Assembly (NCBI GenBank): GCA_024642465.1
Contig: JAHEBA010000003.1
Coordinates: forward strand, 1 to 64,000
Direction: 5' to 3'
Origin: Alphaproteobacteria bacterium
GTDB taxonomy: Bacteria; Pseudomonadota; Alphaproteobacteria; Rhizobiales; Aestuariivirgaceae
DNA: 64,000 nucleotides
Shown: positions 1-64,000 of the stretch, one piece after another
How positions within the stretch are numbered: the stretch's first letter is position 1
How the letters are laid out: every line of letters starts with the position of its first letter
Translations under genes and position numbers: made by a program
Notes under the pieces: generated by a model
Databases searched by the model: none
Told to the model about the DNA's origin: nothing
What the model saw: the letters and a program-made list of their open reading frames with translations, nothing else

Positions 1-1
1 G

Positions 2-1210
2 CCGACGACCGACCGCACCAAGGGCATCGAGGAAGAAGAAAGCCGCATCCAGGTCGAGACGCTGGCGCACAACGCCGCCGACTTCGGCATCGAGTACTTC
101 TCCGAGACCGACCAGCGCCAGGGCATCGTGCACATCATCGGCCCCGAGCAGGGCTTCACGCTGCCCGGCACCACCATCGTGTGCGGCGACAGCCACACCT
201 CTACCCATGGCGCCTTCGGCGCGCTCGCCCACGGCATCGGCACCTCCGAAGTGGAACACGTTCTGGCCACCCAGACGCTGATCCAGAAGAAGGCGAAGAA
301 CATGAAGGTCCAGGTGGACGGCAAGCTCGCCAGGGGCGCCACCGCCAAGGACATCATCCTCGCCGTCATCGGCGAAATCGGCACCGCCGGCGGCACCGGC
401 CATGTCATCGAGTTTACCGGTGAAGCCTTCCGCGACCTGACCATGGAAGGCCGCATGACGGTCTGCAACATGACCATCGAGGGCGGTGCCCGCGCCGGCA
501 TGATCGCACCGGACCAGAAGGCCTATGACTACCTCAAGGGCCGGCCCATGGCGCCGAAGGGTGACAAGTGGGATGCCGCCTTGCGCTACTGGGAAACCCT
601 GTTCACCGACGAGGGAGCCCACTTCGACAAGGTCATCACGCTGGATGCCGCCTCGCTGCCGCCGATCGTGTCCTGGGGCACCTCGCCGGAAGACGTCATC
701 TCCGTGACCGGCGCCGTGCCGGACCCGGCCGCCATCGCCGAGGAGAACAAGCGTGCTTCCAAGGCGCGCGCGCTCGAGTACATGGGCCTCAAGGCGGGCA
801 CGAAGATCACCGACATCGGCCTCGATGTCGTGTGGATCGGTTCGTGCACCAATGGCCGCATCGAGGACCTGCGCGAGGTTGCGCGCATCGTCGAGGGCAA
901 GAAGGTTTCGGACCGGCTCGACTACGCCATGATCGTGCCGGGCTCCGGCGTGGTAAAGGCACAGGCCGAGGCCGAGGGCCTGGACAAGATATTCCTTGCC
1001 GCCGGCTTTGAATGGCGTGAGCCGGGCTGCTCCATGTGCCTGGGCATGAACCCGGACCAGCTCAAGCCCGGCCAGCGCTGTGCTTCCACGTCCAACCGCA
1101 ACTTCGAGGGCCGCCAGGGCTTCAAGGGCCGCACTCACCTGGTGTCGCCCGCCATGGCGGCGGCGGCAGCCATCGCCGGCCACTTCGTCGACGTAAGGAC
1201 GCTGGGCTAA
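2..1210 (+). CDS. leuC: 3-isopropylmalate dehydratase large subunit (5' end cut by window edge)
   Basis: Isomerises 2-isopropylmalate to 3-isopropylmalate in leucine synthesis, as a heterodimer with LeuD (encoded at 3153). The reading frame is open from base 2, so the N-terminus lies outside the window; an internal GTG at 128 is not the real start. Aconitase-family motifs are present: [20 protein letters not shown] with the first cluster cysteine, and CSMCLGMN carrying the other two cysteines of the [4Fe-4S] cluster. The visible part covers most of the aconitase domain and ends normally at TAA. Downstream is a palindromic repeat, and leuD follows only after four unrelated genes, so leuC and leuD are near each other but not adjacent. 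Confidence 0.97.
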
Positions 1211-1211
1211 A

Positions 1212-1254
1212 GCATCATCCGGCCGGAGTGAAACGAGGACCGGCAAGATGATGC
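1212..1254. repeat. Palindromic intergenic repeat, copy 1
   Basis: Directly after the leuC stop. Outer arms GCATCATC (1212-1219) and GATGATGC (1247-1254) pair perfectly, inner CCGG/CCGG pairs around a 13-base loop. A second copy lies at 15429-15471 with the same architecture and a compensatory change in the stem. No T-run follows, so it is better called a repeat than an intrinsic terminator, though it could stop transcription or stabilise the leuC 3' end. Confidence 0.75.
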
Positions 1255-1432
1255 GGCTGAAAAGCAGGTCAGGCCGGAAATTTACCTAGCGTCCGGAATT
1301 TCGCTTGCAGCGCGGTCCGTTTTATGGTGTAGCAACCGTTAACCGGACCGCAACAACAGCTGTGTAAACAGAAGCGGTCGTCGTCCTGCGGGGACCGGTC
1401 GTAAAGTGTTAAAGTTCAGGGGGATGTTCGAT

Positions 1433-1546
1433 ATGTCTACGGTTACTGCAGACGCAAGGTTCCTGCGTCGCGTGCTCGGTTTTCTCATTGCAGCCACGCT
1501 GGCCTCCGGCGCCGTGATGGCCTACGCCGCCGCCCACCTCGGCTGA
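1433..1546 (+). CDS. 37-residue predicted membrane peptide, unknown function
   Basis: A short ORF beginning MSTVTADARFLRRVLG. The ATG at 1433 is preceded by AGGGGG at 1418-1423 with a 9-base spacer, a good ribosome binding site. An in-frame ATG at 1424 would add three residues but abuts the same G-run too closely. The peptide has a basic segment (RFLRR) followed by one hydrophobic stretch of about 20 residues rich in Ala, so it looks like a single-pass membrane peptide or an uncleaved signal anchor. I do not recognise a family. It stands between leuC and the zincin gene, with about 180 bases of apparent promoter region upstream. Confidence 0.5.
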   Translation: MSTVTADARFLRRVLGFLIAATLASGAVMAYAAAHLG

Positions 1547-1623
1547 TCGGCCCCCTGCGGCACGAAAGCCTGACTGCATTTCAGTGCTGGCATTGCCGGG
1601 CATAGACTGGCAAAATTGTTCTC

Positions 1624-2049
1624 ATGACATCCTTCTTCAACAGCGACAGCCGCTGGGCGCACATGCGTGCGCCGACGGCAGCTGACTTGGCCCTGCTCGC
1701 GCGCAAAGTATGGGACGCTGTCCCTGCTTCCCTGCGTGACCTGACCGGGGAAATTGCCATCGTCATCGAGGAGTTTCCCGATGACGACACCATGGACGAG
1801 ATCGGCGCGGAGACGCCGTTCGACATCATGGGCCTGTTGCGCACCACCGCCGGGGATCCGCCGGTCATGGTGATCTATCGCCGTGCCGTGCTGGACTACT
1901 GGGTCGAGACCGGCGAGGAACTGTCGGCTGTTCTCACCCACGTCATGGTGCACGAGACGGCCCATCAGCTTGAGTTGTCCGACGAGATGGTGGCCCAGCT
2001 CGAAGCCGAACTGGAAGCGGCCATCCCCAGTCCGCGCACAGTGCAGTAG
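1624..2049 (+). CDS. Zincin-like metallopeptidase family protein (PF06262-type)
   Basis: 141 residues. The C-terminal half holds the zinc metalloprotease signature HETAH (His110, Glu111, His114) followed by Asp120 within LELSD, and the upstream EEFPDDDTMDEIGAETPFDIMGL block is typical of the small bacterial zincin family PF06262. Members are short cytoplasmic proteins of unknown substrate; proteolytic activity is inferred only from the motif. It ends at TAG 2049, five bases before the next ORF, so the two are probably co-transcribed. The start ATG has only a weak upstream ribosome binding site. Confidence 0.8.
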   Translation: MTSFFNSDSRWAHMRAPTAADLALLARKVWDAVPASLRDLTGEIAIVIEEFPDDDTMDEIGAETPFDIMGLLRTTAGDPPVMVIYRRAVLDYWVETGEELSAVLTHVMVHETAHQLELSDEMVAQLEAELEAAIPSPRTVQ

Positions 2050-2054
2050 CAGCC

Positions 2055-2282
2055 ATGTCTACCCGCAAGCAACGCGACGACGATGCCGTTGCCAGCGCCC
2101 GGTCCGACCTGAAGCGGCTGGGCGAGCAGTCCGAGAAGCTGCTCGGCGCACGCCAGGGTGAGGACGAAGACGACGCCAACGACCCGGTGGTCATCTGGGG
2201 CAAGCGCATCGGCCGCACCGTGGCCTACCTGCTTGGTGCCTATCTCATCTTCTGGTTTCTCGCCCGCTACGGCGTCATCTGA
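2055..2282 (+). CDS. Small tail-anchored membrane protein, unknown function
   Basis: 75 residues. The N-terminal 45 residues are highly charged (Arg/Lys/Asp/Glu rich, probably helical), followed by a single transmembrane segment at about 52-71 (VAYLLGAYLIFWFLA) and a very short C-terminal tail. This is a tail-anchored layout with the charged part in the cytoplasm. It starts five bases after the zincin gene and ends 23 bases before the SDR gene, so it sits in a compact cluster. No family is recognised. Confidence 0.65.
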   Translation: MSTRKQRDDDAVASARSDLKRLGEQSEKLLGARQGEDEDDANDPVVIWGKRIGRTVAYLLGAYLIFWFLARYGVI

Positions 2283-2305
2283 ACCACTCATCCGGAACAA
2301 CCCAA

Positions 2306-3088
2306 ATGACTGAGACAAATGGCAGGGTATGCCTCGTCACCGGTGGTGCGCGCGGCATCGGCCTCGAAACCGTCAGGACCTTCCTTGATTACGGCTGGCG
2401 GGTCGCCATGCTGGACAACAATGCCGAAACCCTTGCGGCTACCCGCAAGGCGTTGCCGTCAGAGGTGCTGTGCATCGACGCCGACGTGTCCGTGCCTGAC
2501 GACGTCCAGCGTGCCGTCGACCAGACGGCCGAGCATTTCGGCCGCCTCGATGCGCTGGTCAACAATGCCGGCATCGCCGACTTCGGGCCCATCGCCCGGA
2601 CCAGGCATGAGATCTGGCAGGCCATCATGGCCACCAACCTCACCGGCCCCTTCCTGATGGTTCAGGCCGCAGCGCCGGTCATGTTGCAGACCGGCGGCGG
2701 CGCCATTGTCAACATTGCCTCCATCTCCGGCCATCGCGCCTCGACCCTGCGCACCGCCTATGGCACCTCCAAGGCCGGCGTCATCCATCTCACCAAGCAG
2801 CAGGCCGCCGAGCTCGGCAACCAGGGCATCCGGGTCAATTGCGTCTGCCCCGGGCCGGTCAACACCACCATGGCGATGAAGGTCCACGACGACGCCATCC
2901 GCCAGAGCTACCACGACAATATTCCGCTCAACCGCTACGGCACCGAGCGCGAGATCGCCGAGGCCATCCATTTCCTAATCTCGGACAAGGCCAGCTACAT
3001 CAACGGCCAGGTGCTGTCGGTTGATGGCGGCTTCGAGTCGACCGGCATCGGCCTGCCCGACCTGCGCGCCAAGCAGACTAACTCTTGA
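2306..3088 (+). CDS. SDR-family NAD(P)-dependent oxidoreductase
   Basis: 260 residues, the classical short-chain dehydrogenase length. Motifs in order: TGGARGIG cofactor loop at 12-19, an acidic residue after beta-2 (Asp37), NNAG at 86-89, catalytic Ser139, and YGTSK with Tyr152 and Lys156. The C-terminal LSVDGGF is the usual SDR end. Asp37 favours NAD over NADP, but this is only a guess. The substrate is unknown; similarity to FabG-like and cyclohexanol/butanediol dehydrogenase-like enzymes is general. It lies between leuC and leuD without an obvious role in leucine synthesis. Confidence 0.9.
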
Positions 3089-3152
3089 CCGCGCCGGGAT
3101 CACGCGGCACACATCACCCACCGAAATCGTTCATCCTTCGAGGACCTGCCAC

Positions 3153-3758
3153 ATGGACAAGTTCACCACGCTCACCGGCGTCGCGGCGCCCTTGCCGATC
3201 ACCAACATCGACACCGACATGATCATCCCGAAGCAGTTCCTCAAGACCATCAAGCGCACCGGTCTCGGCAAGTCGCTGTTCTTCGAGATGCGCTACGATG
3301 AAAGCGGCAAGACGAACCCGGATTTCGTGCTCAACCAGCCGTCCTGGCAGAAGGCACAGATCCTCGTCGCCGGCGACAATTTCGGCTGCGGCTCCTCGCG
3401 CGAGCACGCGCCGTGGGCACTGCTCGACTTCGGCATCCGCTGCGTGATCTCGACCTCGTTCGCCGACATCTTCTACAACAACTGCTTCAAGAACGGCATC
3501 CTGCCGATCAAGCTGCCGCAGGAAGACGTCGACAAGCTGATGGACGATGCACGCCGCGGCGCCAATGCCACCGTCACCGTCGACCTCGAGGCGCAGGAGA
3601 TCAAGGGTCCCGACGGCGGCGTCGTCAAGTTCGACATCGACCCGTTCCGCAAGCACTGCCTGCTCAACGGCCTCGACGACATCGGCCTGACGTTGGAAAA
3701 GCAGGACGCCATTTCCGCCTACGAGAGCAAGCTAGCCGAATCCCGCCCCTGGGCTTAG
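3153..3758 (+). CDS. leuD: 3-isopropylmalate dehydratase small subunit
   Basis: 201 residues, the usual LeuD length. Supplies the swivelling domain that completes the LeuC active site. Recognisable blocks: [22 protein letters not shown] near the N-terminus, the [16 protein letters not shown] block with the substrate-binding Ser-Ser-Arg, and [16 protein letters not shown]. The reading frame is open upstream to 3021, but the ATG at 3153 gives the family-typical MDKFTTLTG start; the AGGA at 3140-3143 is the nearest ribosome binding site candidate. It follows the SDR gene by 64 bases. Confidence 0.97.
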
Positions 3759-3805
3759 TATCCCCAGCCATCATTCCGCCAACGGCGGCTGATACAGGAC
3801 CGGAC

Positions 3806-4990
3806 ATGAAGCTTGCACGAACCGCCGCCATTGCCCTTGCAACTGGACTGCTGGCGGCCGCGCCTGCCCTCGCCCAGGTCTCGCAATCCTGCATCGCCGG
3901 ACTGAAGTCCAGGGTCACCCGTGCCGGCGTGCCCGCATCACTGGCAGCAAGGGCACTCGACGGCGCCAGGTACAACGAGAAGGTGGTGCGCTTCTCCCGC
4001 ACCCAGCCCGAGTTCCGCACGCCGGTGTGGGACTACATGACCTTCCTCGTCGACGAACCGCGCGTCGCCGACGGTATGGCCAACATGCAGAAATGGGGCA
4101 AGACGCTTGAAGCAGTGGAGAAACGCTTCGGCACCGACCGCTACATCATCGCCGCCCTGTGGGGCATCGAGAGCGACTACGGCCAGATCAAGGGCGAGTT
4201 CTTCCTGCCCCACGCCATGGCCAACCTCGTCTGCGCCAACCGCAAGAAGGACCTGTTCACCCGCCAGCTCATCGCCGGGCTGAAGCTGGTGCAGTCCGGC
4301 GACGTGAAGTACGACGACCTGTATTCCTCCTGGGCCTCCGCCTTCGGCCAGACCCAGTTCATCCCCGAAACCTACCAGCGCCTGGCCGTCGACTTTGACG
4401 GCGATGGCCGCCGCGATCTCGTCAACTCGGTGCCAGACGCGCTCGCCTCCACGGCCAACTTCCTGGTCAAGGCCGGCTGGCGCTCCAGTGAACCATGGGG
4501 CTTCGAGGTGAAACTGCCTGCCGGCTACAAGGGCCCGTCGGGCCGCAAGCGCCGCGCCAGCGTGCAGGACTGGGCCAGGCGCGGCATCACCAATGTCGAC
4601 GGCTCGCCGCTGAAGAGCAACTTCCAGGCCGGCCTGCTGCTGCCGGCAGGCGTCAACGGCCCGGCCTTCCTGGTGGGCCGCAACTTCGATGCACTCTACT
4701 CCTACAATGCAGCTGAATCCTACGCGCTCGCCATCGGCCACCTGTCCGACCGGCTGAAGGGCCGCGGCACCATTGCGGCGCGCTGGCCCACCAACGACCC
4801 CGGCCTCACCCGCGCCCAGCGGCTGCAGTTGCAGATCCTGCTGCTCAAGGCCGGCTACGATATCGGCGAGGCCGACGGCAAGATCGGCCCCGTCACCACT
4901 GTCGCCATCAAGGGCGTCCAGAAGAAGAACGGCATGAAGCCGAACGGCCGTCCATCGATGGCCGTCTACAAGGCGCTGGGCGGCCGCTAG
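3806..4990 (+). CDS. Lytic murein transglycosylase, MltB type, with peptidoglycan-binding domain
   Basis: 394 residues. Cleaves the MurNAc-GlcNAc bond of peptidoglycan in the periplasm, forming 1,6-anhydro ends. A Sec signal peptide covers about residues 1-23 (hydrophobic core, then APALAQ). The SLT_2/MltB catalytic domain follows, with the catalytic Glu122 in ALWGIESDYG and a later FGQTQFIPETY block. The C-terminal 55-60 residues (LTRAQRLQLQILLLKAGYDIGEADGK region) match a PG_binding_1 repeat domain. There is no lipobox, so it is probably soluble, unlike E. coli MltB. It begins 47 bases after leuD and may be read through from it. Confidence 0.92.
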   Translation: MKLARTAAIALATGLLAAAPALAQVSQSCIAGLKSRVTRAGVPASLAARALDGARYNEKVVRFSRTQPEFRTPVWDYMTFLVDEPRVADGMANMQKWGKTLEAVEKRFGTDRYIIAALWGIESDYGQIKGEFFLPHAMANLVCANRKKDLFTRQLIAGLKLVQSGDVKYDDLYSSWASAFGQTQFIPETYQRLAVDFDGDGRRDLVNSVPDALASTANFLVKAGWRSSEPWGFEVKLPAGYKGPSGRKRRASVQDWARRGITNVDGSPLKSNFQAGLLLPAGVNGPAFLVGRNFDALYSYNAAESYALAIGHLSDRLKGRGTIAARWPTNDPGLTRAQRLQLQILLLKAGYDIGEADGKIGPVTTVAIKGVQKKNGMKPNGRPSMAVYKALGGR

Positions 4991-5013
4991 GCTACAGCCT
5001 CACGGGCCATGCC

Positions 5014-5766
5014 ATGATCTCCACCAGCCCCTTCCTTGTCCTCCAGCTGCGCCCGGAAGCCGAAGCGGCGGACAACGAGTACGAGGCCTTCCTCGAAAAG
5101 GGCGAACTGGCCGAACGCGACACGATCCGCGTCCGGCTTGATCGAGACCCGCTGCCTGACGGCCTCGACCTCAACGCCCTGTCAGGCATCATCGTCGGCG
5201 GCGGACCGGGTTGTGTTAGCGATCCGGCGAACAAGAAGTCGGATGCCGAGCGCCGGATCGAGGACACCATCCTGTCGCTGATGCCCGCCGTGACGGAACA
5301 TGACCTGCCGTTCATGGGCTGCTGCTATGGCATCGGCATCCTCGCCCATCACCTGGGCGCTGCCGTCGGCAAGGACCGTTTTGCCGAACCCGTTGGACCA
5401 TCCACCTGCAGCCTCACGCCAGAAGGCAGGTCCGACCCGCTGCTCGCCGGCCTGCCCGAGACCTTCGAGGCGTTCGTCGGCCACAAGGAGGCCGTCCAGG
5501 ATCTGCCGCAGGGCTGCGCCCACCTTGTGTCCTCCGGCCCCTGTCCGTTCCAGATGATACGGTTCGGAAACAACGTCTACGCCACCCAGTTCCACCCGGA
5601 GCTGGACAGCGCCGGGCTCGAGGTCCGCATCAACATCTACAAGCACCGCGGCTACTTTGCGCCCGAAGAGGCCGATACCCTCATCGCACTCGGTCACGCC
5701 TGCAAGGTGCACGTACCGGAAGCCATCCTGCGCCGCTTCGTCACCCGCTACCGCAGGCAGGCCTGA
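5014..5766 (+). CDS. Class I glutamine amidotransferase, GMP-synthase-like domain
   Basis: 250 residues made of a single GATase1 domain. The triad is visible: nucleophile Cys104 in MGCCYGIG, His194 and Glu196 in QFHPELD. The oxyanion block GGGPGCVSDP (62-71) is in place. Stand-alone proteins of this type are often annotated as GMP synthase-like but have no synthetase half; some act on gamma-glutamyl compounds. The substrate is not determinable here. It starts 24 bases after the transglycosylase gene and is probably in the same transcript. Confidence 0.88.
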   Translation: MISTSPFLVLQLRPEAEAADNEYEAFLEKGELAERDTIRVRLDRDPLPDGLDLNALSGIIVGGGPGCVSDPANKKSDAERRIEDTILSLMPAVTEHDLPFMGCCYGIGILAHHLGAAVGKDRFAEPVGPSTCSLTPEGRSDPLLAGLPETFEAFVGHKEAVQDLPQGCAHLVSSGPCPFQMIRFGNNVYATQFHPELDSAGLEVRINIYKHRGYFAPEEADTLIALGHACKVHVPEAILRRFVTRYRRQA

Positions 5767-5886
5767 CGAAATTTTTGCCGGCCACGATTCCGGCGCAATT
5801 CCTCCGCCATTCCGCCGCCAGTCAGGAGCAGCGTCACCGCTGCACGGCAAGACGGCAGTGCAAACATTCTCTAGAGACAACGAACC

Positions 5887-6285
5887 ATGGAAAACGGATA
5901 TCTGGGTGGCGGCATCCTTGCCGGCACGTTCATTCTGATGGCACTGGCCTATTGGCAATTCCGCCAGGCCAGACCGCCACGCTTCTTGGACAACGAAGCA
6001 AGCGCGATGATTTCGGGTTATGTGCTGACCGCAGCAATCGCCATCGGCATCACGCTGTTCTTCAGCAACGCCTATCTTACCGACACGTTCAGCACGGTCG
6101 TCTCGAGCGGCATCGTCCTCGCGGCCTTTCTCGCCCTGGCGTTGACCATCGCGCGCAACCGCACGGCACCCGCCACCACCGGATTGGAGCCCTACACGCC
6201 GGCACCGTTCACGCCGGAAACGCCGCCCGCCAATGCCAACAAACCGGCTTCCGGCCGCAGCAAGTCACGGCGCAAGGCGGCTTGA
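5887..6285 (+). CDS. Predicted three-pass membrane protein, unknown function
   Basis: 132 residues. Hydrophobic segments at about 6-24, 42-60 and 70-89, followed by a Pro/Ala/Thr-rich tail ending in basic residues (SGRSKSRRKAA). That tail is probably cytoplasmic by the positive-inside rule. No family is recognised. It follows the amidotransferase by 120 bases and precedes a 710-base stretch without a convincing gene. Confidence 0.6.
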   Translation: MENGYLGGGILAGTFILMALAYWQFRQARPPRFLDNEASAMISGYVLTAAIAIGITLFFSNAYLTDTFSTVVSSGIVLAAFLALALTIARNRTAPATTGLEPYTPAPFTPETPPANANKPASGRSKSRRKAA

Positions 6286-6327
6286 TCTGCCGGACCTCGC
6301 CGCAGGTCTTGGTCAACTGCCCTGCCG

Positions 6328-6408
6328 GTCATCCCCGCGAAAGCTGGGGACCCGATCCACACTGTCACGTGCAGCACCGTGCCCCGGACCTGTTCCGGGG
6401 TCCGGTCT
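6328..6408. repeat. Double-hairpin intergenic repeat (REP-like)
   Basis: Begins GTCATCCCCGCGAAAGC, a phrase I recognise as a common extragenic palindromic repeat of alphaproteobacteria. The first hairpin pairs CCCCGC with GC-T-GGGG around GAAA (6333-6349). The second pairs CCCCGGA (6382-6388) with TCCGGGG (6394-6400). It is the only copy I noticed in the window. There is no coding content. Confidence 0.7.
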
Positions 6409-6448
6409 GACGTGCCAGGCGCCGGCACAAGGCCGGGACGCAATCCCC

Positions 6449-6477
6449 TTGACATTCTGCTTAAATTCCTATACATG
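6449..6477 (+). promoter_or_regulatory. Candidate sigma-70 promoter far upstream of leuB
   Basis: TTGACA at 6449-6454 matches the -35 consensus exactly. With a 17-base spacer the -10 is TACATG (6472-6477); TATACA at 6470 would need a 15-base spacer. It lies in AT-richer DNA than its surroundings. The predicted start site is near 6484, about 510 bases before leuB. Confidence 0.45.
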
Positions 6478-6995
6478 TATTCCTACCTTGCCCACTCCGG
6501 TTCGTCCGCGGGAGAGTGCACCCTCGTCAGGTCACGCGGTGGGCGGGGGCATCTAGGTCCTGTTGTGAAGGGCGCCTGACCGCGCTCCCTGGCTTCAGGG
6601 CCGGCTGACACCGACCCGATCCGGAAGGATCGCGTAATGCACAACCTGTCTGCTTCGTGCCGGACAGCAATACGAAACGCCGCAATCCAGGTCATGGAGA
6701 ACGGCGCGAGGACCGGCAGGTCCGAGTAAAGCTGTTCGGCCAAAAGGGACGGAGAGAGCGGAAAGCCGGCAGCGCCTCGTGTGCGGAGCGCCATGCGCGC
6801 TACAGATTTTCATATGAGTTGAGCAGAGCGCATGGTGCTCCGCCCTCCACCACCATGCCACGGCTGCAAGAGCAGCGCGTGAACGCCAGTCCGTGCCGTC
6901 GAAGACCAATTTCACAGCATAACTCTTGCCAAGCGGACGCTGTGCCTTTAGGCAAACGCCGGAATTTCCCATCCCAGCATAAAGGTTTGCGACCC

Positions 6996-8105
6996 ATGGC
7001 AACGTACAAGCTCTTCCTCCTCCCCGGCGACGGCATTGGCCCCGAAGTGATGGGTCAGGTCCGCCGCGTCATCCAGTGGTTCCAGGACAAGGGCGTTGCG
7101 TCGTTCGAGCTGGACGAAGGCCTTGTTGGCGGTGCCGCCTACGATGTGCATGGCGAGTCGATTTCCGAAGACGACATGAAGAAGGCCATGGCGGCCGACG
7201 CGATCATCTTCGGCGCCGTTGGCGGCCCGAAGTGGGACGGCATTCCCTACGACAAGCGTCCGGAGGCTGGCCTGCTGCGCTTGCGCAAGGACCTGGCGCT
7301 CTATGCAAACCTGCGCCCGGCCATCGTCTATCCGGCATTGGCAGACGCCTCCTCGCTCAAGAAGGAACTGGTCGAGGGCCTGGACATCCTGATCCTGCGC
7401 GAACTCACCGGCGGCGTCTATTTCGGCGAGCCGAAGGAAATCACCGACCTCGGCAACGGTCAGCAGCGCGCCGTCGACACCCAGGTCTACGAAACCTACG
7501 AGATCGACCGCATCGCCCGGGTCGCCTTCGAACTGGCCCGCACCCGCGACAACCGCGTCTGCTCGATGGAAAAGCGCAACGTCATGAAGTCCGGCCTGTT
7601 GTGGAACCAGGTCGTCACCGCCACCCAGAAGGACGGCTACCAGGACGTCGAACTCTCCCACATGCTGGCCGATGCCGGCGGCATGCAACTGGTCCGCAAC
7701 CCGAAGCAGTTCGACGTGATCGTCACCGACAACCTGTTCGGCGACATCCTGTCCGACGTTGCCGCCATGCTCACCGGCTCGCTCGGCATGCTGCCGTCCG
7801 CCTCGCTGGGTGCAGCCGATGAGAAGACCGGCGTGCGCAAGGCGCTGTACGAGCCCGTGCACGGTTCCGCTCCCGACATCGCCGGCAAGGGCCTGGCCAA
7901 CCCGATCGCGATGATCGCCTCGTTTGCCATGTGCCTGCGCTATTCGTTCGGCATGGGGGACTGGGCCGGCAAGGTCGAAGCCGCCATCGCCAATGCGCTC
8001 GACAAGGGCTATCGCACCGGCGACATCATGCAGCCGGGCATGAAGCAGGTCGGCACCGTCGAGATGGGCGACGCCATCCTTGCCGAACTGGAGACCCTGG
8101 CCTGA
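6996..8105 (+). CDS. leuB: 3-isopropylmalate dehydrogenase
   Basis: 369 residues, standard length. Oxidatively decarboxylates 3-isopropylmalate with NAD in the third step of leucine synthesis. Family landmarks: [12 protein letters not shown] at the N-terminus, the [15 protein letters not shown] region with substrate-binding arginines, [25 protein letters not shown] with metal-binding aspartates, and [14 protein letters not shown], which includes NAD-specificity residues. The frame is open far upstream, but the ATG at 6996 gives the canonical [13 protein letters not shown] start. The 710-base gap upstream suggests its own promoter rather than read-through from leuD. Confidence 0.97.
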
Positions 8106-8428
8106 GGCGAAGGCCTGAGACGAACCGTTGATTGACTGTTCACCGAAAGCTGTTAAAAGCCTCGTCCGTATCAGGAACCCGAGCGCGATCCATCGTCCGA
8201 TGCCGTTTGTGACCGACATGATTGCTTGCCATTCTGCTGCCTTCGCCGGCGGCAGGGTTTCGGCTGCCGTCACCAAATGCACGACGCTGAAAACGGTGAA
8301 AACCACCGTCTGATCGCGCTTGCTCCCGGCTCACGTCTCCCGCGGGAGGCGCGCTGAAGCGAACAGCCCGGAAAGCCCTGGCAGGACCCCAGGCGGGAGC
8401 GGGCCTCAACAAAGAAGAGATCATTGCG
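8106..8428. other. Intergenic stretch between leuB and asd
   Basis: 323 bases. A 61-codon frame starting with TTG at 8128 has no ribosome binding site and an unremarkable composition, so I do not call it. The stretch contains a 12-base palindrome CTCCCGCGGGAG near 8337. AAGAAGAG at 8411-8418 is a plausible ribosome binding site for asd. I see nothing else. Confidence 0.5.
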
Positions 8429-9475
8429 ATGAGCTACAAGGTTGCGGTCGTCGGTGCCACCGGCAATGTCGGCATGGAGATGATGAACATCCTCGCCGAA
8501 CGCGAGTTTCCCGTGTCGAAGATGCATGCCATTGCCTCGCGCCGCTCGATCGGCCGCGAAGTGTCATTTGGCGACACCACGGTGAAGTGCGAGGACCTCG
8601 AACAGTTCGACTTCTCCAAGGTCGACTTCGTGCTGATGTCGGCCGGCGGCGAAACCTCCAAGGCCTGGTCGCTGAAGATCGGCAAGACCGGCGCCATCGT
8701 CATCGACAACTCGTCCGCCTGGCGCTACGACCAGGACGTGCCGCTGATCGTGCCGGAAGTGAACGCCCATGTGCTCGAGGAGTACATGGCCCGCAACGAC
8801 CGCAAGAACGTCATCGCCAACCCCAACTGCTCCACCGCGCAACTGGTCGTGGCGCTGAAGCCCCTGCACGACGCCGCGAAGATCAAGCGCGTTGTCGTGG
8901 CCACCTACCAGTCCGTATCGGGCGCCGGCAAGGAAGCCATGGACGAGCTGTGGAACCAGACCAAGGGCATTTTCGTGACCGATGCGCCCACGCCACAGAA
9001 GTTCACCAAGCAGATCGCCTTCAACGTCATTCCGCACATCGACGTGTTCATGGATTCAGGTGACACCAAGGAAGAGTGGAAGATGGTGGCCGAGACCAAG
9101 AAGATTCTCGACCCGAAGATCAAGCTCACCGCAACCTGCGTGCGCGTACCGGTGTTCGTCGGCCACTCCGAGGCAGTAAACATCGAGTTCGAACGCCCGA
9201 TCTCGGCTGATGAGGCCCGCGATCTGCTGCGCGAGGCACCGGGCCTGATGGTGGTCGACAAGCGCGAGAACGGCGGCTACGTGACCCCGGTCGAATGCGT
9301 CGGCGACTACGCCACATTCATCTCGCGCATCCGTGAGGATGCCACCATCGAGAACGGCCTGAACCTGTGGTGCGTGTCCGACAATCTGCGCAAGGGCGCG
9401 GCGCTCAACACCGTGCAGATCGCCGAAACGCTGATCAACCGCGGCCTCGTCAAGCCGCGCGCCGAAGCCGCCTGA
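8429..9475 (+). CDS. asd: Aspartate-semialdehyde dehydrogenase
   Basis: 348 residues. Reduces aspartyl phosphate to aspartate semialdehyde with NADPH, the branch point for lysine/diaminopimelate, threonine and methionine. The N-terminal VVGATGNVG is the dinucleotide loop. NPNCSTAQ contains the catalytic Cys134, followed by YQSVSGAGKEAM. Near 220-260 is the substrate region with RVPVFVGHSEAVN, whose histidine is the usual acid/base catalyst. ATG at 8429 gives the canonical SYKVAVVGATG start. A GC-rich hairpin follows the stop. Confidence 0.97.
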   Translation: MSYKVAVVGATGNVGMEMMNILAEREFPVSKMHAIASRRSIGREVSFGDTTVKCEDLEQFDFSKVDFVLMSAGGETSKAWSLKIGKTGAIVIDNSSAWRYDQDVPLIVPEVNAHVLEEYMARNDRKNVIANPNCSTAQLVVALKPLHDAAKIKRVVVATYQSVSGAGKEAMDELWNQTKGIFVTDAPTPQKFTKQIAFNVIPHIDVFMDSGDTKEEWKMVAETKKILDPKIKLTATCVRVPVFVGHSEAVNIEFERPISADEARDLLREAPGLMVVDKRENGGYVTPVECVGDYATFISRIREDATIENGLNLWCVSDNLRKGAALNTVQIAETLINRGLVKPRAEAA

Positions 9476-9495
9476 GCCTCGCCTTGAAAGCTGAA

Positions 9496-9518
9496 CCCCG
9501 GGCCGTTGTGACCCGGGG
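9496..9518. terminator. GC-rich stem-loop between asd and the phoD pseudogene
   Basis: CCCCGGG (9496-9502) pairs with CCCGGGG (9512-9518) around a nine-base loop, between convergent genes. There is no clear T-run on either side, so termination is uncertain. Confidence 0.4.
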
Positions 9519-9534
9519 CTCGCATCTGCTTCAG

Positions 9535-11117
9535 TCAGATCGCGTTGGAACGTACCGGCTGCAGGTCGATCGACCACGGCGCCTCGTCAGCCGCATCGCG
9601 CAGCGTCACCGTCATCACTTCGGTCTTTCCGTCAATCTTCACATGGCCAAAGAACTGCAGCCCGAATGACGGCGGCAGGTTCACCTGGCCCTCGTCCGGC
9701 GCCTTCACGTACTTCACTTCGGGTCCGAACGTGTGTCCAGCTTGTTCGGCCCGAACGACCCTGCGTGCAACGGACCGGATACGAACTCCCAGAACGGCAG
9801 GAAGTCCTGGAACTGCGCCTTGTTCGGGTCGTAGTAATGCGCCGCGGTGTAGTGCACGTCAGCCGTAAGCCAGACCGTGTTGTCCAGCTTGTTGGCCTTT
9901 ATGAAAGACAGGATCTCGGCAATGTCGAACTCGCGCCCGCGCACCGGGCCATCGCCATTGGCGCCGTTCTCGAAATTGTCGCCGTCGCCCACCACCAGGC
10001 CGATCGGCATGTCGGAGGCGATCACTTTCCACGTCGCCTTCGACGCCAGCATCTCGCGCTTCAGCCAATCGAGCTGTTAGCGGCCCAGGAACGACGTGTC
10101 GGCAGAGCGCTCGGCCTGATCGTTCTTCGAGTTCTTGCCGCGATAGGTGCGCATGTCGATCATGAAGATGTCGAGCAACGGTCCATAGGAAATCTTGCGA
10201 TAGACCCGGTAGGGCTCGTGCGGATTGGGCCGGATCGGGTTCATCTCGTGGAACGCCTGCGTGGCGCGCGCTGCCAGCAGCGAGGCGGACTTGACCGTGT
10301 AGCGGTCGTCCGAGATCAGCATCTCGCCCGGGTGCCAGTTGTTGGTCACCTCGTGGTCGTCCCACTGCACGAACATCGGAACCTCGGCATTGAACGCCCG
10401 CACGTGCTCGTCCAGCATGTTGTACTTCCACTGGGCGCGGAACTCGCTGAGGGTCTCGGCCACGTTGGCCTTTTCCTCCATCGTCACCGACTTCCAGATG
10501 CCGCCGCCTGGCATTTCCTTCTCCGCCGTCACCGGCCCGTCGGCATAGACGGTGTCGCCCGAATGAATGAAGAAGTCCGGGCGGTGACTGGTCATGGTGG
10601 CGTAGGTCTTCATGCCGCCGCGGTCCACGTCGATACCCCAGCCCTGGCCGGCAGTGTCACCGGATCCACACGAAGGTCACGTCGCGCTTGCTGGCGGGCG
10701 CAGTACCGAACCGCCCGGTCATCGCCTCGCTGGCCGTGGTGAAGTCGTCGAGGCTCAGGAACTGCACCCGGTAGAAGATGTCCTGGTCGGACGGCAGGTT
10801 GTCGAGCAGCAGCTTGCCGGCAAAATCCCGCTCGGCAATCACGTCAAGCGGCTGCACGCAGGTGGCGTTGGCGAAGTCTTCTGTGGTCGACTATTCGACC
10901 GTCATCCGGGCGGCACGGTCGGCGCGCGCCCAAACCATGCCCGAACTTGCATCGACGTCGCCCGACTGGAGGCCATGGCTGATCACCGGCCGGTCGGCGG
11001 CGCGGCTGATGGCAGGGACTAACAGAGGCCGCCGGCGGCGAACGTGGCGGATGCGGCCGCACCGGCGCGCAGCACCGAACGGCGCGACAAAGATTTCGAT
11101 TGCAGCTTGATGGGCAT
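9535..11117 (-). pseudogene. phoD: Alkaline phosphatase D (PhoD-like) pseudogene with a Tat signal, at least five lesions
   Basis: The intact family exports a PhoD phosphodiesterase/phosphatase of roughly 520 residues by the Tat pathway; this locus has the matching length. ATG at 11117, with GGAGG upstream, encodes a Tat signal (SRRSVLRAGAAAS). The coding pieces then lie in different frames. A frameshift near 11019-11027 runs into TAG. In the restored frame TAG at 10891-10893 replaces the Trp of VEW. An extra base near 10665 shifts FVW|SGDTAGQGWG. TAA at 10077-10079 follows FLGR. One base is missing near 9730-9738, before TFGPEV. Metal-site motifs survive in pieces: FFIHSGDTVYADGP, WDDHEVTNNW, TADVHYTAAHYY. 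Neighbouring genes are intact, so isolated sequencing errors are unlikely. Confidence 0.9.
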
Positions 11118-11271
11118 TGGGTCAGGCCTCCGTTGAATGTGACCAACAGGAAGGCCCGCTTAGCAGCCCCAGGTTTCAGGCATTCGACCGTCGCGTGACA
11201 AATCGGCTGAAACTGGATGTCGGAATCATTGCAGACCGGTGACGGCAAGCCCCCTCACCGATGCCGCAATG

Positions 11272-13170
11272 TCAGCCATACACCTTCGCCATCAGCGCCG
11301 ACAACCGCTCGGCGAAGCCCGCTACATCGTCCGGGGTTTCGCCTTCGAGTATGACGGCCTGGTCCAGCAGAAGCTGCGCGGCGTCGGACACATCCTCGCC
11401 CTTCGCCTGCCGTTCCGCCAGCGTGACGATGAGCGGGTGCGACGGGTTCACCTCGAGCACCGGTGCGGAAATCACGCCGTGGCCCTGCTGACGAGCAAGA
11501 TACTTCTCGAGCGTCCGGTCAAAGCCGTGCTCGCCGGCCACGATGCACACCGCCGATGAGGTCAACCGGGCCGACTTCACCACGTCCTGCACCTTGTCTC
11601 CGAGCGCACCCTTTAGCGCGGTCAGCAGGCCGGTCGTGCTGGCATCATCCGCCTTGGGCTTGTCCTTCCCGCCATCTGCCAGCGGGATTTGCTCCAGGTC
11701 AGCTCCGCCTTGCGTCACCGACTTGAACGGCTTGCCCTCATACCCCAGCGAGGTGCGCACCCAGAACGCGTCGATCGGATCGGTCAGCAGCAGCACCTCG
11801 ACGCCGCGCGCCTTGTAGCCTTCAAGTTGCGGGCTGGTTTCGGCCTTGGCGGCATCCTCGCCGGTCAGATAGTAGATCGCGGTCTGGTTTTCCTTCAGCC
11901 GGCCTACATAGTCGGCCAACGAGACGTTCTGCTGGCCTTCGCTCCGGGTCGATCGGAACCGGCAGATCTCGTACAGCGCATCGCGCCGCTCCATGTCCTC
12001 GTAGAGGCCTTCCTTGATCACCGGACCGAAGGCGCTCCAGATCTTGCCGTAAACCTCCGGCTGCTTGTCGGCGCATTTCTTGAGCTCTGACAGCACCCGC
12101 TTGGTCACCGCCGCCCGGATGGCATGAACGGTCGGGTTGTCCTGCAGCATCTCGCGCGAGATGTTCAGCGGCATATCCTCGCTGTCGATCACGCCGCGCA
12201 CGAAGCGCAGGTAGGACGGCAGCATCTCTGCCTCGTCGGTAATGTACACCCGCCGGACATAGAGCTTCTGCTTGCCTTTGCGCTCCGGGTCGAACAGGTC
12301 GAACGGCTTCTCGCCCGGCACGTACAGCAGCACGGAATACTCGTGGCGGCCTTCCGCCTTGTAGTGAATGGTCAGCGCCGGCTCGGCATACATGCCCGAT
12401 ACGTGACCGAAGAATTCCTTGTGCTGATCGTCGCTGACCTCAGACTTGGGCCGCGCCCAGATCGCCGAACCGGAATTGATCTGACGTCCCTCGAGATAGA
12501 TCGGGTGACTGACGTGATCGGAATAGGTGCGCACGATGTGCTCAAGCCGCACGTCTTCAAGGAATTCCTTGGCGTCCTTGCGCAATGTGAGCCTGATCGA
12601 GGTGCCCCGCACCGGCGCATCGTCGCCGTCATAGGGCGCGACGGTATAGGTGCCGGAGCCATCCGAACTCCACACGTTGGCTTTCCTGGTGCCAGCCTTG
12701 CGGGATACCACATCGACCCGCTCGGCAATCATGAAGGCGGAATAGAAGCCGACGCCGAACTGGCCGATCAGATGGACGTTGTCGCCATCAGCCGATTCCG
12801 CCTTCTTCGACTTGGCCCCCTCCATCTGCTCCATGAAAGCCTGCGTACCCGAGCGTGCAATGGTGCCGAGATTGTCGGAAAGTTCCTTCGCATCCATGCC
12901 GATGCCGGTATCGGCGATGGTCAGCACCTTGGCCTTCTTGTCGAGCGTGATGTCGATCCTGAGCTCGCCGCCCTCGGCCATCAGCTTGTCGTTCTTCAGC
13001 GCTTCGTAGCGAAGCTTGTCGCAGGCGTCAGACGCGTTGGAAATCAGCTCGCGCAGGAAGACCTCGCGCTCCGAATAGACCGAATGCACCATCAGGTGCA
13101 GCAGCTTCGCCACCTCGGCCTGGAATTCCTTGGGCTTGGAAGTGGCAGTTTTCTCGTCGGTTTTGGACAT
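11272..13170 (-). CDS. htpG: Molecular chaperone HtpG (Hsp90)
   Basis: 632 residues, full length. ATP-dependent Hsp90 chaperone of the cytoplasm. The N-terminal GHKL ATPase domain has ELISNASDACDKLR (catalytic Glu, ATP/Mg-binding Asn), the DTGIGMD loop, and GQFGVGFYSAFM. Middle and C-terminal dimerisation domains follow (for example RRVYITDEAEMLP and the terminal NPSHPLIVTL block). The frame is open to 13335, but ATG at 13170 gives the usual start and has GAGGAG about 10 bases upstream. A sigma-32-like promoter lies about 60 bases upstream, fitting heat-shock control. Confidence 0.97.
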   Translation of the reverse strand: MSKTDEKTATSKPKEFQAEVAKLLHLMVHSVYSEREVFLRELISNASDACDKLRYEALKNDKLMAEGGELRIDITLDKKAKVLTIADTGIGMDAKELSDNLGTIARSGTQAFMEQMEGAKSKKAESADGDNVHLIGQFGVGFYSAFMIAERVDVVSRKAGTRKANVWSSDGSGTYTVAPYDGDDAPVRGTSIRLTLRKDAKEFLEDVRLEHIVRTYSDHVSHPIYLEGRQINSGSAIWARPKSEVSDDQHKEFFGHVSGMYAEPALTIHYKAEGRHEYSVLLYVPGEKPFDLFDPERKGKQKLYVRRVYITDEAEMLPSYLRFVRGVIDSEDMPLNISREMLQDNPTVHAIRAAVTKRVLSELKKCADKQPEVYGKIWSAFGPVIKEGLYEDMERRDALYEICRFRSTRSEGQQNVSLADYVGRLKENQTAIYYLTGEDAAKAETSPQLEGYKARGVEVLLLTDPIDAFWVRTSLGYEGKPFKSVTQGGADLEQIPLADGGKDKPKADDASTTGLLTALKGALGDKVQDVVKSARLTSSAVCIVAGEHGFDRTLEKYLARQQGHGVISAPVLEVNPSHPLIVTLAERQAKGEDVSDAAQLLLDQAVILEGETPDDVAGFAERLSALMAKVYG

Positions 13171-13629
13171 CAGTGGAGAACTCCTCGGCAGCCTCGACCG
13201 GCCAGGGTTGATTCGAGTTCTCCGGATATTGGGAAAATGTGCCCGCAGATCAAGTACGCTGCCTGCTTCCGGCCTGGCCGTGCAAAAGAAAACGGCGGCC
13301 TCAAGAGGTCCGCCGGATGTCAGGTTGACTGTCATTTCGCCGGATATTCAGTACCGGAGAACGCTACCGCAACTGACTCACTCACTAACTGAAAAGAGGC
13401 CCGGCTCCTAATTCGCCACGGGGGGCTGGGGGGCTGAGATATCCGAAACGATTCGGAACCGGGCCTTGAGGCAACGATTGAATAGTGCCTCCGGTTCCGG
13501 ACGATTCTTTGAAGGAAACGTGGCTGGAATTGGGCATCTCGCCCGGATCGGCCGCTATTGTCTGTCGCCGGGTGACCCTGCCTGAGGGTTGAACCGACTG
13601 TAAAATGACGCCAAGATGAAGCTATGTGA
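13171..13629. other. Divergent intergenic region between htpG and the DUF2794 gene
   Basis: 459 bases. It contains the htpG sigma-32-like promoter (13226-13254), an imperfect GC-rich hairpin near 13282-13316 (CGGCGG...CCGCCG type), and a G-run near 13419-13432. The rest shows no ORF with coding character. No clear promoter for the rightward gene was found. Confidence 0.5.
13226..13254 (-). promoter_or_regulatory. Candidate sigma-32 (RpoH) promoter for htpG
   Basis: Reading the minus strand: CTTGAT (13254-13249), 15 bases, then CCCAATAT (13233-13226). The sigma-32 consensus is CTTGAA-N13..15-CCCCATNT, so only one or two positions differ in each element. The predicted start site is about 50 bases upstream of htpG ATG, and HtpG is a classic heat-shock protein. 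Confidence 0.6.
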
Positions 13630-14058
13630 GTGAACTGCAACCGGGATCAGCGAGTGAGCGAAGAACCGGAGATTGTAGCCCTGCGCACCCCTGCAAGCAG
13701 GCAGGAGAGCAGCAGGGCTCAACCAGAAGCAAACCGCCAGCCTGTTCCGGCCGCGCTGGCGCAGGTCGCGTTCAACCGGACCGAACTTGCCACCATCCTG
13801 CACCTGTATGGCACCAAGGTCGCCGCTGGCGAATGGCGCGACTATGCCATGGACTTTGGCCGCGAGCGGGCCGTCTTCGCGGTATACCGGCGCACCTCTG
13901 AACTGCCGCTCTACCGGATCGAGAAGAACCCGAAGCTGGCTCGCAAGCAGGGCGCCTACGCAGTCGTGGCGGCAGGCGGCCAGATCCTGCGCCGTGGTCA
14001 CGACCTGGCCCAGGTGCTGAAGGTGCTGCTGAAAAAGCCGAAGCTGGTTATCGCCTGA
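13630..14058 (+). CDS. DUF2794 domain-containing protein
   Basis: 142 residues from the GTG at 13630; an in-frame GTG at 13654 (VSEEPEIV) would give 134 residues and neither has a strong ribosome binding site. The C-terminal 95 residues match the alphaproteobacterial DUF2794 family as I know it: VAFNRTELATILHLYG, AAGEWRDYAMDF, RAVFAVYRR, LPLYRIEKNPKLARKQGAY and RGHDLAQVLKVL. The N-terminal 40 residues are variable and look disordered. Function is unknown; it is probably cytoplasmic. Its stop lies close to the convergent DUF992 gene stop. Confidence 0.85.
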   Translation: MNCNRDQRVSEEPEIVALRTPASRQESSRAQPEANRQPVPAALAQVAFNRTELATILHLYGTKVAAGEWRDYAMDFGRERAVFAVYRRTSELPLYRIEKNPKLARKQGAYAVVAAGGQILRRGHDLAQVLKVLLKKPKLVIA

Positions 14059-14518
14059 ACCTCAGCCGGAAGCGCATCGCGCCGGTGGTGACGTTGACGC
14101 TGCCGGTCTGGGTCTGTGTGCCGACCGGCGACAGCCGGATGCCGTCCGGCCCGCCATCGACCACATTGGCGCCGACGCCGCTGCCCAGCGCAGCCTCGAA
14201 AGTGATACCGCCATAGGAGCCTTCCAGACCGCCGCGGCGGACGTGGCCGGAGCGGGAATAGACATCCCAGTGCATGACCGTGCGGGTGAACACGCCCCAC
14301 TCGATACCGTACTTCCGCAGCGTGCCGGCATAGTGCTGGGCGCGGCGGCCCCGCTGGCGCAAGGTGCAGTTCATCGGGCGCGCCGACCCGAAGTGCAGGG
14401 CTGCATCGGGCTTTGAGACAATGCAGGTCAGGCGGCCCGCCCGCATGAAATCGGCATGTGCGCTGGCCGGAAGCGCCATCAACGCAGCCAGTGCGATTGC
14501 TGCAACGAACAGTCTCAT
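14048..14518 (-). CDS. DUF992 domain-containing exported protein
   Basis: 156 residues. Start at ATG 14518 gives a clean Sec signal peptide (MRLFVAAIALAALMALPASAHA); a longer frame to 14563 would run into the upstream terminator. The mature part matches DUF992, small periplasmic proteins of alphaproteobacteria, often in several copies: LTCIVSKPDAALHFGSARPMNC, YAGTLRKYGIEWG, GLEGSYGGITFEAALGSGVGANV and the terminal GSVNVTTG. Two cysteines (in LTC and MNC) could form a disulfide. Function unknown. The 3' end overlaps the convergent DUF2794 gene by 11 bases. Confidence 0.85.
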   Translation of the reverse strand: MRLFVAAIALAALMALPASAHADFMRAGRLTCIVSKPDAALHFGSARPMNCTLRQRGRRAQHYAGTLRKYGIEWGVFTRTVMHWDVYSRSGHVRRGGLEGSYGGITFEAALGSGVGANVVDGGPDGIRLSPVGTQTQTGSVNVTTGAMRFRLRFRR

Positions 14519-14533
14519 CGTGTTGCCTCGACC

Positions 14534-14576
14534 AAACAAAAAACCCTCGAGAGACTGACTCATCCCACGAGGGTTT
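14534..14576 (-). terminator. Intrinsic terminator after the Bax inhibitor-1 gene
   Basis: On the minus strand AAACCCTCG (14576-14568) pairs with CGAGGGTTT (14549-14541), followed by TTTGTTT to 14534. The stem is 9 bp with an 18-base loop and a good U-run. It separates the BI-1 gene from the DUF992 gene. Confidence 0.85.
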
Positions 14577-14606
14577 GTAAATTGTGTGGCGTTGCCGCCT
14601 GGAGGC

Positions 14607-15332
14607 TTATTCGGAACGCATGATCCCGAGAATGTTCAGGATGTGGATGAACAGCGTGACGAAGCTGCCATACAGCATGAACGCGCCGAAGATCGACTTC
14701 GAGCGGGCAGCGGCGGAGCCGTCTCCCTCGACGTACATTTCCTTGATCAGCTGCGTTTCGTAAGCCGTAATGCCGGCAAACAGCAGCACGGTGACGCACG
14801 ACACGATCAGGCTCATCATGCTCGACTGCACGAGGAACACGTTCACCAGCATGGCGATGATGATGCCGATGGTGGCGATCATGAAGAACGCCCCGAAGCC
14901 CGACAGGTCACGCTTGGTGACGTAGCCGGCAAGGCTGGTAGCGCCGAACGTGGCAGCTGCAATGAAGAAGGCACGGACCACCATGCCCGGATCGATGGCC
15001 ATGTAGGCCGCGATCATTGGCGCGATGCCAAAGCCCCACAATGCACAATAGCCCCAGAACGCGCCCTGCGCTGCAAAGCTGCTGCTGGAGAAGATCATCC
15101 GCGGGGCCAGGAAGCCCATGCCGAGAATGCCGATGAAGAACACCCACTTGAGCGAAACTGCCGTCGCCAGCAGAGCCGGCGAGGAGGCCACGAACATGGT
15201 GATGATGGCCGTCGCGGCCACGCCAAGCGCCATGTAGTTGTAAACGCCCAGCATGTACGAGCGCAGGCCCTGGTCAATCTCCGCAGCGCGGGCCCGTGCC
15301 GGCGCAGAAGACTGGTAACGGAGGTCTGCCAT
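14607..15332 (-). CDS. Bax inhibitor-1/YccA family membrane protein
   Basis: 241 residues with seven predicted transmembrane segments and a basic/charged C-terminal loop region. Related to E. coli YbhL/YccA and to BsYetJ, a pH-sensitive calcium leak channel. The family motif region FGATSLAGYVTKRDLSGFGAFFMIATIGIIIA is clear, as is the conserved aspartate-containing YETQLIKEMY segment near the end. YccA interacts with the FtsH protease in E. coli; whether this one does is inference. A sigma-32-like promoter lies just upstream, and a strong terminator follows. Confidence 0.92.
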   Translation of the reverse strand: MADLRYQSSAPARARAAEIDQGLRSYMLGVYNYMALGVAATAIITMFVASSPALLATAVSLKWVFFIGILGMGFLAPRMIFSSSSFAAQGAFWGYCALWGFGIAPMIAAYMAIDPGMVVRAFFIAAATFGATSLAGYVTKRDLSGFGAFFMIATIGIIIAMLVNVFLVQSSMMSLIVSCVTVLLFAGITAYETQLIKEMYVEGDGSAAARSKSIFGAFMLYGSFVTLFIHILNILGIMRSE

Positions 15333-15368
15333 TGAAAAACTCCCTCAGAGGTTGGTTGACGCTGTCGA

Positions 15369-15397
15369 ATATGGGGGCAAACGCCAAAGCTGACAAG
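15369..15397 (-). promoter_or_regulatory. Candidate sigma-32 promoter for the Bax inhibitor-1 gene
   Basis: Minus strand: CTTGTC (15397-15392), 15 bases, CCCCATAT (15376-15369). The -10 matches CCCCATNT fully and the -35 matches four of six. The overlapping TTGTCA-N17-CATATT could also serve sigma-70. The predicted leader is about 30 bases. Confidence 0.6.
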
Positions 15398-15428
15398 CAC
15401 ACTCAAGATTACACTTCGGTTAGGTTAA

Positions 15429-15471
15429 GCGTCATCAGCCCGGAGTGAAGCGAGGACCGGCAAGATGACGC
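15429..15471. repeat. Palindromic intergenic repeat, copy 2
   Basis: Arms GCGTCATC (15429-15436) and GATGACGC (15464-15471), inner CCGG/CCGG, 13-base loop AGTGAAGCGAGGA. It differs from the copy at 1212-1254 by one loop base, by the unpaired trinucleotide, and by an A-T to G-C change affecting both sides of the outer stem. It lies just past the phhB stop. Confidence 0.75.
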
Positions 15472-15473
15472 TC

Positions 15474-15767
15474 TCAGATCCCCGCCGCCTTGTCCATGAA
15501 GCGGGCCAGCTTGATATCGAGATCCGTCACGCCGCCGGCATCATGGGTCGCAAGCGTTACGTCGACGGTCTTGTAGACATTGAACCACTCGGGATGGTGG
15601 TCGAGCTTTTCCGCCTGCATGGCTACCCGTGTCATGAACCCGAACGCCTGGTTGAAGTTCCTGAAGGTGAAGGTCTTGCAGATCGCATCGCGGCCCTTCA
15701 CTTCCTGCCAGCCATCCAGTTCGCCCAGTTGCTGGACCCGCGCCGGGCCTTGAAGTTTTTTCGCCAT
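15474..15767 (-). CDS. phhB: Pterin-4a-carbinolamine dehydratase
   Basis: 97 residues, family length. Dehydrates 4a-hydroxytetrahydropterin, normally recycling the cofactor of phenylalanine hydroxylase; many bacteria carry it without that enzyme. The signature [18 protein letters not shown]...[11 protein letters not shown] carries the conserved His-His-Pro, Trp and His/Asp positions. ATG at 15767 (MAKKLQG) is chosen over the longer frame to 15932, which would overlap the divergent phosphatase gene. No phhA is seen in the window. Confidence 0.92.
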
Positions 15768-15826
15768 TGCCGATGATCTCCCTTTCGTCTTGACCAACGT
15801 CCATCTTGCACCACGCGTTCCCGGCC

Positions 15827-16297
15827 ATGAAGTCCATCCTGTTCGTCTGCCTCGGAAACATCTGCCGCTCGCCCATGGCCGAGGGTGCGGTGAGGAAGGC
15901 GCTCGACGCTGCAGGGCTTGTCCACGTGACAACTGACAGCGCAGGCACCAGCGGCTGGCACGCCGGCGGCCCGCCTGATCAGCAAGCGATCAAGGCGGCC
16001 CTGATGCGCGACATCGACATCGCCCACCGGCGCGCCCGGCAGGTCGAGCAGGAAGACTTTCACCGCTTTGACATGGTGCTGGCGATGGACGGGGCGACTT
16101 ACGCCCGGCTCAAGACCATGCAGCCGGAGGGCTCTGCGGCGCAGATCCGCATGTTCATGGAGTTTGCCGGCGAGGTGCCGGTGCGCGAGGTGCCCGACCC
16201 GTACTACGGCAGCGAGGAAGGCTTCGAGCACGCCCTCGACCTGATCGAACTGGCCGCCCGGGGCCTTGCGGCTCACATTGCCCGGGCCAGCGGGTAG
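15827..16297 (+). CDS. Low molecular weight protein tyrosine phosphatase family protein
   Basis: 156 residues. The P-loop CLGNICRS (C8-x5-R14-S15) sits at the N-terminus as in all members, and the general acid Asp124 is in EVPDPYYG. Homologues dephosphorylate protein tyrosines, for example of exopolysaccharide kinases, or arginine; no such kinase is nearby. ATG at 15827 gives the standard [11 protein letters not shown] start. The last 25 bases overlap the convergent thpR gene. Confidence 0.95.
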
Positions 16298-16818
16298 ATC
16301 TCTTCGCGCCCGTATGGCCCGCCCCCGCGCGAGGCGCGCGAGGAGAACAGCACGAAATCGTTCACCTCGAACGGCCGCGACCGATACAGGTTGTGGCTGT
16401 GCGCATAGTCCATGGTCTGCAGCCGGTCGGCCTGCTTCAGCCGGGCAAGCGTCACGTGCGGGGTGAACTTGCGCGGCTCCGGCGGCAGGCCGAGCGACTG
16501 GCACACGCGCTCATGCATCGCCTGCAGCCGCCTGAGGTCAGGGCTTTCCTCCACCTTAACATAGAGCGAATGCGGCTTCTTCGAGCCGAACACGCCCATG
16601 CCCGCCAGCGAGATGGTGAACGGCGGCATTGCCACCACCCGGCTCAGCTCGTCCGACAGGTCATGCGCCATCCGCTCGGGAATGTCGCCGACGAAGCGCA
16701 GGGTCACATGGTAGCTTTCGGGATCGATCCAGCGCGCGCCTTCAATGCCGCCACGCATGATGGAAAGGTCCAGCGCCACATCCGGTGGCAGTTCCACGCC
16801 GGTAAACAGTCGAGGCAT
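16273..16818 (-). CDS. thpR: RNA 2',3'-cyclic phosphodiesterase (2'-5' RNA ligase family)
   Basis: 181 residues. 2H phosphoesterase with two HxTx motifs: HVTL at 37-40 and HVTL at 121-124. The N-terminal MPRLFTGVELPPDV and the RWIDPESYHVTLRFVGDI block are typical of ThpR/LigT. It hydrolyses 2',3'-cyclic phosphate ends of RNA and can ligate 2'-5' in vitro. The coding end overlaps the 3' end of the phosphatase gene on the other strand by 25 bases. Confidence 0.93.
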   Translation of the reverse strand: MPRLFTGVELPPDVALDLSIMRGGIEGARWIDPESYHVTLRFVGDIPERMAHDLSDELSRVVAMPPFTISLAGMGVFGSKKPHSLYVKVEESPDLRRLQAMHERVCQSLGLPPEPRKFTPHVTLARLKQADRLQTMDYAHSHNLYRSRPFEVNDFVLFSSRASRGGGPYGREEIYPLARAM

Positions 16819-16915
16819 CTCAGGGCCCTCCCGTCAAATCAGCGAAGCAGCGAATCAAATCGCTCCATCAAGGCTAACCGCCGTTGCATGACGTTCACAA
16901 GACATTGTGACGCCG

Positions 16916-17539
16916 TCACGGCTTGATCGCGAACAACAGCTGGCCGACCTGTGGCGTCATGCGGTCGATGATGATCTCCACGCCCTTTGCGTTGGGGTGC
17001 ATGCCGTCAGCCTGGTTGAGCGCCGGGTCACCCGCCACGCCGTCGAGGAAAAACGGGTAGAGAGTCACGTCATGTTTGGCCGCGAGTTCTGCATAAATAG
17101 GGTTGAATTCGCGGCCATAGTCCTCGCCCATGTTGGGCGGCGCGATCATGCCGGCCAGCAGGACGGGAATGTTGCGCTCCTTAAGCCGGGTGAGAATGGC
17201 GTCGAGGTTTGCCCGCGTCTCGGCCGGGGCAATGCCGCGCAACGCATCGTTGGCGCCCAGTTCGACGATCACCAGCGAGGTGCCGTCCGGAACCGACCAG
17301 TCCAGCCGTGCCAGACCACCCTTGGACGTATCGCCCGACACCCCGGCATTGACCACGCTCACGTCATGACCGTCCGCCTTCAGCCGCGCTTCCAGACGAT
17401 CCGTGAAACCGTCGCCCGCGCCAAGGCCATAGCCGGCGGTCAGGCTGTCGCCCAGCGCCACGATGGTGGCAGGGCCGGCAGCCATTGCCGGGACGGCCAG
17501 CACCGCCAGCAGCATCACCAAAGCACAAAATTGTCTCAT
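16916..17539 (-). CDS. tesA: Arylesterase / lysophospholipase, SGNH hydrolase (TesA-like)
   Basis: 207 residues from ATG 17539; a start at 17560 would add seven residues before the signal. Sec signal peptide at 1-20 (LLAVLAVPAMA), so it is periplasmic. SGNH blocks: GDSLTAGYGLG with Ser32, GVSGDT, LGANDALRG with the oxyanion Asn, and DGMHPN with the catalytic Asp and His. It is divergent from the ABC exporter genes at 17651 and 18385, the same order as tesA-ybbA-ybbP in E. coli, which supports the assignment. Confidence 0.92.
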   Translation of the reverse strand: MRQFCALVMLLAVLAVPAMAAGPATIVALGDSLTAGYGLGAGDGFTDRLEARLKADGHDVSVVNAGVSGDTSKGGLARLDWSVPDGTSLVIVELGANDALRGIAPAETRANLDAILTRLKERNIPVLLAGMIAPPNMGEDYGREFNPIYAELAAKHDVTLYPFFLDGVAGDPALNQADGMHPNAKGVEIIIDRMTPQVGQLLFAIKP

Positions 17540-17650
17540 CGCGCCGGAAACCTTTGTCAAATCGCTTCGTTCACCTACATAGAAAGCGCATCACCCCACG
17601 GCAAGCCGCCGTACCACCCCGCAACAACATGTGAACGAGAACAAGCCGAA

Positions 17651-18388
17651 ATGGATGCCCGCACCCCTGCCGCTGAACGTGCCGCCAAGCCGGAAGCCGG
17701 CAGAAAGCTGGTCATTGAACTCGACCGCCTGGAGGTCACGCTGCCCTCGCGCGCCGGGCCGGTCGACATTCTCAGAGGCATCGGCCTCCAGATCGACCAG
17801 GGCGAGGCAGTGTCGGTGGTCGGACCATCGGGCTCGGGCAAGACCACGCTGCTGATGGTCATCGCAGGCCTCGAGGGCGCCACCGGCGGCAAGGTCAACG
17901 TGGCGGGCCACGACCTTACCGCGCTCGGCGAGGACTACCTCGCCAGCTTCCGCCGCGACCAGATCGGCATCGTGTTCCAGTCGTTTCACCTGATTCCCGC
18001 CATGACGGCGCTGGAGAACGTCGCCGTGCCGCTGGAGTTCCGCGGCTCTGGCGACGCCTTTGCCGAGGCGACAGCGAAGCTTGAACGCGTCGGCCTCGGC
18101 CACCGGCTCGACCATTATCCCGGCCAGCTTTCCGGCGGCGAGCAGCAGCGCGTGGCCATCGCACGTGCCCTGGCCGCCGGAGCGAAGATCATTCTTGCGG
18201 ACGAGCCCACCGGCAACCTCGACCAGGAAACCGGCCAGGCCATCATGGACCTGTTGTTCGATCTTCAGCGCACCAGCGGCACGACGCTCATTCTCGTCAC
18301 CCACGATCCGAAGCTTGCAAAGCGTTGCTCGCGCAAGGTCGAGATCCGCGATGGGCTGATCCACAAGGATACGGGAGCCCGCAAATGA
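17651..18388 (+). CDS. ybbA: ABC transporter ATP-binding protein (YbbA/LolD-like)
   Basis: 245 residues. Nucleotide-binding subunit of a MacB/LolD-type ABC system. Walker [11 protein letters not shown]-loop FQSFHLIP, signature [15 protein letters not shown], Walker [13 protein letters not shown] and the switch histidine in [11 protein letters not shown] at 17651 is used; about 250 more codons of open frame upstream are not coding because they run through the tesA gene on the other strand. Its stop overlaps the permease start (ATGA at 18385). The substrate is not known for the YbbAP system. Confidence 0.93.
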
Positions 18389-20916
18389 CCCAGACGCTGG
18401 CGCTTGCCCTGCGGCTCGCCCGGCGCGAACTGCGCTCCGGCCTGCAAGGCTTCCGCATCTTCCTAGCCTGCCTGGTGCTGGGCGTCGGCGCCATCGCCAT
18501 CGTCGGCGCATTGTCGGCAGCGCTTGAGCGCGGCATCGCCAACGAAGGGCGCTCGCTGATGGGCGGCGACTTGGAGTTCTCGGTGCTGCACAACCAGCCG
18601 ACGCCGCAACAGCGCGCTCTTATCGAGGGTGCCGGCCGGGTCAGCCGCGTCGCCACGCTTCGCGCCATGGCGGCGGTGCCGGACAAGGCCTCGGCGCTGG
18701 TCGAGGTCAAGGTGGCCGACGATGCCTATCCGCTCTATGGCGACCTGGTGCTGTCGCCGCCAATCGCACTGACTGAAGCCTTCAGGCGCAATGCAAATGG
18801 CATTCCGGGCACGGTGGTTGAGCAATCGCTGCTTGACCGGCTCGGCCTCAAGATCGGCGACGAGATCAGACTCGGCACCGCCACGTTTGCGGTCGACGCC
18901 GTGATCGTGCGCGAGCCGGACCGCATCTCGGACGGCTTCGTGCTGGGTCCGCGCATGATGATCTCCACCGATGAACTCGACGCCACCGGACTTGCCCAGC
19001 CCGGCAGCCTGATCACCTGGCGCTACCGGGTGGCGCTGCCCGGCCCGGCAAGCGACGAACAGGTCAAGGCGCTGGTGGAGCAGGCCGAACCGGTGTTGCA
19101 GGACCAGGGTTGGCGGGTACGCTCGCGCGAGAATGCCGCCCCCGGCGTGCGCCGCTTCATCGACCGGCTGACGTTCTTCCTGTCGCTCGTCGGCCTGACC
19201 GCACTCATTGTCGGCGGCGTCGGCGTGGCCAACGCGGTGAAGGCCTTCCTGGAACGGCGCACGAAGAACATCGCCACGCTGAAATGCCTCGGTGCACCGG
19301 CCCGGCTGGTGTTCTGGACCTACTTCGTCGAGGCGCTGATCGTCGCAACGCTCGGCATCGGCATCGGCTCCGCCCTCGGCCTCGTGACCCCGCCACTTGC
19401 GGGCGCACTGCTGTCGGGCCTGCTGCCGGTACCGGTGGCTGCCAGCCCGGAAATCTGGCCCGTCGTCCGGGCCGCGCTGTATGGCTACCTGATCGTGGTC
19501 GCCTTCGCCGTCTGGCCGCTGGTGCGCGCCGGGCGGATTCCACCAACCGCCCTGTTCCGCGACCTCACCGCCCACGTTGCCGCATGGCCGGGCGTGCGCA
19601 CCCTTGCCGTGATCGCGGCTGCCCTTGCCGGCATCTTCGTGCTGACCTTCACCGCCTTTCCCGACCCTCGCGTGACCTGGGGTTATGCCGGCGGCATCAT
19701 CGCCAGCTTCCTCATTCTGGCCGGCATGGCGCGGCTGTTGATGTGGATTGCCGCACGGCTAAAGCACGCCCGCTCGGCCACCGCGCGCCTTGCCATCGCC
19801 AACCTGCACCGGCCCGGCACGCCAACCCCGTCGGTGGTCATGTCGCTGGGCCTCGGCCTCACCCTGTTCGTCACACTGGCGCTGATCGACACCAACGTCT
19901 CGAAGGAACTGCGCGACAACCTGCCGGACCGTGCGCCAGCCTTCTTCTTTCTCGACGTGCACTCTACCGAAGCTGACGGCTTCACCACGGCGCTGAAGCA
20001 GGCAGGCGCTTCAAGCGTCGGCACTGCGCCGATGCTGCGCGGGCGCATCGTCAAGGTGAACGGCGTTCCCACTGCTGATGTGAAAGTATCGCCCGACGCA
20101 GCCTGGGCGCTGCGCGGCGACCGCGGCATCACCTACTCGGCCACCGCACCGGACAACGCCAAGCTGAGCGAGGGCCAGTGGTGGGCACCGGATTACACCG
20201 GCGAGCCGCTGGTCTCCTTCTCCGCCGACATCGCCGAGGGTCTCGGCATGAAGCTTGGCGACACGGTCACGGTAAACGTGCTGGGCCGCGAGATCACGGC
20301 GAAGGTCGCCAACTTCCGAGAGGTGGACTGGCGATCGCTGCAGATCAATTTCGTGATGGTATTCTCGCCCAACGCCTTTGCCGGCGCGCCGCACATGTAT
20401 GTTGTAACCGCGCAAGCCGAACCGGCTGCCGAGCCCGCCATCCTGAAGGCCGTGTCCGGCCCATACCCGACCGTGACCTCGATCCGCGTGCGCGATGCGC
20501 TTGACGCCATCAACACGCTGATGGGCCAGCTCATCACCGCCATTCGCGGCGCCAACGCCATGACCCTGCTGGTCGGCATCCTGGTGCTGGGCGGCGCGCT
20601 TGCCACCGGCCTGTCGGGCCGCATCTACGATGCCGTGATCCTCAAGACCTATGGCGCCACGCGGTCGCAACTGCTGCGCTCACTGGTCATCGAGTACGCA
20701 GCACTGGGCCTCGCCACCGCCGCCTTCGCCATCGTCGCAGGATCGTTGAGCGCATGGGCCATCATCACCTTCATCATGCAGCTCGACTGGCAGTTCTCGT
20801 TCGTCACCGCCGCGGCCACCGCCCTGATCGCGCTGGTCGTTACCGTGACTGCCGGGCTCATCACCACATGGTCGGCGCTCAGGGCCAGTCCCGCCCGCGT
20901 ACTTCGGGTAGACTGA
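18385..20916 (+). CDS. ybbP: ABC transporter permease with two FtsX domains (YbbP-like)
   Basis: 843 residues. Ten predicted transmembrane segments in the YbbP layout: one near 20-43, three around 255-400 (first FtsX domain), further ones near 410-485, and a last FtsX set from about 715 to 835, with large periplasmic domains between. It is translationally coupled to the ATPase (ATGA overlap). Families of this architecture act as mechanotransmitters or lipoprotein/lipid-linked exporters; the substrate here is unknown. Conserved linkage to tesA hints at work on lipids, which is inference. Confidence 0.92.
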   Translation: MTQTLALALRLARRELRSGLQGFRIFLACLVLGVGAIAIVGALSAALERGIANEGRSLMGGDLEFSVLHNQPTPQQRALIEGAGRVSRVATLRAMAAVPDKASALVEVKVADDAYPLYGDLVLSPPIALTEAFRRNANGIPGTVVEQSLLDRLGLKIGDEIRLGTATFAVDAVIVREPDRISDGFVLGPRMMISTDELDATGLAQPGSLITWRYRVALPGPASDEQVKALVEQAEPVLQDQGWRVRSRENAAPGVRRFIDRLTFFLSLVGLTALIVGGVGVANAVKAFLERRTKNIATLKCLGAPARLVFWTYFVEALIVATLGIGIGSALGLVTPPLAGALLSGLLPVPVAASPEIWPVVRAALYGYLIVVAFAVWPLVRAGRIPPTALFRDLTAHVAAWPGVRTLAVIAAALAGIFVLTFTAFPDPRVTWGYAGGIIASFLILAGMARLLMWIAARLKHARSATARLAIANLHRPGTPTPSVVMSLGLGLTLFVTLALIDTNVSKELRDNLPDRAPAFFFLDVHSTEADGFTTALKQAGASSVGTAPMLRGRIVKVNGVPTADVKVSPDAAWALRGDRGITYSATAPDNAKLSEGQWWAPDYTGEPLVSFSADIAEGLGMKLGDTVTVNVLGREITAKVANFREVDWRSLQINFVMVFSPNAFAGAPHMYVVTAQAEPAAEPAILKAVSGPYPTVTSIRVRDALDAINTLMGQLITAIRGANAMTLLVGILVLGGALATGLSGRIYDAVILKTYGATRSQLLRSLVIEYAALGLATAAFAIVAGSLSAWAIITFIMQLDWQFSFVTAAATALIALVVTVTAGLITTWSALRASPARVLRVD

Positions 20917-20968
20917 TCGCACGCGATTGCATACCGTCGCCAACACAACGCATATCCGGGAAACCCAA

Positions 20969-21562
20969 ATGGTCGTACTGAACAGGATCTACACCAAGAC
21001 TGGCGACGACGGCACGACCGCCTTGTCCACCGGGCAGCGGCTGCCGAAGTTCCACGCCCGAATCGCCAGTTATGGCACCGTGGACGAGGCCAACTCGATC
21101 CTCGGACTGGTTCGCCTGCACACGCGGGAGGCCGGGCTGGAGAAGCTGGACGAGATGCTGGCCCGCATCCAGAACGACATGTTCGACCTCGGTGCGGACC
21201 TGTGCACGCCCGACACCGGCGAGAAGGCGGAATGGGAGCCCTTGCGCATCAAGCAGGCCCAGGTCGACCGGCTGGAGGCCGAAATCGACGACCTCAACGG
21301 CGAACTGGAGCCGCTGCGCTCGTTCGTGCTGCCGGGCGGCCACCCGGCTGCCGCCTTCCTGCACCAGGCCCGCACCGTTTGCCGCCGCGCCGAGCGCCAT
21401 ATCGTCGAGCTTGCCACCATTCCCGGCGAACACGTGACCGCTGAGGCCGCGACCTACCTGAACCGGCTGTCGGACTTCCTGTTCGTGGCCAGCCGCTGGG
21501 TCAATGCGCGCCACGGCGGCGACGTGCTATGGCGGCCGGGCGCCACCCAGTCATCGTCCTGA
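20969..21562 (+). CDS. pduO: Cob(I)alamin adenosyltransferase, PduO type
   Basis: 197 residues. Transfers adenosyl from ATP to cob(I)alamin to make coenzyme B12. Clear family motifs: RIYTKTGDDGTTAL at 4-17, YGTVDEANSILG, QNDMFDLGADLCTP and the hallmark FVLPGGHPAAAFLHQARTVCRRAER block. ATG at 20969 fits the family; the frame is open 14 codons further up. It follows the permease by 52 bases. The product is the cofactor of the B12-dependent ribonucleotide reductase encoded at 38184 and may serve other B12 enzymes. Confidence 0.95.
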   Translation: MVVLNRIYTKTGDDGTTALSTGQRLPKFHARIASYGTVDEANSILGLVRLHTREAGLEKLDEMLARIQNDMFDLGADLCTPDTGEKAEWEPLRIKQAQVDRLEAEIDDLNGELEPLRSFVLPGGHPAAAFLHQARTVCRRAERHIVELATIPGEHVTAEAATYLNRLSDFLFVASRWVNARHGGDVLWRPGATQSSS

Positions 21563-21593
21563 CCGGCATCGCACGCGAGGGGAAAGGCCTGCC

Positions 21594-22304
21594 ATGTTCG
21601 TACCGCTGCATGACGACAATACCCTTCGCGTGATCCGCTTCCAGTTCGTGACCGGCGCGATCATCTTCGTGAACATCGCCGTGCACCTGCTGCTGACCAA
21701 CGGCAATCTCGGCATGAGCCCTATTGCACTGGCGACCGCCTTCGGGCTCGTGCCGGCCGAGATCGGCCACATTGGCGCAGGCGCCGCAACGCAGGCAGGC
21801 GGCGCGATGGCCCTGGCCGTGCCGGAACCCCTCACCCTGATCACCTACACCTTCATCCATGGCGGCTGGCTGCACCTTGCCGCCAACATGGCCTTCATGT
21901 GGGTGTTTGCCGACAATGTCGAGGATGCCTTCGGGCATATCGGCTTTCTGCTGCTGTATTTCGTGTGCGGCATCATTGCCGCCGGCGCCCATATCGTTGC
22001 CAATCCGGACTCGACCGTGCCACTGGTCGGCGCCTCGGGCGCAGTCTCCGGCATTCTCGGCTCCTACATGGTGTTGTTTCCCAAGGCGCACGTCTGGGTG
22101 CTGTTCATGAAACTGCCGATCCCGTTCCGCATCTCCGCCTTGTGGGCTTTGGCCATGTGGATCGGCTTCCAGGTGCTGGCGCTGTACATCGACGACGGCA
22201 AGAACGAGGTGCTGGTTGCCTGGTGGGCGCACATCGGCGGCTTTGCTGCGGGATTCCTGATCACCAGCCTGTTCCGGCGCACGCTGGCTGCCCGCCTCGC
22301 CTGA
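21594..22304 (+). CDS. Rhomboid family intramembrane serine protease
   Basis: 236 residues, six or so transmembrane segments. Catalytic Ser148 lies in VGASGAVSGILG and the partner His213 in WWAHIGGFAAG; the HGGWLHLAANMAFMWVF block (89-105) with conserved His and Asn is present. It cleaves membrane proteins in or near the bilayer; the substrate is unknown. ATG at 21594 has GAGGGGAAAG upstream. It follows pduO by 31 bases and is probably co-transcribed. Confidence 0.94.
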   Translation: MFVPLHDDNTLRVIRFQFVTGAIIFVNIAVHLLLTNGNLGMSPIALATAFGLVPAEIGHIGAGAATQAGGAMALAVPEPLTLITYTFIHGGWLHLAANMAFMWVFADNVEDAFGHIGFLLLYFVCGIIAAGAHIVANPDSTVPLVGASGAVSGILGSYMVLFPKAHVWVLFMKLPIPFRISALWALAMWIGFQVLALYIDDGKNEVLVAWWAHIGGFAAGFLITSLFRRTLAARLA

Positions 22305-22381
22305 CTGCACGGCGAGGGTGCCAGCTCCGGTCAAAAAAGGGACCAGAGGTCGCAATTGGCCGTAAATCGACGAAATTCGCA

Positions 22382-22411
22382 TTGACGCAAGCCTTGGGGC
22401 ACCCCTAGGGT
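22382..22411 (+). promoter_or_regulatory. Candidate sigma-70 promoter for etfBA
   Basis: TTGACG (22382-22387), 18-base spacer, TAGGGT (22406-22411). The -35 is strong and the -10 weak. It is the best promoter match in the 312-base gap. Confidence 0.35.
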
Positions 22412-22548
22412 CCGCGCGCGAATTGCAAAGAGCATGTCCGTGACGGCAAAGAAATCCCGGTCCTTCGCCCTATCTTGCGGGACCATCACGACTGGAGCGG
22501 CAACCGTTCGGCATGAACGGCAAAAGTCGCTCTGGCACTTATGAAGTC

Positions 22549-22595
22549 GAGCATCTCTATCAGATCAGTCAATTCAGCCTGATCTGAGGATGCTC
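22549..22595 (+). promoter_or_regulatory. Two-part hairpin in the etfB leader
   Basis: GAGCATC (22549-22555) pairs with GATGCTC (22589-22595), then an internal loop, then CAGATCAG (22561-22568) with CTGATCTG (22579-22586) around a ten-base loop. All 15 pairs are Watson-Crick. It could be an RNA hairpin or a DNA operator. Confidence 0.55.
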
Positions 22596-22616
22596 TAACA
22601 AGAGAGATTGCTTGCG

Positions 22617-23366
22617 ATGAAAGTTCTGGTCGCTGTCAAGCGGGTCGTCGACTACAACGTCAAGATCCGCGTCAAGGCCGACGGGTCGGGTGTCGACCTG
22701 GCCAACGTGAAGATGTCGATGAACCCGTTCGACGAAATCGCCGTGGAAGAGGCCATCCGCCTCAAGGAAGCCGGCACCGTCAGCGAGATCATTGCCGTAT
22801 CGGTGGGTCCGCAGCAGGCCCAGGAAACCATCCGCACCGCCCTTGCCATGGGCGCCGATCGCGGCATCCTGATCAAGCACGACGACTATGTCGAGCCGCT
22901 GGCCGTCGCCAAGCTGATCAAGAAAGTCATCGAGGAAGAACAGCCCGGCCTCGTCATCCTCGGCAAACAGGCCATCGACGACGACTGCAACCAGACCGGT
23001 CAGATGCTGTCTGCCCTGCTCGGCTGGTCCCAGGCAGCATTTGCCTCCAAGCTCGAGATTGCCGGCGACACCGCCACGGTGACCCGCGAGATCGACGGCG
23101 GCCTGCAGACCATCAAGTGCAAGATGCCGATGGTGGTGACCACCGACCTGCGCCTCAACCAGCCGCGCTATGCCTCGCTGCCGAACATCATGAAGGCCAA
23201 GAAGAAGCCGCTCGACGAGAAGGTGGCCGCCGACATGGGCGTCGACCTGGCGCCGAAGCTCAAGGTGGTGTCCACCACCGAACCGCCGGCCCGCCAGGGC
23301 GGCAAGAAGGTCGGCTCGGTTGCCGAACTTGTCGACAAGCTGAAGAACGAAGCTGGAGTTATCTAA
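22617..23366 (+). CDS. etfB: Electron transfer flavoprotein beta subunit
   Basis: 249 residues. Binds AMP and pairs with EtfA to carry electrons from acyl-CoA and related dehydrogenases (including sarcosine/dimethylglycine-type enzymes) to ETF-quinone oxidoreductase. N-terminal [61 protein letters not shown] and the [12 protein letters not shown] block are all standard. ATG at 22617 fits the family start. etfA follows after 3 bases. Confidence 0.97.
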
Positions 23367-23369
23367 GTC

Positions 23370-24311
23370 ATGGCCATTCTCCTCATTGCTGAACACGATA
23401 ATGTCGGCCTCAAGGATGCCACTCACAAGGCGCTGACCGCCGCCACCCAGATGGGCGGCGACGTGCACGTGCTGGTCGCCGGCCACAAAGCCGACGGCGC
23501 TGCCAAGGAAGCCGCAGGGCTTGCCGGAGTGAAGAAGGTGCTGCACTGCGATGCGCCCGCCTTCGAACGCCCCCTGGCCGAAAGCATGGCCGCCCTGATC
23601 GTCTCCCTGATGGCAAACCACGACGCCATGGTTGCCCCCGCCACCACCAGCGGCAAGAACATCAGCCCGCGCGTGGCGGCCCTGCTCGACGAGATGCAGG
23701 TTTCCGGCATCATCGCGGTAAAGTCGGCCGACACGTTCGAGCGCCCGATCTATGCCGGCAATGCCATCCAGACCGTGCAGGCAACCGGCAAGAAGAAGAT
23801 CGTGACCGTGCTCACCGCCTCGTTCGAGGCGGCAGGCACCGGCGGGTCCGCGGCAATAGAGAAGGTCGATGCGCCAGCAGACTCGGGCCTCACCTCCTAC
23901 CAGGGCGAGAACCTGTCCAAGTCGGATCGTCCGGAACTTACCTCCGCCTCGATCATCATCTCCGGTGGCCGCGGCATGCAGAACGGCGAGAACTTCGCCA
24001 TGCTGGAAAAGGTCGCCGACAAGCTCAACGCCGCCGTCGGCGCCTCGCGCGCTGCTGTGGACGCGGGCTACGTGCCGAACGACTACCAGGTCGGCCAGAC
24101 CGGCAAGGTGGTTGCCCCCGACCTTTACATCGCGGTGGGCATTTCCGGCGCCATCCAGCACCTGGCGGGCATGAAGGACTCGAAGGTCATCGTCGCCATC
24201 AACAAGGACGAGGAAGCCCCGATCTTCCAGGTGGCCGACTATGGCCTGGTGGCCGACCTGTTCCAGGCCGTGCCCGAGCTTGAAGCTGAACTGGCCAAGG
24301 CCGGCTACTGA
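23370..24311 (+). CDS. etfA: Electron transfer flavoprotein alpha subunit
   Basis: 313 residues. Carries the FAD of the heterodimer. The C-terminal FAD-binding domain shows [59 protein letters not shown] and [22 protein letters not shown], the family signature. It is only 3 bases after etfB and is followed by a strong terminator, so etfBA form a two-gene operon. Confidence 0.97.
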
Positions 24312-24351
24312 CGCAAGGCTTCGGCCTCGGGGCACGGGCCCCGGCAATTAC

Positions 24352-24388
24352 ACCCGTCCTGCGGAAACGCGGGGCGGGTATTTTGTTG
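24352..24388 (+). terminator. Intrinsic terminator after etfA
   Basis: ACCCGTCCTGCG (24352-24363) pairs with CGCGGGGCGGGT (24368-24379), two G-U pairs, closed by a GAAA loop and followed by ATTTTGTT. It separates etfBA from the dehydrogenase gene. Confidence 0.85.
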
Positions 24389-24468
24389 CGCTGCGATATT
24401 GCATGTTGCCGCCCGGGCGCGTGCGCGATAGTCTCCCGCGACCATCGAAAGCAAGAGAACAATTCGAT

Positions 24469-25344
24469 ATGACCATCAAGAAAGTAGGCGTCATCGGCGC
24501 CGGCCAGATGGGCTCCGGCATTGCCCATGTATGTGCACTGGCGGGCTATGATGTCGGCCTCTACGACATCTCGAAGGATGCCATAGAAAAGGGCCTTGCC
24601 ACCATCAACGGCAACATGGCGCGCCAGGTGCGCTCCGGCAAGATTTCCGAGGACGACCGCAAGGGCGCGCTGGAGCGGATTAGCCCGGCAGCGAAGTACG
24701 AAGCTTTCGGCGACTGCGACCTGATCATCGAATCCGCCGTCGAGGACGAGGCGGTCAAGCGCAAGATCTTCACCGATTTGTGCCCGCACCTGAAGGAAAG
24801 CTGCCTGATCGGCTCGAACACGTCGTCGATTTCCATCACCCGCCTTGCCGCCGGCACAGACCGGCCCGAAAAGTTCATGGGCATTCACTTCATGAACCCG
24901 GTTCCGGTGATGGAACTGGTCGAACTTATCCGCGGCATCGCCACCGGCGACGAGATATTCCAGGAAGTGCGCGAATTCACCGGCACATTGGGCAAGTCGG
25001 TTGCCGTTGCCGAAGACTTCCCGGCCTTCATCGTCAACCGCGTGCTGCTGCCGATGATCAACGAAGCTGTCTACACGCTGTACGAAGGCGTCGGCTCGGT
25101 CGAAGCCATCGACAAGGCAATGAGGCTGGGCGCAAACCACCCGATGGGCCCGCTCGAACTGGCCGACTTCATCGGCCTCGACACCTGCCTGTCGATCATG
25201 CAGGTACTGTACGACGGCCTTGCCGACTCCAAGTACCGGCCCTGCCCGCTGCTGGTGAAGTACGTCGAGGCTGGCTGGCTGGGCCGCAAGACCCAGCGCG
25301 GCTTCTACGACTACCGCGGCGATACCCCGGTGCCCACCCGCTGA
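24469..25344 (+). CDS. hbd: 3-hydroxybutyryl-CoA dehydrogenase
   Basis: 291 residues, single 3HCDH N plus C domain without a hydratase fusion. NAD(P) loop GVIGAGQMGSGIA at 8-18, ESAVEDEAVKRKIF, NTSSISIT, and the catalytic pair His140 (GIHFMNPV) and Glu152. The C-terminal domain includes GANHPMGPLELADFIGLD. It interconverts 3-hydroxybutyryl-CoA and acetoacetyl-CoA, and the neighbouring ETF genes fit short-chain acyl-CoA oxidation. In PHB-forming bacteria it may also link to the pool made by phbAB at 48-50 kb. Confidence 0.94.
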   Translation: MTIKKVGVIGAGQMGSGIAHVCALAGYDVGLYDISKDAIEKGLATINGNMARQVRSGKISEDDRKGALERISPAAKYEAFGDCDLIIESAVEDEAVKRKIFTDLCPHLKESCLIGSNTSSISITRLAAGTDRPEKFMGIHFMNPVPVMELVELIRGIATGDEIFQEVREFTGTLGKSVAVAEDFPAFIVNRVLLPMINEAVYTLYEGVGSVEAIDKAMRLGANHPMGPLELADFIGLDTCLSIMQVLYDGLADSKYRPCPLLVKYVEAGWLGRKTQRGFYDYRGDTPVPTR

Positions 25345-25410
25345 CCGTGCTCCCGCTGCTCGCTGACGGTGTTTGCCGAACGCTGCGAATTGTGTTCAAC
25401 TTGCCCTTGA

Positions 25411-25440
25411 GACAGGGACAGGTACGACAGGGACAGGTAC
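25411..25440. repeat. Perfect 2 x 15-base tandem repeat
   Basis: GACAGGGACAGGTAC occurs twice head to tail (25411-25425 and 25426-25440), followed by GGGGGTAC just upstream of the ATG at 25453. Each unit has an internal ACAGG echo. It may affect translation initiation or be a neutral duplication. Confidence 0.8.
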
Positions 25441-25452
25441 GGGGGTACGCGC

Positions 25453-26112
25453 ATGTCTGACGACACCACTTCGGGCGGCGGCATCGTCAAGATCGTTGCC
25501 GCACTTGGCTGGGTTGCCGTGATCGGCGGCGCCGGCCTGATCGGCTACGGCATTTATGCCTTGCTGCAGAGCGACTTCGGCATGGCCGCCGGCGCACCGC
25601 TGATGGCGGGAGGCGCAGTCACCACGGCACTCGGTCTGCTGGCAATCGTCAACGCCACCATGGCCCGCGCGATGATCGACACTGCCAACAACACGGCCCG
25701 GCTGCTGGCCGCAGGCGGCACCGCCGCCGCAACCACTGCCGCCGCCACCGCAGCACCTGATGTGCCGGACTTCACCGCCAAAAGCTCTGCGCGCGACGAG
25801 GATGACGCCGAGGATTTCCCGGCGCTGGAGACCGGTCAGGCCGGCCGTGACGAGGGCATCTCGGACGACGAAACGCCGGACTTGCCGCCGTTCGAGCCGG
25901 CTACACGTGCTCCGGCGGCACCTGCGCCTGCACCCGTCACGCCCGACATGTCCGACCCGCGCCTTTGGCCGCTGGCGGTCGATGAGTTCGACCTCGACGG
26001 TCACCTTGCCATGACGCTGGAAGACGGCTCGATCGCGGTGGAAACGCCGGCGGGCTGGGCGCGGCTGCCCAACCTCGACGATGCCCGCACCTGGCTGTCG
26101 CAAGGCGGCTGA
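25453..26112 (+). CDS. Predicted membrane protein with acidic linker, unknown function
   Basis: 219 residues. Two transmembrane segments at about 12-36 and 43-66, then an Ala/Thr-rich stretch, an Asp/Glu/Pro-rich linker (about 95-165), and a compact C-terminal part, WPLAVDEFDLDGHLAMTLEDGSIAVETPAGWARLPNLDDARTWL region, about 175-216. The soluble region is probably cytoplasmic or periplasmic depending on topology. No family recognised. It is convergent with the TlpA-like gene, ten bases between stops. Confidence 0.65.
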   Translation: MSDDTTSGGGIVKIVAALGWVAVIGGAGLIGYGIYALLQSDFGMAAGAPLMAGGAVTTALGLLAIVNATMARAMIDTANNTARLLAAGGTAAATTAAATAAPDVPDFTAKSSARDEDDAEDFPALETGQAGRDEGISDDETPDLPPFEPATRAPAAPAPAPVTPDMSDPRLWPLAVDEFDLDGHLAMTLEDGSIAVETPAGWARLPNLDDARTWLSQGG

Positions 26113-26122
26113 CGGACCGGCC

Positions 26123-26785
26123 TCAGCCGCCGGTTTTCTCGGCGATTGCCGCCTCGATCAGCTTGCGTGCCTCAGGCGCCGTCCAGTGGGCAGGTCCGAG
26201 CAGGCGGCCAATCTCGCCGCCGTTGCGGTCGATCAGGATGGTGACCGGCAAGCCGATGGCGCCCAGCTTCTTCATGATCCGCGTGGTCGGCTCGACATAA
26301 AGCGCCAGGTTGTCGGCACTGACCTCCTTCAGGAAAGCGGACGAGGCTTCGGCGCCCTTCAGGTCGACACTGATCGCCACCACCTCAAAATCATCGCCGC
26401 CATAGTCCTTCTGCAGCTCGGCCAGGTCCGGCATTTCCTTGCGGCACGGCGCGCACCACGTCGCCCACAGGTTGACCACCACCACGCGGCCCTTCCAGCC
26501 GGTCAGCGACAGCTCCTTGCCGGCACCGTCCTGAAACGCGCCAGACTCAACCGCCGGCCGGCCGTCCTTGAACACGAACGCCGCAAGGGTGCCCGTCGAC
26601 ATTGACTTGTCGAGCGTCACCTCGCCCGCCTGTGCCGGAACCGTACCTACTGGCGCATTGCCATGTACCCCGAACATCGCGTAAACCCCGGCCAGCGCCG
26701 CAACGGCGCCGGCTGCAACGAGGCCGGCCAATCGCTTGCGCGGACGTGGGCTGCTGGCGGACGGATCTGGCTTGGGCATGGTCAT
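26123..26785 (-). CDS. TlpA-family thiol:disulfide oxidoreductase
   Basis: 220 residues. Membrane-anchored thioredoxin-fold protein facing the periplasm: anchor at about 19-40, then a thioredoxin domain with the redox motif WCAPC (Cys111, Cys114) in [16 protein letters not shown] and the cis-proline segment GLPVTILID. Homologues reduce cytochrome c apoprotein or cytochrome oxidase cysteines; which applies here is unclear. ATG at 26785 is chosen, since the longer frame runs across the argH start. It is divergent from argH with 45 bases between. The TlpA-argH-lptM-lysA order is common in alphaproteobacteria. Confidence 0.92.
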
Positions 26786-26830
26786 TCCGTATTCCTCTGG
26801 CGGTTTCTCAAACTGAAGGCGGATCGCGAT

Positions 26831-28210
26831 ATGACAAACAAAATGTGGGGCGGCAGGTTCCAGTCCGGTCCCGGCGAAATCATGGAAAAGATCAACGCGT
26901 CGATCAGCTTCGACCAGCGCCTGCACGCCCAGGACATCGCAGGCTCCATAGCACACGCGACCATGCTGGGCGAATGCGGCATTATCCCGAAGGCCGATGT
27001 TCGCGAGATTGTGAAAGGCCTGAAGGCCATCGCCAGGGACATCGAGGCCGGAAACTTCACCTTCTCCACCGCGCTTGAGGACATCCACATGAACGTGGAA
27101 TCGGCCCTCAAGGACCGCGTTGGCGCGCCCGCCGGCCGCCTGCATACGGCGCGCTCGCGCAATGACCAGGTGGCGACCGACTTCAAGCTATATGTCCGCG
27201 ACTGTCTCGACATGTTCGACGCCCAGCTGGCCGGCCTGCAGAAGGTACTGGCTGAAAAGGCGCTCAAGCACGCTGCAGACATCATGCCCGGTTTCACCCA
27301 TCTGCAAACCGCCCAGCCGGTCACCTTCGGCCATCACTTGCTGGCGTATGTCGAGATGCTGGCGCGCGACCGCTCGCGTTTTGCCGATGCGCGCAAGCGG
27401 ATGAACGAATCGCCGCTGGGCGCAGCAGCGCTGGCCGGCACGTCGTTCCCCATCGACCGGGCGATGACGGCCAAGGCGCTCGGCTTCGACCGGCCCACCC
27501 GCAACTCGCTCGACTCGGTCGCCGACCGGGACTTCGTGCTGGAAATGCTGGCGGCGGCATCGATCTGCGCCATGCACCTGTCGCGATTTGCCGAGGAACT
27601 GGTGATCTGGTCAACGCCGCAGTTCGGCTTCATCAAGCTGTCGGACCAGTTCACCACCGGCTCGTCGATCATGCCGCAGAAGAAAAACCCGGACGCAGCA
27701 GAACTGATCCGCGCCAAGCCAGGCCGCATTCTGGGCGCCTTCACCAGCCTGATGATTGTCATGAAGGGCCTGCCGCTGACCTATTCGAAGGACATGCAGG
27801 AAGACAAGGAACCCGCATTCGATGCCATCGACAACCTGTCGCTGGCCATTGCAGCAATGGCCGGCATGGCCGCCGACATGGAGCCGGCGACCGCTCGCAT
27901 GGCCGCCGCCGCAGGCTCCGGCTACTCCACCGCCACCGACCTTGCCGACTGGCTGGTGCGGGTGCTGGCGATGCCGTTCCGCGAAGCACATCACGTGACC
28001 GGAACCCTGGTCGCCAGGGCCGAAGCCGCGGGCATTGGCCTCGACCAGCTCAGCCTCGGGGACATGCAGTCGGTCGAACCGCGCATCACCCGCGATGTGT
28101 ATTCGGTGTTGACGCCTGAAGCCTCGGCCGGTTCGCGCACCAGTTTTGGCGGCACCGCACCGGCCAATGTCAGGCGTGAGGCGAAACGCTGGTTGAAACT
28201 TCTCGGTTGA
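26831..28210 (+). CDS. argH: Argininosuccinate lyase
   Basis: 459 residues. Splits argininosuccinate to arginine and fumarate. Motifs: MWGGRF at the N-terminus, [14 protein letters not shown], and the fumarase/aspartase superfamily signature [15 protein letters not shown] with the catalytic serine loop. The frame is open upstream, but ATG 26831 ([13 protein letters not shown]) is the family start. Confidence 0.97.
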
Positions 28211-28322
28211 GCATTGCATTAACCGTCCGGCGAGTGCGGGCGGCCTGTAGCCATTGCCGTCACGCACCGGTGGCACTATGTGTCCATAAGGGTCACTTTG
28301 ACGGGCTGGAGGCAAGTTCGAC

Positions 28323-28955
28323 ATGCGCTGGTTGATCATCTACCTGCTCGCAGTGGCAGTGATCTGGCTGTTCGTCAGGAATACCTTCTGGCGGCGCGGC
28401 CTGCTGGCGTTGGTGACCGCCGGCTTTGCGGTTCTGATGATTGCGCTGGCGCTCACCGAACAGCAACAGGGCGCGCTGGCACCCACCCAGACTGACCGGC
28501 AACTGAGCGAGGTGCGCCAGTCTGAAGCCTTGCGCTATGGCGCGCTGAAACCGTCGGACATCGCCATAAGCTCGTCGAACCTCACCAGCACCGAAGTCGT
28601 GGGCACCGATCCAAGCGGCCGCGAGGTGCGCCGTCCGGATCCGTTCCGGTGGCAATTGACAACCCGAATTTCGAACCGCTCCGAAACCTATACCGCCCGG
28701 GACGTGGGGTTGCGCGTGCAGCTTTATTCGTGCCCGCCGTTCTTCGCCACGCCGCAGGCCGAAGTGACGCTTGAAGCCCTGCGCGCGGCGTGCTCGCGCG
28801 TGGGGCAACGTACCGTCGGACTGGAGAAGATTTCACTCGCACCGGGCGAGTCTCATGACGACGAGCGCATCATCGACTTTCCCAACCAGCTCGTGGCGAG
28901 TAATCCGCGTTACTGGATCGAGGTGCAGACGGTAACCGCCGAGACCGGCCGCTGA
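28323..28955 (+). CDS. Predicted membrane-anchored protein, unknown function
   Basis: 210 residues. Two hydrophobic segments at about 3-19 and 26-44 form an N-terminal hairpin; the remaining 165 residues are a soluble, probably beta-rich domain. It includes DPFRWQLTTRISNRSETYTARDVGLRVQLYSCPP, which reads like an immunoglobulin-like or FxLYD-type fold, and two Cys (CPP and AACS) that could pair. Not assigned to a family. It sits between argH and lptM, likely on the same transcript. Confidence 0.65.
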   Translation: MRWLIIYLLAVAVIWLFVRNTFWRRGLLALVTAGFAVLMIALALTEQQQGALAPTQTDRQLSEVRQSEALRYGALKPSDIAISSSNLTSTEVVGTDPSGREVRRPDPFRWQLTTRISNRSETYTARDVGLRVQLYSCPPFFATPQAEVTLEALRAACSRVGQRTVGLEKISLAPGESHDDERIIDFPNQLVASNPRYWIEVQTVTAETGR

Positions 28956-29056
28956 CCGGCCACCATGCACATGCTGCACATCGCGCTTTGCCACCGCCGC
29001 CGGATTGCGCTACAACACCGCGAACTGTTGATCGACTTGGCCGGGCCCTGGACGAG

Positions 29057-29203
29057 ATGAACTTGCGCAATTTCCTCATTATTTCCGTGCTGGCGGCAAC
29101 GCTTGCCGGATGCGGCACGCGAGGAGCGCTCGAACCGCCGCCGGGCGCCGCCGAACCTGACCGGGACAAACCGGCTGCCATCGACCCGCTGATCAAACCG
29201 TAG
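29057..29203 (+). CDS. lptM: LPS translocon maturation chaperone LptM-like lipoprotein
   Basis: 48 residues. Lipoprotein signal MNLRNFLIISVLAATLAGC with the lipidated Cys19 in LAGC, followed by GTRGALEPP and a Pro/Asp-rich tail, as in the YifL/LptM family. LptM binds the LptD-LptE complex in the outer membrane and helps LptD disulfide formation in E. coli. The argH-lptM-lysA order supports the call. The ATG at 29057 is chosen because it starts the lipoprotein signal; the frame extends upstream to 28988. Confidence 0.8.
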   Translation: MNLRNFLIISVLAATLAGCGTRGALEPPPGAAEPDRDKPAAIDPLIKP

Positions 29204-29281
29204 TGACGCGGCCACTGCCTGCCGCCTTGCCCCGAGGCTGCCCGACCTGATCGTTAGCGTTCCATCCGGATTTCCCGACCA

Positions 29282-30550
29282 ATGCATCATTTCAGCTATC
29301 GCGATGGCGTCCTGCACGCCGAGGACGTTTCACTCGCCGAACTCGCGGTCGACCTGGACACGCCGTTCTACTGCTATTCCACCGCGACGCTGACCCGGCA
29401 TTTCCAGGTGTTGAAGAAGGCATTTGCCGGTCTCGACATAATGATCTGCTACGCGATGAAGGCCAACTCCAACCAGGCCGTCATCAAGACCCTGGCCGAT
29501 CTCGGCGCCGGCATGGACGTGGTATCGGAAGGCGAATTGCGCCGCGCGCTGGCAGCAGGCGTACCGGCAAGGCGCATCGTGTTTTCCGGCGTCGGAAAGA
29601 CAGCCGCCGAAATGTCGCTTGCCCTGCGCGAAGGCATTGCCTGCTTCAACGTGGAAAGCGAGCCTGAACTGGAGCTGCTTTCGACCATCGCCCAGCGGCT
29701 GGGCGAGACCGCCAACATCTCGATCCGGGTCAACCCCGACGTCGACGCAAAGACCCACGTCAAGATCACCACCGGCAAGTCGGACAACAAGTTCGGCATC
29801 TCCATGACCCGTGCGCGCGAGGTCTATGCCCGCGCCTCGAAGCTTGCGGGCATCCGCATCACCGGCGTGGACATGCACATCGGCTCGCAGATCACCACGC
29901 TCGAGCCCTACCAGCAGGCTTACCGGATTCTCGGCGGGCTGGTTGAGGAACTACGCGCCGACGGCCACCCGATCACCCACGTCGACATTGGCGGTGGGCT
30001 TGGCGTGCCGTATCGCGGCACCAACGACGTGCCGCCGCATCCGGACGAATATGCCGCCCTGGTGCTCGACACGCTGGGGCACCTTAACTGCAAGTTCGTG
30101 ATGGAGCCCGGCCGCATGATCGCCGGCAATGCAGGCATCCTGGTGTCGCGGGTCATCCACGTGAAGGACACCGGCGAAAAGCGCTTCATCATCGTCGATG
30201 CCGCCATGAACGACCTGATCCGGCCAACGCTGTATGACGCCTATCACGAGATCATTCCGGTCAGCGAAGCGCGCAACGCAACCCTGAACAGCCTGGCCGA
30301 CATCGTCGGACCGGTGTGCGAGTCGGGCGATTACCTGGCCCAGAACCGGCCGTTGCCGCAACTCGAGCCGGGCGACCTGATTTCGGTCATGACCGCTGGC
30401 GCCTACGGCGCGGTGCAGGCCTGCACCTACAATTCGCGGCTGCTGGTGCCGGAGGTGCTGGTCAACGGCCCGCACTACGCCATCATCCGGCCGCGCCAGA
30501 CCTATGACGATCTCATCGGTCTTGACCGTCTGGCCTCCTGGCAGCACTGA
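29282..30550 (+). CDS. lysA: Diaminopimelate decarboxylase
   Basis: 422 residues. PLP enzyme making L-lysine from meso-diaminopimelate, the last lysine step. Fold type III decarboxylase: Lys60 in CYAMKANSN forms the Schiff base, HIGSQI and GGGLGVPY bind PLP, EPGRMIAGNAG and CESGDYLAQNRPLP (catalytic Cys) lie in the second domain. It uses the product pathway fed by asd at 8.4 kb. Confidence 0.97.
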   Translation: MHHFSYRDGVLHAEDVSLAELAVDLDTPFYCYSTATLTRHFQVLKKAFAGLDIMICYAMKANSNQAVIKTLADLGAGMDVVSEGELRRALAAGVPARRIVFSGVGKTAAEMSLALREGIACFNVESEPELELLSTIAQRLGETANISIRVNPDVDAKTHVKITTGKSDNKFGISMTRAREVYARASKLAGIRITGVDMHIGSQITTLEPYQQAYRILGGLVEELRADGHPITHVDIGGGLGVPYRGTNDVPPHPDEYAALVLDTLGHLNCKFVMEPGRMIAGNAGILVSRVIHVKDTGEKRFIIVDAAMNDLIRPTLYDAYHEIIPVSEARNATLNSLADIVGPVCESGDYLAQNRPLPQLEPGDLISVMTAGAYGAVQACTYNSRLLVPEVLVNGPHYAIIRPRQTYDDLIGLDRLASWQH

Positions 30551-30674
30551 AGGCCGGCTGGAGAAACTTCGTGCTGCTGCCGGAACCGGGACGATCACAT
30601 TTTCGTTTACCGCCCGATGCGGCGCCTGAATGCAGTCCCTTGTTTTTGCCGCACTGTGTTAGGATCATCGCCGG

Positions 30675-33290
30675 ATGAGTGCGAACCCGGAACATATCCT
30701 TGCCCGCAAGGTCTGGCTTGCCCGCCTGGCAATCGCATGGGAGCGGCTGCTGGAGGCAGTGTTTCCGGCCATGATGATCACCGGCCTCGTGCTTCTGGTG
30801 ATGTTGTCCGGTCTCGTTGCGCCGCTTCCCGCATGGGCGAAGATCGCTGCCGCCGCCGTGGCCGGCGCTGCATTGCTGTGGTCCCTGCGCCCGCTGGCGC
30901 GCCTGTCATGGCCGGACCAGCACGACGCCGTCGCCCGCATCGAACGGCGCTCCGGCGTCAAGCATCGCCCCGCCACCAGCTTCACCGACACGATGGCCGG
31001 CGAGGCATCGGCCACGCCAGAGCAGAAGGCCCTGTGGCAGGCCCACCGCGAGCGCATGGCCCGCGAGATGGAAAAACTGAAGGCGGGCAGTCCCCGCTCG
31101 CCACTGCCGCGGCTTGACCAGAACGCCATGCGTAACGCACTGGCCGTGGCCCTGATTGCCGCCGGCGTGCTCACCGCGGGCAGCTGGCGCGAGCGGGTCA
31201 TGGAGACCGTGTCGCTGACGGCACCCGTTCCGGCTGCCTCGCTGACACTCGATGCATGGCTCAACCCGCCGGCCTATACGGCACGCCCGCCTGTGCTGCT
31301 CACCCGCCCAGTGACGGCCACGGACGCTTCCGGCAACGCAGTCGCCACGCCACGCGTGTCGGTGCCGCAAGGATCGGAACTGGTCGCCCGCCTTGCCGGA
31401 ACCGGCGACATGGTGGTCACGCTGCTCGACCCCAATGCCAGTGACGAAGACGGCAAGCCCAGGGTTCTCGCCACCATCGCGCCCGAACCCGCCGCCGAGG
31501 GCACTCCCGCTGCCACCAGCCAGGAATTGCGCGCGACCATCGACCGCGCCAACATCGTCTCCATCAGCGCCGGCGGCCGCGACATGGGCGCATGGCCGGT
31601 CGACGTCATTCCCGACAACCCGCCGGTGGTAAGCGTGCCATCGGCCGTGGAAGTCACCCCATCCGGCGGTTTCGCACTGCCATGGAAGGTATCGGACGAT
31701 TACGGCGTCACGTCGCTGGCCGCGCGCCTGAACCTCAGCGAAAGCCAGTTCGATGATCACAGCCTGCCCCCGCAGGACAACGAGTTTCTGAAAGACGCGC
31801 CCGATTTCACGGTGTCGCTGCAGAAGATCAATCCGCGCCAAGCCGAGGGCAAGAGCTTCCAGGACCTGACCGAGCACCCCTGGGCGGGGCTTGAGGTCGA
31901 GCTGGTGCTCGACGCGACCGACCAGGCGGGTCAGACCGGCTCCAGCGAGGTGCTGAAGTTCAAGCTGCCCGAGCGACCCTTCACCAAGCCGTTGGCCCAG
32001 GCGCTCGTCGAGCAGCGCCGCAACCTGTTCATTTACCCCGACATGGAGCGCGACGTCGTTCGCGCCCTGCTGGCCATGATGGTGTGGCCTGAAGGCCTGA
32101 TCGAGAGTTCGGGGGTATATCTGGGCATCCGCACCGCCGCGGCACACCTCTACCGAGCGCGCACCCATGAAGACGTGCGCCAGGTGACCGACATGCTCTG
32201 GCAGATCGCCCTGTCGATCGAGAGCGGCAACCTGCCGGACGCACTCAAGAAGCTTCAGGCCATCAAGAAGGAGCTCGAGAAGGCGTTGGCCGAGGGGGCT
32301 TCGGAAGAACGCATTGCAGAACTCATGCAGCAGATGCGCGAGGCCATGAACGAATATCTGCAGGCCATGCAGCAGCAGATGCTCGAGGAGATGCGCAAGA
32401 ACCCGGAAGCCTTCAACCAGCAACAGCAACAGAACCAGCAGGCCGAACAGTCCATCCGCTCCCGCGATCTGCAGCAGATGATGGACATGATCGAGAAGCT
32501 GGCCAAGTCGGGCGCGCGCGATGCCGCCCAGCAGATGCTGTCGGAACTGGAGAACATGCTGCAGAACCTGCGCCCCGGCATGCCGCGCCAGGCCAATCCG
32601 CAACGCAATTCGCCGATGGGCCGGATGCTCGAGCAGTTGTCGGAAATGATGCGCCGTCAGCAGCAGCTGATGGACCAGACCTTCCGCATGCCGCAGGACG
32701 GTCAGCCCCAGTCCGGCGACCAGAACCAGGGCCAGATGCAGCCCGGCCAGCAGGGACAGGAGCCCGGCGGGCGCGGCCAGACCGAACAGCAGACGCCCGG
32801 CAATGGCCAGCTCTCGCAGCAGCAGCAGGACCTCGCCCAGATGCTGGAACGGCTGATGGAGCAGATGCAGCAGCAGGGCATGCAGCCCGGCGACGGGCTG
32901 GGCAAGGCCCAGCAGGAAATGGGCGAAGCGGCCGGAGAGCTGGGTGAAGGCCAGCGCAACGAAGCACTCGGCAGCCAGGGCGAGGCAATGCGGGGCCTGC
33001 GCGAGGGAGCGCGCAACATGGCCCAGCAGATGATGCAGCAGGGCACCGGCAACGAGGGCAACATCGGCCGTCATGGCGAAGGCCGCGATGCCGACCAGCG
33101 CGACCCGCTCGGCCGGCCCATGCCGTCGCAAGGTGAAGAGTACGGCCAGCGCGACAACATGCTGCCCAACGAGGCCGCCGTGGAGCGCGCCCGGCGCATC
33201 CTCGACGCACTGCGCTCTCGCGCCAACCAGCCCGACCGCCCACGCTTCGAGCTCGATTATATCGACCGGCTGCTCAAGGGCCTCTACTGA
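30675..33290 (+). CDS. TIGR02302 family protein (DUF4175), large membrane protein
   Basis: 871 residues. I recognise the alphaproteobacterial TIGR02302/DUF4175 family, commonly next to lysA. Transmembrane segments at about 29-48, 55-72 and 151-166, then a periplasmic region with Ig-like/beta character (about 180-430). From about 530 there is a long helical, Gln/Met-rich segment (AMQQQMLEEMRKNPEAF, QQQQ runs and PGQQGQEPGG-like low complexity), predicted coiled coil or disordered. The C-terminal DALRSRANQPDRPRFELDYIDRLLKGLY is well conserved in the family. Function unknown; envelope role inferred. Confidence 0.9.
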   Translation: MSANPEHILARKVWLARLAIAWERLLEAVFPAMMITGLVLLVMLSGLVAPLPAWAKIAAAAVAGAALLWSLRPLARLSWPDQHDAVARIERRSGVKHRPATSFTDTMAGEASATPEQKALWQAHRERMAREMEKLKAGSPRSPLPRLDQNAMRNALAVALIAAGVLTAGSWRERVMETVSLTAPVPAASLTLDAWLNPPAYTARPPVLLTRPVTATDASGNAVATPRVSVPQGSELVARLAGTGDMVVTLLDPNASDEDGKPRVLATIAPEPAAEGTPAATSQELRATIDRANIVSISAGGRDMGAWPVDVIPDNPPVVSVPSAVEVTPSGGFALPWKVSDDYGVTSLAARLNLSESQFDDHSLPPQDNEFLKDAPDFTVSLQKINPRQAEGKSFQDLTEHPWAGLEVELVLDATDQAGQTGSSEVLKFKLPERPFTKPLAQALVEQRRNLFIYPDMERDVVRALLAMMVWPEGLIESSGVYLGIRTAAAHLYRARTHEDVRQVTDMLWQIALSIESGNLPDALKKLQAIKKELEKALAEGASEERIAELMQQMREAMNEYLQAMQQQMLEEMRKNPEAFNQQQQQNQQAEQSIRSRDLQQMMDMIEKLAKSGARDAAQQMLSELENMLQNLRPGMPRQANPQRNSPMGRMLEQLSEMMRRQQQLMDQTFRMPQDGQPQSGDQNQGQMQPGQQGQEPGGRGQTEQQTPGNGQLSQQQQDLAQMLERLMEQMQQQGMQPGDGLGKAQQEMGEAAGELGEGQRNEALGSQGEAMRGLREGARNMAQQMMQQGTGNEGNIGRHGEGRDADQRDPLGRPMPSQGEEYGQRDNMLPNEAAVERARRILDALRSRANQPDRPRFELDYIDRLLKGLY

Positions 33291-33505
33291 CCAGCCTTTA
33301 CGCGCAAGCGCTGCGATCCGGCATGTGATGAAATGCACATCCGCCTGTGCCGATCGCCCCTAATGTCACTGACAACAAGAGCGCGGTACCTTCCCCTCCC
33401 CTCCCTGCAAACCGGGTTCCTGGCTCTCTGATCTGACCGGTACTCCCTGACCGGAAAGATATCGACAGTGGCAGGCCGCCCCTCTCCTGCCCCATGTCAC
33501 CAGCG

Positions 33506-33537
33506 AAAAGGGCAGCTTCTCCCGAAGCTGCCCTTTT
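33506..33537. terminator. Bidirectional intrinsic terminator
   Basis: AAAAGGGCAGCTTC (33506-33519), loop TCCC, GAAGCTGCCCTTTT (33524-33537): a perfect 14-bp stem with A and T runs on both sides. It lies between the convergent DUF4175 gene and hpt, and can stop transcription from either side. Confidence 0.92.
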
Positions 33538-33557
33538 CCACTTCTCAGGATTTCACC

Positions 33558-34106
33558 TCAGGTTTTCACCACGTGGCCCACGAAGGGCAACTCGCGGAAG
33601 GCATGCGCCATGTCCATGCCATATCCTACGACGAAGCGGTCCGGGCAGTCGAAGCCCTTGAAGTCGGCGTCCAGTTCCGCGGCCCGGTGACCCGGCTTGT
33701 CCAGCAGCACCGCCGTCATCACCTGTCTCGCGCCACGGGCGGCAAGCAGGTCCTTGGCATAGGCCAGCGTTCGGCCTGACTCGAGAATGTCGTCGATCAG
33801 CAACACATCCCGCCCGCGCACATCCGTCTCGATGTCCCGCAGAACCTCGACCCGGCCCGATGACGATGTCCGTGCCCGGTAGCTGGCCAGCATCATGAAG
33901 TCCACTTCCGGCGAAAGGCCGGCACCATGCATGGCCCGCAACAGGTCGGCGGCGAAGATGAAGCTTCCCTTCAGCACCGGCACGACCAGCAGCTTCTGCG
34001 GCTGGCGTGCGGCAACGCCGGCGGCAATGTCCTTCACCCGCCCGGCGATTTCCGCCTCGCTGAACAGGACCTTGATCCGGTGGCCGTCAATTTCGATGGA
34101 GCTCAT
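33558..34106 (-). CDS. hpt: Hypoxanthine phosphoribosyltransferase
   Basis: 182 residues. Salvages hypoxanthine (and guanine) with PRPP to nucleotides. The PRPP loop VLLIDDILESGRTLAYA is clear, as are PVLKGSFIFAADLLR near the N-terminus, the flexible SYRARTSSSGRVE loop, and the terminal PDRFVVGYGMDMAHAFRELP with the base-binding Asp. ATG at 34106 gives MSSIEIDGHRIKVLFSE. It is 13 bases after the zinc-ribbon gene and probably shares its transcript. Confidence 0.95.
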   Translation of the reverse strand: MSSIEIDGHRIKVLFSEAEIAGRVKDIAAGVAARQPQKLLVVPVLKGSFIFAADLLRAMHGAGLSPEVDFMMLASYRARTSSSGRVEVLRDIETDVRGRDVLLIDDILESGRTLAYAKDLLAARGARQVMTAVLLDKPGHRAAELDADFKGFDCPDRFVVGYGMDMAHAFRELPFVGHVVKT

Positions 34107-34119
34107 GGTGGCTGGAAGT

Positions 34120-34833
34120 TCAGCCCAATTCGCCCGGCTTGGCAAAGCGGATTTCAACGCTGTCCACGCCTTCCGGCGGCGCGGCAAGCCGGGTGACGAA
34201 GGCCGACGCCACGCCAGCGCCGATCGGACCCTTGCCCGCACTGTTCAGCGTCCAGGCATGAAGTTCCCTGCCTTCGGCATCCATGAGGATGAACCGCAAC
34301 GGCGGTACCCGCTGGTCTTCACCGGTAATGTTGGAAATCTGGCCGCGAAGCGCCAGCACCGGCTGGCCGCCCACGATCATGTACTGCTGTTCGACCCCGG
34401 AAATCGCCAGGCCGTAGATGTTCACGTTCTTGCCTGCCAGCGAATAGATCTTCGCCGTTGCCGGAGCCGCCTGCACGATGCGCTCGGGGAACGTCACCAT
34501 GCCGCCCAGCACCAGGCAGATGCCGGCGGCAAGCCCGGCCCAGCCGCGAAGCTGAGCCATCCGCCGCTCCCGCTTCGCCTTTGCCTTCTGCTCGGCCATG
34601 CGGGCCGCACGTGCAATCTTGCGCGCCTCAGCCATCACGCGCGCATCGCTGTCATCTTCGCCCTGAGCCGCCACACGCTCGTCGGCATTCACCGCTACAA
34701 GGTCGCTCACGTCGGTACCATGGGCCTCGATCCAGCCATGGCCGCACGCGCCGCAGCGCATGATGGTCGCATCGCTGCCTACCGGCTTCGGCAGGTCGTA
34801 CTCGGTTGCACAAGAGGGGCAGGAGACTATCAT
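34120..34833 (-). CDS. MJ0042-type zinc-ribbon membrane protein (DUF3426-like)
   Basis: 237 residues from ATG 34833; a GTG at 34842 would add three. The N-terminal zinc ribbon has CPSC (Cys5, Cys8) and CGAC (Cys27, Cys30), typical of zinc_ribbon_5. A basic coiled stretch (about 65-92) precedes one transmembrane segment at about 95-113, then a C-terminal periplasmic domain similar to DUF3426 (SGVEQQYMIVGGQPVLALRGQISNITGEDQRVPPLRF). Divergent from ftsE. Homologues next to ftsEX are common in alphaproteobacteria; function unknown. Confidence 0.82.
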   Translation of the reverse strand: MIVSCPSCATEYDLPKPVGSDATIMRCGACGHGWIEAHGTDVSDLVAVNADERVAAQGEDDSDARVMAEARKIARAARMAEQKAKAKRERRMAQLRGWAGLAAGICLVLGGMVTFPERIVQAAPATAKIYSLAGKNVNIYGLAISGVEQQYMIVGGQPVLALRGQISNITGEDQRVPPLRFILMDAEGRELHAWTLNSAGKGPIGAGVASAFVTRLAAPPEGVDSVEIRFAKPGELG

Positions 34834-35011
34834 TCGCTTCACTCTCGAACGCTGATTCGGGCCGGTCCGGATCCGTCAGCGGCCTGGTCTGCGGCAGGAA
34901 CCACAAGTTGGCCGGGAACCGGGAATGACCGATTGCAAGAGTAAAGCCGGATTACGGTTAAGACGGCGTAAATGGCGAACATCGCGCTCAATCCGCTGAC
35001 AGGAAAACCAG

Positions 35012-35677
35012 TTGTCCATCGTGCGTTTTGAAAATGTGGGGCTGCGGTACGGAAGTGGTCCGGAGGTTCTGAAGGACCTGAACCTGACCCTGGAAACGGG
35101 CTCGTTCAGCTTTCTCACCGGCGCGTCCGGCGCGGGCAAGACATCGCTCATGCGCATGTTGTTACTAGCGCTGAAGCCCACCCGCGGCATGATCACCCTG
35201 TTCGGTGAAAATGTCGGCGCACTGCCCCGCTCGCGCCTGCCGGACCTACGCCGCCGCATCGGCGTGGTGTTCCAGGAGTTCCGCCTGCTCGATCATCTGA
35301 CCACGTTCGAGAACGTGGCCCTGCCATTGCGCATCCGCGGGGCGAAGCTGAACGACTACCGCGACAATGTTATGGAATTGCTCGACTGGGTGGGCCTCGA
35401 CCACCATGCCAATGCCTATCCGCCGGTGCTGTCAGGCGGCGAGAAGCAGCGCGCAGCCATCGCCCGCGCCGTGGTGTCGAGCCCCGAGCTTCTGCTGGCC
35501 GACGAGCCTACCGGCAACGTCGACCCGGCGCTGGCGCTGAGGCTCATGAAGCTGTTTCGCCAGCTCAACCAGTTCGGCACCACCGTCCTGATTGCAACCC
35601 ACGACACCCACCTGCTCGAAACATTTGACGTGCCGGTGCTGCAACTTGCCGACGGGCGTACGGAGTGGTTGCCATGA
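35012..35677 (+). CDS. ftsE: Cell division ATP-binding protein FtsE
   Basis: 221 residues. ATPase of the FtsEX complex, which activates septal peptidoglycan hydrolases through the cell membrane. Walker A GASGAGKTSL, signature LSGGEKQRAAIARAV, Walker [12 protein letters not shown], and FRLLDHLTTFENVALPLRI, which is FtsE-like. The start is TTG at 35012, with AGGAAAA at 35001-35007 as ribosome binding site; the next candidate, GTG at 35021, would cut into the first strand. The stop overlaps ftsX. Confidence 0.95.
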   Translation: MSIVRFENVGLRYGSGPEVLKDLNLTLETGSFSFLTGASGAGKTSLMRMLLLALKPTRGMITLFGENVGALPRSRLPDLRRRIGVVFQEFRLLDHLTTFENVALPLRIRGAKLNDYRDNVMELLDWVGLDHHANAYPPVLSGGEKQRAAIARAVVSSPELLLADEPTGNVDPALALRLMKLFRQLNQFGTTVLIATHDTHLLETFDVPVLQLADGRTEWLP

Positions 35678-36618
35678 GACCGCAGGCAGCAGCGGGCAGC
35701 AGACCTTCCTCGGCGACCAGGCCCGCGCTGGTGACCGGCCGGGCCAAAGTCATTCCGGAGGCGACCGCGCCGCACATGACGCTGATGACCGCCATGGCGG
35801 CCATGTGCTACCTCGCGGTGCTTGCCATCGGCGCCCTGCTGATGACATCGGCTGCAGTCAACAGCTGGACGTCGCAGGTTGCCAGCGAAGTGACGGTTCA
35901 GATTTCGGGCGCCGACGGGGTCGATGTCGACGGTGACACCGCACGCGCGGCCCGCATCCTGCGCGACACCCCCGGCATCAGCGGTGCGACCGTGGTTCCC
36001 GCAGCCGAAGCGCGCCGCCTGCTTGAGCCGTGGCTCGGCAAGTCGGCCATTCTGGACGATCTGCCGATCCCGCAACTCATCAACGTGAGTATCGACAAGG
36101 CCAGCCCGCCCGATCTCGAGGGCTTGCGCGCGCGCCTGGCCGCCGAAGTTCCCTCGGCCACGCTGGACACCCACCGGCGCTGGCAGGCGGAGCTGATCTC
36201 CATGGCAGGCACGCTGACCTGGCTCGCCATTGCGGTGCTCAGCCTGATTGCGTCTGCAGCCGCGGTGCTGGTGGTCTACGCCACCCGTGCCGCAATGGAA
36301 GCGAACCGCGAGGTTCTCGAAGTCCTGTACCTGGCGGGCGCGCGCGACAGCTTCATCTCGCGCGAGGTGCTGTGGCGGTTCTGCCTGACCGGACTGAAAG
36401 CGGGCCTGATCGGCGCCTTGCTCGGTTTCATCACCTTCATCTTGCTGGGTTTCGGCAGTGGCCGGCTTGCAGGGCCGGTGAAGGATTTCCTCTATGATCC
36501 GCTTGGCGCCAGTAGCACAAGCTACCTCGCCATCCTGGCGGTTCCGGTGGTCGCGACCGTGATCTCGCTGATCACGGCGCGCCTGTCCATCTCGCGCGTC
36601 TTGAAGGCAATGTTCTGA
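35674..36618 (+). CDS. ftsX: Cell division protein FtsX
   Basis: 314 residues. Permease-like partner of FtsE. Cytoplasmic N-terminus, first transmembrane segment around 35-60, a periplasmic loop (about 65-170, where the amidase activator docks in other bacteria), then three segments near 175-200, 230-258 and 283-302. The AGARDSFISREVLWRFCLTGLKAGLIGA block is the FtsX-domain signature. ATG at 35674 overlaps the ftsE stop (ATGA), so the pair is translationally coupled. Confidence 0.95.
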   Translation: MRPQAAAGSRPSSATRPALVTGRAKVIPEATAPHMTLMTAMAAMCYLAVLAIGALLMTSAAVNSWTSQVASEVTVQISGADGVDVDGDTARAARILRDTPGISGATVVPAAEARRLLEPWLGKSAILDDLPIPQLINVSIDKASPPDLEGLRARLAAEVPSATLDTHRRWQAELISMAGTLTWLAIAVLSLIASAAAVLVVYATRAAMEANREVLEVLYLAGARDSFISREVLWRFCLTGLKAGLIGALLGFITFILLGFGSGRLAGPVKDFLYDPLGASSTSYLAILAVPVVATVISLITARLSISRVLKAMF

Positions 36619-36727
36619 ACAGGCATAAGGCACTGGATGTCCGTCTGTATCCGGGGCAACACGAACACGGACAACATGATTGCGGGGGGAGGGAGCTGCA
36701 GCAGGCGCGCTGTGGATGCGTAGACAC

Positions 36728-37366
36728 ATGACGGAAGACAGGCAATCTGCCGAAGTTTCCGGTCCACTGCCGGACCAGCCGCGCGGTGGACGGCGGGTGC
36801 TGCTTCGCAGTGGCCTCATTGCGGTATGTGCGATCCTCGTCATCCTGGGCGGGTTCGCCGAGTTCTGGCGTCAGTCGGCCAGTCTGAAGGGACCGGACAA
36901 GGCCGATGCCGAGGGCATCGTGGTGCTGACCGGGGGTCCCGAGCGCATATCCACCGCAATCCGGCTGCTGGAAAACAAGGCCGCCAAGCGCCTGTTGATC
37001 TCGGGCGTCCACCCGCAGACCACCGCCCGCCAGTTGCGTCAGATCACCGGTACGGAGCGCGACCTGTTCCGTTGCTGCATCGATCTAGACAAGCGCGCCG
37101 CCGATACCCGGGGCAATGCCGTCGAGGCCGCTGAATGGGCCCGCGACAAGGGCTTCACCCGGCTGCTGATCGTCACCAGCGATTATCACATCCTGCGCGC
37201 CATGAAGGAATTCTCCCGGGTCATGCCCGAGGCAGAACTCATGGCATGCCCGGTTGCCGGCAGCGATGGCCATGACCCGCTGCACAGCACCGCCTCCCTA
37301 AAGCTGTGGTTTTCGGAATACCTGAAATACCTGCTTGCGCTGGTGCGCATCCAGATCGGAAACTGA
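36728..37366 (+). CDS. YdcF family protein (DUF218)
   Basis: 212 residues. One N-terminal transmembrane segment at about 26-47, then a DUF218 domain: DAEGIVVLTGGPERISTAIRLLE, LISGVHPQTTARQLRQ, DTRGNAVEAAEWARDKGFTRLLIVTSDYHILRAMKEFSR, the usual order of blocks with the conserved Thr-x-x-Asn and TSxYH motifs. Family members such as ElyC/SanA act in envelope carbon-lipid or peptidoglycan homeostasis. It lies between ftsX and plsC, a conserved order. ATG 36728 is preferred; ATG 36716 would add four residues. Confidence 0.9.
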   Translation: MTEDRQSAEVSGPLPDQPRGGRRVLLRSGLIAVCAILVILGGFAEFWRQSASLKGPDKADAEGIVVLTGGPERISTAIRLLENKAAKRLLISGVHPQTTARQLRQITGTERDLFRCCIDLDKRAADTRGNAVEAAEWARDKGFTRLLIVTSDYHILRAMKEFSRVMPEAELMACPVAGSDGHDPLHSTASLKLWFSEYLKYLLALVRIQIGN

Positions 37367-37401
37367 CTTTCCTTCCCGGCAGGCTCACCAGGAGTCGATC
37401 C

Positions 37402-38133
37402 TTGTCCATGCTCGCTTTTCGCTCACTGCTGTTCAACCTGGTGTTCTACCTGAACCTCGTCGTCTTCCTGGTGCTGGGGTTCTGGTACATGTTCACCCCG
37501 CGCAAGTGGTCGATGTGGGCCTTGAAGCAATGGGCAAGGGCCAGCCTGTGGTGGCTGAAGGTCATTGCGGGCACCCGCATGGAAGTGCGCGGCCGGGAGC
37601 ACATTCCGCAAGGCGCTGCGTTGCTGGCCGGCAAGCACCAGTCGTTCTGGGACATCTTTGCCCTGCTGCCGCTGCTGGCCGACCCTGCCCTGGTGCTGAA
37701 GAAGGAACTGACCTACATCCCGCTGTTCGGCTGGTTCTGCCTGAAGTTCCGCATGATCGCGGTAGACCGGTCGGCCGGAACCGCCGCACTCAGGAAGATG
37801 GCCGCAGATGCGAAGCAGGCCGTGTCGGAGGGCCGGCAGGTGATGATCTTTCCCGAGGGCACCCGGTCGGCGCCTGGCGCTGCGCCGGACTACAAGCCAG
37901 GTGCGGCAGCGCTCTACATGCAGATGGACGTGCCCTGTACGCCTTTTGCCCTGAATTCCGGGCTTTACTGGCCACGGCGCAAGTTCATCCGGCGGCCGGG
38001 CACCATCGTGGTCGAGTTCCTGCCCGCCATCGAGCCCGGTCTGGACCGGCGCGCTTTCATGACCCGGCTGCAGGATGAAATTGAAACCGCAACGCAACGT
38101 CTGTTGCGCGAGGCGGGTCATGACGCCAAATAG
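37402..38133 (+). CDS. plsC: 1-acyl-sn-glycerol-3-phosphate acyltransferase
   Basis: 243 residues from TTG 37402, seven bases after AGGAG; an ATG at 37408 two codons later is an equally plausible start. Makes phosphatidic acid from lysophosphatidic acid at the inner membrane. N-terminal transmembrane segment at about 8-28, acyltransferase motif I KHQSFWD (H-x4-D), motif III FPEGTRSAPGA, and motif IV VPCTPFALNSG. It ends 50 bases before nrdJ. Confidence 0.94.
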   Translation: MSMLAFRSLLFNLVFYLNLVVFLVLGFWYMFTPRKWSMWALKQWARASLWWLKVIAGTRMEVRGREHIPQGAALLAGKHQSFWDIFALLPLLADPALVLKKELTYIPLFGWFCLKFRMIAVDRSAGTAALRKMAADAKQAVSEGRQVMIFPEGTRSAPGAAPDYKPGAAALYMQMDVPCTPFALNSGLYWPRRKFIRRPGTIVVEFLPAIEPGLDRRAFMTRLQDEIETATQRLLREAGHDAK

Positions 38134-38142
38134 ATGGCATCT

Positions 38143-38157
38143 GTTCTCTTTTTGTTT
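38143..38157. promoter_or_regulatory. Probable LexA (SOS) box upstream of nrdJ
   Basis: GTTC (38143-38146), seven bases, GTTT (38154-38157): one mismatch from the alphaproteobacterial LexA site GTTC-N7-GTTC. It lies 26 bases upstream of the nrdJ ATG in a 50-base gap. The seven-base spacer is T-rich like that of the perfect box at 40550. Confidence 0.6.
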
Positions 38158-38183
38158 TATGATGGCAACCGGAGATCCGGACC

Positions 38184-40514
38184 ATGACCGACAGCGCACC
38201 AGACCCCATCGCCCATGAAATCTGGGACATGAAGTACCGCTTCAAGTCCGCAGACGGCACGGCCATCGACCAGACCGTTGACGACACCTGGACCCGGGTG
38301 GCCAAGGCGCTTGCCCAGCCTGAAGCCGGCCACAATCGCGGGCGCTGGGAACGCACCTTCCACGAAGTCCTGTCGGGCTACAAGTTCCTTCCCGCCGGGC
38401 GCATCATTGCCGGCGCCGGAACAGGCCGCAAGGTGACGCTGTTCAACTGCTTCGTCATGGGCACGATTGAAGATGACATGAGCGCCATCTTCGACGGCCT
38501 GCGCGAGGCGGCGCTGACCATGCAGCAGGGCGGCGGCATCGGCCACGACTTCTCCACGCTGAGGCCCAGGGGCGCGCCGGTGAAGGGTGTCGGCGCGGAT
38601 GCATCGGGCCCACTGAGCTTCATGGACGTCTGGGACGCCATGTGCCGCACCATCATGTCGGCAGGCTCGCGCCGTGGCGCCATGATGGCGACCATGCGCT
38701 GCGACCACCCGGACATCGAGGACTTCATCACGGCCAAGCAGGATGCGCACCGGCTGCGCATGTTCAACCTGTCTGTGCTGGTCACTGACGCGTTCATGAG
38801 CGCGGTGAAGGACGATGCTGACTGGGACCTGGTGTTTGACGGCAAGGTTTACCGGACGGTGCGTGCCCGCGACCTGTGGGACCGCATCATGCGCGCCACC
38901 TACGACTATGCAGAACCCGGCGTGATCTTCATCGACCGCATCAACGCGCAGAACAATCTCGGCTACTGCGAAACCATCCACGCGACCAACCCCTGCGGCG
39001 AGCAACCACTGCCGCCCTACGGCGCCTGCCTGCTGGGATCGATCAACCTGGCGGCGCTGGTCTGGTATCCGTTCGAAGAGCGTGCCCATGTGTGCAAGAA
39101 GGCACTGGCGGACATAACCACGACGGCAGTCCGCATGCTCGACAACGTGGTCGACATCTCCAACTATCCGCTGGAGGCACAGGCGCATGAGGCCCGCTCC
39201 AAGCGCCGGATCGGCCTCGGGGTCACCGGACTTGCCGACGCGTTGGCCATGTGCGGATTGCGGTATGGCTCGCCAGAGGCGGCCAGGGCTGCGAAAGACT
39301 GGATGCACCAGATCGAGCGCGCGGCCTATCTTGCCAGCACGTCGCTTGCCACCGAGAAAGGGGCCTTCCCGCTGTTCGACCGCGATGCCTATCTGGCGTC
39401 CGGCCATGTCAGAGAACTCGATGCTGATGTGCGCAAGGCCATTGCCGACCATGGCATCCGCAACGCGCTGCTGACCTCGATCGCGCCCACCGGCACAATT
39501 TCCCTGTTTGCCGGCAATGTTTCCTCGGGTGTCGAGCCGGTGTTCTCGCTCAAGTATAACCGCAAGGTCCTGCAGCCGGACGGCAGCCACACCGTCGAGC
39601 CGGTGGAGGACTTCGCCCTGCGGCTGTTCCGTCAGAAGCACGGCGAGGACGCTGCGCTGCCGGATGCGCTCGTGACAACCGCTGACCTCAGCCCTCATGA
39701 CCACATCATCATGCAGGCCGCCTTGCAGGCCCATGTGGACAGCTCCATCTCCAAGACCGTGAACGTGCCGGAGGACATCAGCTTCGAGGCCTTCCGCGAC
39801 GTGTACATGCAGGCCTTCGACCTTGGCCTGAAGGGCTGCACGACCTACCGACCCAACCCGGTGACCGGGTCGGTGCTGTCGGATGCATCTTCCACCAGCG
39901 AGTCGGCCGAGACGCAGCCTGACTTGCCGCTGGCCGCTCCCGCAGCGCCTGGCGAAGCATCCAGCGTGGTCTACATGCGCCAGCCATTGGGCCGCGATCC
40001 GGTGCTGCCCGGCTTTACCTACAAGCTGAAGTGGGGCGACTCGGACCACGCCATCTACATCACCATCAACGACATCGTCGAGGATGGCAGGCGGCGTCCG
40101 TTCGAGATCTTCATCAACTCCAAGAACATGGAGCACTACGCCTGGACCGTGGCGCTGACCCGGATGATCTCGGCGGTGTTCCGCCGCGGCGGCGACGTGT
40201 CGTTCGTGGTCGAGGAACTGAAGGCCGTGTTCGACCCGCGCGGCGGCCACTGGATGGAAGGCCGCTACGTGCCGTCCTTGCTGGCTGCCATTGGCGGCGT
40301 CATCGAGAAGCACATGCTGGCCACGGGGTTCCTCAAGCGAGCCGAAAGCATCGCCGGCGACGAGGAGGCAAACGGCCACGAAAGAGCATGGCGCATGGCG
40401 GTCGGCGGGCAGCATGCGCCCGGTGGCCAATGCCCGAAATGCGCCGAGGCCTCGCTCGTGTTCCAGGAAGGTTGTTCCACCTGCCTGTCCTGCGGCTATT
40501 CGAAATGCAGCTGA
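38184..40514 (+). CDS. nrdJ: Adenosylcobalamin-dependent ribonucleotide reductase (class II)
   Basis: 776 residues. Reduces ribonucleotides to deoxyribonucleotides using coenzyme B12 as radical source, independent of oxygen. Catalytic layout is complete: Cys89 in LFNCFVMG and Cys282 form the redox pair; NPCGE (Asn269, thiyl Cys271, Glu273) is the active-site loop. The 11-residue spacing from Cys271 to Cys282 fits the family as I recall it. The TSCPD domain (about 610-700) follows, then a C-terminal zinc-ribbon/cysteine tail with CPKC, CSTC, SCGYSKC. This is the shorter TIGR02504-type form, not the ~1200-residue form. A LexA-like box sits upstream; the cofactor could come from pduO at 20969. 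Confidence 0.95.
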   Translation: MTDSAPDPIAHEIWDMKYRFKSADGTAIDQTVDDTWTRVAKALAQPEAGHNRGRWERTFHEVLSGYKFLPAGRIIAGAGTGRKVTLFNCFVMGTIEDDMSAIFDGLREAALTMQQGGGIGHDFSTLRPRGAPVKGVGADASGPLSFMDVWDAMCRTIMSAGSRRGAMMATMRCDHPDIEDFITAKQDAHRLRMFNLSVLVTDAFMSAVKDDADWDLVFDGKVYRTVRARDLWDRIMRATYDYAEPGVIFIDRINAQNNLGYCETIHATNPCGEQPLPPYGACLLGSINLAALVWYPFEERAHVCKKALADITTTAVRMLDNVVDISNYPLEAQAHEARSKRRIGLGVTGLADALAMCGLRYGSPEAARAAKDWMHQIERAAYLASTSLATEKGAFPLFDRDAYLASGHVRELDADVRKAIADHGIRNALLTSIAPTGTISLFAGNVSSGVEPVFSLKYNRKVLQPDGSHTVEPVEDFALRLFRQKHGEDAALPDALVTTADLSPHDHIIMQAALQAHVDSSISKTVNVPEDISFEAFRDVYMQAFDLGLKGCTTYRPNPVTGSVLSDASSTSESAETQPDLPLAAPAAPGEASSVVYMRQPLGRDPVLPGFTYKLKWGDSDHAIYITINDIVEDGRRRPFEIFINSKNMEHYAWTVALTRMISAVFRRGGDVSFVVEELKAVFDPRGGHWMEGRYVPSLLAAIGGVIEKHMLATGFLKRAESIAGDEEANGHERAWRMAVGGQHAPGGQCPKCAEASLVFQEGCSTCLSCGYSKCS

Positions 40515-40530
40515 TCACGTCTGTTTCCCA

Positions 40531-40564
40531 TTGACGATTCCAGATATTTGTTCTACTTTTGTTC
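40531..40564 (+). promoter_or_regulatory. Sigma-70 promoter with a perfect LexA box over the -10
   Basis: TTGACG (40531-40536), 17-base spacer, TACTTT (40554-40559). The LexA site GTTC (40550-40553), N7, GTTC (40561-40564) is an exact GTTC-N7-GTTC match, and its seven-base spacer contains the -10. LexA bound here would block RNA polymerase. The downstream ATG is 25 bases away with AGGAG in between. Confidence 0.8.
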
Positions 40565-40589
40565 TGTAGCTGGAACAGGAGTGAACGCC

Positions 40590-41039
40590 ATGTCATCAAG
40601 CCCTGCTTTCGACCTCGCCAACGAGTTCGGCGACCGGTTCTGGTTCTGGACGGGCGCTTCCGGCAAACGCTACATCCACTCCGTCTATCATCCCGAGGAC
40701 TGCCCGCCGCTGCCGGGCGCGATCTTCATCGAGGTCTGCCGCATGGCGGACGGGTCCCGAAGGGCCCTGAGCGCCGGCCGGTTCTCGCCGCTGTGGGATC
40801 TTGCCGCCAGTTCGGCCAACCGGCTCGACGCGGCCTGCCGCGAGGTACACGTTCACCTGTTGGCCGAGGGCGAAGCGGCGACGGCCCGGGTACTGGACGA
40901 CCTGCGCGCCGGGCTTGGTCTCGACGTGGCGCCCGCCTCGCCAAGACCAGCCGCAAAGGCAGCACCTGTCCCGTCACGGCGCGATGGCGGTTTCGCAGAA
41001 CAGGTCAGCCTGCCGCTATTCGCCGGCCTTGCGGCCTGA
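40590..41039 (+). CDS. SOS-controlled protein with predicted sliding-clamp-binding tail, unknown family
   Basis: 149 residues. ATG at 40590 has AGGAG eight bases upstream, and a promoter with a perfect LexA box before that. Residues 1-110 look like one small folded domain (FGDRFWFWTGASGKRYIHSVY; several Trp/Tyr, two short beta-like blocks, then a helix). Residues 112-133 are an Ala/Pro-rich linker, and the tail holds QVSLPLF at 138-144. That resembles the DnaN-binding motif near the N-terminus of Hda (QLSLPLY) and the QLPLF-type motifs of repair proteins. No enzyme motif is seen. It could also be a homologue of an unnamed ORF found after nrdJ in relatives. It converges with chaC, overlapping by 24 bases. 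Confidence 0.75.
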   Translation: MSSSPAFDLANEFGDRFWFWTGASGKRYIHSVYHPEDCPPLPGAIFIEVCRMADGSRRALSAGRFSPLWDLAASSANRLDAACREVHVHLLAEGEAATARVLDDLRAGLGLDVAPASPRPAAKAAPVPSRRDGGFAEQVSLPLFAGLAA

Positions 41040-41579
41040 GCCGGAACGCGCTGCCTGCGCCAGCGCGAGCACTTTTTCCAGGTGATGATCGCTCATCCCC
41101 TGTTCGCGGATGTGATCAAGCGTCGAGGCAATGTACTCGATGCAAGGGCCAACCTTGCCTTGGCCCTGCAGCACGAACGGCAAGAGCTCCTCTGCCGAGC
41201 GCTTCCCGGCATACTGGCTGTGGGTCTGGTCCACCACATAGACCAGCGCATGCACCCGCTCCGGGCCTCCGTGGCGCTTAACCAGCATCGGCCGCCACTT
41301 CTCCTTGTAGACCATCGTCACCTGTTCGCGTTCACGAAGATAGGCAATGGTATCCTCACGCCGGTCCGACGAGACCCGGTAGCCGATGCCCCGGCAGCGC
41401 CCGCCCCGGTCCAGACCCAGAACCATGCCGGGCTTGTCAGGCGTTCCGCGGTGAACATGGCTGTAAATGCACAGCCGCCGGTGCACCCCGTGCATGACCG
41501 CCTCGCAACGCTCCTCGAACTCGAAACCCGGCCGCCACATCAGCGAACCGTATCCGAATATCCAAAGCGACTCACTCAT
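41016..41579 (-). CDS. chaC: Gamma-glutamylcyclotransferase, ChaC family
   Basis: 187 residues. ChaC enzymes cleave glutathione to 5-oxoproline and Cys-Gly. The substrate loop FGYGSLMWRPGF is at 8-19, and the REREQVTMVYKE region holds the presumed catalytic Glu (RExVTxVY in homologues). HSQYAGKRSAEEL and CIEYIASTLDHIREQGM are family blocks. It is cytoplasmic, convergent with the LexA-controlled ORF. A periplasmic-type gamma-glutamyltransferase at 53.6 kb is a separate glutathione-degrading route. Confidence 0.92.
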   Translation of the reverse strand: MSESLWIFGYGSLMWRPGFEFEERCEAVMHGVHRRLCIYSHVHRGTPDKPGMVLGLDRGGRCRGIGYRVSSDRREDTIAYLREREQVTMVYKEKWRPMLVKRHGGPERVHALVYVVDQTHSQYAGKRSAEELLPFVLQGQGKVGPCIEYIASTLDHIREQGMSDHHLEKVLALAQAARSGSGRKAGE

Positions 41580-41707
41580 CCTACCTTGTACTCCTGAACC
41601 GGCCTGCCCGACCGCTGACGCGCCTGCCTACTACATTCCGCTACGCTGCGACAGCGTGTTAGAACGTGCTGCATCACCGTTGCGATTCGCCGGAGACAGC
41701 CGACGCC

Positions 41708-42508
41708 ATGACCGACCCGCTTGCCGTCAAGCGCATCAGCCCGCTGAAGATGATGTCGCCCCTGATCGTGTTCCTGCTCATTGCCGCCGCCTGGAGCGGC
41801 TGGTGGTTTTACGCTCGCGGCGAGGCCCAGAAACGGCTCGCGGCGTTCGAGGCGAACACCCTGGCGCTCAATTGCGCCTCGCGCGACTGGGGTGGCTTTC
41901 CGTTCCGCATCAACGTCGGCTGCCTCAGCCCGCGCATTGAGACCGGCAAGGTCACGGCCAGCGCAGACAAGCTGCGCCTCATCATCCAAGCCTGGAATCC
42001 GGAACACGTCATCGGCGCCGTGTTCGGCCCGGTCACTGTCAACGGCATTCAGGTATCCGGCGATGCGATCCGCTTCAGCCACCGCGTGTCGGACGGCAAG
42101 TTGGCGCTGGCGTCACTGCTGGCCGAGAACCAGACCGTCGTCCTGCCGGGCGGTAACAGCGTGACCATCGCCACCGCAGAGGCGCACGCCAGGCCGGAGC
42201 CCGCATCCCCGGGAAATCTCATGGTGATCGCCACACTGAAGCAGCTGGCGCTTGAGGAACTGCGCCTCGACAGCTTCACCGTCGACGGCACCATAAAACC
42301 GGATGGCAGCTTCGAGCTGATGTCCGAACCATCCGACTATCTCGATGCGATCTGGTTTGCCCAGCGCATCGCCAACCTCGGCGATGCCGAAATGAACGCC
42401 GCCCAGGAGATCATCCACCCGCTGCTCAAGGCCAACGACAACAAGCTGCCTGTCCAGCTCAAGGACGGCACGTGGTACTGGGGCCCGCTCGAGATCACCC
42501 GGCACTGA
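41708..42508 (+). CDS. DUF2125 domain-containing protein
   Basis: 266 residues. One N-terminal transmembrane anchor at about 17-34, then a periplasmic domain matching alphaproteobacterial DUF2125: CASRDWGGFPFRINVGC (two cysteines that may pair), an AWNPEHVIGAVFGPVTV block, and the long beta-rich repeat-like tail. Function unknown; envelope location inferred. ATG at 41708 chosen; the frame runs 14 codons further upstream. It converges with tyrC and is commonly next to it in relatives. Confidence 0.85.
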   Translation: MTDPLAVKRISPLKMMSPLIVFLLIAAAWSGWWFYARGEAQKRLAAFEANTLALNCASRDWGGFPFRINVGCLSPRIETGKVTASADKLRLIIQAWNPEHVIGAVFGPVTVNGIQVSGDAIRFSHRVSDGKLALASLLAENQTVVLPGGNSVTIATAEAHARPEPASPGNLMVIATLKQLALEELRLDSFTVDGTIKPDGSFELMSEPSDYLDAIWFAQRIANLGDAEMNAAQEIIHPLLKANDNKLPVQLKDGTWYWGPLEITRH

Positions 42509-42535
42509 CGCCCAGCAGCAGGCATGCTCGCCTTC

Positions 42536-43471
42536 TCAGTCGGCGGCGCCTTCCTTGCCGCCGCCGCGACCGAAGTCGGGCTTTGCCGTATCCTGCCCCG
42601 CCTCGATGATGCCCTTGCGGATCGAACGGGTGCGGGTGAAGAACTCCTGCAGCATCTCGCCATCGCCCCAGCGGATCGCCCGTTGCAATGCCGACAGGTC
42701 TTCCGAAAACCGGCCCAGCATTTCCAGCACCGCATCCTTGTTGGTCAGGAACACGTCGCGCCACATCACCGGGTCGGACGCCGCAATACGGGTGAAGTCG
42801 CGGAAGCCACCGGCCGAGTACTTGATCACCTCCGACTTGGTGACCTCCTCGAGGTCCGCCGCCGTGCCGACGATGTTGTAGGCGATCAGGTGCGGCAGGT
42901 GGGACACGATGGCCAGCACCAGATCGTGATGGTCCGCATCCATGATGTCGACATTCGACCCGCACGCTTCCCAGAACGCGCGCAGGCGCTCAACCGCAGC
43001 GGGATCGGTCCCTTCCACCGGCGTCAGGATGCTCCAGCGGTTGTCAAACAGCGACGCAAACCCCGACTCCGGTCCGGAGTGCTCGGTACCGGCGATCGGG
43101 TGACCGGGAATGAAGTGTACGCCTGCCGGCACATGTGGGCCCACGTCCTTGATCACGCACTTCTTCACCGACCCGACGTCGGTCAGGATGGTGCCTGCTT
43201 CAAGGTGCGGCCCGATCTCGCCCGCCAGTGCGGCATAGGTTCCGACCGGCGTGCACAGGATGACCAGGTCGGCGCCCTTCACGGCATCGGCCGCGGTGTC
43301 GTGCATCTCGTCAGCAAGGCCGAGCTCCATTGCCCTCGCCCGCGTTTCAGCCGAGCGCGCATGGCCGGAGATCGACTTCGCCAGCTTGCCGCGGCGTATG
43401 GCGTGCGACAGCGACGAGCCGATCAGCCCGAGCCCGATCAGGGCGACCTTGTTGAACGGTTCAAACGGCAT
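42536..43471 (-). CDS. tyrC: Prephenate/arogenate dehydrogenase
   Basis: 311 residues. Oxidative decarboxylation of prephenate or arogenate towards tyrosine. The NAD(P) loop ALIGLGLIGSSL is at the N-terminus, then TDVGSVK, and HPIAGTEHSGPESGFASLF, the active-site block with the catalytic His. ATG 43471 has GAGGAG upstream; the GTG at 43477 overlaps that site and is less likely. It starts nine bases after hisC on the same strand. Confidence 0.94.
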   Translation of the reverse strand: MPFEPFNKVALIGLGLIGSSLSHAIRRGKLAKSISGHARSAETRARAMELGLADEMHDTAADAVKGADLVILCTPVGTYAALAGEIGPHLEAGTILTDVGSVKKCVIKDVGPHVPAGVHFIPGHPIAGTEHSGPESGFASLFDNRWSILTPVEGTDPAAVERLRAFWEACGSNVDIMDADHHDLVLAIVSHLPHLIAYNIVGTAADLEEVTKSEVIKYSAGGFRDFTRIAASDPVMWRDVFLTNKDAVLEMLGRFSEDLSALQRAIRWGDGEMLQEFFTRTRSIRKGIIEAGQDTAKPDFGRGGGKEGAAD

Positions 43472-43480
43472 CGGCACTCC

Positions 43481-44590
43481 TCAGGACCCACCCGCCATGA
43501 ATGCCGTCAGCGCGGCAACAAGGGCGGTGCATCCTTCTTCGTCGCCAATCGAAACCCGCAGCGCCTGCGGCAGGCCATAGGCTTCCATGCGCCTCACCAC
43601 GACATTGCGGGCGGCAAGAAACGCATCCGCCGCCGCAGCCGTCTTGCCGTGATTGCCGGAAAAGTTCACCAGCACGAAATTACCCACGCTCGGCTTCACC
43701 TGCAGCCCGATCGACTCCAGCGCCGCCGTAACCTTGGGCAGCCAGACGTCGTTGTGCTCAACCGCCCTGGTCAGGTGAGCCGTATCGCGCACCGCCGCCA
43801 CGCCCGCTGCAATAGAGGGAAGCGCAACGTTGAACGGTCCGCGAATGCGGTTCAGCACGTCTGCCACGTTGGGCGGACAATAGGCCCAGCCCAGCCGAAG
43901 GCCCGCCAGCCCGTAGGCCTTGGAGAAGGTCCGCGTCATCACCACGTTGCGCGACTGCGACACCAGTTCGATGCCCGACTCGTAATCGTTGCGCCGCACG
44001 TACTCGGCATAGGCAGCGTCGAGCACCAGCAGGCAGTCCTTCGGCAGGCCCGCATGCAGCCGCTTCACCTCGTCGAACCGCACATAGGTGCCGGTCGGGT
44101 TGTTGGGATTTGCCAGGAACACGATTCTGGTGCGCGGTGTCACCGCCTTGAGAATGGCGTCGACGTCCGCGGTCAGGTTCGTCTCCGGCACCACCACTGG
44201 GGTTGCACCGTTTGCCTTGATGACGATCGGGTAAACCAGGAAACCATGCTCGGTGTAGATCGCCTCGTCGCCCGGCTGAAGATACCCGGAGGCGATCAGA
44301 TTGAGCAGTTCGTCGGACCCGGCACCGCAAACGATGTTGGCCGGGTTGATGCCGTGCAGTTCCGCCAGCGCCTCGCGCAGTGCCGTCGCCCCACCATCCG
44401 GATAGAGATGCAATTCGTCGGCACACGCGGCATAGGCCTGCTTTGCCGCAGGGCTCGGGCCCAGCGGCGACTCGTTCGACGACAGCTTGTGAACCTTGCC
44501 GACCCCCTTCGCCCCGGACTTGCCGGGCACGTAGGCGGCGATGTCCAGCACCCCGCCCCGTGGACGCGGCAGTTGCGCTTGCTCGCTCAT
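43481..44590 (-). CDS. hisC: Histidinol-phosphate/aromatic aminotransferase
   Basis: 369 residues. Class I/II PLP aminotransferase. The PLP lysine is in [35 protein letters not shown] and the C-terminal [10 protein letters not shown] arginine are typical of HisC. Its position between chorismate mutase and prephenate dehydrogenase suggests it mainly serves phenylalanine and tyrosine synthesis, as hisC2-type genes often do. It overlaps the mutase gene by four bases (ATGA), so the three genes form an operon. Confidence 0.94.
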
Positions 44591-45396
44591 TCTTCGCTCA
44601 TCTCCATCGCGGTCGGATAACGGCCCGCCACCCTGAGGGCAAGTCCCGCATTGCCCTTCAGGCTGACCAGTGGCTGCTCGCTGGTGTTCAGGTAGCCGGG
44701 CACCGCCGTCAGGTGCAGGTCGTCATTGATCTTCATGGTCCACACCGGCTTTGGCACAAAGTCGCGCGGCAGCTTGCCGGCCGTCACCACCAGCGTCTGG
44801 TCCTCGCCGGTCGGCTCGCTGATCGCAAAGCCAAGCACCACCAGCGCCCGCGACGGCTTGCCGGTATCCGACGGCAGCACGGCAACCGCGCGCGGCCGCA
44901 CCGGCTCGGCAAGTCCGAAAATCTGTGCGTACCAGTCCGACTTCATCGGCACCACTGCCATGATCGGCTGTTCCGGCGACAGCCCCTCCAGGCAGCCTTT
45001 CAGCGACCGCGCCTTCTCCACCGGCATCATCGCGGCGAACAGGTCCACCGCAGCCCGGTGCCTCGCATCGTTCATCACCTCCTGCGTCGTCACCAGCCGC
45101 ACATCGGCCTGCAGCCGCGTAGACGCAGAAATTACCGTGCGCCACACCCGCTCGACGACGCCGGGCGGCACCTGACCGGCAGCCCTTTCGGCCAGCCGCC
45201 GCAGGATCATGGCTTCGCGGCCGGGCCTGTATGGAATGGCGCTCTTCGGCGCGGCTGCCTTGGCGTCGCGCACGCGGGCACTGGCGGCGAAACGCCGGCA
45301 CAACAGCGCGACGATCTCGTCGTCGATGCTGTCGATTTCCTGCCTGATGCTGTCAAGCCCGGAAGCCTGGCCGGCCTGCTTGTCCATGTTCGGCAA
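44587..45396 (-). CDS. Chorismate mutase with a C-terminal domain of unknown role
   Basis: 269 residues. The N-terminal 90 residues are an AroQ-type chorismate mutase: [22 protein letters not shown], then [15 protein letters not shown], with the conserved basic and glutamine/acidic positions of the helical bundle. Residues 95-269 are not prephenate dehydratase as I know it, and the block [25 protein letters not shown]-type sequence has no motif I can name; it may be an ACT-like or dehydratase-related regulatory part. First gene of the mutase-hisC-tyrC operon. Confidence 0.88.
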
Positions 45397-45514
45397 TGCC
45401 CGTTCACAGTGGTCGGCGCCCCCGCGCCGCGTGAAATCATCCGCAGGTTCTAGAGTTGCTGCCAGGAAAAATCAAAGACAAACAAGATAACGCCAAGCGG
45501 TCAACCGATCCGGG

Positions 45515-46261
45515 TCAGGAAGGCAGGTTGAGACCCGTCCGCGCCGGCTGCGGAATGATGTTGGGACGCAACGCCGGCACCAGCCGCCGCACCTTCTGCT
45601 TGCTGCCGGACACCGCGTAGACCTGCTTCACCGCCTCCACCATGATAAGCCCGGAAAAGCCCGGCCCGACCCACGAGCCGGTCCGTTCCCAGATGGTGGC
45701 ACTGCGCACCATGAACCCGCGCTGGGAGGGCGGCATGAACAGCAGCGACTGCCAGCCCGACGGTGAAAACTGCGCATCGCGCAACAGCGTTGTGAGCTGA
45801 CCTCGGGAAAACGGCCGGCCATGCCCGAACGGCGTTGTGTCGAACCGCGCCCACAACCCGCGCCGGTTAGGCACGATGAACATCGCGCGACCCTGCGGCG
45901 CCAGCACCCTCCACAGTTCGCGCAGCATGTCGGGAAGCTGGTCGGTCAGCTCCAGCCCGTGTACCACCAGCGCAAAATCGACGCTCGAGTCTGCTAGCGG
46001 GAGACATGCCTCGTCCACCAGCACCGAGCGTGCGTCGCCCTGTGCTGGCCAGTGCAGAACACCCTGCCGTGCCGGCATCATGGCGATGCTGCTTGCGGCC
46101 TCCTCGCCGGCCATGTCGAGATAGGGCGTGGCATAGCCCAGGCCGATCACCCGTGCGCCGCGCAAGCCCTTAAGACGCGAGCGCAGCCGGTGCACGATGA
46201 TCCGGCGCGTTGCCTGACCAAGCTTGCTGGCGTAGAACTCCCTGAGATCGACGACATCCAT
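45515..46261 (-). CDS. Class I SAM-dependent methyltransferase
   Basis: 248 residues. N-terminal MDVVDLREFYASKLGQATRRIIVHRL is characteristic of the alphaproteobacterial gene beside gloB. SAM motif I appears as ARVIGLGYATPYLDM, motif IV as SVDFALVVHGLELTDQLPDMLRELWRVLAPQGRAMFIVPNRRG. The substrate is not known; it is divergent from gloB with 110 bases between. Confidence 0.88.
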   Translation of the reverse strand: MDVVDLREFYASKLGQATRRIIVHRLRSRLKGLRGARVIGLGYATPYLDMAGEEAASSIAMMPARQGVLHWPAQGDARSVLVDEACLPLADSSVDFALVVHGLELTDQLPDMLRELWRVLAPQGRAMFIVPNRRGLWARFDTTPFGHGRPFSRGQLTTLLRDAQFSPSGWQSLLFMPPSQRGFMVRSATIWERTGSWVGPGFSGLIMVEAVKQVYAVSGSKQKVRRLVPALRPNIIPQPARTGLNLPS

Positions 46262-46371
46262 GACGGGCGCAACCCTGGTCCATTCCGTTCGTTGAAATCA
46301 ATACCGGCCAATGTGGTGCCGGACGCGGCTGACCACAATAAGCCCCGGCCGGAACAAATACGAGGTAAACA

Positions 46372-47100
46372 GTGAGCAAACTCCAGTTCCATCTCTTCCC
46401 CTGCCTGTCCGACAATTACGGCGTGCTGATGCACTGCCCACAAACCGGGGCGACCGCCTCAATCGATGCCCCCGAGGCCGCGGCCGTCGACAAAGCACTG
46501 GACGCCACCGGCTGGAAACTCACCCACATCCTGCTGACGCATCACCACCACGACCATGTGGGCGGGGTCGAGGAGCTCAAGCGCAAGTGGAATTGCGCGG
46601 TCATCGGCAATGCCGGTGAGCCGCATGACCTGCCCGGCCTCACCGGCACAGTAGCGCCAGACAGCACTTACGATTTCACCGGACGCAAGGCGCACATCAT
46701 CGCCACGCCGGGCCATACGCTGGGCCACATCACCTGGCACTTTGCGGATGACGGCGTTGCCTTCGCCGGCGATACCCTGTTCACGCTGGGGTGCGGCCGG
46801 GTATTCGAGGGCACCATGGAGCAGATGTGGGACTCGATGCAGAAGCTCGCCGCGCTGCCGCCGGAAACAGTGGTCTATTGCGGTCACGAGTACACGATGT
46901 CGAACGGCAAGTTCGCCTTGACGGTGGAACCGGACAACGAGGCTCTTAAGGCCCGCATGGCGAAAATCGAAAAGTTACGCGCCGAAGGCAAGCCGACAGT
47001 GCCGACCACCATTGCCGAAGAGCTGGAGACGAACCCGTTCCTGCGGGCGGGCTCGGCGGCCCGCTTTGCCGAGGTGCGCAAGGCCAAGGACAATTTCTGA
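46372..47100 (+). CDS. gloB: Hydroxyacylglutathione hydrolase (glyoxalase II)
   Basis: 242 residues. Hydrolyses S-D-lactoylglutathione in methylglyoxal detoxification. Metallo-beta-lactamase fold with the binuclear metal motif THHHHDHVGG, later metal His and Asp in TPGHTLGHITWH and FAGDTLFTLGCGRVFEG, and CGHEYT near the end. It starts at GTG 46372, with GAGGT about six bases upstream. The next gene begins two bases after the stop. Confidence 0.95.
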   Translation: MSKLQFHLFPCLSDNYGVLMHCPQTGATASIDAPEAAAVDKALDATGWKLTHILLTHHHHDHVGGVEELKRKWNCAVIGNAGEPHDLPGLTGTVAPDSTYDFTGRKAHIIATPGHTLGHITWHFADDGVAFAGDTLFTLGCGRVFEGTMEQMWDSMQKLAALPPETVVYCGHEYTMSNGKFALTVEPDNEALKARMAKIEKLRAEGKPTVPTTIAEELETNPFLRAGSAARFAEVRKAKDNF

Positions 47101-47102
47101 CC

Positions 47103-47531
47103 GTGCTGACGGCCGATGACATCATCCGGCGGCTCCGGCTCGAAGCACACCCGGAAGGCGGCCATTTCCGCGAAACCTGGCGCGCGCCAGCAGCCGGCAG
47201 TGAACGTGCAGCCGGCACGGCGATCTACTATCTGTTGCGCGAAGGCGAAGTCAGCCACTGGCACCGGGTCGACGCCGCCGAGATCTGGCACTGGTATGCC
47301 GGCAGCCCGCTGGAGCTGAACCTGTCACCGGACGGCAACGCCATCCAGCGCCATGTTCTGTGCAACCGGCTGGACAACGGCGAAACGCCCCAGGCCATCG
47401 TTGCGGAAAACTGCTGGCAGAGCGCGCGCAGCCTTGGTGCATGGACGCTGATGGGCTGCACCGTCTCCCCGGCGTTCGAGTTTGCAGGGTTCGAAATGGC
47501 GCCGGGGGATTGGCAGCCCGGCAACGGTTGA
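47103..47531 (+). CDS. Cupin domain protein (DUF985)
   Basis: 142 residues. DUF985 cupin: RRLRLEAHPEGGHFRETWR, AIYYLLREGEVSHWHRVDAAEIWHWYAG, and GAWTLMGCTVSPAFEFAGFEMA, the blocks of that family. The His residues (SHWHR, EIWHW) could bind a metal. The function is unknown. It starts at GTG 47103, two bases after the gloB stop, so it is probably translationally coupled to gloB. Confidence 0.9.
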   Translation: MLTADDIIRRLRLEAHPEGGHFRETWRAPAAGSERAAGTAIYYLLREGEVSHWHRVDAAEIWHWYAGSPLELNLSPDGNAIQRHVLCNRLDNGETPQAIVAENCWQSARSLGAWTLMGCTVSPAFEFAGFEMAPGDWQPGNG

Positions 47532-47536
47532 GCGGA

Positions 47537-48487
47537 TCAAACCACCAGGGCGTAGATGTAGGCCGCGTAGCCCGCAAGGAAGGCATAGCCCACGCGCTTG
47601 CCGAAGCGCTTCACCACAACGGCCAGCACGAACAGCGCCACCGACACCGCGATCATCACCGGAATGTCGACCTTCACCATGTGCGCAGATACGGGAATCG
47701 GCTTGATCAGCGCTGTAATGCCCGCAATGCCGAGGATGTTGTAGACGTTGGAGCCAAGTACGTTGCCGAGCGCAATATCCGAATGCTTGCGCAGCGCGGC
47801 CATGATCGAGGTCGCCAGTTCCGGCAGCGACGTGCCGATGGCGACGAGCGTCAGGCCGATCACTTCATCGCTGACATCGAATGCCTGGGCGACAGTGATC
47901 GCACCGTCGACGAGCAGCTTGCCGCCGGCCACGACAGCGGCGATGCCGCCGGCAACCATGGCAATGTCGAACCAGATCGACTTTGACGGCTTCGGCAACT
48001 CGTCGTCATCCTCGCCGTCAGCAGCGGCTTCTCCGTTTGCCTTGCGGTCGCTGTAGATGAGGTACACCAGGTACGCCGACAGCAGCATTACGAACAACAG
48101 CCCGGCGAGCGTGGACAACTGGCCACCCCATACCGCGAACAGCAGCAGCGCTGCCGTCGCCACCATGGTGACGCCGTCGCGATAGATGGCGGCACCCGAC
48201 ACGATGACCGGATAGATGATCGCGCCTATGCCGAGGATCAACAGGATGTTGGCGGTATTGGAGCCGACGACGTTGCCCATTGCAATGCCGGGCGCGCCGG
48301 ACAGGGCAGCTTGTATCGAGGCCACGAGTTCCGGCACCGAAGTGCCAAAGCCGACGATGATGATGCCGACGACCAGATGCGACAGCCCGAAGCGCAACGC
48401 CAGCGCACCTGCGCCGCGCACGAGATACTCGCCGCCGCCGAGCAGGAGAACGAACCCTGCCAGCAAACTCAATATGGTGAAAATCAC
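47537..48487 (-). CDS. Calcium/sodium antiporter (YrbG/NCX family)
   Basis: 316 residues, about ten transmembrane segments. Two inverted alpha repeats with the ion-binding motifs: GFGTSVPELVASIQAAL and AIGTSLPELATSIMAAL. A hydrophilic acidic loop (about 152-168, KANGEAAADGEDDDELPK) separates the halves. It exchanges Ca2+ for Na+ across the inner membrane. Convergent with the cupin gene by five bases. Confidence 0.94.
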   Translation of the reverse strand: MIFTILSLLAGFVLLLGGGEYLVRGAGALALRFGLSHLVVGIIIVGFGTSVPELVASIQAALSGAPGIAMGNVVGSNTANILLILGIGAIIYPVIVSGAAIYRDGVTMVATAALLLFAVWGGQLSTLAGLLFVMLLSAYLVYLIYSDRKANGEAAADGEDDDELPKPSKSIWFDIAMVAGGIAAVVAGGKLLVDGAITVAQAFDVSDEVIGLTLVAIGTSLPELATSIMAALRKHSDIALGNVLGSNVYNILGIAGITALIKPIPVSAHMVKVDIPVMIAVSVALFVLAVVVKRFGKRVGYAFLAGYAAYIYALVV

Positions 48488-48601
48488 TGCCCCTGCACCT
48501 TCGCGGTGTTTCCGTTTGAACAGCTATGTAGGTGCACGGCACTGCAAATGAAAGGGCAAGCAGACGTGAATTCCGCTTGCCCTCACAAACTTTAACCTTC
48601 C

Positions 48602-48617
48602 GACCGGCACGCCGGTC
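48602..48617 (-). terminator. Stem-loop at the 3' end of phbB
   Basis: GACCGGC (48602-48608) and GCCGGTC (48611-48617) form a perfect 7-bp stem overlapping the phbB stop. A loose run GTTAAAGTTTG follows on the minus strand. Termination of phbAB here is plausible but weak. Confidence 0.35.
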
Positions 48618-49341
48618 AGATCATGTACTGCCCGCCATTGGCGGAAATGGTCGACCCGGTAATGAAACCGGAATCGTCGCTCACCAGGAAAAGCACGCAC
48701 TTGGCAATCTCTTCCGGCTCGCCGAGACGGCCCACCGGAATGTGCGGCAGGATCGCCTTTTCCAGCACTTCCGGCGCGATGGCGCGCACCATCTCGGTGC
48801 CGATATAGCCGGGGCAGATGGCATTGACGGTGATGCCCTTCTTGGCGCCTTCCTGGGCCAGCGCCTTGACGAAGCCGATATCGCCTGCCTTAGCCGCGGA
48901 GTAGTTGGCCTGACCCATCTGGCCCTTCTGGCCATTGATCGACGAGATGCAGACGATGCGGCCGAAGCCGCGGTCGCGCATGCCTTCCCAGACCGGTCGG
49001 GTCATGTTGAACAGCGAGTTGAGGTTGGTGTTGATCACCGCGTTCCACTGTTCGAGCGTCATCTTGTGGAACATCGCGTCACGGGTGATGCCGGCATTGT
49101 TGACCAGGATGTCGACCGGCCCGAAGTCGTTCTCGATCTTCCGGATGGCGGCTTCACAGGCATCATAGCTGCCCACGTCCCACTTCATCACCTCGATACC
49201 GGTCTCTGCCTTGAACTTCGTGGCCGCCTCGTCGTTGCCGGCATAGCTGGCGACTACCTTGTAGCCGGCGTTCTTGAGAGCGGTGGCGATGGCAGCCCCG
49301 ATGCCGCGGGTTCCGCCGGTGACAACTGCAATACGTGACAT
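48616..49341 (-). CDS. phbB: Acetoacetyl-CoA reductase
   Basis: 241 residues, the usual PhbB length. NADPH-dependent reduction of acetoacetyl-CoA to (R)-3-hydroxybutyryl-CoA, the second step of polyhydroxybutyrate synthesis. SDR motifs VTGGTRGIG, NNAG, SSINGQKGQMGQANYSAAKAG with catalytic Ser, Tyr and Lys, and the PhbB-specific KMTLEQWNAVINTNL. It follows phbA by 43 bases on the same strand; phaC is not in the window. Confidence 0.97.
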   Translation of the reverse strand: MSRIAVVTGGTRGIGAAIATALKNAGYKVVASYAGNDEAATKFKAETGIEVMKWDVGSYDACEAAIRKIENDFGPVDILVNNAGITRDAMFHKMTLEQWNAVINTNLNSLFNMTRPVWEGMRDRGFGRIVCISSINGQKGQMGQANYSAAKAGDIGFVKALAQEGAKKGITVNAICPGYIGTEMVRAIAPEVLEKAILPHIPVGRLGEPEEIAKCVLFLVSDDSGFITGSTISANGGQYMI

Positions 49342-49384
49342 AATGTTTCCTTCCTGAAGTTTTCTTGTTCCGGGGGTGCCGGCC

Positions 49385-50572
49385 TCAGTCGCGCTCGACG
49401 CACATGGCAACGCCCATGCCACCGCCGATGCAAAGCGTGGCAAGGCCCTTCTTGGCATCGCGCTTCTGCATTTCGTGCAGCAGCGTCACGAACACCCGGC
49501 AACCGGACGCACCGATCGGATGGCCGATGGCGATGGCGCCGCCATTGACGTTGACGATGTTCGGGCTCCAGCCCATGTCGGTGTTGACGGCGCAGGCCTG
49601 CGCGGCGAATGCCTCGTTGGCTTCCACCAGGTCGAGATCCTCGACCTTCCAGCCGGCCTTCTTCAGCGCCGCGCGCGAGGCCGGAATGGGGCCGGTGCCC
49701 ATGATCGCCGGATCGACGCCGGCATTGGCCCACGAAACGATGCGGGCCAGCGGCTTCAGGCCGCGCTTGGCTGCTTCCGCCTCGCTCATCAGGATCACGG
49801 CGGCAGCACCGTCGTTGATGCCGGATGCGTTGCCGGCCGTCACCGAGCCTTCCTTTTCGAAGGCAGGCCGCAGCTTGCCGACGGTTTCAAGCGTCACGCC
49901 GTGCTTGATGTACTCGTCCTGGTCCACCACGATGTCGCCCTTGCGGGTCTTGATGGTGACCGGCGCGATCTCGTCCATGAACTTGCCTGCCTTCTGGGCC
50001 GCCTCTGCCTTGTTCTGGGAGGCCACGGCGAATGCATCCTGCTGTTCGCGGGTGATCTGCCACTGCTTGGCGACGTTCTCGGCGGTATTGCCCATGTGAT
50101 AGCCGTTGAAGGCATCCCACAGGCCATCCTTGATCATGGTGTCGATCATCTTGTAGTCGCCCATCTTCACGCCATCGCGCAGATGCGCGCAATGCGGCGC
50201 CTGGCTCATCGACTCCTGCCCGCCGGCCGCGACGATATTAGCATCGCCATTGGCGATCTGCTGCATGCCGAGCGCCACCGCCCGCAAGCCTGAGCCGCAC
50301 AGCTGGTTCATGCCCCATGCCGGGCTTTCCACCGGAATGCCGGCGTGGATGGAAGCCTGGCGCGCCGGGTTCTGACCCGCGCCTGCGGTGAGGATCTGAC
50401 CGAGGATGACTTCATCGATATCACGGCCTTCAAGCCCGGCACGCTCCATCGCGGCCTTGAGTGCCACCGTGCCCAGTTCCGAGGCAGGCACCGAGCTAAG
50501 AGTCCCGTTGAACGACCCAACGGGCGTGCGGGCGGCGGAGACGATAACGATGGCATTTCCGGAACCGGACAT
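49385..50572 (-). CDS. phbA: Acetyl-CoA acetyltransferase
   Basis: 395 residues. Condenses two acetyl-CoA to acetoacetyl-CoA, first step of PHB synthesis. Active-site Cys in [15 protein letters not shown], His in [14 protein letters not shown], second Cys in [15 protein letters not shown]. Start ATG 50572 ([19 protein letters not shown]) has a perfect AGGAGG site; longer open frame upstream crosses the regulatory region. Divergent from phaR, whose product probably represses it. Confidence 0.97.
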
Positions 50573-50631
50573 AACAGAAACCTCCTGAACGGCGAGTGAT
50601 GATGACGTTGATCTAGCACAGCCAAACCGCT

Positions 50632-50646
50632 TTGTGCACTGCACAA
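50632..50646. promoter_or_regulatory. Candidate PhaR operator 1
   Basis: TTGTGCA-C-TGCACAA, a perfect 7-1-7 inverted repeat, 60 bases upstream of phbA. Its core TGCA-N-TGCA is the TGC-rich pattern reported for PhaR sites in related bacteria. Confidence 0.6.
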
Positions 50647-50679
50647 TTAGTCGTGTGGCATGAACCCCACCCTAACATG

Positions 50680-50688
50680 TGCAATGCG
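50680..50688. promoter_or_regulatory. Candidate PhaR half-strength operator
   Basis: TGCAATGCG, one mismatch from TGCA-N-TGCA, between the other two operator candidates in the phbA-phaR gap. Confidence 0.3.
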
Positions 50689-50773
50689 TGGACAGGCAAG
50701 CCCGGCCTGCAACGCCCTTGCCGGATGATGAAACCAATGGCTGCTCGACACAACACCATACTGGTGTGTATGC

Positions 50774-50782
50774 TGCATTGCA
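50774..50782. promoter_or_regulatory. Candidate PhaR operator 2
   Basis: TGCA-T-TGCA, 35 bases upstream of the phaR start. Same core as operator 1. Its position suggests autorepression of phaR. Confidence 0.5.
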
Positions 50783-50817
50783 TGATTGTCTCGCAACTGC
50801 GGCAAGGATGAGCAAAC

Positions 50818-51447
50818 GTGACGAAACAGTCCGCCGGCAGCGACGACGTGGTCGTCATCAAGAAGTACGCCAACCGCCGACTCTACAACACCGCAAGCTC
50901 GTCGTACGTGACGCTTGATGACCTGTCGCTGATGGTAAAGGACGGAGTCGACTTCGTCGTCCAAGACGCCAAGACCGGCGAGAACATTACCCGTCAGGTG
51001 CTGACGCAGATCATCTTCGAGGAAGAGGCCAAGGGCCAGAACCTGCTGCCGGTTGACTTCCTGCGCCAGCTGATCCGGTTTTACGGTGACAGCATGCAGG
51101 CTTTCGTACCGAGCTACCTGCAATTCTCGATGGAAAACCTGACCCGCGAGCATGAACGCCTGCGCGAGCAGATGATGGGTCCGGCCGGCTCCGAGATGCT
51201 CAGGACCATGGAAGACCAGGCGCGCAAGAACATGGTGATGTTCCAGGACGCCATGCGGATGTTCAATCCCTTCCTGGCTGGCCAGACGCCCCAGTCACCC
51301 GCCAACAAGGCAGAAACGCCGGAAGCTGCCGCAGAGCCTGACACCGCTGCTTCCGCAGCGGCCGGTGGCGATGCCGACCTCGATGACCTGCGTGCGCAGA
51401 TCAGGTCGATGCAGTCACAGATCGAGAAACTTGCCGGCAAGAGCTGA
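50818..51447 (+). CDS. phaR: Polyhydroxyalkanoate synthesis repressor PhaR
   Basis: 209 residues. The N-terminal 65 residues form the PHB_acc_N DNA-binding domain (IKKYANRRLYNTASSSYVTLDDL). The middle region (about 70-120, FLRQLIRFYGDSMQAFVPSYLQFSM) is PHB_acc, which senses polyester. The rest is an Ala/Glu-rich tail ending in a helix, DLRAQIRSMQSQIEKLAG, likely coiled coil. It represses PHA granule genes until polymer or oligomers titrate it. GTG start at 50818. Confidence 0.95.
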   Translation: MTKQSAGSDDVVVIKKYANRRLYNTASSSYVTLDDLSLMVKDGVDFVVQDAKTGENITRQVLTQIIFEEEAKGQNLLPVDFLRQLIRFYGDSMQAFVPSYLQFSMENLTREHERLREQMMGPAGSEMLRTMEDQARKNMVMFQDAMRMFNPFLAGQTPQSPANKAETPEAAAEPDTAASAAAGGDADLDDLRAQIRSMQSQIEKLAGKS

Positions 51448-51472
51448 TCGCCGCGCCGCCAGCAAAGCCACA

Positions 51473-53338
51473 TCAGAACGACTGGATTGATTCCAGCTTG
51501 CCAAGCGCGGCCTTGAGCAGGTCCGTTTCGGGGCTGTAGAGCAATGCTGCAGAAACCGGGGCAATCGCGTCCTCTTCAATCGCGGCTGGAGCGGTTGCGG
51601 CAGCGATGGCCGGCCCGGCAGACAGACCCTCCGGGCTCTCCGGTTGAGCGGTGTTATCCGCGGCTGCGGCCAATGCAATGGCAATCCGTTCCGGCTGCGC
51701 CTCACTGTAGTTGACCCGGTCGGCATCGATCGGCGCCAGGGTCAGGTTGAAATGCTCCGGCGCTGCCCCGCCATACAGGTAGCCCTGCAGGTAATCGACT
51801 CCAGCCTCCGCAAGCACTGCAGCATCGCGCTCGTTCTCGATGCACTCCGCGACAACCATGACCCCGGCACGATGGGCAAACTCGATGGCTGCCTTCAGCA
51901 GGCCCACGTCGCTGGTGCGATTGGCGACGCCCGAGCAGACCTCGGCGCCAAGCTTCACAATGTCGACGGCGTTCAGAAGCGAGATCGACATCCCTTCCGT
52001 GAGATAGCCGTTCATGGCGATCTTGCAGCCCAGTTCGCGCAATCTCGCCACGGCATTCGGCCCGCCACTGCCCGAAACCTGTCGATGCAGGGCAGCGTGG
52101 GTAACCTCGACACACACCTGACGGGCCACGTTGCCCGACTCGGCAACGATGCTGAGCAGCCGCTCGATAGCGTAGTTGTTGCGCAGCGTGGCATCCGACA
52201 TGTTGAAGCTGACCATCGCCTCCGGATGGCTGGCAACCAGGTCGAGGCTGGTGCGGCACACGATCGCGTCGATCATCTGCATGAAGCCGAGCTTCTCTGC
52301 AATCGGCACAAGGTGACCGGCCGAAATGATTTCGCCCTCGGCAGACTGCATCCGCAGCAGGCTTTCGTACATCACCGGCTTCTGGTCGGCCGCACTGACG
52401 ATCGGCTGATGCCACAAGATGAAGCGCTCTTCATTGAGCGCCGCAACGATGTCTATGGCGTTCTGGCGGTTGCGCTCGTGCTGCAGCTCTCGGTCGGGCG
52501 ACGACTTGTAGACCACGAAGGCCGGACCGATGCGCCCAGCCGCCTGGTCAAGCGACTGTTCCGCCATGCTGAAGGCTTCGGCAGCATCGACCTTGTGGTT
52601 GTGCAGACTGATCGCGCCAGCGACAAGTTCAACCCAGACCGGGCCTCGCGGAGTTTCGATCAGTTCGTTGCGGATTGCCGCGACGAACCGTTCGCCAGCC
52701 GTCATGATCTGTTCACTGGTGCATTCACGCAGAACCACCGCGAATTGCGCCGTCCCCGTGCGGCCCAGAAGGTCAGCACCGCGCATCACCGAGCGCAGAC
52801 GAACGCCGGTCGCCCGGATCACGTCGGGCACGATGCCCGGACCGTAGGATTCGATGATGTCGCGCAAGTTGGAGATCGACGACAGCACCAGCCCGCAGGA
52901 TGCCTCTTCCGAGCTCCTGGCCGCTTCAGTCAAGGCCTGCAGGACCGCCCTCTTGGACGCAAGTGCCGTTTCAGGATCCTTCATCTGGTCGCCGGCCTCA
53001 TCTGCACCAGGCGCAACCGCCCGGCGAATGACGGCGATGACGTCACGGACCTCACCGGCCTCGTCGCAGATCAGCCGGCCCCGCTCCTCAAGAAAGACCG
53101 GAGATTGTCCGTGGCGCGGCTCCAAGCAATAGCTCAGGTCATACTCGATGCCGTCACCGTCATCGACCTGCGTCGTCTCGATCAGCGTCGCATCCCTGCG
53201 CTCACGGTCCTCCCCGGCTATCATCGCACTGAAATCGCTGCCGTACACCGGCAGGGCCGTCGCATCGACGCCAAGAACTGCCGCCGCAGCCTCGCTCCAC
53301 GAAATCAGGTCGGTGGGCCGGTTCCACTGAAATGCCAC
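51473..53338 (-). CDS. Degenerate GGDEF-EAL domain protein (N-terminus probably frameshifted)
   Basis: 621 residues from GTG 53338. PAS-like region (about 1-110), GGDEF-like region (about 125-285) and EAL-like region (about 300-540), then an Ala/Pro/Glu tail. The GGDEF site reads GRTGTAQF, so no diguanylate cyclase activity is expected. The EAL loop reads ESLLR; the usual DDFGTG region is MNGYLTEG, and two metal/catalytic aspartates are lost, although the Glu in EVTH and Lys in DIVKLG remain. It may bind c-di-GMP or a partner rather than cleave it. The frame stays open upstream of 53338 with homologous-looking sequence (AERLRIAALHAGHVAFQW), and the likely true start is in another frame at 53481, split by a CG repeat. 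Confidence 0.88.
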   Translation of the reverse strand: MAFQWNRPTDLISWSEAAAAVLGVDATALPVYGSDFSAMIAGEDRERRDATLIETTQVDDGDGIEYDLSYCLEPRHGQSPVFLEERGRLICDEAGEVRDVIAVIRRAVAPGADEAGDQMKDPETALASKRAVLQALTEAARSSEEASCGLVLSSISNLRDIIESYGPGIVPDVIRATGVRLRSVMRGADLLGRTGTAQFAVVLRECTSEQIMTAGERFVAAIRNELIETPRGPVWVELVAGAISLHNHKVDAAEAFSMAEQSLDQAAGRIGPAFVVYKSSPDRELQHERNRQNAIDIVAALNEERFILWHQPIVSAADQKPVMYESLLRMQSAEGEIISAGHLVPIAEKLGFMQMIDAIVCRTSLDLVASHPEAMVSFNMSDATLRNNYAIERLLSIVAESGNVARQVCVEVTHAALHRQVSGSGGPNAVARLRELGCKIAMNGYLTEGMSISLLNAVDIVKLGAEVCSGVANRTSDVGLLKAAIEFAHRAGVMVVAECIENERDAAVLAEAGVDYLQGYLYGGAAPEHFNLTLAPIDADRVNYSEAQPERIAIALAAAADNTAQPESPEGLSAGPAIAAATAPAAIEEDAIAPVSAALLYSPETDLLKAALGKLESIQSF

Positions 53339-53383
53339 ATGGCCGGCATGCAGGGCCGCAATACGCAGACGCTCCGCCTGCGA

Positions 53384-53392
53384 CGCGCGCGC
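53384..53392. repeat. CG-dinucleotide run at the frameshift of the EAL gene
   Basis: CGCGCGCGC on the plus strand. On the coding strand it interrupts LLRA|SQAERL. Removing one CG unit joins the ATG frame at 53481 (MTALSGNEH...SILDGLLRA) to the EAL frame (SQAERLRIAALHAGH). One extra unit would cause the present frameshift. Confidence 0.6.
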
Positions 53393-53496
53393 AACAATCC
53401 GTCCAGAATGCTGGTTGCATCCGGCGACAATCCGGGATCGGTTTCTGGGAAGACGTGCTCGTTTCCGCTCAATGCCGTCATTGGGAACGGAACTCC

Positions 53497-53536
53497 ATGG
53501 TTACGCTGAGAACCCACCTAGACTCAGCGCAACCAT
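53497..53536 (-). promoter_or_regulatory. Strong hairpin directly before the EAL gene ribosome binding site
   Basis: In minus-strand RNA ATGGTTGCGCTGAG (53536-53523) pairs with CTCAGCGTAACCAT (53510-53497), 14 bp with one G-U, loop of 12. GGAG follows at once (53496-53493), then the ATG at 53481. The DNA has an A-C mismatch on the plus strand, so the RNA folds best when read from the minus strand. It may regulate translation or end the ggt transcript; there is no T-run. Confidence 0.6.
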
Positions 53537-53587
53537 AGGGGGGAATGTTTAATGAATGCCGAACTGCTGGTTGATGACTCGCCCGCG

Positions 53588-55174
53588 TCAATAGCCCAGT
53601 GCCAGACCGTCCTTTCTCGGTTCGGAACCCGCGCACAGAACGCCGGTGTCCGGATCGATGGCGATGACCTGCCCGCCGCCATATGGGTCTTCCCTCCGCT
53701 CGACCGTGTGGCCAAGCTTCCGCAACCCTTCGGCAACGGCCTCCGGCACCCCTTGCTCCACGCCGAGCACGCCGTCCTCATGGAACGAACGGGCGAAGTC
53801 CAGCGCTTCCTGCGGGTCCATGCCATAGACGAACCGGTTCACCATCACCGCAACGTGTCCCATCGGCTGATAGGCCCCGCCCATCACGCCGAACGACTGG
53901 ATGACCTTGCCGTTCTGGCGCACCATCGCCGGAATGATGGTGTGCAGCGGCCGCTTCGACGGACCGATGCAGTTCGGGTGACCAGGCTTTGCAACAAAGC
54001 CCGCCCCGCGGTCCTGGAAGATGATGCCGGTAGCGGGCGTCACCACGCCTGAGCCGAAACCGTGATAGATCGAGTTGATGAACGAGACCGCCATGCGGTT
54101 CTCATCCACCACACTTAGGTACACAGTGTCCGAGCCCGGCAGCGGCACCACCTGCTCCGGTTCGGGGATCGCCTTGTCCATCGACACCTGCGCCGCCAGC
54201 TTGTCCGCCATCGCGTCGCTCAGCAACTCCTCCACCGGCACCGGCGCGAAGTCCGGATCGGCGATATGGCGGTTGCGGATTACCCAGGCCAGACGAATCG
54301 CCTCGGTCTCGAGGTGACGGCGCTCCACGCTTTCGGCTGCATACTTCTCGAGTTCGAACCGCTCAAGAATGTTCAGTGCAACCAGTGCGGTGAGACCCGA
54401 ACCGTTCGGCGGAATCTCGAGAATTTCCCGGCCACGGAACACCGTTGAGACCGGCGCAACCCAGCTCGACTTTGTAGCAGCCAGGTCTTCCATGTCGATC
54501 AGGCTGCCCTTGGCCTTGAGCGTGTTCACGATGTCTTCGGCCACCTCGCCGGTATAGAAGCCATCGCGTCCCTTTTCGCCGATGATCTCCAGCGTGCGGG
54601 CCAGTGCGGGATACTTCATCACCTGGCCGGGCACCGGCGCCTTGCCGCCCGGCAGGTAGTGCATCCGCCCGCCTTCGTCCTGGGCGATGAAATCCACAAG
54701 ACCGGCCCAGTCGCGCGCCGTGCGCGGACCGGTCGGACAACCGTCACGGGCGAGCCTGATAGCCGGCTGCAGTACGTCGCCAAGCGTCAGCTTGCCGTGC
54801 TTCGCCAGAAGCGCCGCCCAGCCATCGACGGCACCAGGCACCGTAACGGCATGAATGCTGTCCGTGGCGATTTCGGTGAGGCCGGAAGCCTTGAGCCATT
54901 CTGCAGTCGCATGGCGGCTGGCGCGGCCGGACCCGTTCAGGCCGGTGACCGTTCCGTCAGCCTGGCCGATCAGCGCAAAGCAGTCGCCGCCAATGCCCGT
55001 CATCGGCGGTTCGGTGATGCACAGCACGGCCGAGGCCACGATAGCAGCATCGGCAGCGTTGCCGCCGGCCCGCAGGATATCGAGCGCCGCCATGGTGGCA
55101 GCCGGTGACGAAGTGGCGGCGCAAGCGCTGCCGGCATAAACGGCGGAACGGCCCGGTAAATGAAAATTTCTCAT
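53588..55174 (-). CDS. ggt: Gamma-glutamyltransferase family protein
   Basis: 528 residues. Ntn hydrolase that self-cleaves before a Thr; the nucleophile site reads GSDTVYLSVVD (family: D-T-T-H-x-S-V-V-D), so the usual His is Tyr. Other blocks: GGNAADAAIVASAVL, TGIGGDCF, NGSGRAS, PPNGSGLTALVALN and MGGAYQPMGH. There is no signal peptide, so it may be cytoplasmic and act on gamma-glutamyl compounds other than extracellular glutathione. ATG 55174 chosen; the frame is open further but without family sequence. It is followed by the hairpin before the EAL gene. Confidence 0.93.
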   Translation of the reverse strand: MRNFHLPGRSAVYAGSACAATSSPAATMAALDILRAGGNAADAAIVASAVLCITEPPMTGIGGDCFALIGQADGTVTGLNGSGRASRHATAEWLKASGLTEIATDSIHAVTVPGAVDGWAALLAKHGKLTLGDVLQPAIRLARDGCPTGPRTARDWAGLVDFIAQDEGGRMHYLPGGKAPVPGQVMKYPALARTLEIIGEKGRDGFYTGEVAEDIVNTLKAKGSLIDMEDLAATKSSWVAPVSTVFRGREILEIPPNGSGLTALVALNILERFELEKYAAESVERRHLETEAIRLAWVIRNRHIADPDFAPVPVEELLSDAMADKLAAQVSMDKAIPEPEQVVPLPGSDTVYLSVVDENRMAVSFINSIYHGFGSGVVTPATGIIFQDRGAGFVAKPGHPNCIGPSKRPLHTIIPAMVRQNGKVIQSFGVMGGAYQPMGHVAVMVNRFVYGMDPQEALDFARSFHEDGVLGVEQGVPEAVAEGLRKLGHTVERREDPYGGGQVIAIDPDTGVLCAGSEPRKDGLALGY

Positions 55175-55393
55175 GGCTGCTGTCTTTTCTTCATCTATTG
55201 GCAAGGGAGGGCTTTTAGGCGTATCAGGAGTACTCCAAGCTATGCGTATCCCTGACAAGGTCAAGGCCAATCAGCAGGGTTTCACGCTTCGGAAAAGGAC
55301 GGCAACCGTCGCAAACGTGACAAATATCGCACATAATCCGCGGTATGAATGACAAATCAGAGAAAACTCGCCAGAGTCGTGGAGGAGCCAAGC

Positions 55394-57073
55394 ATGACCA
55401 AAGTGAAATCAGACATCGAAATCGCCCGCGAAGCGGACATGAAGCCGATCAAGGAGATCGCCGCCAAGATTGGCATTAAGGAAGCCGACCTCATTCCTTA
55501 TGGTCATACCAAGGCAAAGGTCTCGGCTGATTTCATCAAGTCGGTGCAGTCCAACAAGGACGGCAACCTGATTCTGGTGACGGCCATCAACCCGACCCCG
55601 GCCGGCGAAGGCAAAACCACGACCACTGTGGGTCTTGGCGACGGCCTGAACTCCATCGGCAAGAAGGCCATCATCTGCATCCGCGAAGCCTCGCTCGGGC
55701 CGAACTTCGGCATGAAGGGCGGCGCAGCAGGTGGCGGCATGGCCCAGATCGTCCCGATGGAGGACATGAACCTCCACTTCACCGGCGACTTCCACGCCAT
55801 CACGTCGGCCCACAACCTTCTGTCGGCAATGATCGACAACCACATCTACTGGGGCAATGAACTCGATATCGACGTGCGCCGCGTTGCATGGCGCCGCGTG
55901 CTCGACATGAACGACCGCGCCCTGCGCCAGATCACCTGCTCGCTGGGCGGCGTTGCCAACGGCTTCCCGCGCGAAGCCGGCTTCGACATCACCGTGGCTT
56001 CGGAAGTGATGGCCATCCTTTGCCTGGCCAAGGACCTGGCCGACCTGGAAGACCGTCTCGGCAAGATGATTGTGGCCTACCGCCGCGACCGCACGCCGGT
56101 TTACTGCTCCGACATCAAGGCTGCCGGCGCCATGGCAGTTCTGCTCAAGGACGCCATCCAGCCGAACCTCGTGCAGACGCTCGAGAACAACCCGGCCTTC
56201 GTGCACGGCGGCCCGTTCGCCAACATCGCACACGGCTGCAACTCCGTCGTTGCCACCACCACCGCGCTGAAGCTCGCCGACTACGTGGTGACGGAAGCAG
56301 GCTTTGGGGCTGACCTCGGCGCCGAGAAGTTCATGAACATCAAGTGCCGCAAGGCCGGCCTGTCGCCGAAGGCAGTCGTGATCGTCGCCACCGTGCGTGC
56401 GCTCAAGATGGGTGGCGGCGTTGCCCGTGCCGACCTGGGTGCAGAAAACGTCAAGGCAGTTGCTGATGGTTGCGCCAACCTCGGCCGCCACATCGAGAAC
56501 ATGAAGAACTACGGTGTGCCGGCAGTCGTCGCCATCAACCACTTCATCACCGACACCGATGCCGAAATCCAGGCCGTGAAGGACTTCTGTGCTTCACAGG
56601 GCGCAACTGCCGTGCTGTGCAAGCACTGGGCAAAGGGCTCCGAAGGCATCAAGGACCTGGCTACCGAAGTCGTCAAGATCGTCGAGAGCGGCGCTGCTTC
56701 CTACAAGCCGCTCTACGAAGACAGCCTCGGCCTGTTCGAAAAGGTCGAAAAGATTGCCAAGAGCATCTACCGCGCCGACGCCGTCGTGGCTGACAGCAAG
56801 ATCAAGGAGCAGTTGAAGCAGTGGGAAGAAGCCGGTTACGGCAAGCTGCCCGTCTGCATGGCCAAGACCCAGTACTCCTTCACCACCGACCCGAACAAGC
56901 GCGGTGCGCCGACCGGGTTCACCATTCCGGTGCGTGAGGTACGCCTGTCGGCGGGTGCAGGGTTCGTGGTCGTCATCTGCGGTGAGATCATGACCATGCC
57001 GGGCCTACCCAAGAAGCCTGCGGCAGAAACCATCTGCCTCAACAGCCAGGGCCAGATCGAAGGTCTGTTCTAG
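55394..57073 (+). CDS. fhs: Formate--tetrahydrofolate ligase
   Basis: 559 residues, full length. Makes 10-formyl-tetrahydrofolate from formate, THF and ATP. N-terminal [16 protein letters not shown]-binding [47 protein letters not shown] and the PFANIAHG block. ATG 55394 has GGAGGAG at 55381-55386, an excellent site, and fits family length; the longer open frame is ignored. It is followed by a terminator, so monocistronic. Its gene is near the GcvT-domain flavoprotein gene, linking one-carbon units, and formate metabolism is also suggested by fdhD at the window end. Confidence 0.97.
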
Positions 57074-57099
57074 GACCCTTCCTGAGAAGGGAAATGGCG

Positions 57100-57136
57100 G
57101 GGCGCGGAGGCAACAGCTTCCGCGCCCTTTCCTTTT
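57100..57136 (+). terminator. Intrinsic terminator after fhs
   Basis: GGGCGCGGA (57100-57108) pairs with TCCGCGCCC (57119-57127), ten-base loop, followed by TTTCCTTTT. A smaller hairpin CCCTT/AAGGG precedes it just after the stop. It lies between convergent fhs and the DMT transporter gene. Confidence 0.8.
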
Positions 57137-57141
57137 AGCGC

Positions 57142-58047
57142 TCAGACAGCGCCATGTCGGGCTCGCGCCTGTGCGTTCACCTGGGCCGAGCGTTGCCCGA
57201 GCACCACGGAGATCATCACCGCCGCCACGATCACCGCACCGCCGATGAAGTCTTGCGGGGCCGCTTTCTCTCCCGCTGTCAGATAACTCCACATCGGGTT
57301 GAGCACCGTATCGAGCAGCACGATCAGGCTCGCGACTACCGCCGGAACGGACCGCGCCGAACGGGCAAACAGCCCGATGGGAACCGCGAGCTGCACCACG
57401 CCCATGATGGCGAGGATTGCCATCTCGCGGCTGGTCACATCAAAACCGCCGCCCCAGAACCCTGCCACCAGGAACACGCCGATGCCGCCCAGCACCATGG
57501 CCGGCACCATGTCGACATTGCGGAACCGCCTGAGCGTATTCACCTGCAACGCCCAGCAAATGGCGCAAGACAGCGCCACCAGGTTGCCGGCAAGATTGCC
57601 CGCCTGCATGCCGTCACGCACAATGAACGCAACGCCGCCCAGCGCCATGAACGAGGCAAGCCACGTTGCCTTCGACGGGTTCTCGCCGTTGAAGGCCCGG
57701 CTCAACATGGCGGTGAAGATGGGTGCAGTCGCAGTCAGGCAGGCAACGTTCGCCGTCGACGCCATGGTCAGCGCGGTCACGTACAGGGTGGAACCGAGAG
57801 CAAAGAACGACCCGGCAGCGATCAGCGCCAGCTTTGGCACTTCGGCCACCCGGGCTGGAAGCTGCAACCGGTACCGGACAGCCAGCCACACCAGCAGCGC
57901 CAGCGCCATGAACAACCCCCGCCAGCAATTGATCTGCCAGCCGGTCAGGCCTGGAAGATGACGGACGAATGCGCCGGACAGGCTCCAGCCAACGGTGGCC
58001 ATGGCTGCAAGCATGACGCCTGTCGAGTAAGACTGCTCCTGAGCCAA
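57142..58047 (-). CDS. DMT/EamA family transporter
   Basis: 301 residues with ten predicted transmembrane segments arranged as two EamA repeats. Visible landmarks: SLSGAFVRHLPGLTGWQINCWRGLFMALAL at the start, FTAMLSRAFNGENPSKATWLASFMALGGVAFIV at the end of the first repeat, and the matching VLLDTVLNPMWSYLTAGEKAAPQDFIGGAVIV in the second. Substrate unknown; family members export metabolites or amino acids. It is next to the flavoprotein gene, 119 bases apart on the same strand, so it might move a methylamine-type substrate, which is only inference. Confidence 0.9.
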   Translation of the reverse strand: MAQEQSYSTGVMLAAMATVGWSLSGAFVRHLPGLTGWQINCWRGLFMALALLVWLAVRYRLQLPARVAEVPKLALIAAGSFFALGSTLYVTALTMASTANVACLTATAPIFTAMLSRAFNGENPSKATWLASFMALGGVAFIVRDGMQAGNLAGNLVALSCAICWALQVNTLRRFRNVDMVPAMVLGGIGVFLVAGFWGGGFDVTSREMAILAIMGVVQLAVPIGLFARSARSVPAVVASLIVLLDTVLNPMWSYLTAGEKAAPQDFIGGAVIVAAVMISVVLGQRSAQVNAQARARHGAV

Positions 58048-58166
58048 GCGTCACCTGCCGTGCGATGATATGTCGATGGCGCAACTATGCTCACAAAAAG
58101 CAAAAGGCCGGAATGCAATTTCTGCACTCCGGCCCTGCGTTAATGCTGGCTTGGCTGGCTTGAAGG

Positions 58167-60683
58167 CTAGGCCCGCAGCCGCTCGTTGTCCGCATCGAAC
58201 GGGCTTTCCGGAACGATGGTGGCATCGAACAGTTCGCTGAGGATCCTGACCTTGAGCTTGCTGCCTTCCGCCGCCCGGTCCGGCTTGACCATGGCCAGCG
58301 CCAGCGATTTGCCGACCCGCCAGCCATAGGCGCCGGTGGTTACGCGGCCAACCAGCGTCTTGCCGTCTGCAGCGTAGATCGCTTCCGAGCCGCGCGCATC
58401 GCAGTCCTTGATGCCGTGGACTTCCAGCGTCACGAAGGTCCAGTTGTCACCGGCAGCATGGCGCTTCACCAGTTCGTCGCGGCCGATGAAATCGCCCTTG
58501 TTCGGATGCACGAACCGTTCAAGCCCGGATTCATAGGCCGAGTACTCGACCGACAGTTCGCGGCCAATCAGGCGGTAGGACTTTTCGACGGCCATCGCGC
58601 CCATGGCGCGGATGCCGAACGGCTTGATGCCGAATTCCTTGCCCGCTTCCATGACCAGGTCGAAGATGACGTTCTGCATCTCGATCGGATGGTGCAGTTC
58701 CCAGCCAAGCTCGCCGACGAAGTTGACCCGCAGCGCGTGCGCCTGTGCGATGCCGACATTGATGAACTTGCCGGTTAGCCACTTGAAGTTGTCGTTCGAC
58801 AGGTCGGTGTCGGTCAGCTTCTGCAGCACATCGCGCGACTTCGGCCCTGCCAGCACCAGCACGCCCATTTGCGTGGTGATCTTCTGAAGGTTGACACCGC
58901 TTTCAGGCGCCAGCTTGGTCAGGTAGTCCCAGTCATGACGCTCCCAGGCGCCGGGGCCGACGAGGTAGAAGTCATTCTCGGCCCGCTTGTACACGGTGAA
59001 TTCCGAGCGCACGCCGCCGTTCTTGGTCAGCAGGTGGCACAGGCCGACGCGGCCGATGCCCTTCGGCACCCGGTTGGCCAGGATCGAGTCGAGCCACTCG
59101 GCAGCCTTCGGGCCGATCACTTCGTACTTGGCGAAGGCCGACATGTCCAGCAGGCCGCAATTCTCGGTCACGTTCTTCACCTCGTTGCCGACGTGCTCGA
59201 AATAGTTCGACCGGCGGAACGACCAAAGCTCCTTGACCTTCTCGCCGGGCTTCGGCGGCGCGAAGTTTTCCCTGGTAATGATGTCGGGGCGTTCGATTTC
59301 TTCCGGGTCCCAGCCATAGTCGGCGGACGGGGCGAACCAGTTCGGACGCTCCCAGCCATAGACCGAGCCGAACACCGCGCCCAGCGCCTTCATCCGGTCA
59401 TAGCAGGGCGACTGCTTGAGCGGCCGCGCGTCCCAGCGCTCCTCGTCCGGATAGTGCGGCGTGAACACGTTGCGATAAGCTTCCTCGTTCTTCACCTTCA
59501 GATAGCCGCGCGAGGCATAGGGGCCAAACCGGCGCGGGTCGACACCCAGCATGTCGATGGAGCTTTCGCCCTCGACGATCCATTCGGCCAGCTGCCAGCC
59601 GGCGCCGCCTGCTGCGGTGACGCCGAACGAGTGGCCTTCATTGAGCCACAGGTTGCGCTTGCCCCAGGCCGGGCCGATGATCGGCGAACCGTCCGGCGTA
59701 TAGCAGATGGCGCCATTGTAGACCTTCTTGATGCCCACTTCGCCGAATGCCGGCACCCGGTGGAAGGCGCTTTCGATGTGCGGCGCGATGCGCTCCAGGT
59801 CTTCCTGGAACAGTTCATATTCGGCATCTTCGGCCGGGCCGTCCACATAGCAAACCGGCGCGCCGGGCTCGTAGGGGCCAAGGATCAGCCCCCCGGCTTC
59901 CTCACGCATGTACCAGGCCGAGTCGGCATCGCGCAGCACGCCCATTTCCGGCAGGCCATCCTTGTGGCGCTGCTGGATTTCCGGGTGCGCCTCGGTGACG
60001 ATGTACTGGTGCTCGACGGGGATGACCGGAATGTCGAGACCCAGCATGTCGCCGGTCTGGCGCACGAAGTTGCCGGTTGCCGTGACGAGGTGTTCGCAGG
60101 TGATGTCACCCTTGTCGGTCTTCACAAGCCACTCGTCGTTGGCCTTCTGCTCGATGGCGATGACGCGGGTCTGCCGGTAGATCTGCGCACCCTTGTCGCG
60201 CGCACCCTTGGCCATGGCTTGGGTCAGGTCGGCCGGCTGTACGTAGCCGTCGTTGGGGTGCTGGATGGCGCCGATCAGCCCATCGGTATTGCACAGCGGC
60301 CAGTTTTCCTTGACCTGCTTCGGCGTCAGGATGTTCACGTGCACCCCGATCGTCTCGGCAATGCCGGCATAGTACATGAACTCGTCCCAGCGGTCCTTCG
60401 TCTGGGCAAGGCGGATGTTCGACACCTGGCGCAGGCCGACATGCTGGCCGGTCTCTTCCTCGAGCTTCGAATACAGGTCGAGCGAGTATTGGTGCACCTT
60501 GCCGACCGAATAGGACATGTTGAACAGGGGCAGCAGGCCAGCCGCATGCCAGGTGGAGCCCGAAGTCAGCTCGTTGCGCTCCAGCAGGACGACATCGGTC
60601 CAGCCTTTCTTCGTCAGTGCGTACAGCGTTCCGACGCCGACCACACCGCCACCAATGACCACAACGCGTGCATGCGATTTCAT
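58167..60683 (-). CDS. Sarcosine/dimethylglycine dehydrogenase-like flavoprotein with GcvT domain
   Basis: 838 residues in three parts. Residues 1-390 are a DAO-type FAD domain (VVVIGGGVVGVGTLYAL; LERNELTSGSTWHAAGL, where the His covalently binds FAD in relatives). Residues about 390-445 are the FAO_M linker. Residues about 445-838 are a folate-binding GcvT/aminomethyltransferase part (NCGLLDMSAFAKYEV, GVRSEFTVYKR, GELGWELHHP, and the GCV_T C-terminal barrel). Such enzymes N-demethylate glycine derivatives and pass the one-carbon unit to tetrahydrofolate, with electrons going to ETF (etfBA at 22.6 kb). The exact substrate is not certain. Neighbour fhs supports a one-carbon role. ATG 60683 gives the FAD loop start. 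Confidence 0.93.
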   Translation of the reverse strand: MKSHARVVVIGGGVVGVGTLYALTKKGWTDVVLLERNELTSGSTWHAAGLLPLFNMSYSVGKVHQYSLDLYSKLEEETGQHVGLRQVSNIRLAQTKDRWDEFMYYAGIAETIGVHVNILTPKQVKENWPLCNTDGLIGAIQHPNDGYVQPADLTQAMAKGARDKGAQIYRQTRVIAIEQKANDEWLVKTDKGDITCEHLVTATGNFVRQTGDMLGLDIPVIPVEHQYIVTEAHPEIQQRHKDGLPEMGVLRDADSAWYMREEAGGLILGPYEPGAPVCYVDGPAEDAEYELFQEDLERIAPHIESAFHRVPAFGEVGIKKVYNGAICYTPDGSPIIGPAWGKRNLWLNEGHSFGVTAAGGAGWQLAEWIVEGESSIDMLGVDPRRFGPYASRGYLKVKNEEAYRNVFTPHYPDEERWDARPLKQSPCYDRMKALGAVFGSVYGWERPNWFAPSADYGWDPEEIERPDIITRENFAPPKPGEKVKELWSFRRSNYFEHVGNEVKNVTENCGLLDMSAFAKYEVIGPKAAEWLDSILANRVPKGIGRVGLCHLLTKNGGVRSEFTVYKRAENDFYLVGPGAWERHDWDYLTKLAPESGVNLQKITTQMGVLVLAGPKSRDVLQKLTDTDLSNDNFKWLTGKFINVGIAQAHALRVNFVGELGWELHHPIEMQNVIFDLVMEAGKEFGIKPFGIRAMGAMAVEKSYRLIGRELSVEYSAYESGLERFVHPNKGDFIGRDELVKRHAAGDNWTFVTLEVHGIKDCDARGSEAIYAADGKTLVGRVTTGAYGWRVGKSLALAMVKPDRAAEGSKLKVRILSELFDATIVPESPFDADNERLRA

Positions 60684-60795
60684 GACCCAATCCTCCGGGC
60701 TCGAAAGCAAATTACTGTCCAGCACCATAGTGAATTGGGTTCAACACGTGCGAAGTCAAACGACTTGGCACATCAGAATTGCGACATGAGGACGG

Positions 60796-62058
60796 TCAGT
60801 TGATGCCGAACTCACTGAACGGAATGAAGCCCAGCAGGTCTCCTTCGGCGACTGACGACGCCTCTTCCGGCACCTCGATAAGCCCGGTTGCCTGCCTCAA
60901 GCCCGAAATCAGCCCGGAGCCATCGCGCTCGAACTTCCGCAAGACCGGCCCGGACGCTCCGTTTTCGACCCAGCCGCGCCAGAATTCGCGCCGGTCGGTC
61001 TTCTTCTTGGCGATTTCAAAGCCCGCGGGCAGCGGATAGCGCTGCGGCGGCTGCCAGCTTGCGCCTTGCAGGCGGGCGAACATCGGCTGCGCATAGAGCA
61101 GGAAGGTCACGAACGCCGCCACCGGGTTGCCAGGCAGGCCGAAGAACACGCAGTCGCCCACCTGGCCCATCGCCAGCGGACGCCCCGGTTTCACCGCAAG
61201 CTGCCAGGCATGAAGTGAGCCAAGCTTCTGGATGGTCTCGACGATGAAGTCCGCCTCGCCCCGGCTCGCCCCGCCGGTGGTCAGGATCACGTTGCATTCG
61301 AGCGCCGCCCGCGTCACCGCAGACTCAACATCCTCGCGCCGGTCGGCGATGACGCCATAGTCCACCACCTCCGCGCCAGCCGTTCTCAGCAGGCCGCGCA
61401 GAAGATGATGATTGGAATCGTATACCTGCCCGTCACCCAGCGGGTTGCCGGGCCGCACCACCTCGTCGCCGGTCGAGATCAGCGCCACCTTTAGCGGCTG
61501 ACGGACCTCGACCAGATCGCAGCCGGTGGAGGCGATTGCCGCTACGTCCTGCGCACGCAGCCGCTCGCCCGGTTGAAGCATGCACTCGCCTGCCTTAACG
61601 TCTTCACCCGCCTTGCGCGTATTGGCGCCTGGCTTCAGTCCCTTGGGGATCACGATCGCATCGCCGTCCAGCGTGGTGTCTTCCTGCATCACACAGGTGT
61701 CGGCGCCTTCCGGCATCACCGCGCCGGTGAAGATGCGCGCCGCCTGCCCGGGCTTTAGCGCGCCGTCCGGTGAATGGCCCGTCGCCACCCGCATGACCAC
61801 GTCGAGCCTTGTCGCCCCATCCGCAACAAGATCGCTTCCTGCAAAGGCATAGCCGTCGACGGCAGCATTTTTGAACGCCGGAATGTTGCGCGGCGAGGTG
61901 ATGGTCTGCGCCAGCACGCGCCCGTGAGCCTGAGACAACTCCACCGTCTCCACGCCCGCCACAGGCGACAACCGTTCAAGGATCAGCGCTACCGCATCGT
62001 CGTGGCGCATCCGTTCCTTGTCATGCAGGAAGCAGTCGTCGAGCAGCTTTCGGGTCAT
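60796..62058 (-). CDS. moeA: Molybdopterin molybdenumtransferase
   Basis: 420 residues. Inserts molybdate into adenylated molybdopterin to make the molybdenum cofactor. Domain order as in MoeA: N-terminal domain with PAFKNAAVDGYAF, GAVMPEGADTCVMQED, then the MoCF-like domain with STGDEVV and LTTGGASRGEADF, and the C-terminal part (GLPGNPVAAFVTFLLY). The ATG at 62058 overlaps the mobB stop (ATGA). Last gene of the fdhD-mobA-mobB-moeA operon. Confidence 0.95.
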   Translation of the reverse strand: MTRKLLDDCFLHDKERMRHDDAVALILERLSPVAGVETVELSQAHGRVLAQTITSPRNIPAFKNAAVDGYAFAGSDLVADGATRLDVVMRVATGHSPDGALKPGQAARIFTGAVMPEGADTCVMQEDTTLDGDAIVIPKGLKPGANTRKAGEDVKAGECMLQPGERLRAQDVAAIASTGCDLVEVRQPLKVALISTGDEVVRPGNPLGDGQVYDSNHHLLRGLLRTAGAEVVDYGVIADRREDVESAVTRAALECNVILTTGGASRGEADFIVETIQKLGSLHAWQLAVKPGRPLAMGQVGDCVFFGLPGNPVAAFVTFLLYAQPMFARLQGASWQPPQRYPLPAGFEIAKKKTDRREFWRGWVENGASGPVLRKFERDGSGLISGLRQATGLIEVPEEASSVAEGDLLGFIPFSEFGIN

Positions 62059-62579
62059 ATCAGGCTCGGCACCTCGACCAGCTTCATGCGGCCACAAATG
62101 AAATCGGCTAGCGCGTACACGTCGTCGCGGCTGTACACCGGCACCGGGCAATCTTCCACCGGCCCATTGGCGGCCACCGCCACAATGGTGTGATCCTCTT
62201 CGTAAAGCCGCGGCTTGCCGTCAGCCACGTTGCGCACCTCGATCTTGTCGTGACCGTCGCGCTTGTAGCCTTCGACGATGACAAGGTCGCACGGCTCCAG
62301 CCTCGCCAGGATATCGTCGAGCGACGGCTCCGGATCGCCACGCAACTCGCTAACGATCGCCCAGCGCGATCCGGACACCACGGCCACCTGCGCCGCACCC
62401 GCCTTGCGATGGCGGAAGCTGTCGCGGCCTTCGTGGTCGATATCGAATGAATGGTGGGCATGTTTTACCGTGGACACGCGAAAGCCCCGGTCAGTCAATT
62501 CTGTGACGAGGCGCTCGACCAGTGTCGTCTTGCCGGCATTCTTGAAACCGGCCACGCCGATGACGCGTTGCCTGATCAT
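62055..62579 (-). CDS. mobB: Molybdopterin-guanine dinucleotide biosynthesis adapter protein
   Basis: 174 residues. GTP-binding partner of MobA. The P-loop [14 protein letters not shown] is at 11-24, followed by [28 protein letters not shown], the MobB signature, and [16 protein letters not shown]. It overlaps moeA by four bases and mobA by four bases (ATGA at 62576-62579), so all are translationally coupled. Confidence 0.95.
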
Positions 62580-63190
62580 GCGGCCATTTCCTGCGCGATG
62601 CGCTCGGCTTCTTCAACATCTTCCGGCCGGTTGACGTTGAAGAACGGGTCATGCGGCTCGGCGGCGAACTCCACCGTCACCAGCCTGTGCCGCGCTGTCC
62701 AGATGTCGACCTTTCGAATGTCTTGTTCCACCAGTGCATGCCGCAAGTCGGCAGCAAGCCGAACCGGCCACAGGCCGAACACCGGGTGGTGCCGGCCATC
62801 CGATGCTGCGCACGCCATGTCGGCACCAGCTGCCTCGATCGCCGTCAGCATCCGCGTAACGAAATCGGCCGGGAAGAACGGCGTATCCGTTGCCGCCGTC
62901 GCCACCCACTCGGCGCTAGTGTTGTCGCGCGCCCACTCCAGCGCGGCCAGCACGCCCGCCAGCGGCCCGGCAAATCCTTCGACGCTGTCCGCCACCACCG
63001 GCAAGCCATATTCGCTAAACCGCGCAGGGTCGCCGTTGGCATTCAGGACGGTCTGCGACACCTGCGGCTTGAGCCGGTCGAGCACATGATCGATCACCAG
63101 CCTGCCACCGAGCCGGATCAGGCCCTTGTCGCCACCGCCCATGCGCCGCGCAAGACCACCCGCCAGAATGCAGCCGGTCACCTCAGTCAT
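62576..63190 (-). CDS. mobA: Molybdenum cofactor guanylyltransferase
   Basis: 204 residues. Adds GMP to molybdopterin to form the bis-MGD cofactor of DMSO-reductase family enzymes such as formate dehydrogenase. The nucleotidyltransferase loop [16 protein letters not shown] is at the N-terminus, DTPFFP binds the metal, and [26 protein letters not shown] is the end block. ATG 63190 is chosen over the longer frame to 63253; it overlaps the fdhD stop by eight bases. Confidence 0.95.
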
Positions 63191-64000
63191 CGCCGTCGGC
63201 TCCCTTGCGGCGGTGCTTGCGGTCTTCCTCTTCGACCTGCGCAAGATCGGCATCGAACACGATCCGCTCCGCCCCGGACAGCGCGAGGAACCGCTTGCCC
63301 CGCGCGCGCCCGATGACCGTCATGCCGACCTGCCGGGCAAGGTCCACCCCCCACGCCGTAAAGCCCGAACGCGACACCAGGATCGGTATGCGCATGGCCG
63401 CGCACTTTAGAATCATCTCGGAGGTCAGCCTGCCGGTGGTGTAGAAGATCTTGTCGTGCGGCGAGACTTTGTTGAGGAACATCCAGCCGGCGATCTTGTC
63501 GACCGCGTTGTGCCGGCCCACGTCTTCCAGGTACACCAGCGGCTTGTCCGTCTGGCACAGTACACAGCCATGAATGGCGCCGGCCTTCAGGTAGAGCGAG
63601 GGTGCGGTATTGATCTTCCGCGTCAGCGCATAAAGCCAGCTCGTCCGGATCACCGCGTCCCTCGACAGCTTGATGGTTTCGAAGTTCTCCATCATGTCGC
63701 CAAACACGGTGCCATGCGCGCACCCCGATGTGCGCGTCTTCTTCTTCATCTTCTCCTCGAAGTTCGTCTCGCGCACCGTGCGCACCACGATCACCTCAAG
63801 GTCTGCGTCGTAGTCGATGGCCGTGATTTCGTCGTCCGGCCTCAGCATGCCCTGGTTCAGCAGGTAACCGACCGCAAGCCAGTCCGGATGATCGCCGATG
63901 GTCATGGCCGTGACGATTTCCTGCCGGTTGAGATAGAGTGTCAGCGGGCGCTCGTGCACCACGTGGGCTTCCACATCGGCGCCGGTCTGGTCGACCCCGG
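63183..64000 (-). CDS. fdhD: Formate dehydrogenase accessory sulfurtransferase FdhD (N-terminus cut by window edge)
   Basis: FdhD passes sulfur from IscS to the molybdenum cofactor of formate dehydrogenase. The frame is open to the window edge; an internal GTG at 63974 is not necessarily the start, since [22 protein letters not shown] reads on upstream. Family blocks: [69 protein letters not shown]. The usual SxCGxCG loop reads SGCAHG with one cysteine, and a CVLC pair occurs later in HGCVLCQ. First gene of the operon as seen here; formate dehydrogenase genes are probably beyond the edge. Confidence 0.93.

Follow-up and report, generated by a model that had tools for sequence, protein, structure and literature searches.

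A probable SOS-controlled protein of the GIY-YIG fold with a putative sliding-clamp-binding tail in an alphaproteobacterial order

The gene described here encodes a protein of 149 amino acids and lies between nrdJ and chaC in a window of 64,000 nucleotides, the window being the whole stretch of DNA that was analyzed (Table 1). The earlier note had pointed out the open reading frame, a promoter whose −10 element lies inside a perfect GTTC-N7-GTTC, and a disordered Ala/Pro linker followed by QVSLPLF, and each of these was borne out; in the AF2 model of the protein, pLDDT block means were 49 to 60 from residue 111 onward. The gene is covered by no Pfam, NCBIfam, PHROGs, or PADLOC model. There was no Pfam, PHROGs, or PADLOC match to the protein at E values up to 1, and the only NCBIfam match, to EncD, was far below the cut-off (E of 0.073). 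A sequence search of the PDB returned nothing useful, and a phage search returned no match at E values up to 0.01. No open-licence paper found describes the gene, as judged by title or abstract opening, which is weak evidence of novelty, and no description of it was found in the open-licence literature on the alphaproteobacterial LexA regulon.

Table 1. Features of the gene and its surroundings, in window coordinates
Feature	Coordinates	Strand	Basis
CDS, 149 aa, probably SOS-controlled GIY-YIG-fold protein	40590..41039	+	ATG at 40590, stop at 41039
−35-like hexamer TTGACG, 17 bp ahead of the −10	40531..40536	+	resemblance to consensus only
Putative LexA (SOS) box GTTCTACTTTTGTTC, overlapping the −10 TACTTT (40554-40559)	40550..40564	+	perfect GTTC-N7-GTTC
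AGGAG, ribosome-binding-site-like	40577..40581	+	sequence
Globular core, residues 17-110: N-terminal hairpin (W-x-G-x-SG-x-x-Y), then probable degenerate GIY-YIG fold (GAIFI...LSAG...E-x-H-x-H...DDL)	40638..40919	+	AF2 model, VIA-align ranking, Bradyrhizobium relative
Ala/Pro-rich linker, residues 111-137	40920..41000	+	low pLDDT
Putative clamp-binding motif QVSLPLF, residues 138-144	41001..41021	+	recurrence in homologues; consensus published in PMC11139829 (part of source)
C-terminal Leu-Ala-Ala, resembling an ssrA-type ClpXP degron	41028..41036	+	over-representation of [LVM]AA ends
nrdJ, next gene upstream, encoding a short class II (B12-dependent) ribonucleotide reductase that has a TSCPD domain	38184..40514	+	
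chaC (gamma-glutamylcyclotransferase family), convergent downstream neighbor, 24-nt overlap	41016..41579	-	Pfam; syntenic marker

Homologues were found in 41 of 60 genomes of relatives and, by profile search, in 218 of 397 genomes of the order. A sample of the class yielded matches in 6 of 385 genomes, one being the genome of the window itself and another belonging to the same order. A second scan, of named genomes, returned 36 loci, including loci from Anderseniella, Aestuariivirga, Taklimakanibacter, Methyloligella, and Rhodomicrobium; many were labelled Hyphomicrobiales or Alphaproteobacteria and one Verrucomicrobia. The homologue set comprised 141 distinct proteins from 156 loci, some of which represent the same gene twice (30 loci from the search of the 60 relatives, 35 from the order and class searches, and 11 and 80 others). 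It covers part of the 218 genomes of the order, with the weaker matches under-sampled, and the tree built from it (134 rows, 98 columns) has mostly weak forks.

The box upstream of the gene, GTTCTACTTTTGTTC, is the sole perfect GTTC-N7-GTTC of the window, where 1.5 would be expected by chance in 64 kb. This pattern is given as the alphaproteobacterial LexA motif in the accessible part of PMC8565304, and as the LexA motif in Caulobacter in that of PMC12700426. Across the whole genome there are 120 perfect boxes (57 forward, 63 reverse) versus 115 matches to a reversed control pattern. We therefore rejected the perfect box alone as proof of SOS control; with boxes at chance frequency, evolutionary support is needed, and it is conservation that carries the claim. 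A perfect box lies within 200 nt of the domain in 75 of the 141 homologues and no more than 60 nt before the start codon in 74; these 74, with L084 (box 99 nt away) left out, are referred to as box-bearing. The density of perfect boxes in the homologue loci was 0.16 per kb and strand, the boxes of the family itself being counted in, and a search of 150 genomes of the order for the exact sequence GTTCTATATTTGTTC gave 16 sites, 9 of them just upstream of this gene. On the tree, box presence required 5 changes, against 44 when labels were shuffled over the 134 rows, and 52 box-less rows formed one branch (SH-aLRT, 98%). The gene thus shares with the alphaproteobacterial LexA regulon a perfect box over the promoter that is kept in many families. 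The LexA control proposed in the earlier note is strongly supported by this conservation across families, and we consider SOS control of the window gene very highly probable; its induction by DNA damage would be expected.

The spacing of the box differs among homologues. It begins 16 to 17 nt ahead of the start codon in 56 of the 74 box-bearing homologues (for example, L022, L128, and L143), and the distance is 39 to 40 nt in the window's genus. The shorter spacing suggests a leaderless SOS transcript, because the −10 would lie inside a box that is itself only 16 to 17 nt from the start. Elsewhere in the window's genome, the lexA region carries a perfect box together with one site of one mismatch, two one-mismatch boxes are found at recA, and boxes also precede genes that we take to be radA and comM. 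An AT-rich perfect box with the sequence GTTCTATATTTGTTC (L188:2521-2535) stands in the same genome ahead of a small open reading frame whose product is presumably a glyoxalase-family protein.

The protein had been described in the earlier note as belonging to no recognizable family. This was wrong: it is, with good confidence, a divergent member of the GIY-YIG fold with a degenerate active site. A tblastn search against plasmids returned one relative, annotated as a GIY-YIG nuclease, from Bradyrhizobium barranii (E of 1e-8). It shares with the window family an N-terminal W-x-W-x-G-x-SG-x-x-Y module, which is followed by ANYVMV...AIYVGQSENLRDR...TELHIHML...IETD, and it retains an intact GIY-YIG motif (ANYVMV...AIYVGQ...RDR...IETD). 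Against the 141 homologous proteins, this relative gave phmmer E values down to 1.9e-23. The Bradyrhizobium protein is itself below the Pfam cut-offs for GIY-YIG domains (PF01541/PF20815; E of 0.012 and 0.047), and neither the window protein nor any of the 50 homologues scanned rose above them.

AF2 modelled the core of the window protein with confidence except at residues 71 to 80 (mean pLDDT, 59). VIA-align ranked 2lwf, the plant Grx N-terminal domain, first (Z of 6.7, rmsd of 3.7, 90 residues aligned) and the UvrC structure 1yd6 second (Z of 5.4, rmsd of 2.5, 71 residues aligned), followed by R.Eco29KI (3mx4; Z of 3.6, rmsd of 15.5), which was tied with the unrelated AvrPphB (1ukf; Z of 3.6). 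With an AF2 model of the box-less homologue L227, the first ten rows were all GIY-YIG structures, namely, the Grx domain (Z of 7.2), six UvrC structures (5.0 to 5.9), T4 EndoII (4.9), which we take to be a GIY-YIG protein, and two R.Eco29KI structures (4.8). The plant Grx N-terminal domain is a GIY-YIG domain according to the accessible part of PMC5890173. The models thus point, at moderate Z scores of 5 to 7, to the b-b-a-b-a core of this fold, of which the first helix is modelled in L227 and missing from the model of the window protein. Foldseek searches against the PDB and viral models gave no match at E values up to 0.001, the E values being above 0.1, and hhalign with a GIY-YIG alignment placed GAIFI...LSAG against VYIL...LYVG without significance (E of 0.04 to 0.11, probability of about 1%). 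Taking the predicted models together with the bridging Bradyrhizobium relative, we hold descent of the globular part from GIY-YIG proteins to be highly likely. The predicted order of strands and helices is that of the superfamily, as represented by the N-terminal domains of UvrC and plant GrxS16, T4 EndoII, and R.Eco29KI. Unlike GIY-YIG nucleases, the window family has an additional N-terminal hairpin (W-x-G-x-SG-x-x-Y) and an E-x-H-x-H strand, and it has kept neither the YIG tyrosine nor the catalytic glutamate, and only rarely the arginine.

The degree of this loss varies with the branch. In 22 GIY-YIG domains taken from genomes of the same order, both tyrosines, the glycine, the arginine, and the glutamate are invariant. 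In a 40-member branch that includes the window protein (SH-aLRT of 86, not starred), with members from families f1, to which the window belongs, f5, f36, and f38, the YIG tyrosine and the glutamate were found in none of the 40 sequences and an arginine 7 to 9 residues past the glycine in 2; the position of the GIY tyrosine is occupied by tyrosine in 31 and by phenylalanine in 9, the window protein among the latter. The other 34 box-bearing homologues have tryptophan at the YIG position in 29 cases and tyrosine in none, with the glutamate in 12 and the arginine in 10, and the 60 box-less homologues retain the YIG tyrosine in 2, the glutamate in 38, and the arginine in 7. The tyrosine of YIG, the arginine, and the glutamate that mark a catalytic GIY-YIG nuclease are thus not found together in the window protein. 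Since the tyrosine, the glutamate, and mostly the arginine are gone from the alignment, classical catalysis has likely been lost, especially in the branch of the window protein. A different set of residues is nearly invariant instead, comprising W20, G22, S24, G25, Y28, E85, H87, H89, and D104. The last four occur in 71, 71, 74, and 74 of the 74 box-bearing and in 57, 59, 52, and 59 of the 60 box-less homologues, respectively.

The C-terminal tail of the window protein resembles known clamp-binding peptides. The published consensus takes the forms Q-phi-x-[LM]-[FL] and Q-phi-x-[LM]-x-[FL], and the peptide of Hda reads PAQLSLPLYL (PMC11139829, accessible part). The likeness to Hda drawn in the earlier note stands, in that QVSLPLF fits the six-residue form and lies in a disordered end, as in DnaN-binding proteins. 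Unlike Hda, the window protein has no AAA+ or polymerase domain, and its motif is C-terminal, that of Hda being N-terminal. A further difference from Hda and other DnaN binders is that many homologues of the window protein have no motif, and binding by the window protein itself is predicted from sequence.

Of 51 box-bearing tails with a length of 10 residues or more, 20 carried a relaxed form of the pattern, against a mean of 1.2 and a maximum of 6 in 2,000 shuffles, and none of 33 box-less tails did so; the tails were cut wrongly in a few rows of this count (for example, L056, L090, L103, and L119). The strict published pattern was present in 10 of 54 box-bearing tails (shuffles, mean of 0.5 and maximum of 5 in 5,000) and in none of 52 box-less tails, 5 box-bearing and 2 box-less rows being without an anchor. 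All 20 motifs fall in the 40-member branch, where the strict form occurs in 10 members; none was found in the 34 box-bearing homologues outside that branch or in the 60 box-less ones. Among the ends of unrelated open reading frames, the relaxed form occurred in 22 of 597 (about 4%) and the strict form in 6 of 597, the frames being of at least 150 amino acids and unchecked as to gene status. The motif is found in 9 of the 15 genera of the branch, and when one random member was drawn per genus, a mean of 7.6 carried it, against a mean of 0.54 and a maximum of 4 in 5,000 shuffles.

The motif drifts in sequence and place among homologues. The forms observed are QVSLPL, QATLPL, QPVLPL, QPTLPL, QPSLPL, QLSLL, QLELL, QLDLL, QSELF, QAEMF, QPGLF, QPSLF, QGSLF, QTELAF, QIDLF, QVDLF, and QLSLW, and the tail of L064 contains HIDLF. 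QLDLL is the form in Aestuariivirga litoralis. Half of these forms break the strict consensus, either in their second residue or, in QLSLW, at the last position, where a tryptophan weakens clamp binding (PMC11139829, accessible part). In the window's genus, LPLF is kept in all six homologues while its codons change synonymously. The relaxed motif is absent from the other 20 members of the branch, including the Taklimakanibacter group, family f38, and 7 of 12 members of genus g5. The conservation of box and tail together that the earlier note looked for therefore holds in half of the 40-member branch, but the tail is missing elsewhere among box-bearing homologues, for example in families f20, f21, and f50. 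The box appears to be the trait of wider occurrence, and the clamp motif to belong to one lineage. Because there are SOS-controlled branches without such a tail, clamp binding cannot be the core function of the family; in the lineage of the window, we consider DnaN binding by the predicted motif likely. Three homologues of family f7 (L123, L033, and L134) share a different tail end, LPAVFF(A/T)N(L/I)SF.

The motif lies near the 3′ end of the gene, where chaC may overlap it. Such overlap occurs in 25 of 76 convergent loci, and in the window the 24 nt shared by the two 3′ ends (41016-41039) touch the last two residues of the motif. The motif could be placed relative to chaC in 18 loci. In 5 it lies wholly or partly within the overlap, namely, the window locus L001 and L022, L027, L059, and L066, the overlap covering the motif in the latter four. 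In the other 13, among them 5 of the 6 loci of the window's genus, the motif is outside; those 5 are separated from chaC by gaps of 7 to 168 nt (stop codons checked); L010, L023, L050, L063, and L065 also have gaps. The proposal that the overlapping chaC imposes the motif was thus rejected only in part, and the overlap could shape the motif in those five loci.

The protein ends in Leu-Ala-Ala. Ends of the ssrA type are degrons for ClpXP. Of the 74 box-bearing homologues, 18 have an [LVM]AA end, compared with 2 of 66 without a box and 2 of 532 unrelated open reading frames, and as the homologues are related, this is not a count of independent events. The end of the window protein is a possible ClpXP degron, which would fit a protein that vanishes after repair.

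The gene is often found between nrdJ and chaC. Among 140 loci with enough flank, 65 had nrdJ upstream on the same strand. The clamp-tail branch contributed 32 of its 40 loci to this total (at distances of 43 to 336 nt), the remaining box-bearing homologues 6 of 34, and the box-less ones 27 of 66. With flanks of about 1 kb, the gene stood next to nrdJ in 2 of 18 loci of family f31, 0 of 12 of f20, 0 of 8 of f33, and 0 of 5 of f50. A chaC-like match was found beside the gene, in short flanks, in at least 77 of 141 loci from 19 families, and 76 of these were convergent. The recurrence of nrdJ and chaC as neighbors across many families indicates descent in place, and a mobile family was rejected on the same ground; the locus is largely inherited where it stands. 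An exception is the Bradyrhizobium relative, which lies on a conjugative plasmid among transposases.

The earlier note had called the neighboring nrdJ SOS-type. The linkage of the gene to nrdJ is real and wide, but LexA control of nrdJ was not upheld and was rejected. In the window's genome nrdJ has a one-mismatch site, GTTCTCTTTTTGTTT, at 38143; of 19 other loci in which the start of nrdJ could be seen, none carried a perfect box in the 150 nt ahead of it and one carried a one-mismatch site. Two class II-type reductase genes are present in the window's genome, the short nrdJ described here and a longer one. Among the matches listed, a short NrdJ (at least 59% identity) accompanied the gene in 33 of 41 genomes and was also present in 8 of the 19 that lack the gene, so that the two co-occur only loosely. 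These eight are, again among the matches listed, seven genomes of genus g3 and G051, in which the order-wide profile search found a gene missed in the search of the 60 relatives. Six of the g3 genomes (G007, G016, G020, G024, G028, and G033), gene-less in the latter search, have a short NrdJ match that, among those listed, ends near residue 566 to 590, without the TSCPD end. The nrdJ of Taklimakanibacter and its relatives is interrupted in frame by an insertion after residue 271. In L210 (791-1924, + strand) the insertion is 378 amino acids long, and in it the Pfam model LAGLIDADG_3 is over its cut-off and Intein_splicing just under; by these domain matches the insertion reads as an intein. 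A similar gap in nrdJ is seen in L209 and L226 (the genomes of L210, L209, and L226 being G012, G018, and G030).

The explanation that we favor, and judge somewhat better than evenly balanced when taken as a whole chain, is an SOS-induced, clamp-tethered, probably noncatalytic GIY-YIG protein acting at damaged forks. DNA damage would free the box covering the −10 from LexA, and the protein would be made. Its GIY-YIG fold, in which most catalytic residues are missing, would then probably bind DNA with branches or flaps, or else a partner, and leave it uncut. In the lineage of the window, the QxxLxL/F peptide of the disordered C-terminal tail would dock in the pocket of DnaN and so carry the domain to forks and gaps, where it may compete with polymerases and repair proteins, or help to exchange them, during damage tolerance. 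The Leu-Ala-Ala end may allow fast removal by ClpXP afterward.

A catalytic role is conceivable if the E-x-H-x-H strand and the invariant aspartate make up an alternative active site within the GIY-YIG scaffold, making the protein an active structure-specific nuclease. The near invariance of E85, H87, H89, and D104 in box-bearing and box-less branches alike would suit this, but the Bradyrhizobium relative has the same strand (TELHIHML) and aspartate alongside an intact motif, so these residues may be structural, and with the classical residues largely gone we regard such a nuclease as distinctly doubtful. Unlikely, too, though with somewhat more to commend it, is a partner of the short B12-dependent reductase, serving in deoxynucleotide supply or sensing and acquiring SOS control and the clamp tail only later. 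The frequency of nrdJ upstream, in box-less loci as well as in the clamp-tail branch, the presence of short NrdJ in most gene-bearing genomes listed, and the NrdJ matches that stop early in six gene-less g3 genomes are in keeping with a partnership. Against it, 8 of the 41 gene-bearing genomes have no short NrdJ among the matches listed and 8 of the 19 gene-less ones do; few or none of the loci in families f20, f31, f33, and f50 have the gene beside nrdJ; and nrdJ has no conserved LexA box. As chaC is linked at least as well, the nrdJ linkage may only mark an inherited locus. A combined version, in which an SOS-induced adaptor ties the accessory reductase next door to the clamp and thereby brings deoxynucleotide synthesis to damaged forks, would use the dead GIY-YIG domain as a scaffold, one end of which carries the clamp peptide, and would have NrdJ as a partner suggested by the conserved linkage; we think it very improbable.

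Other readings turn on the tail. SocB of Caulobacter binds DnaN. It is toxic and degraded by ClpXP, according to the accessible part of PMC5422525, and the window protein is likewise small, clamp-directed by prediction, and possibly a ClpXP substrate. A brake of this type, in which the tail blocks the clamp pocket and halts replication until ClpXP clears the protein, would account for a clamp-like peptide and a Leu-Ala-Ala end in one short protein. However, the likeness to SocB is one of description only, box-bearing branches without the clamp motif exist, and, unlike SocB, the window gene is probably LexA-controlled, with no toxin-antitoxin pair or antitoxin-like gene noticed beside it; such a brake seems improbable. 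We give similarly little credence to a tail that arose by chance, or as a by-product of the overlapping chaC, in a disordered segment rich in Ala, Pro, and Leu. The pattern is short and occurs at some unrelated ends, the members of the branch are related, and five loci do have the motif in the overlap, but its presence in half of the branch and in most genera, the synonymous codon changes under LPLF, and the 13 of 18 motif loci outside the overlap argue against this.

If the clamp-tethered, noncatalytic reading is right, the damage response of a large alphaproteobacterial order would gain one more protein under LexA control, and the gene would be a case in which the fold of a GIY-YIG nuclease, its active site lost, has found a new use at the replication clamp. 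The linkage of the gene to a ribonucleotide reductase, in turn, offers a testable connection between the SOS response, deoxynucleotide supply, and the clamp.
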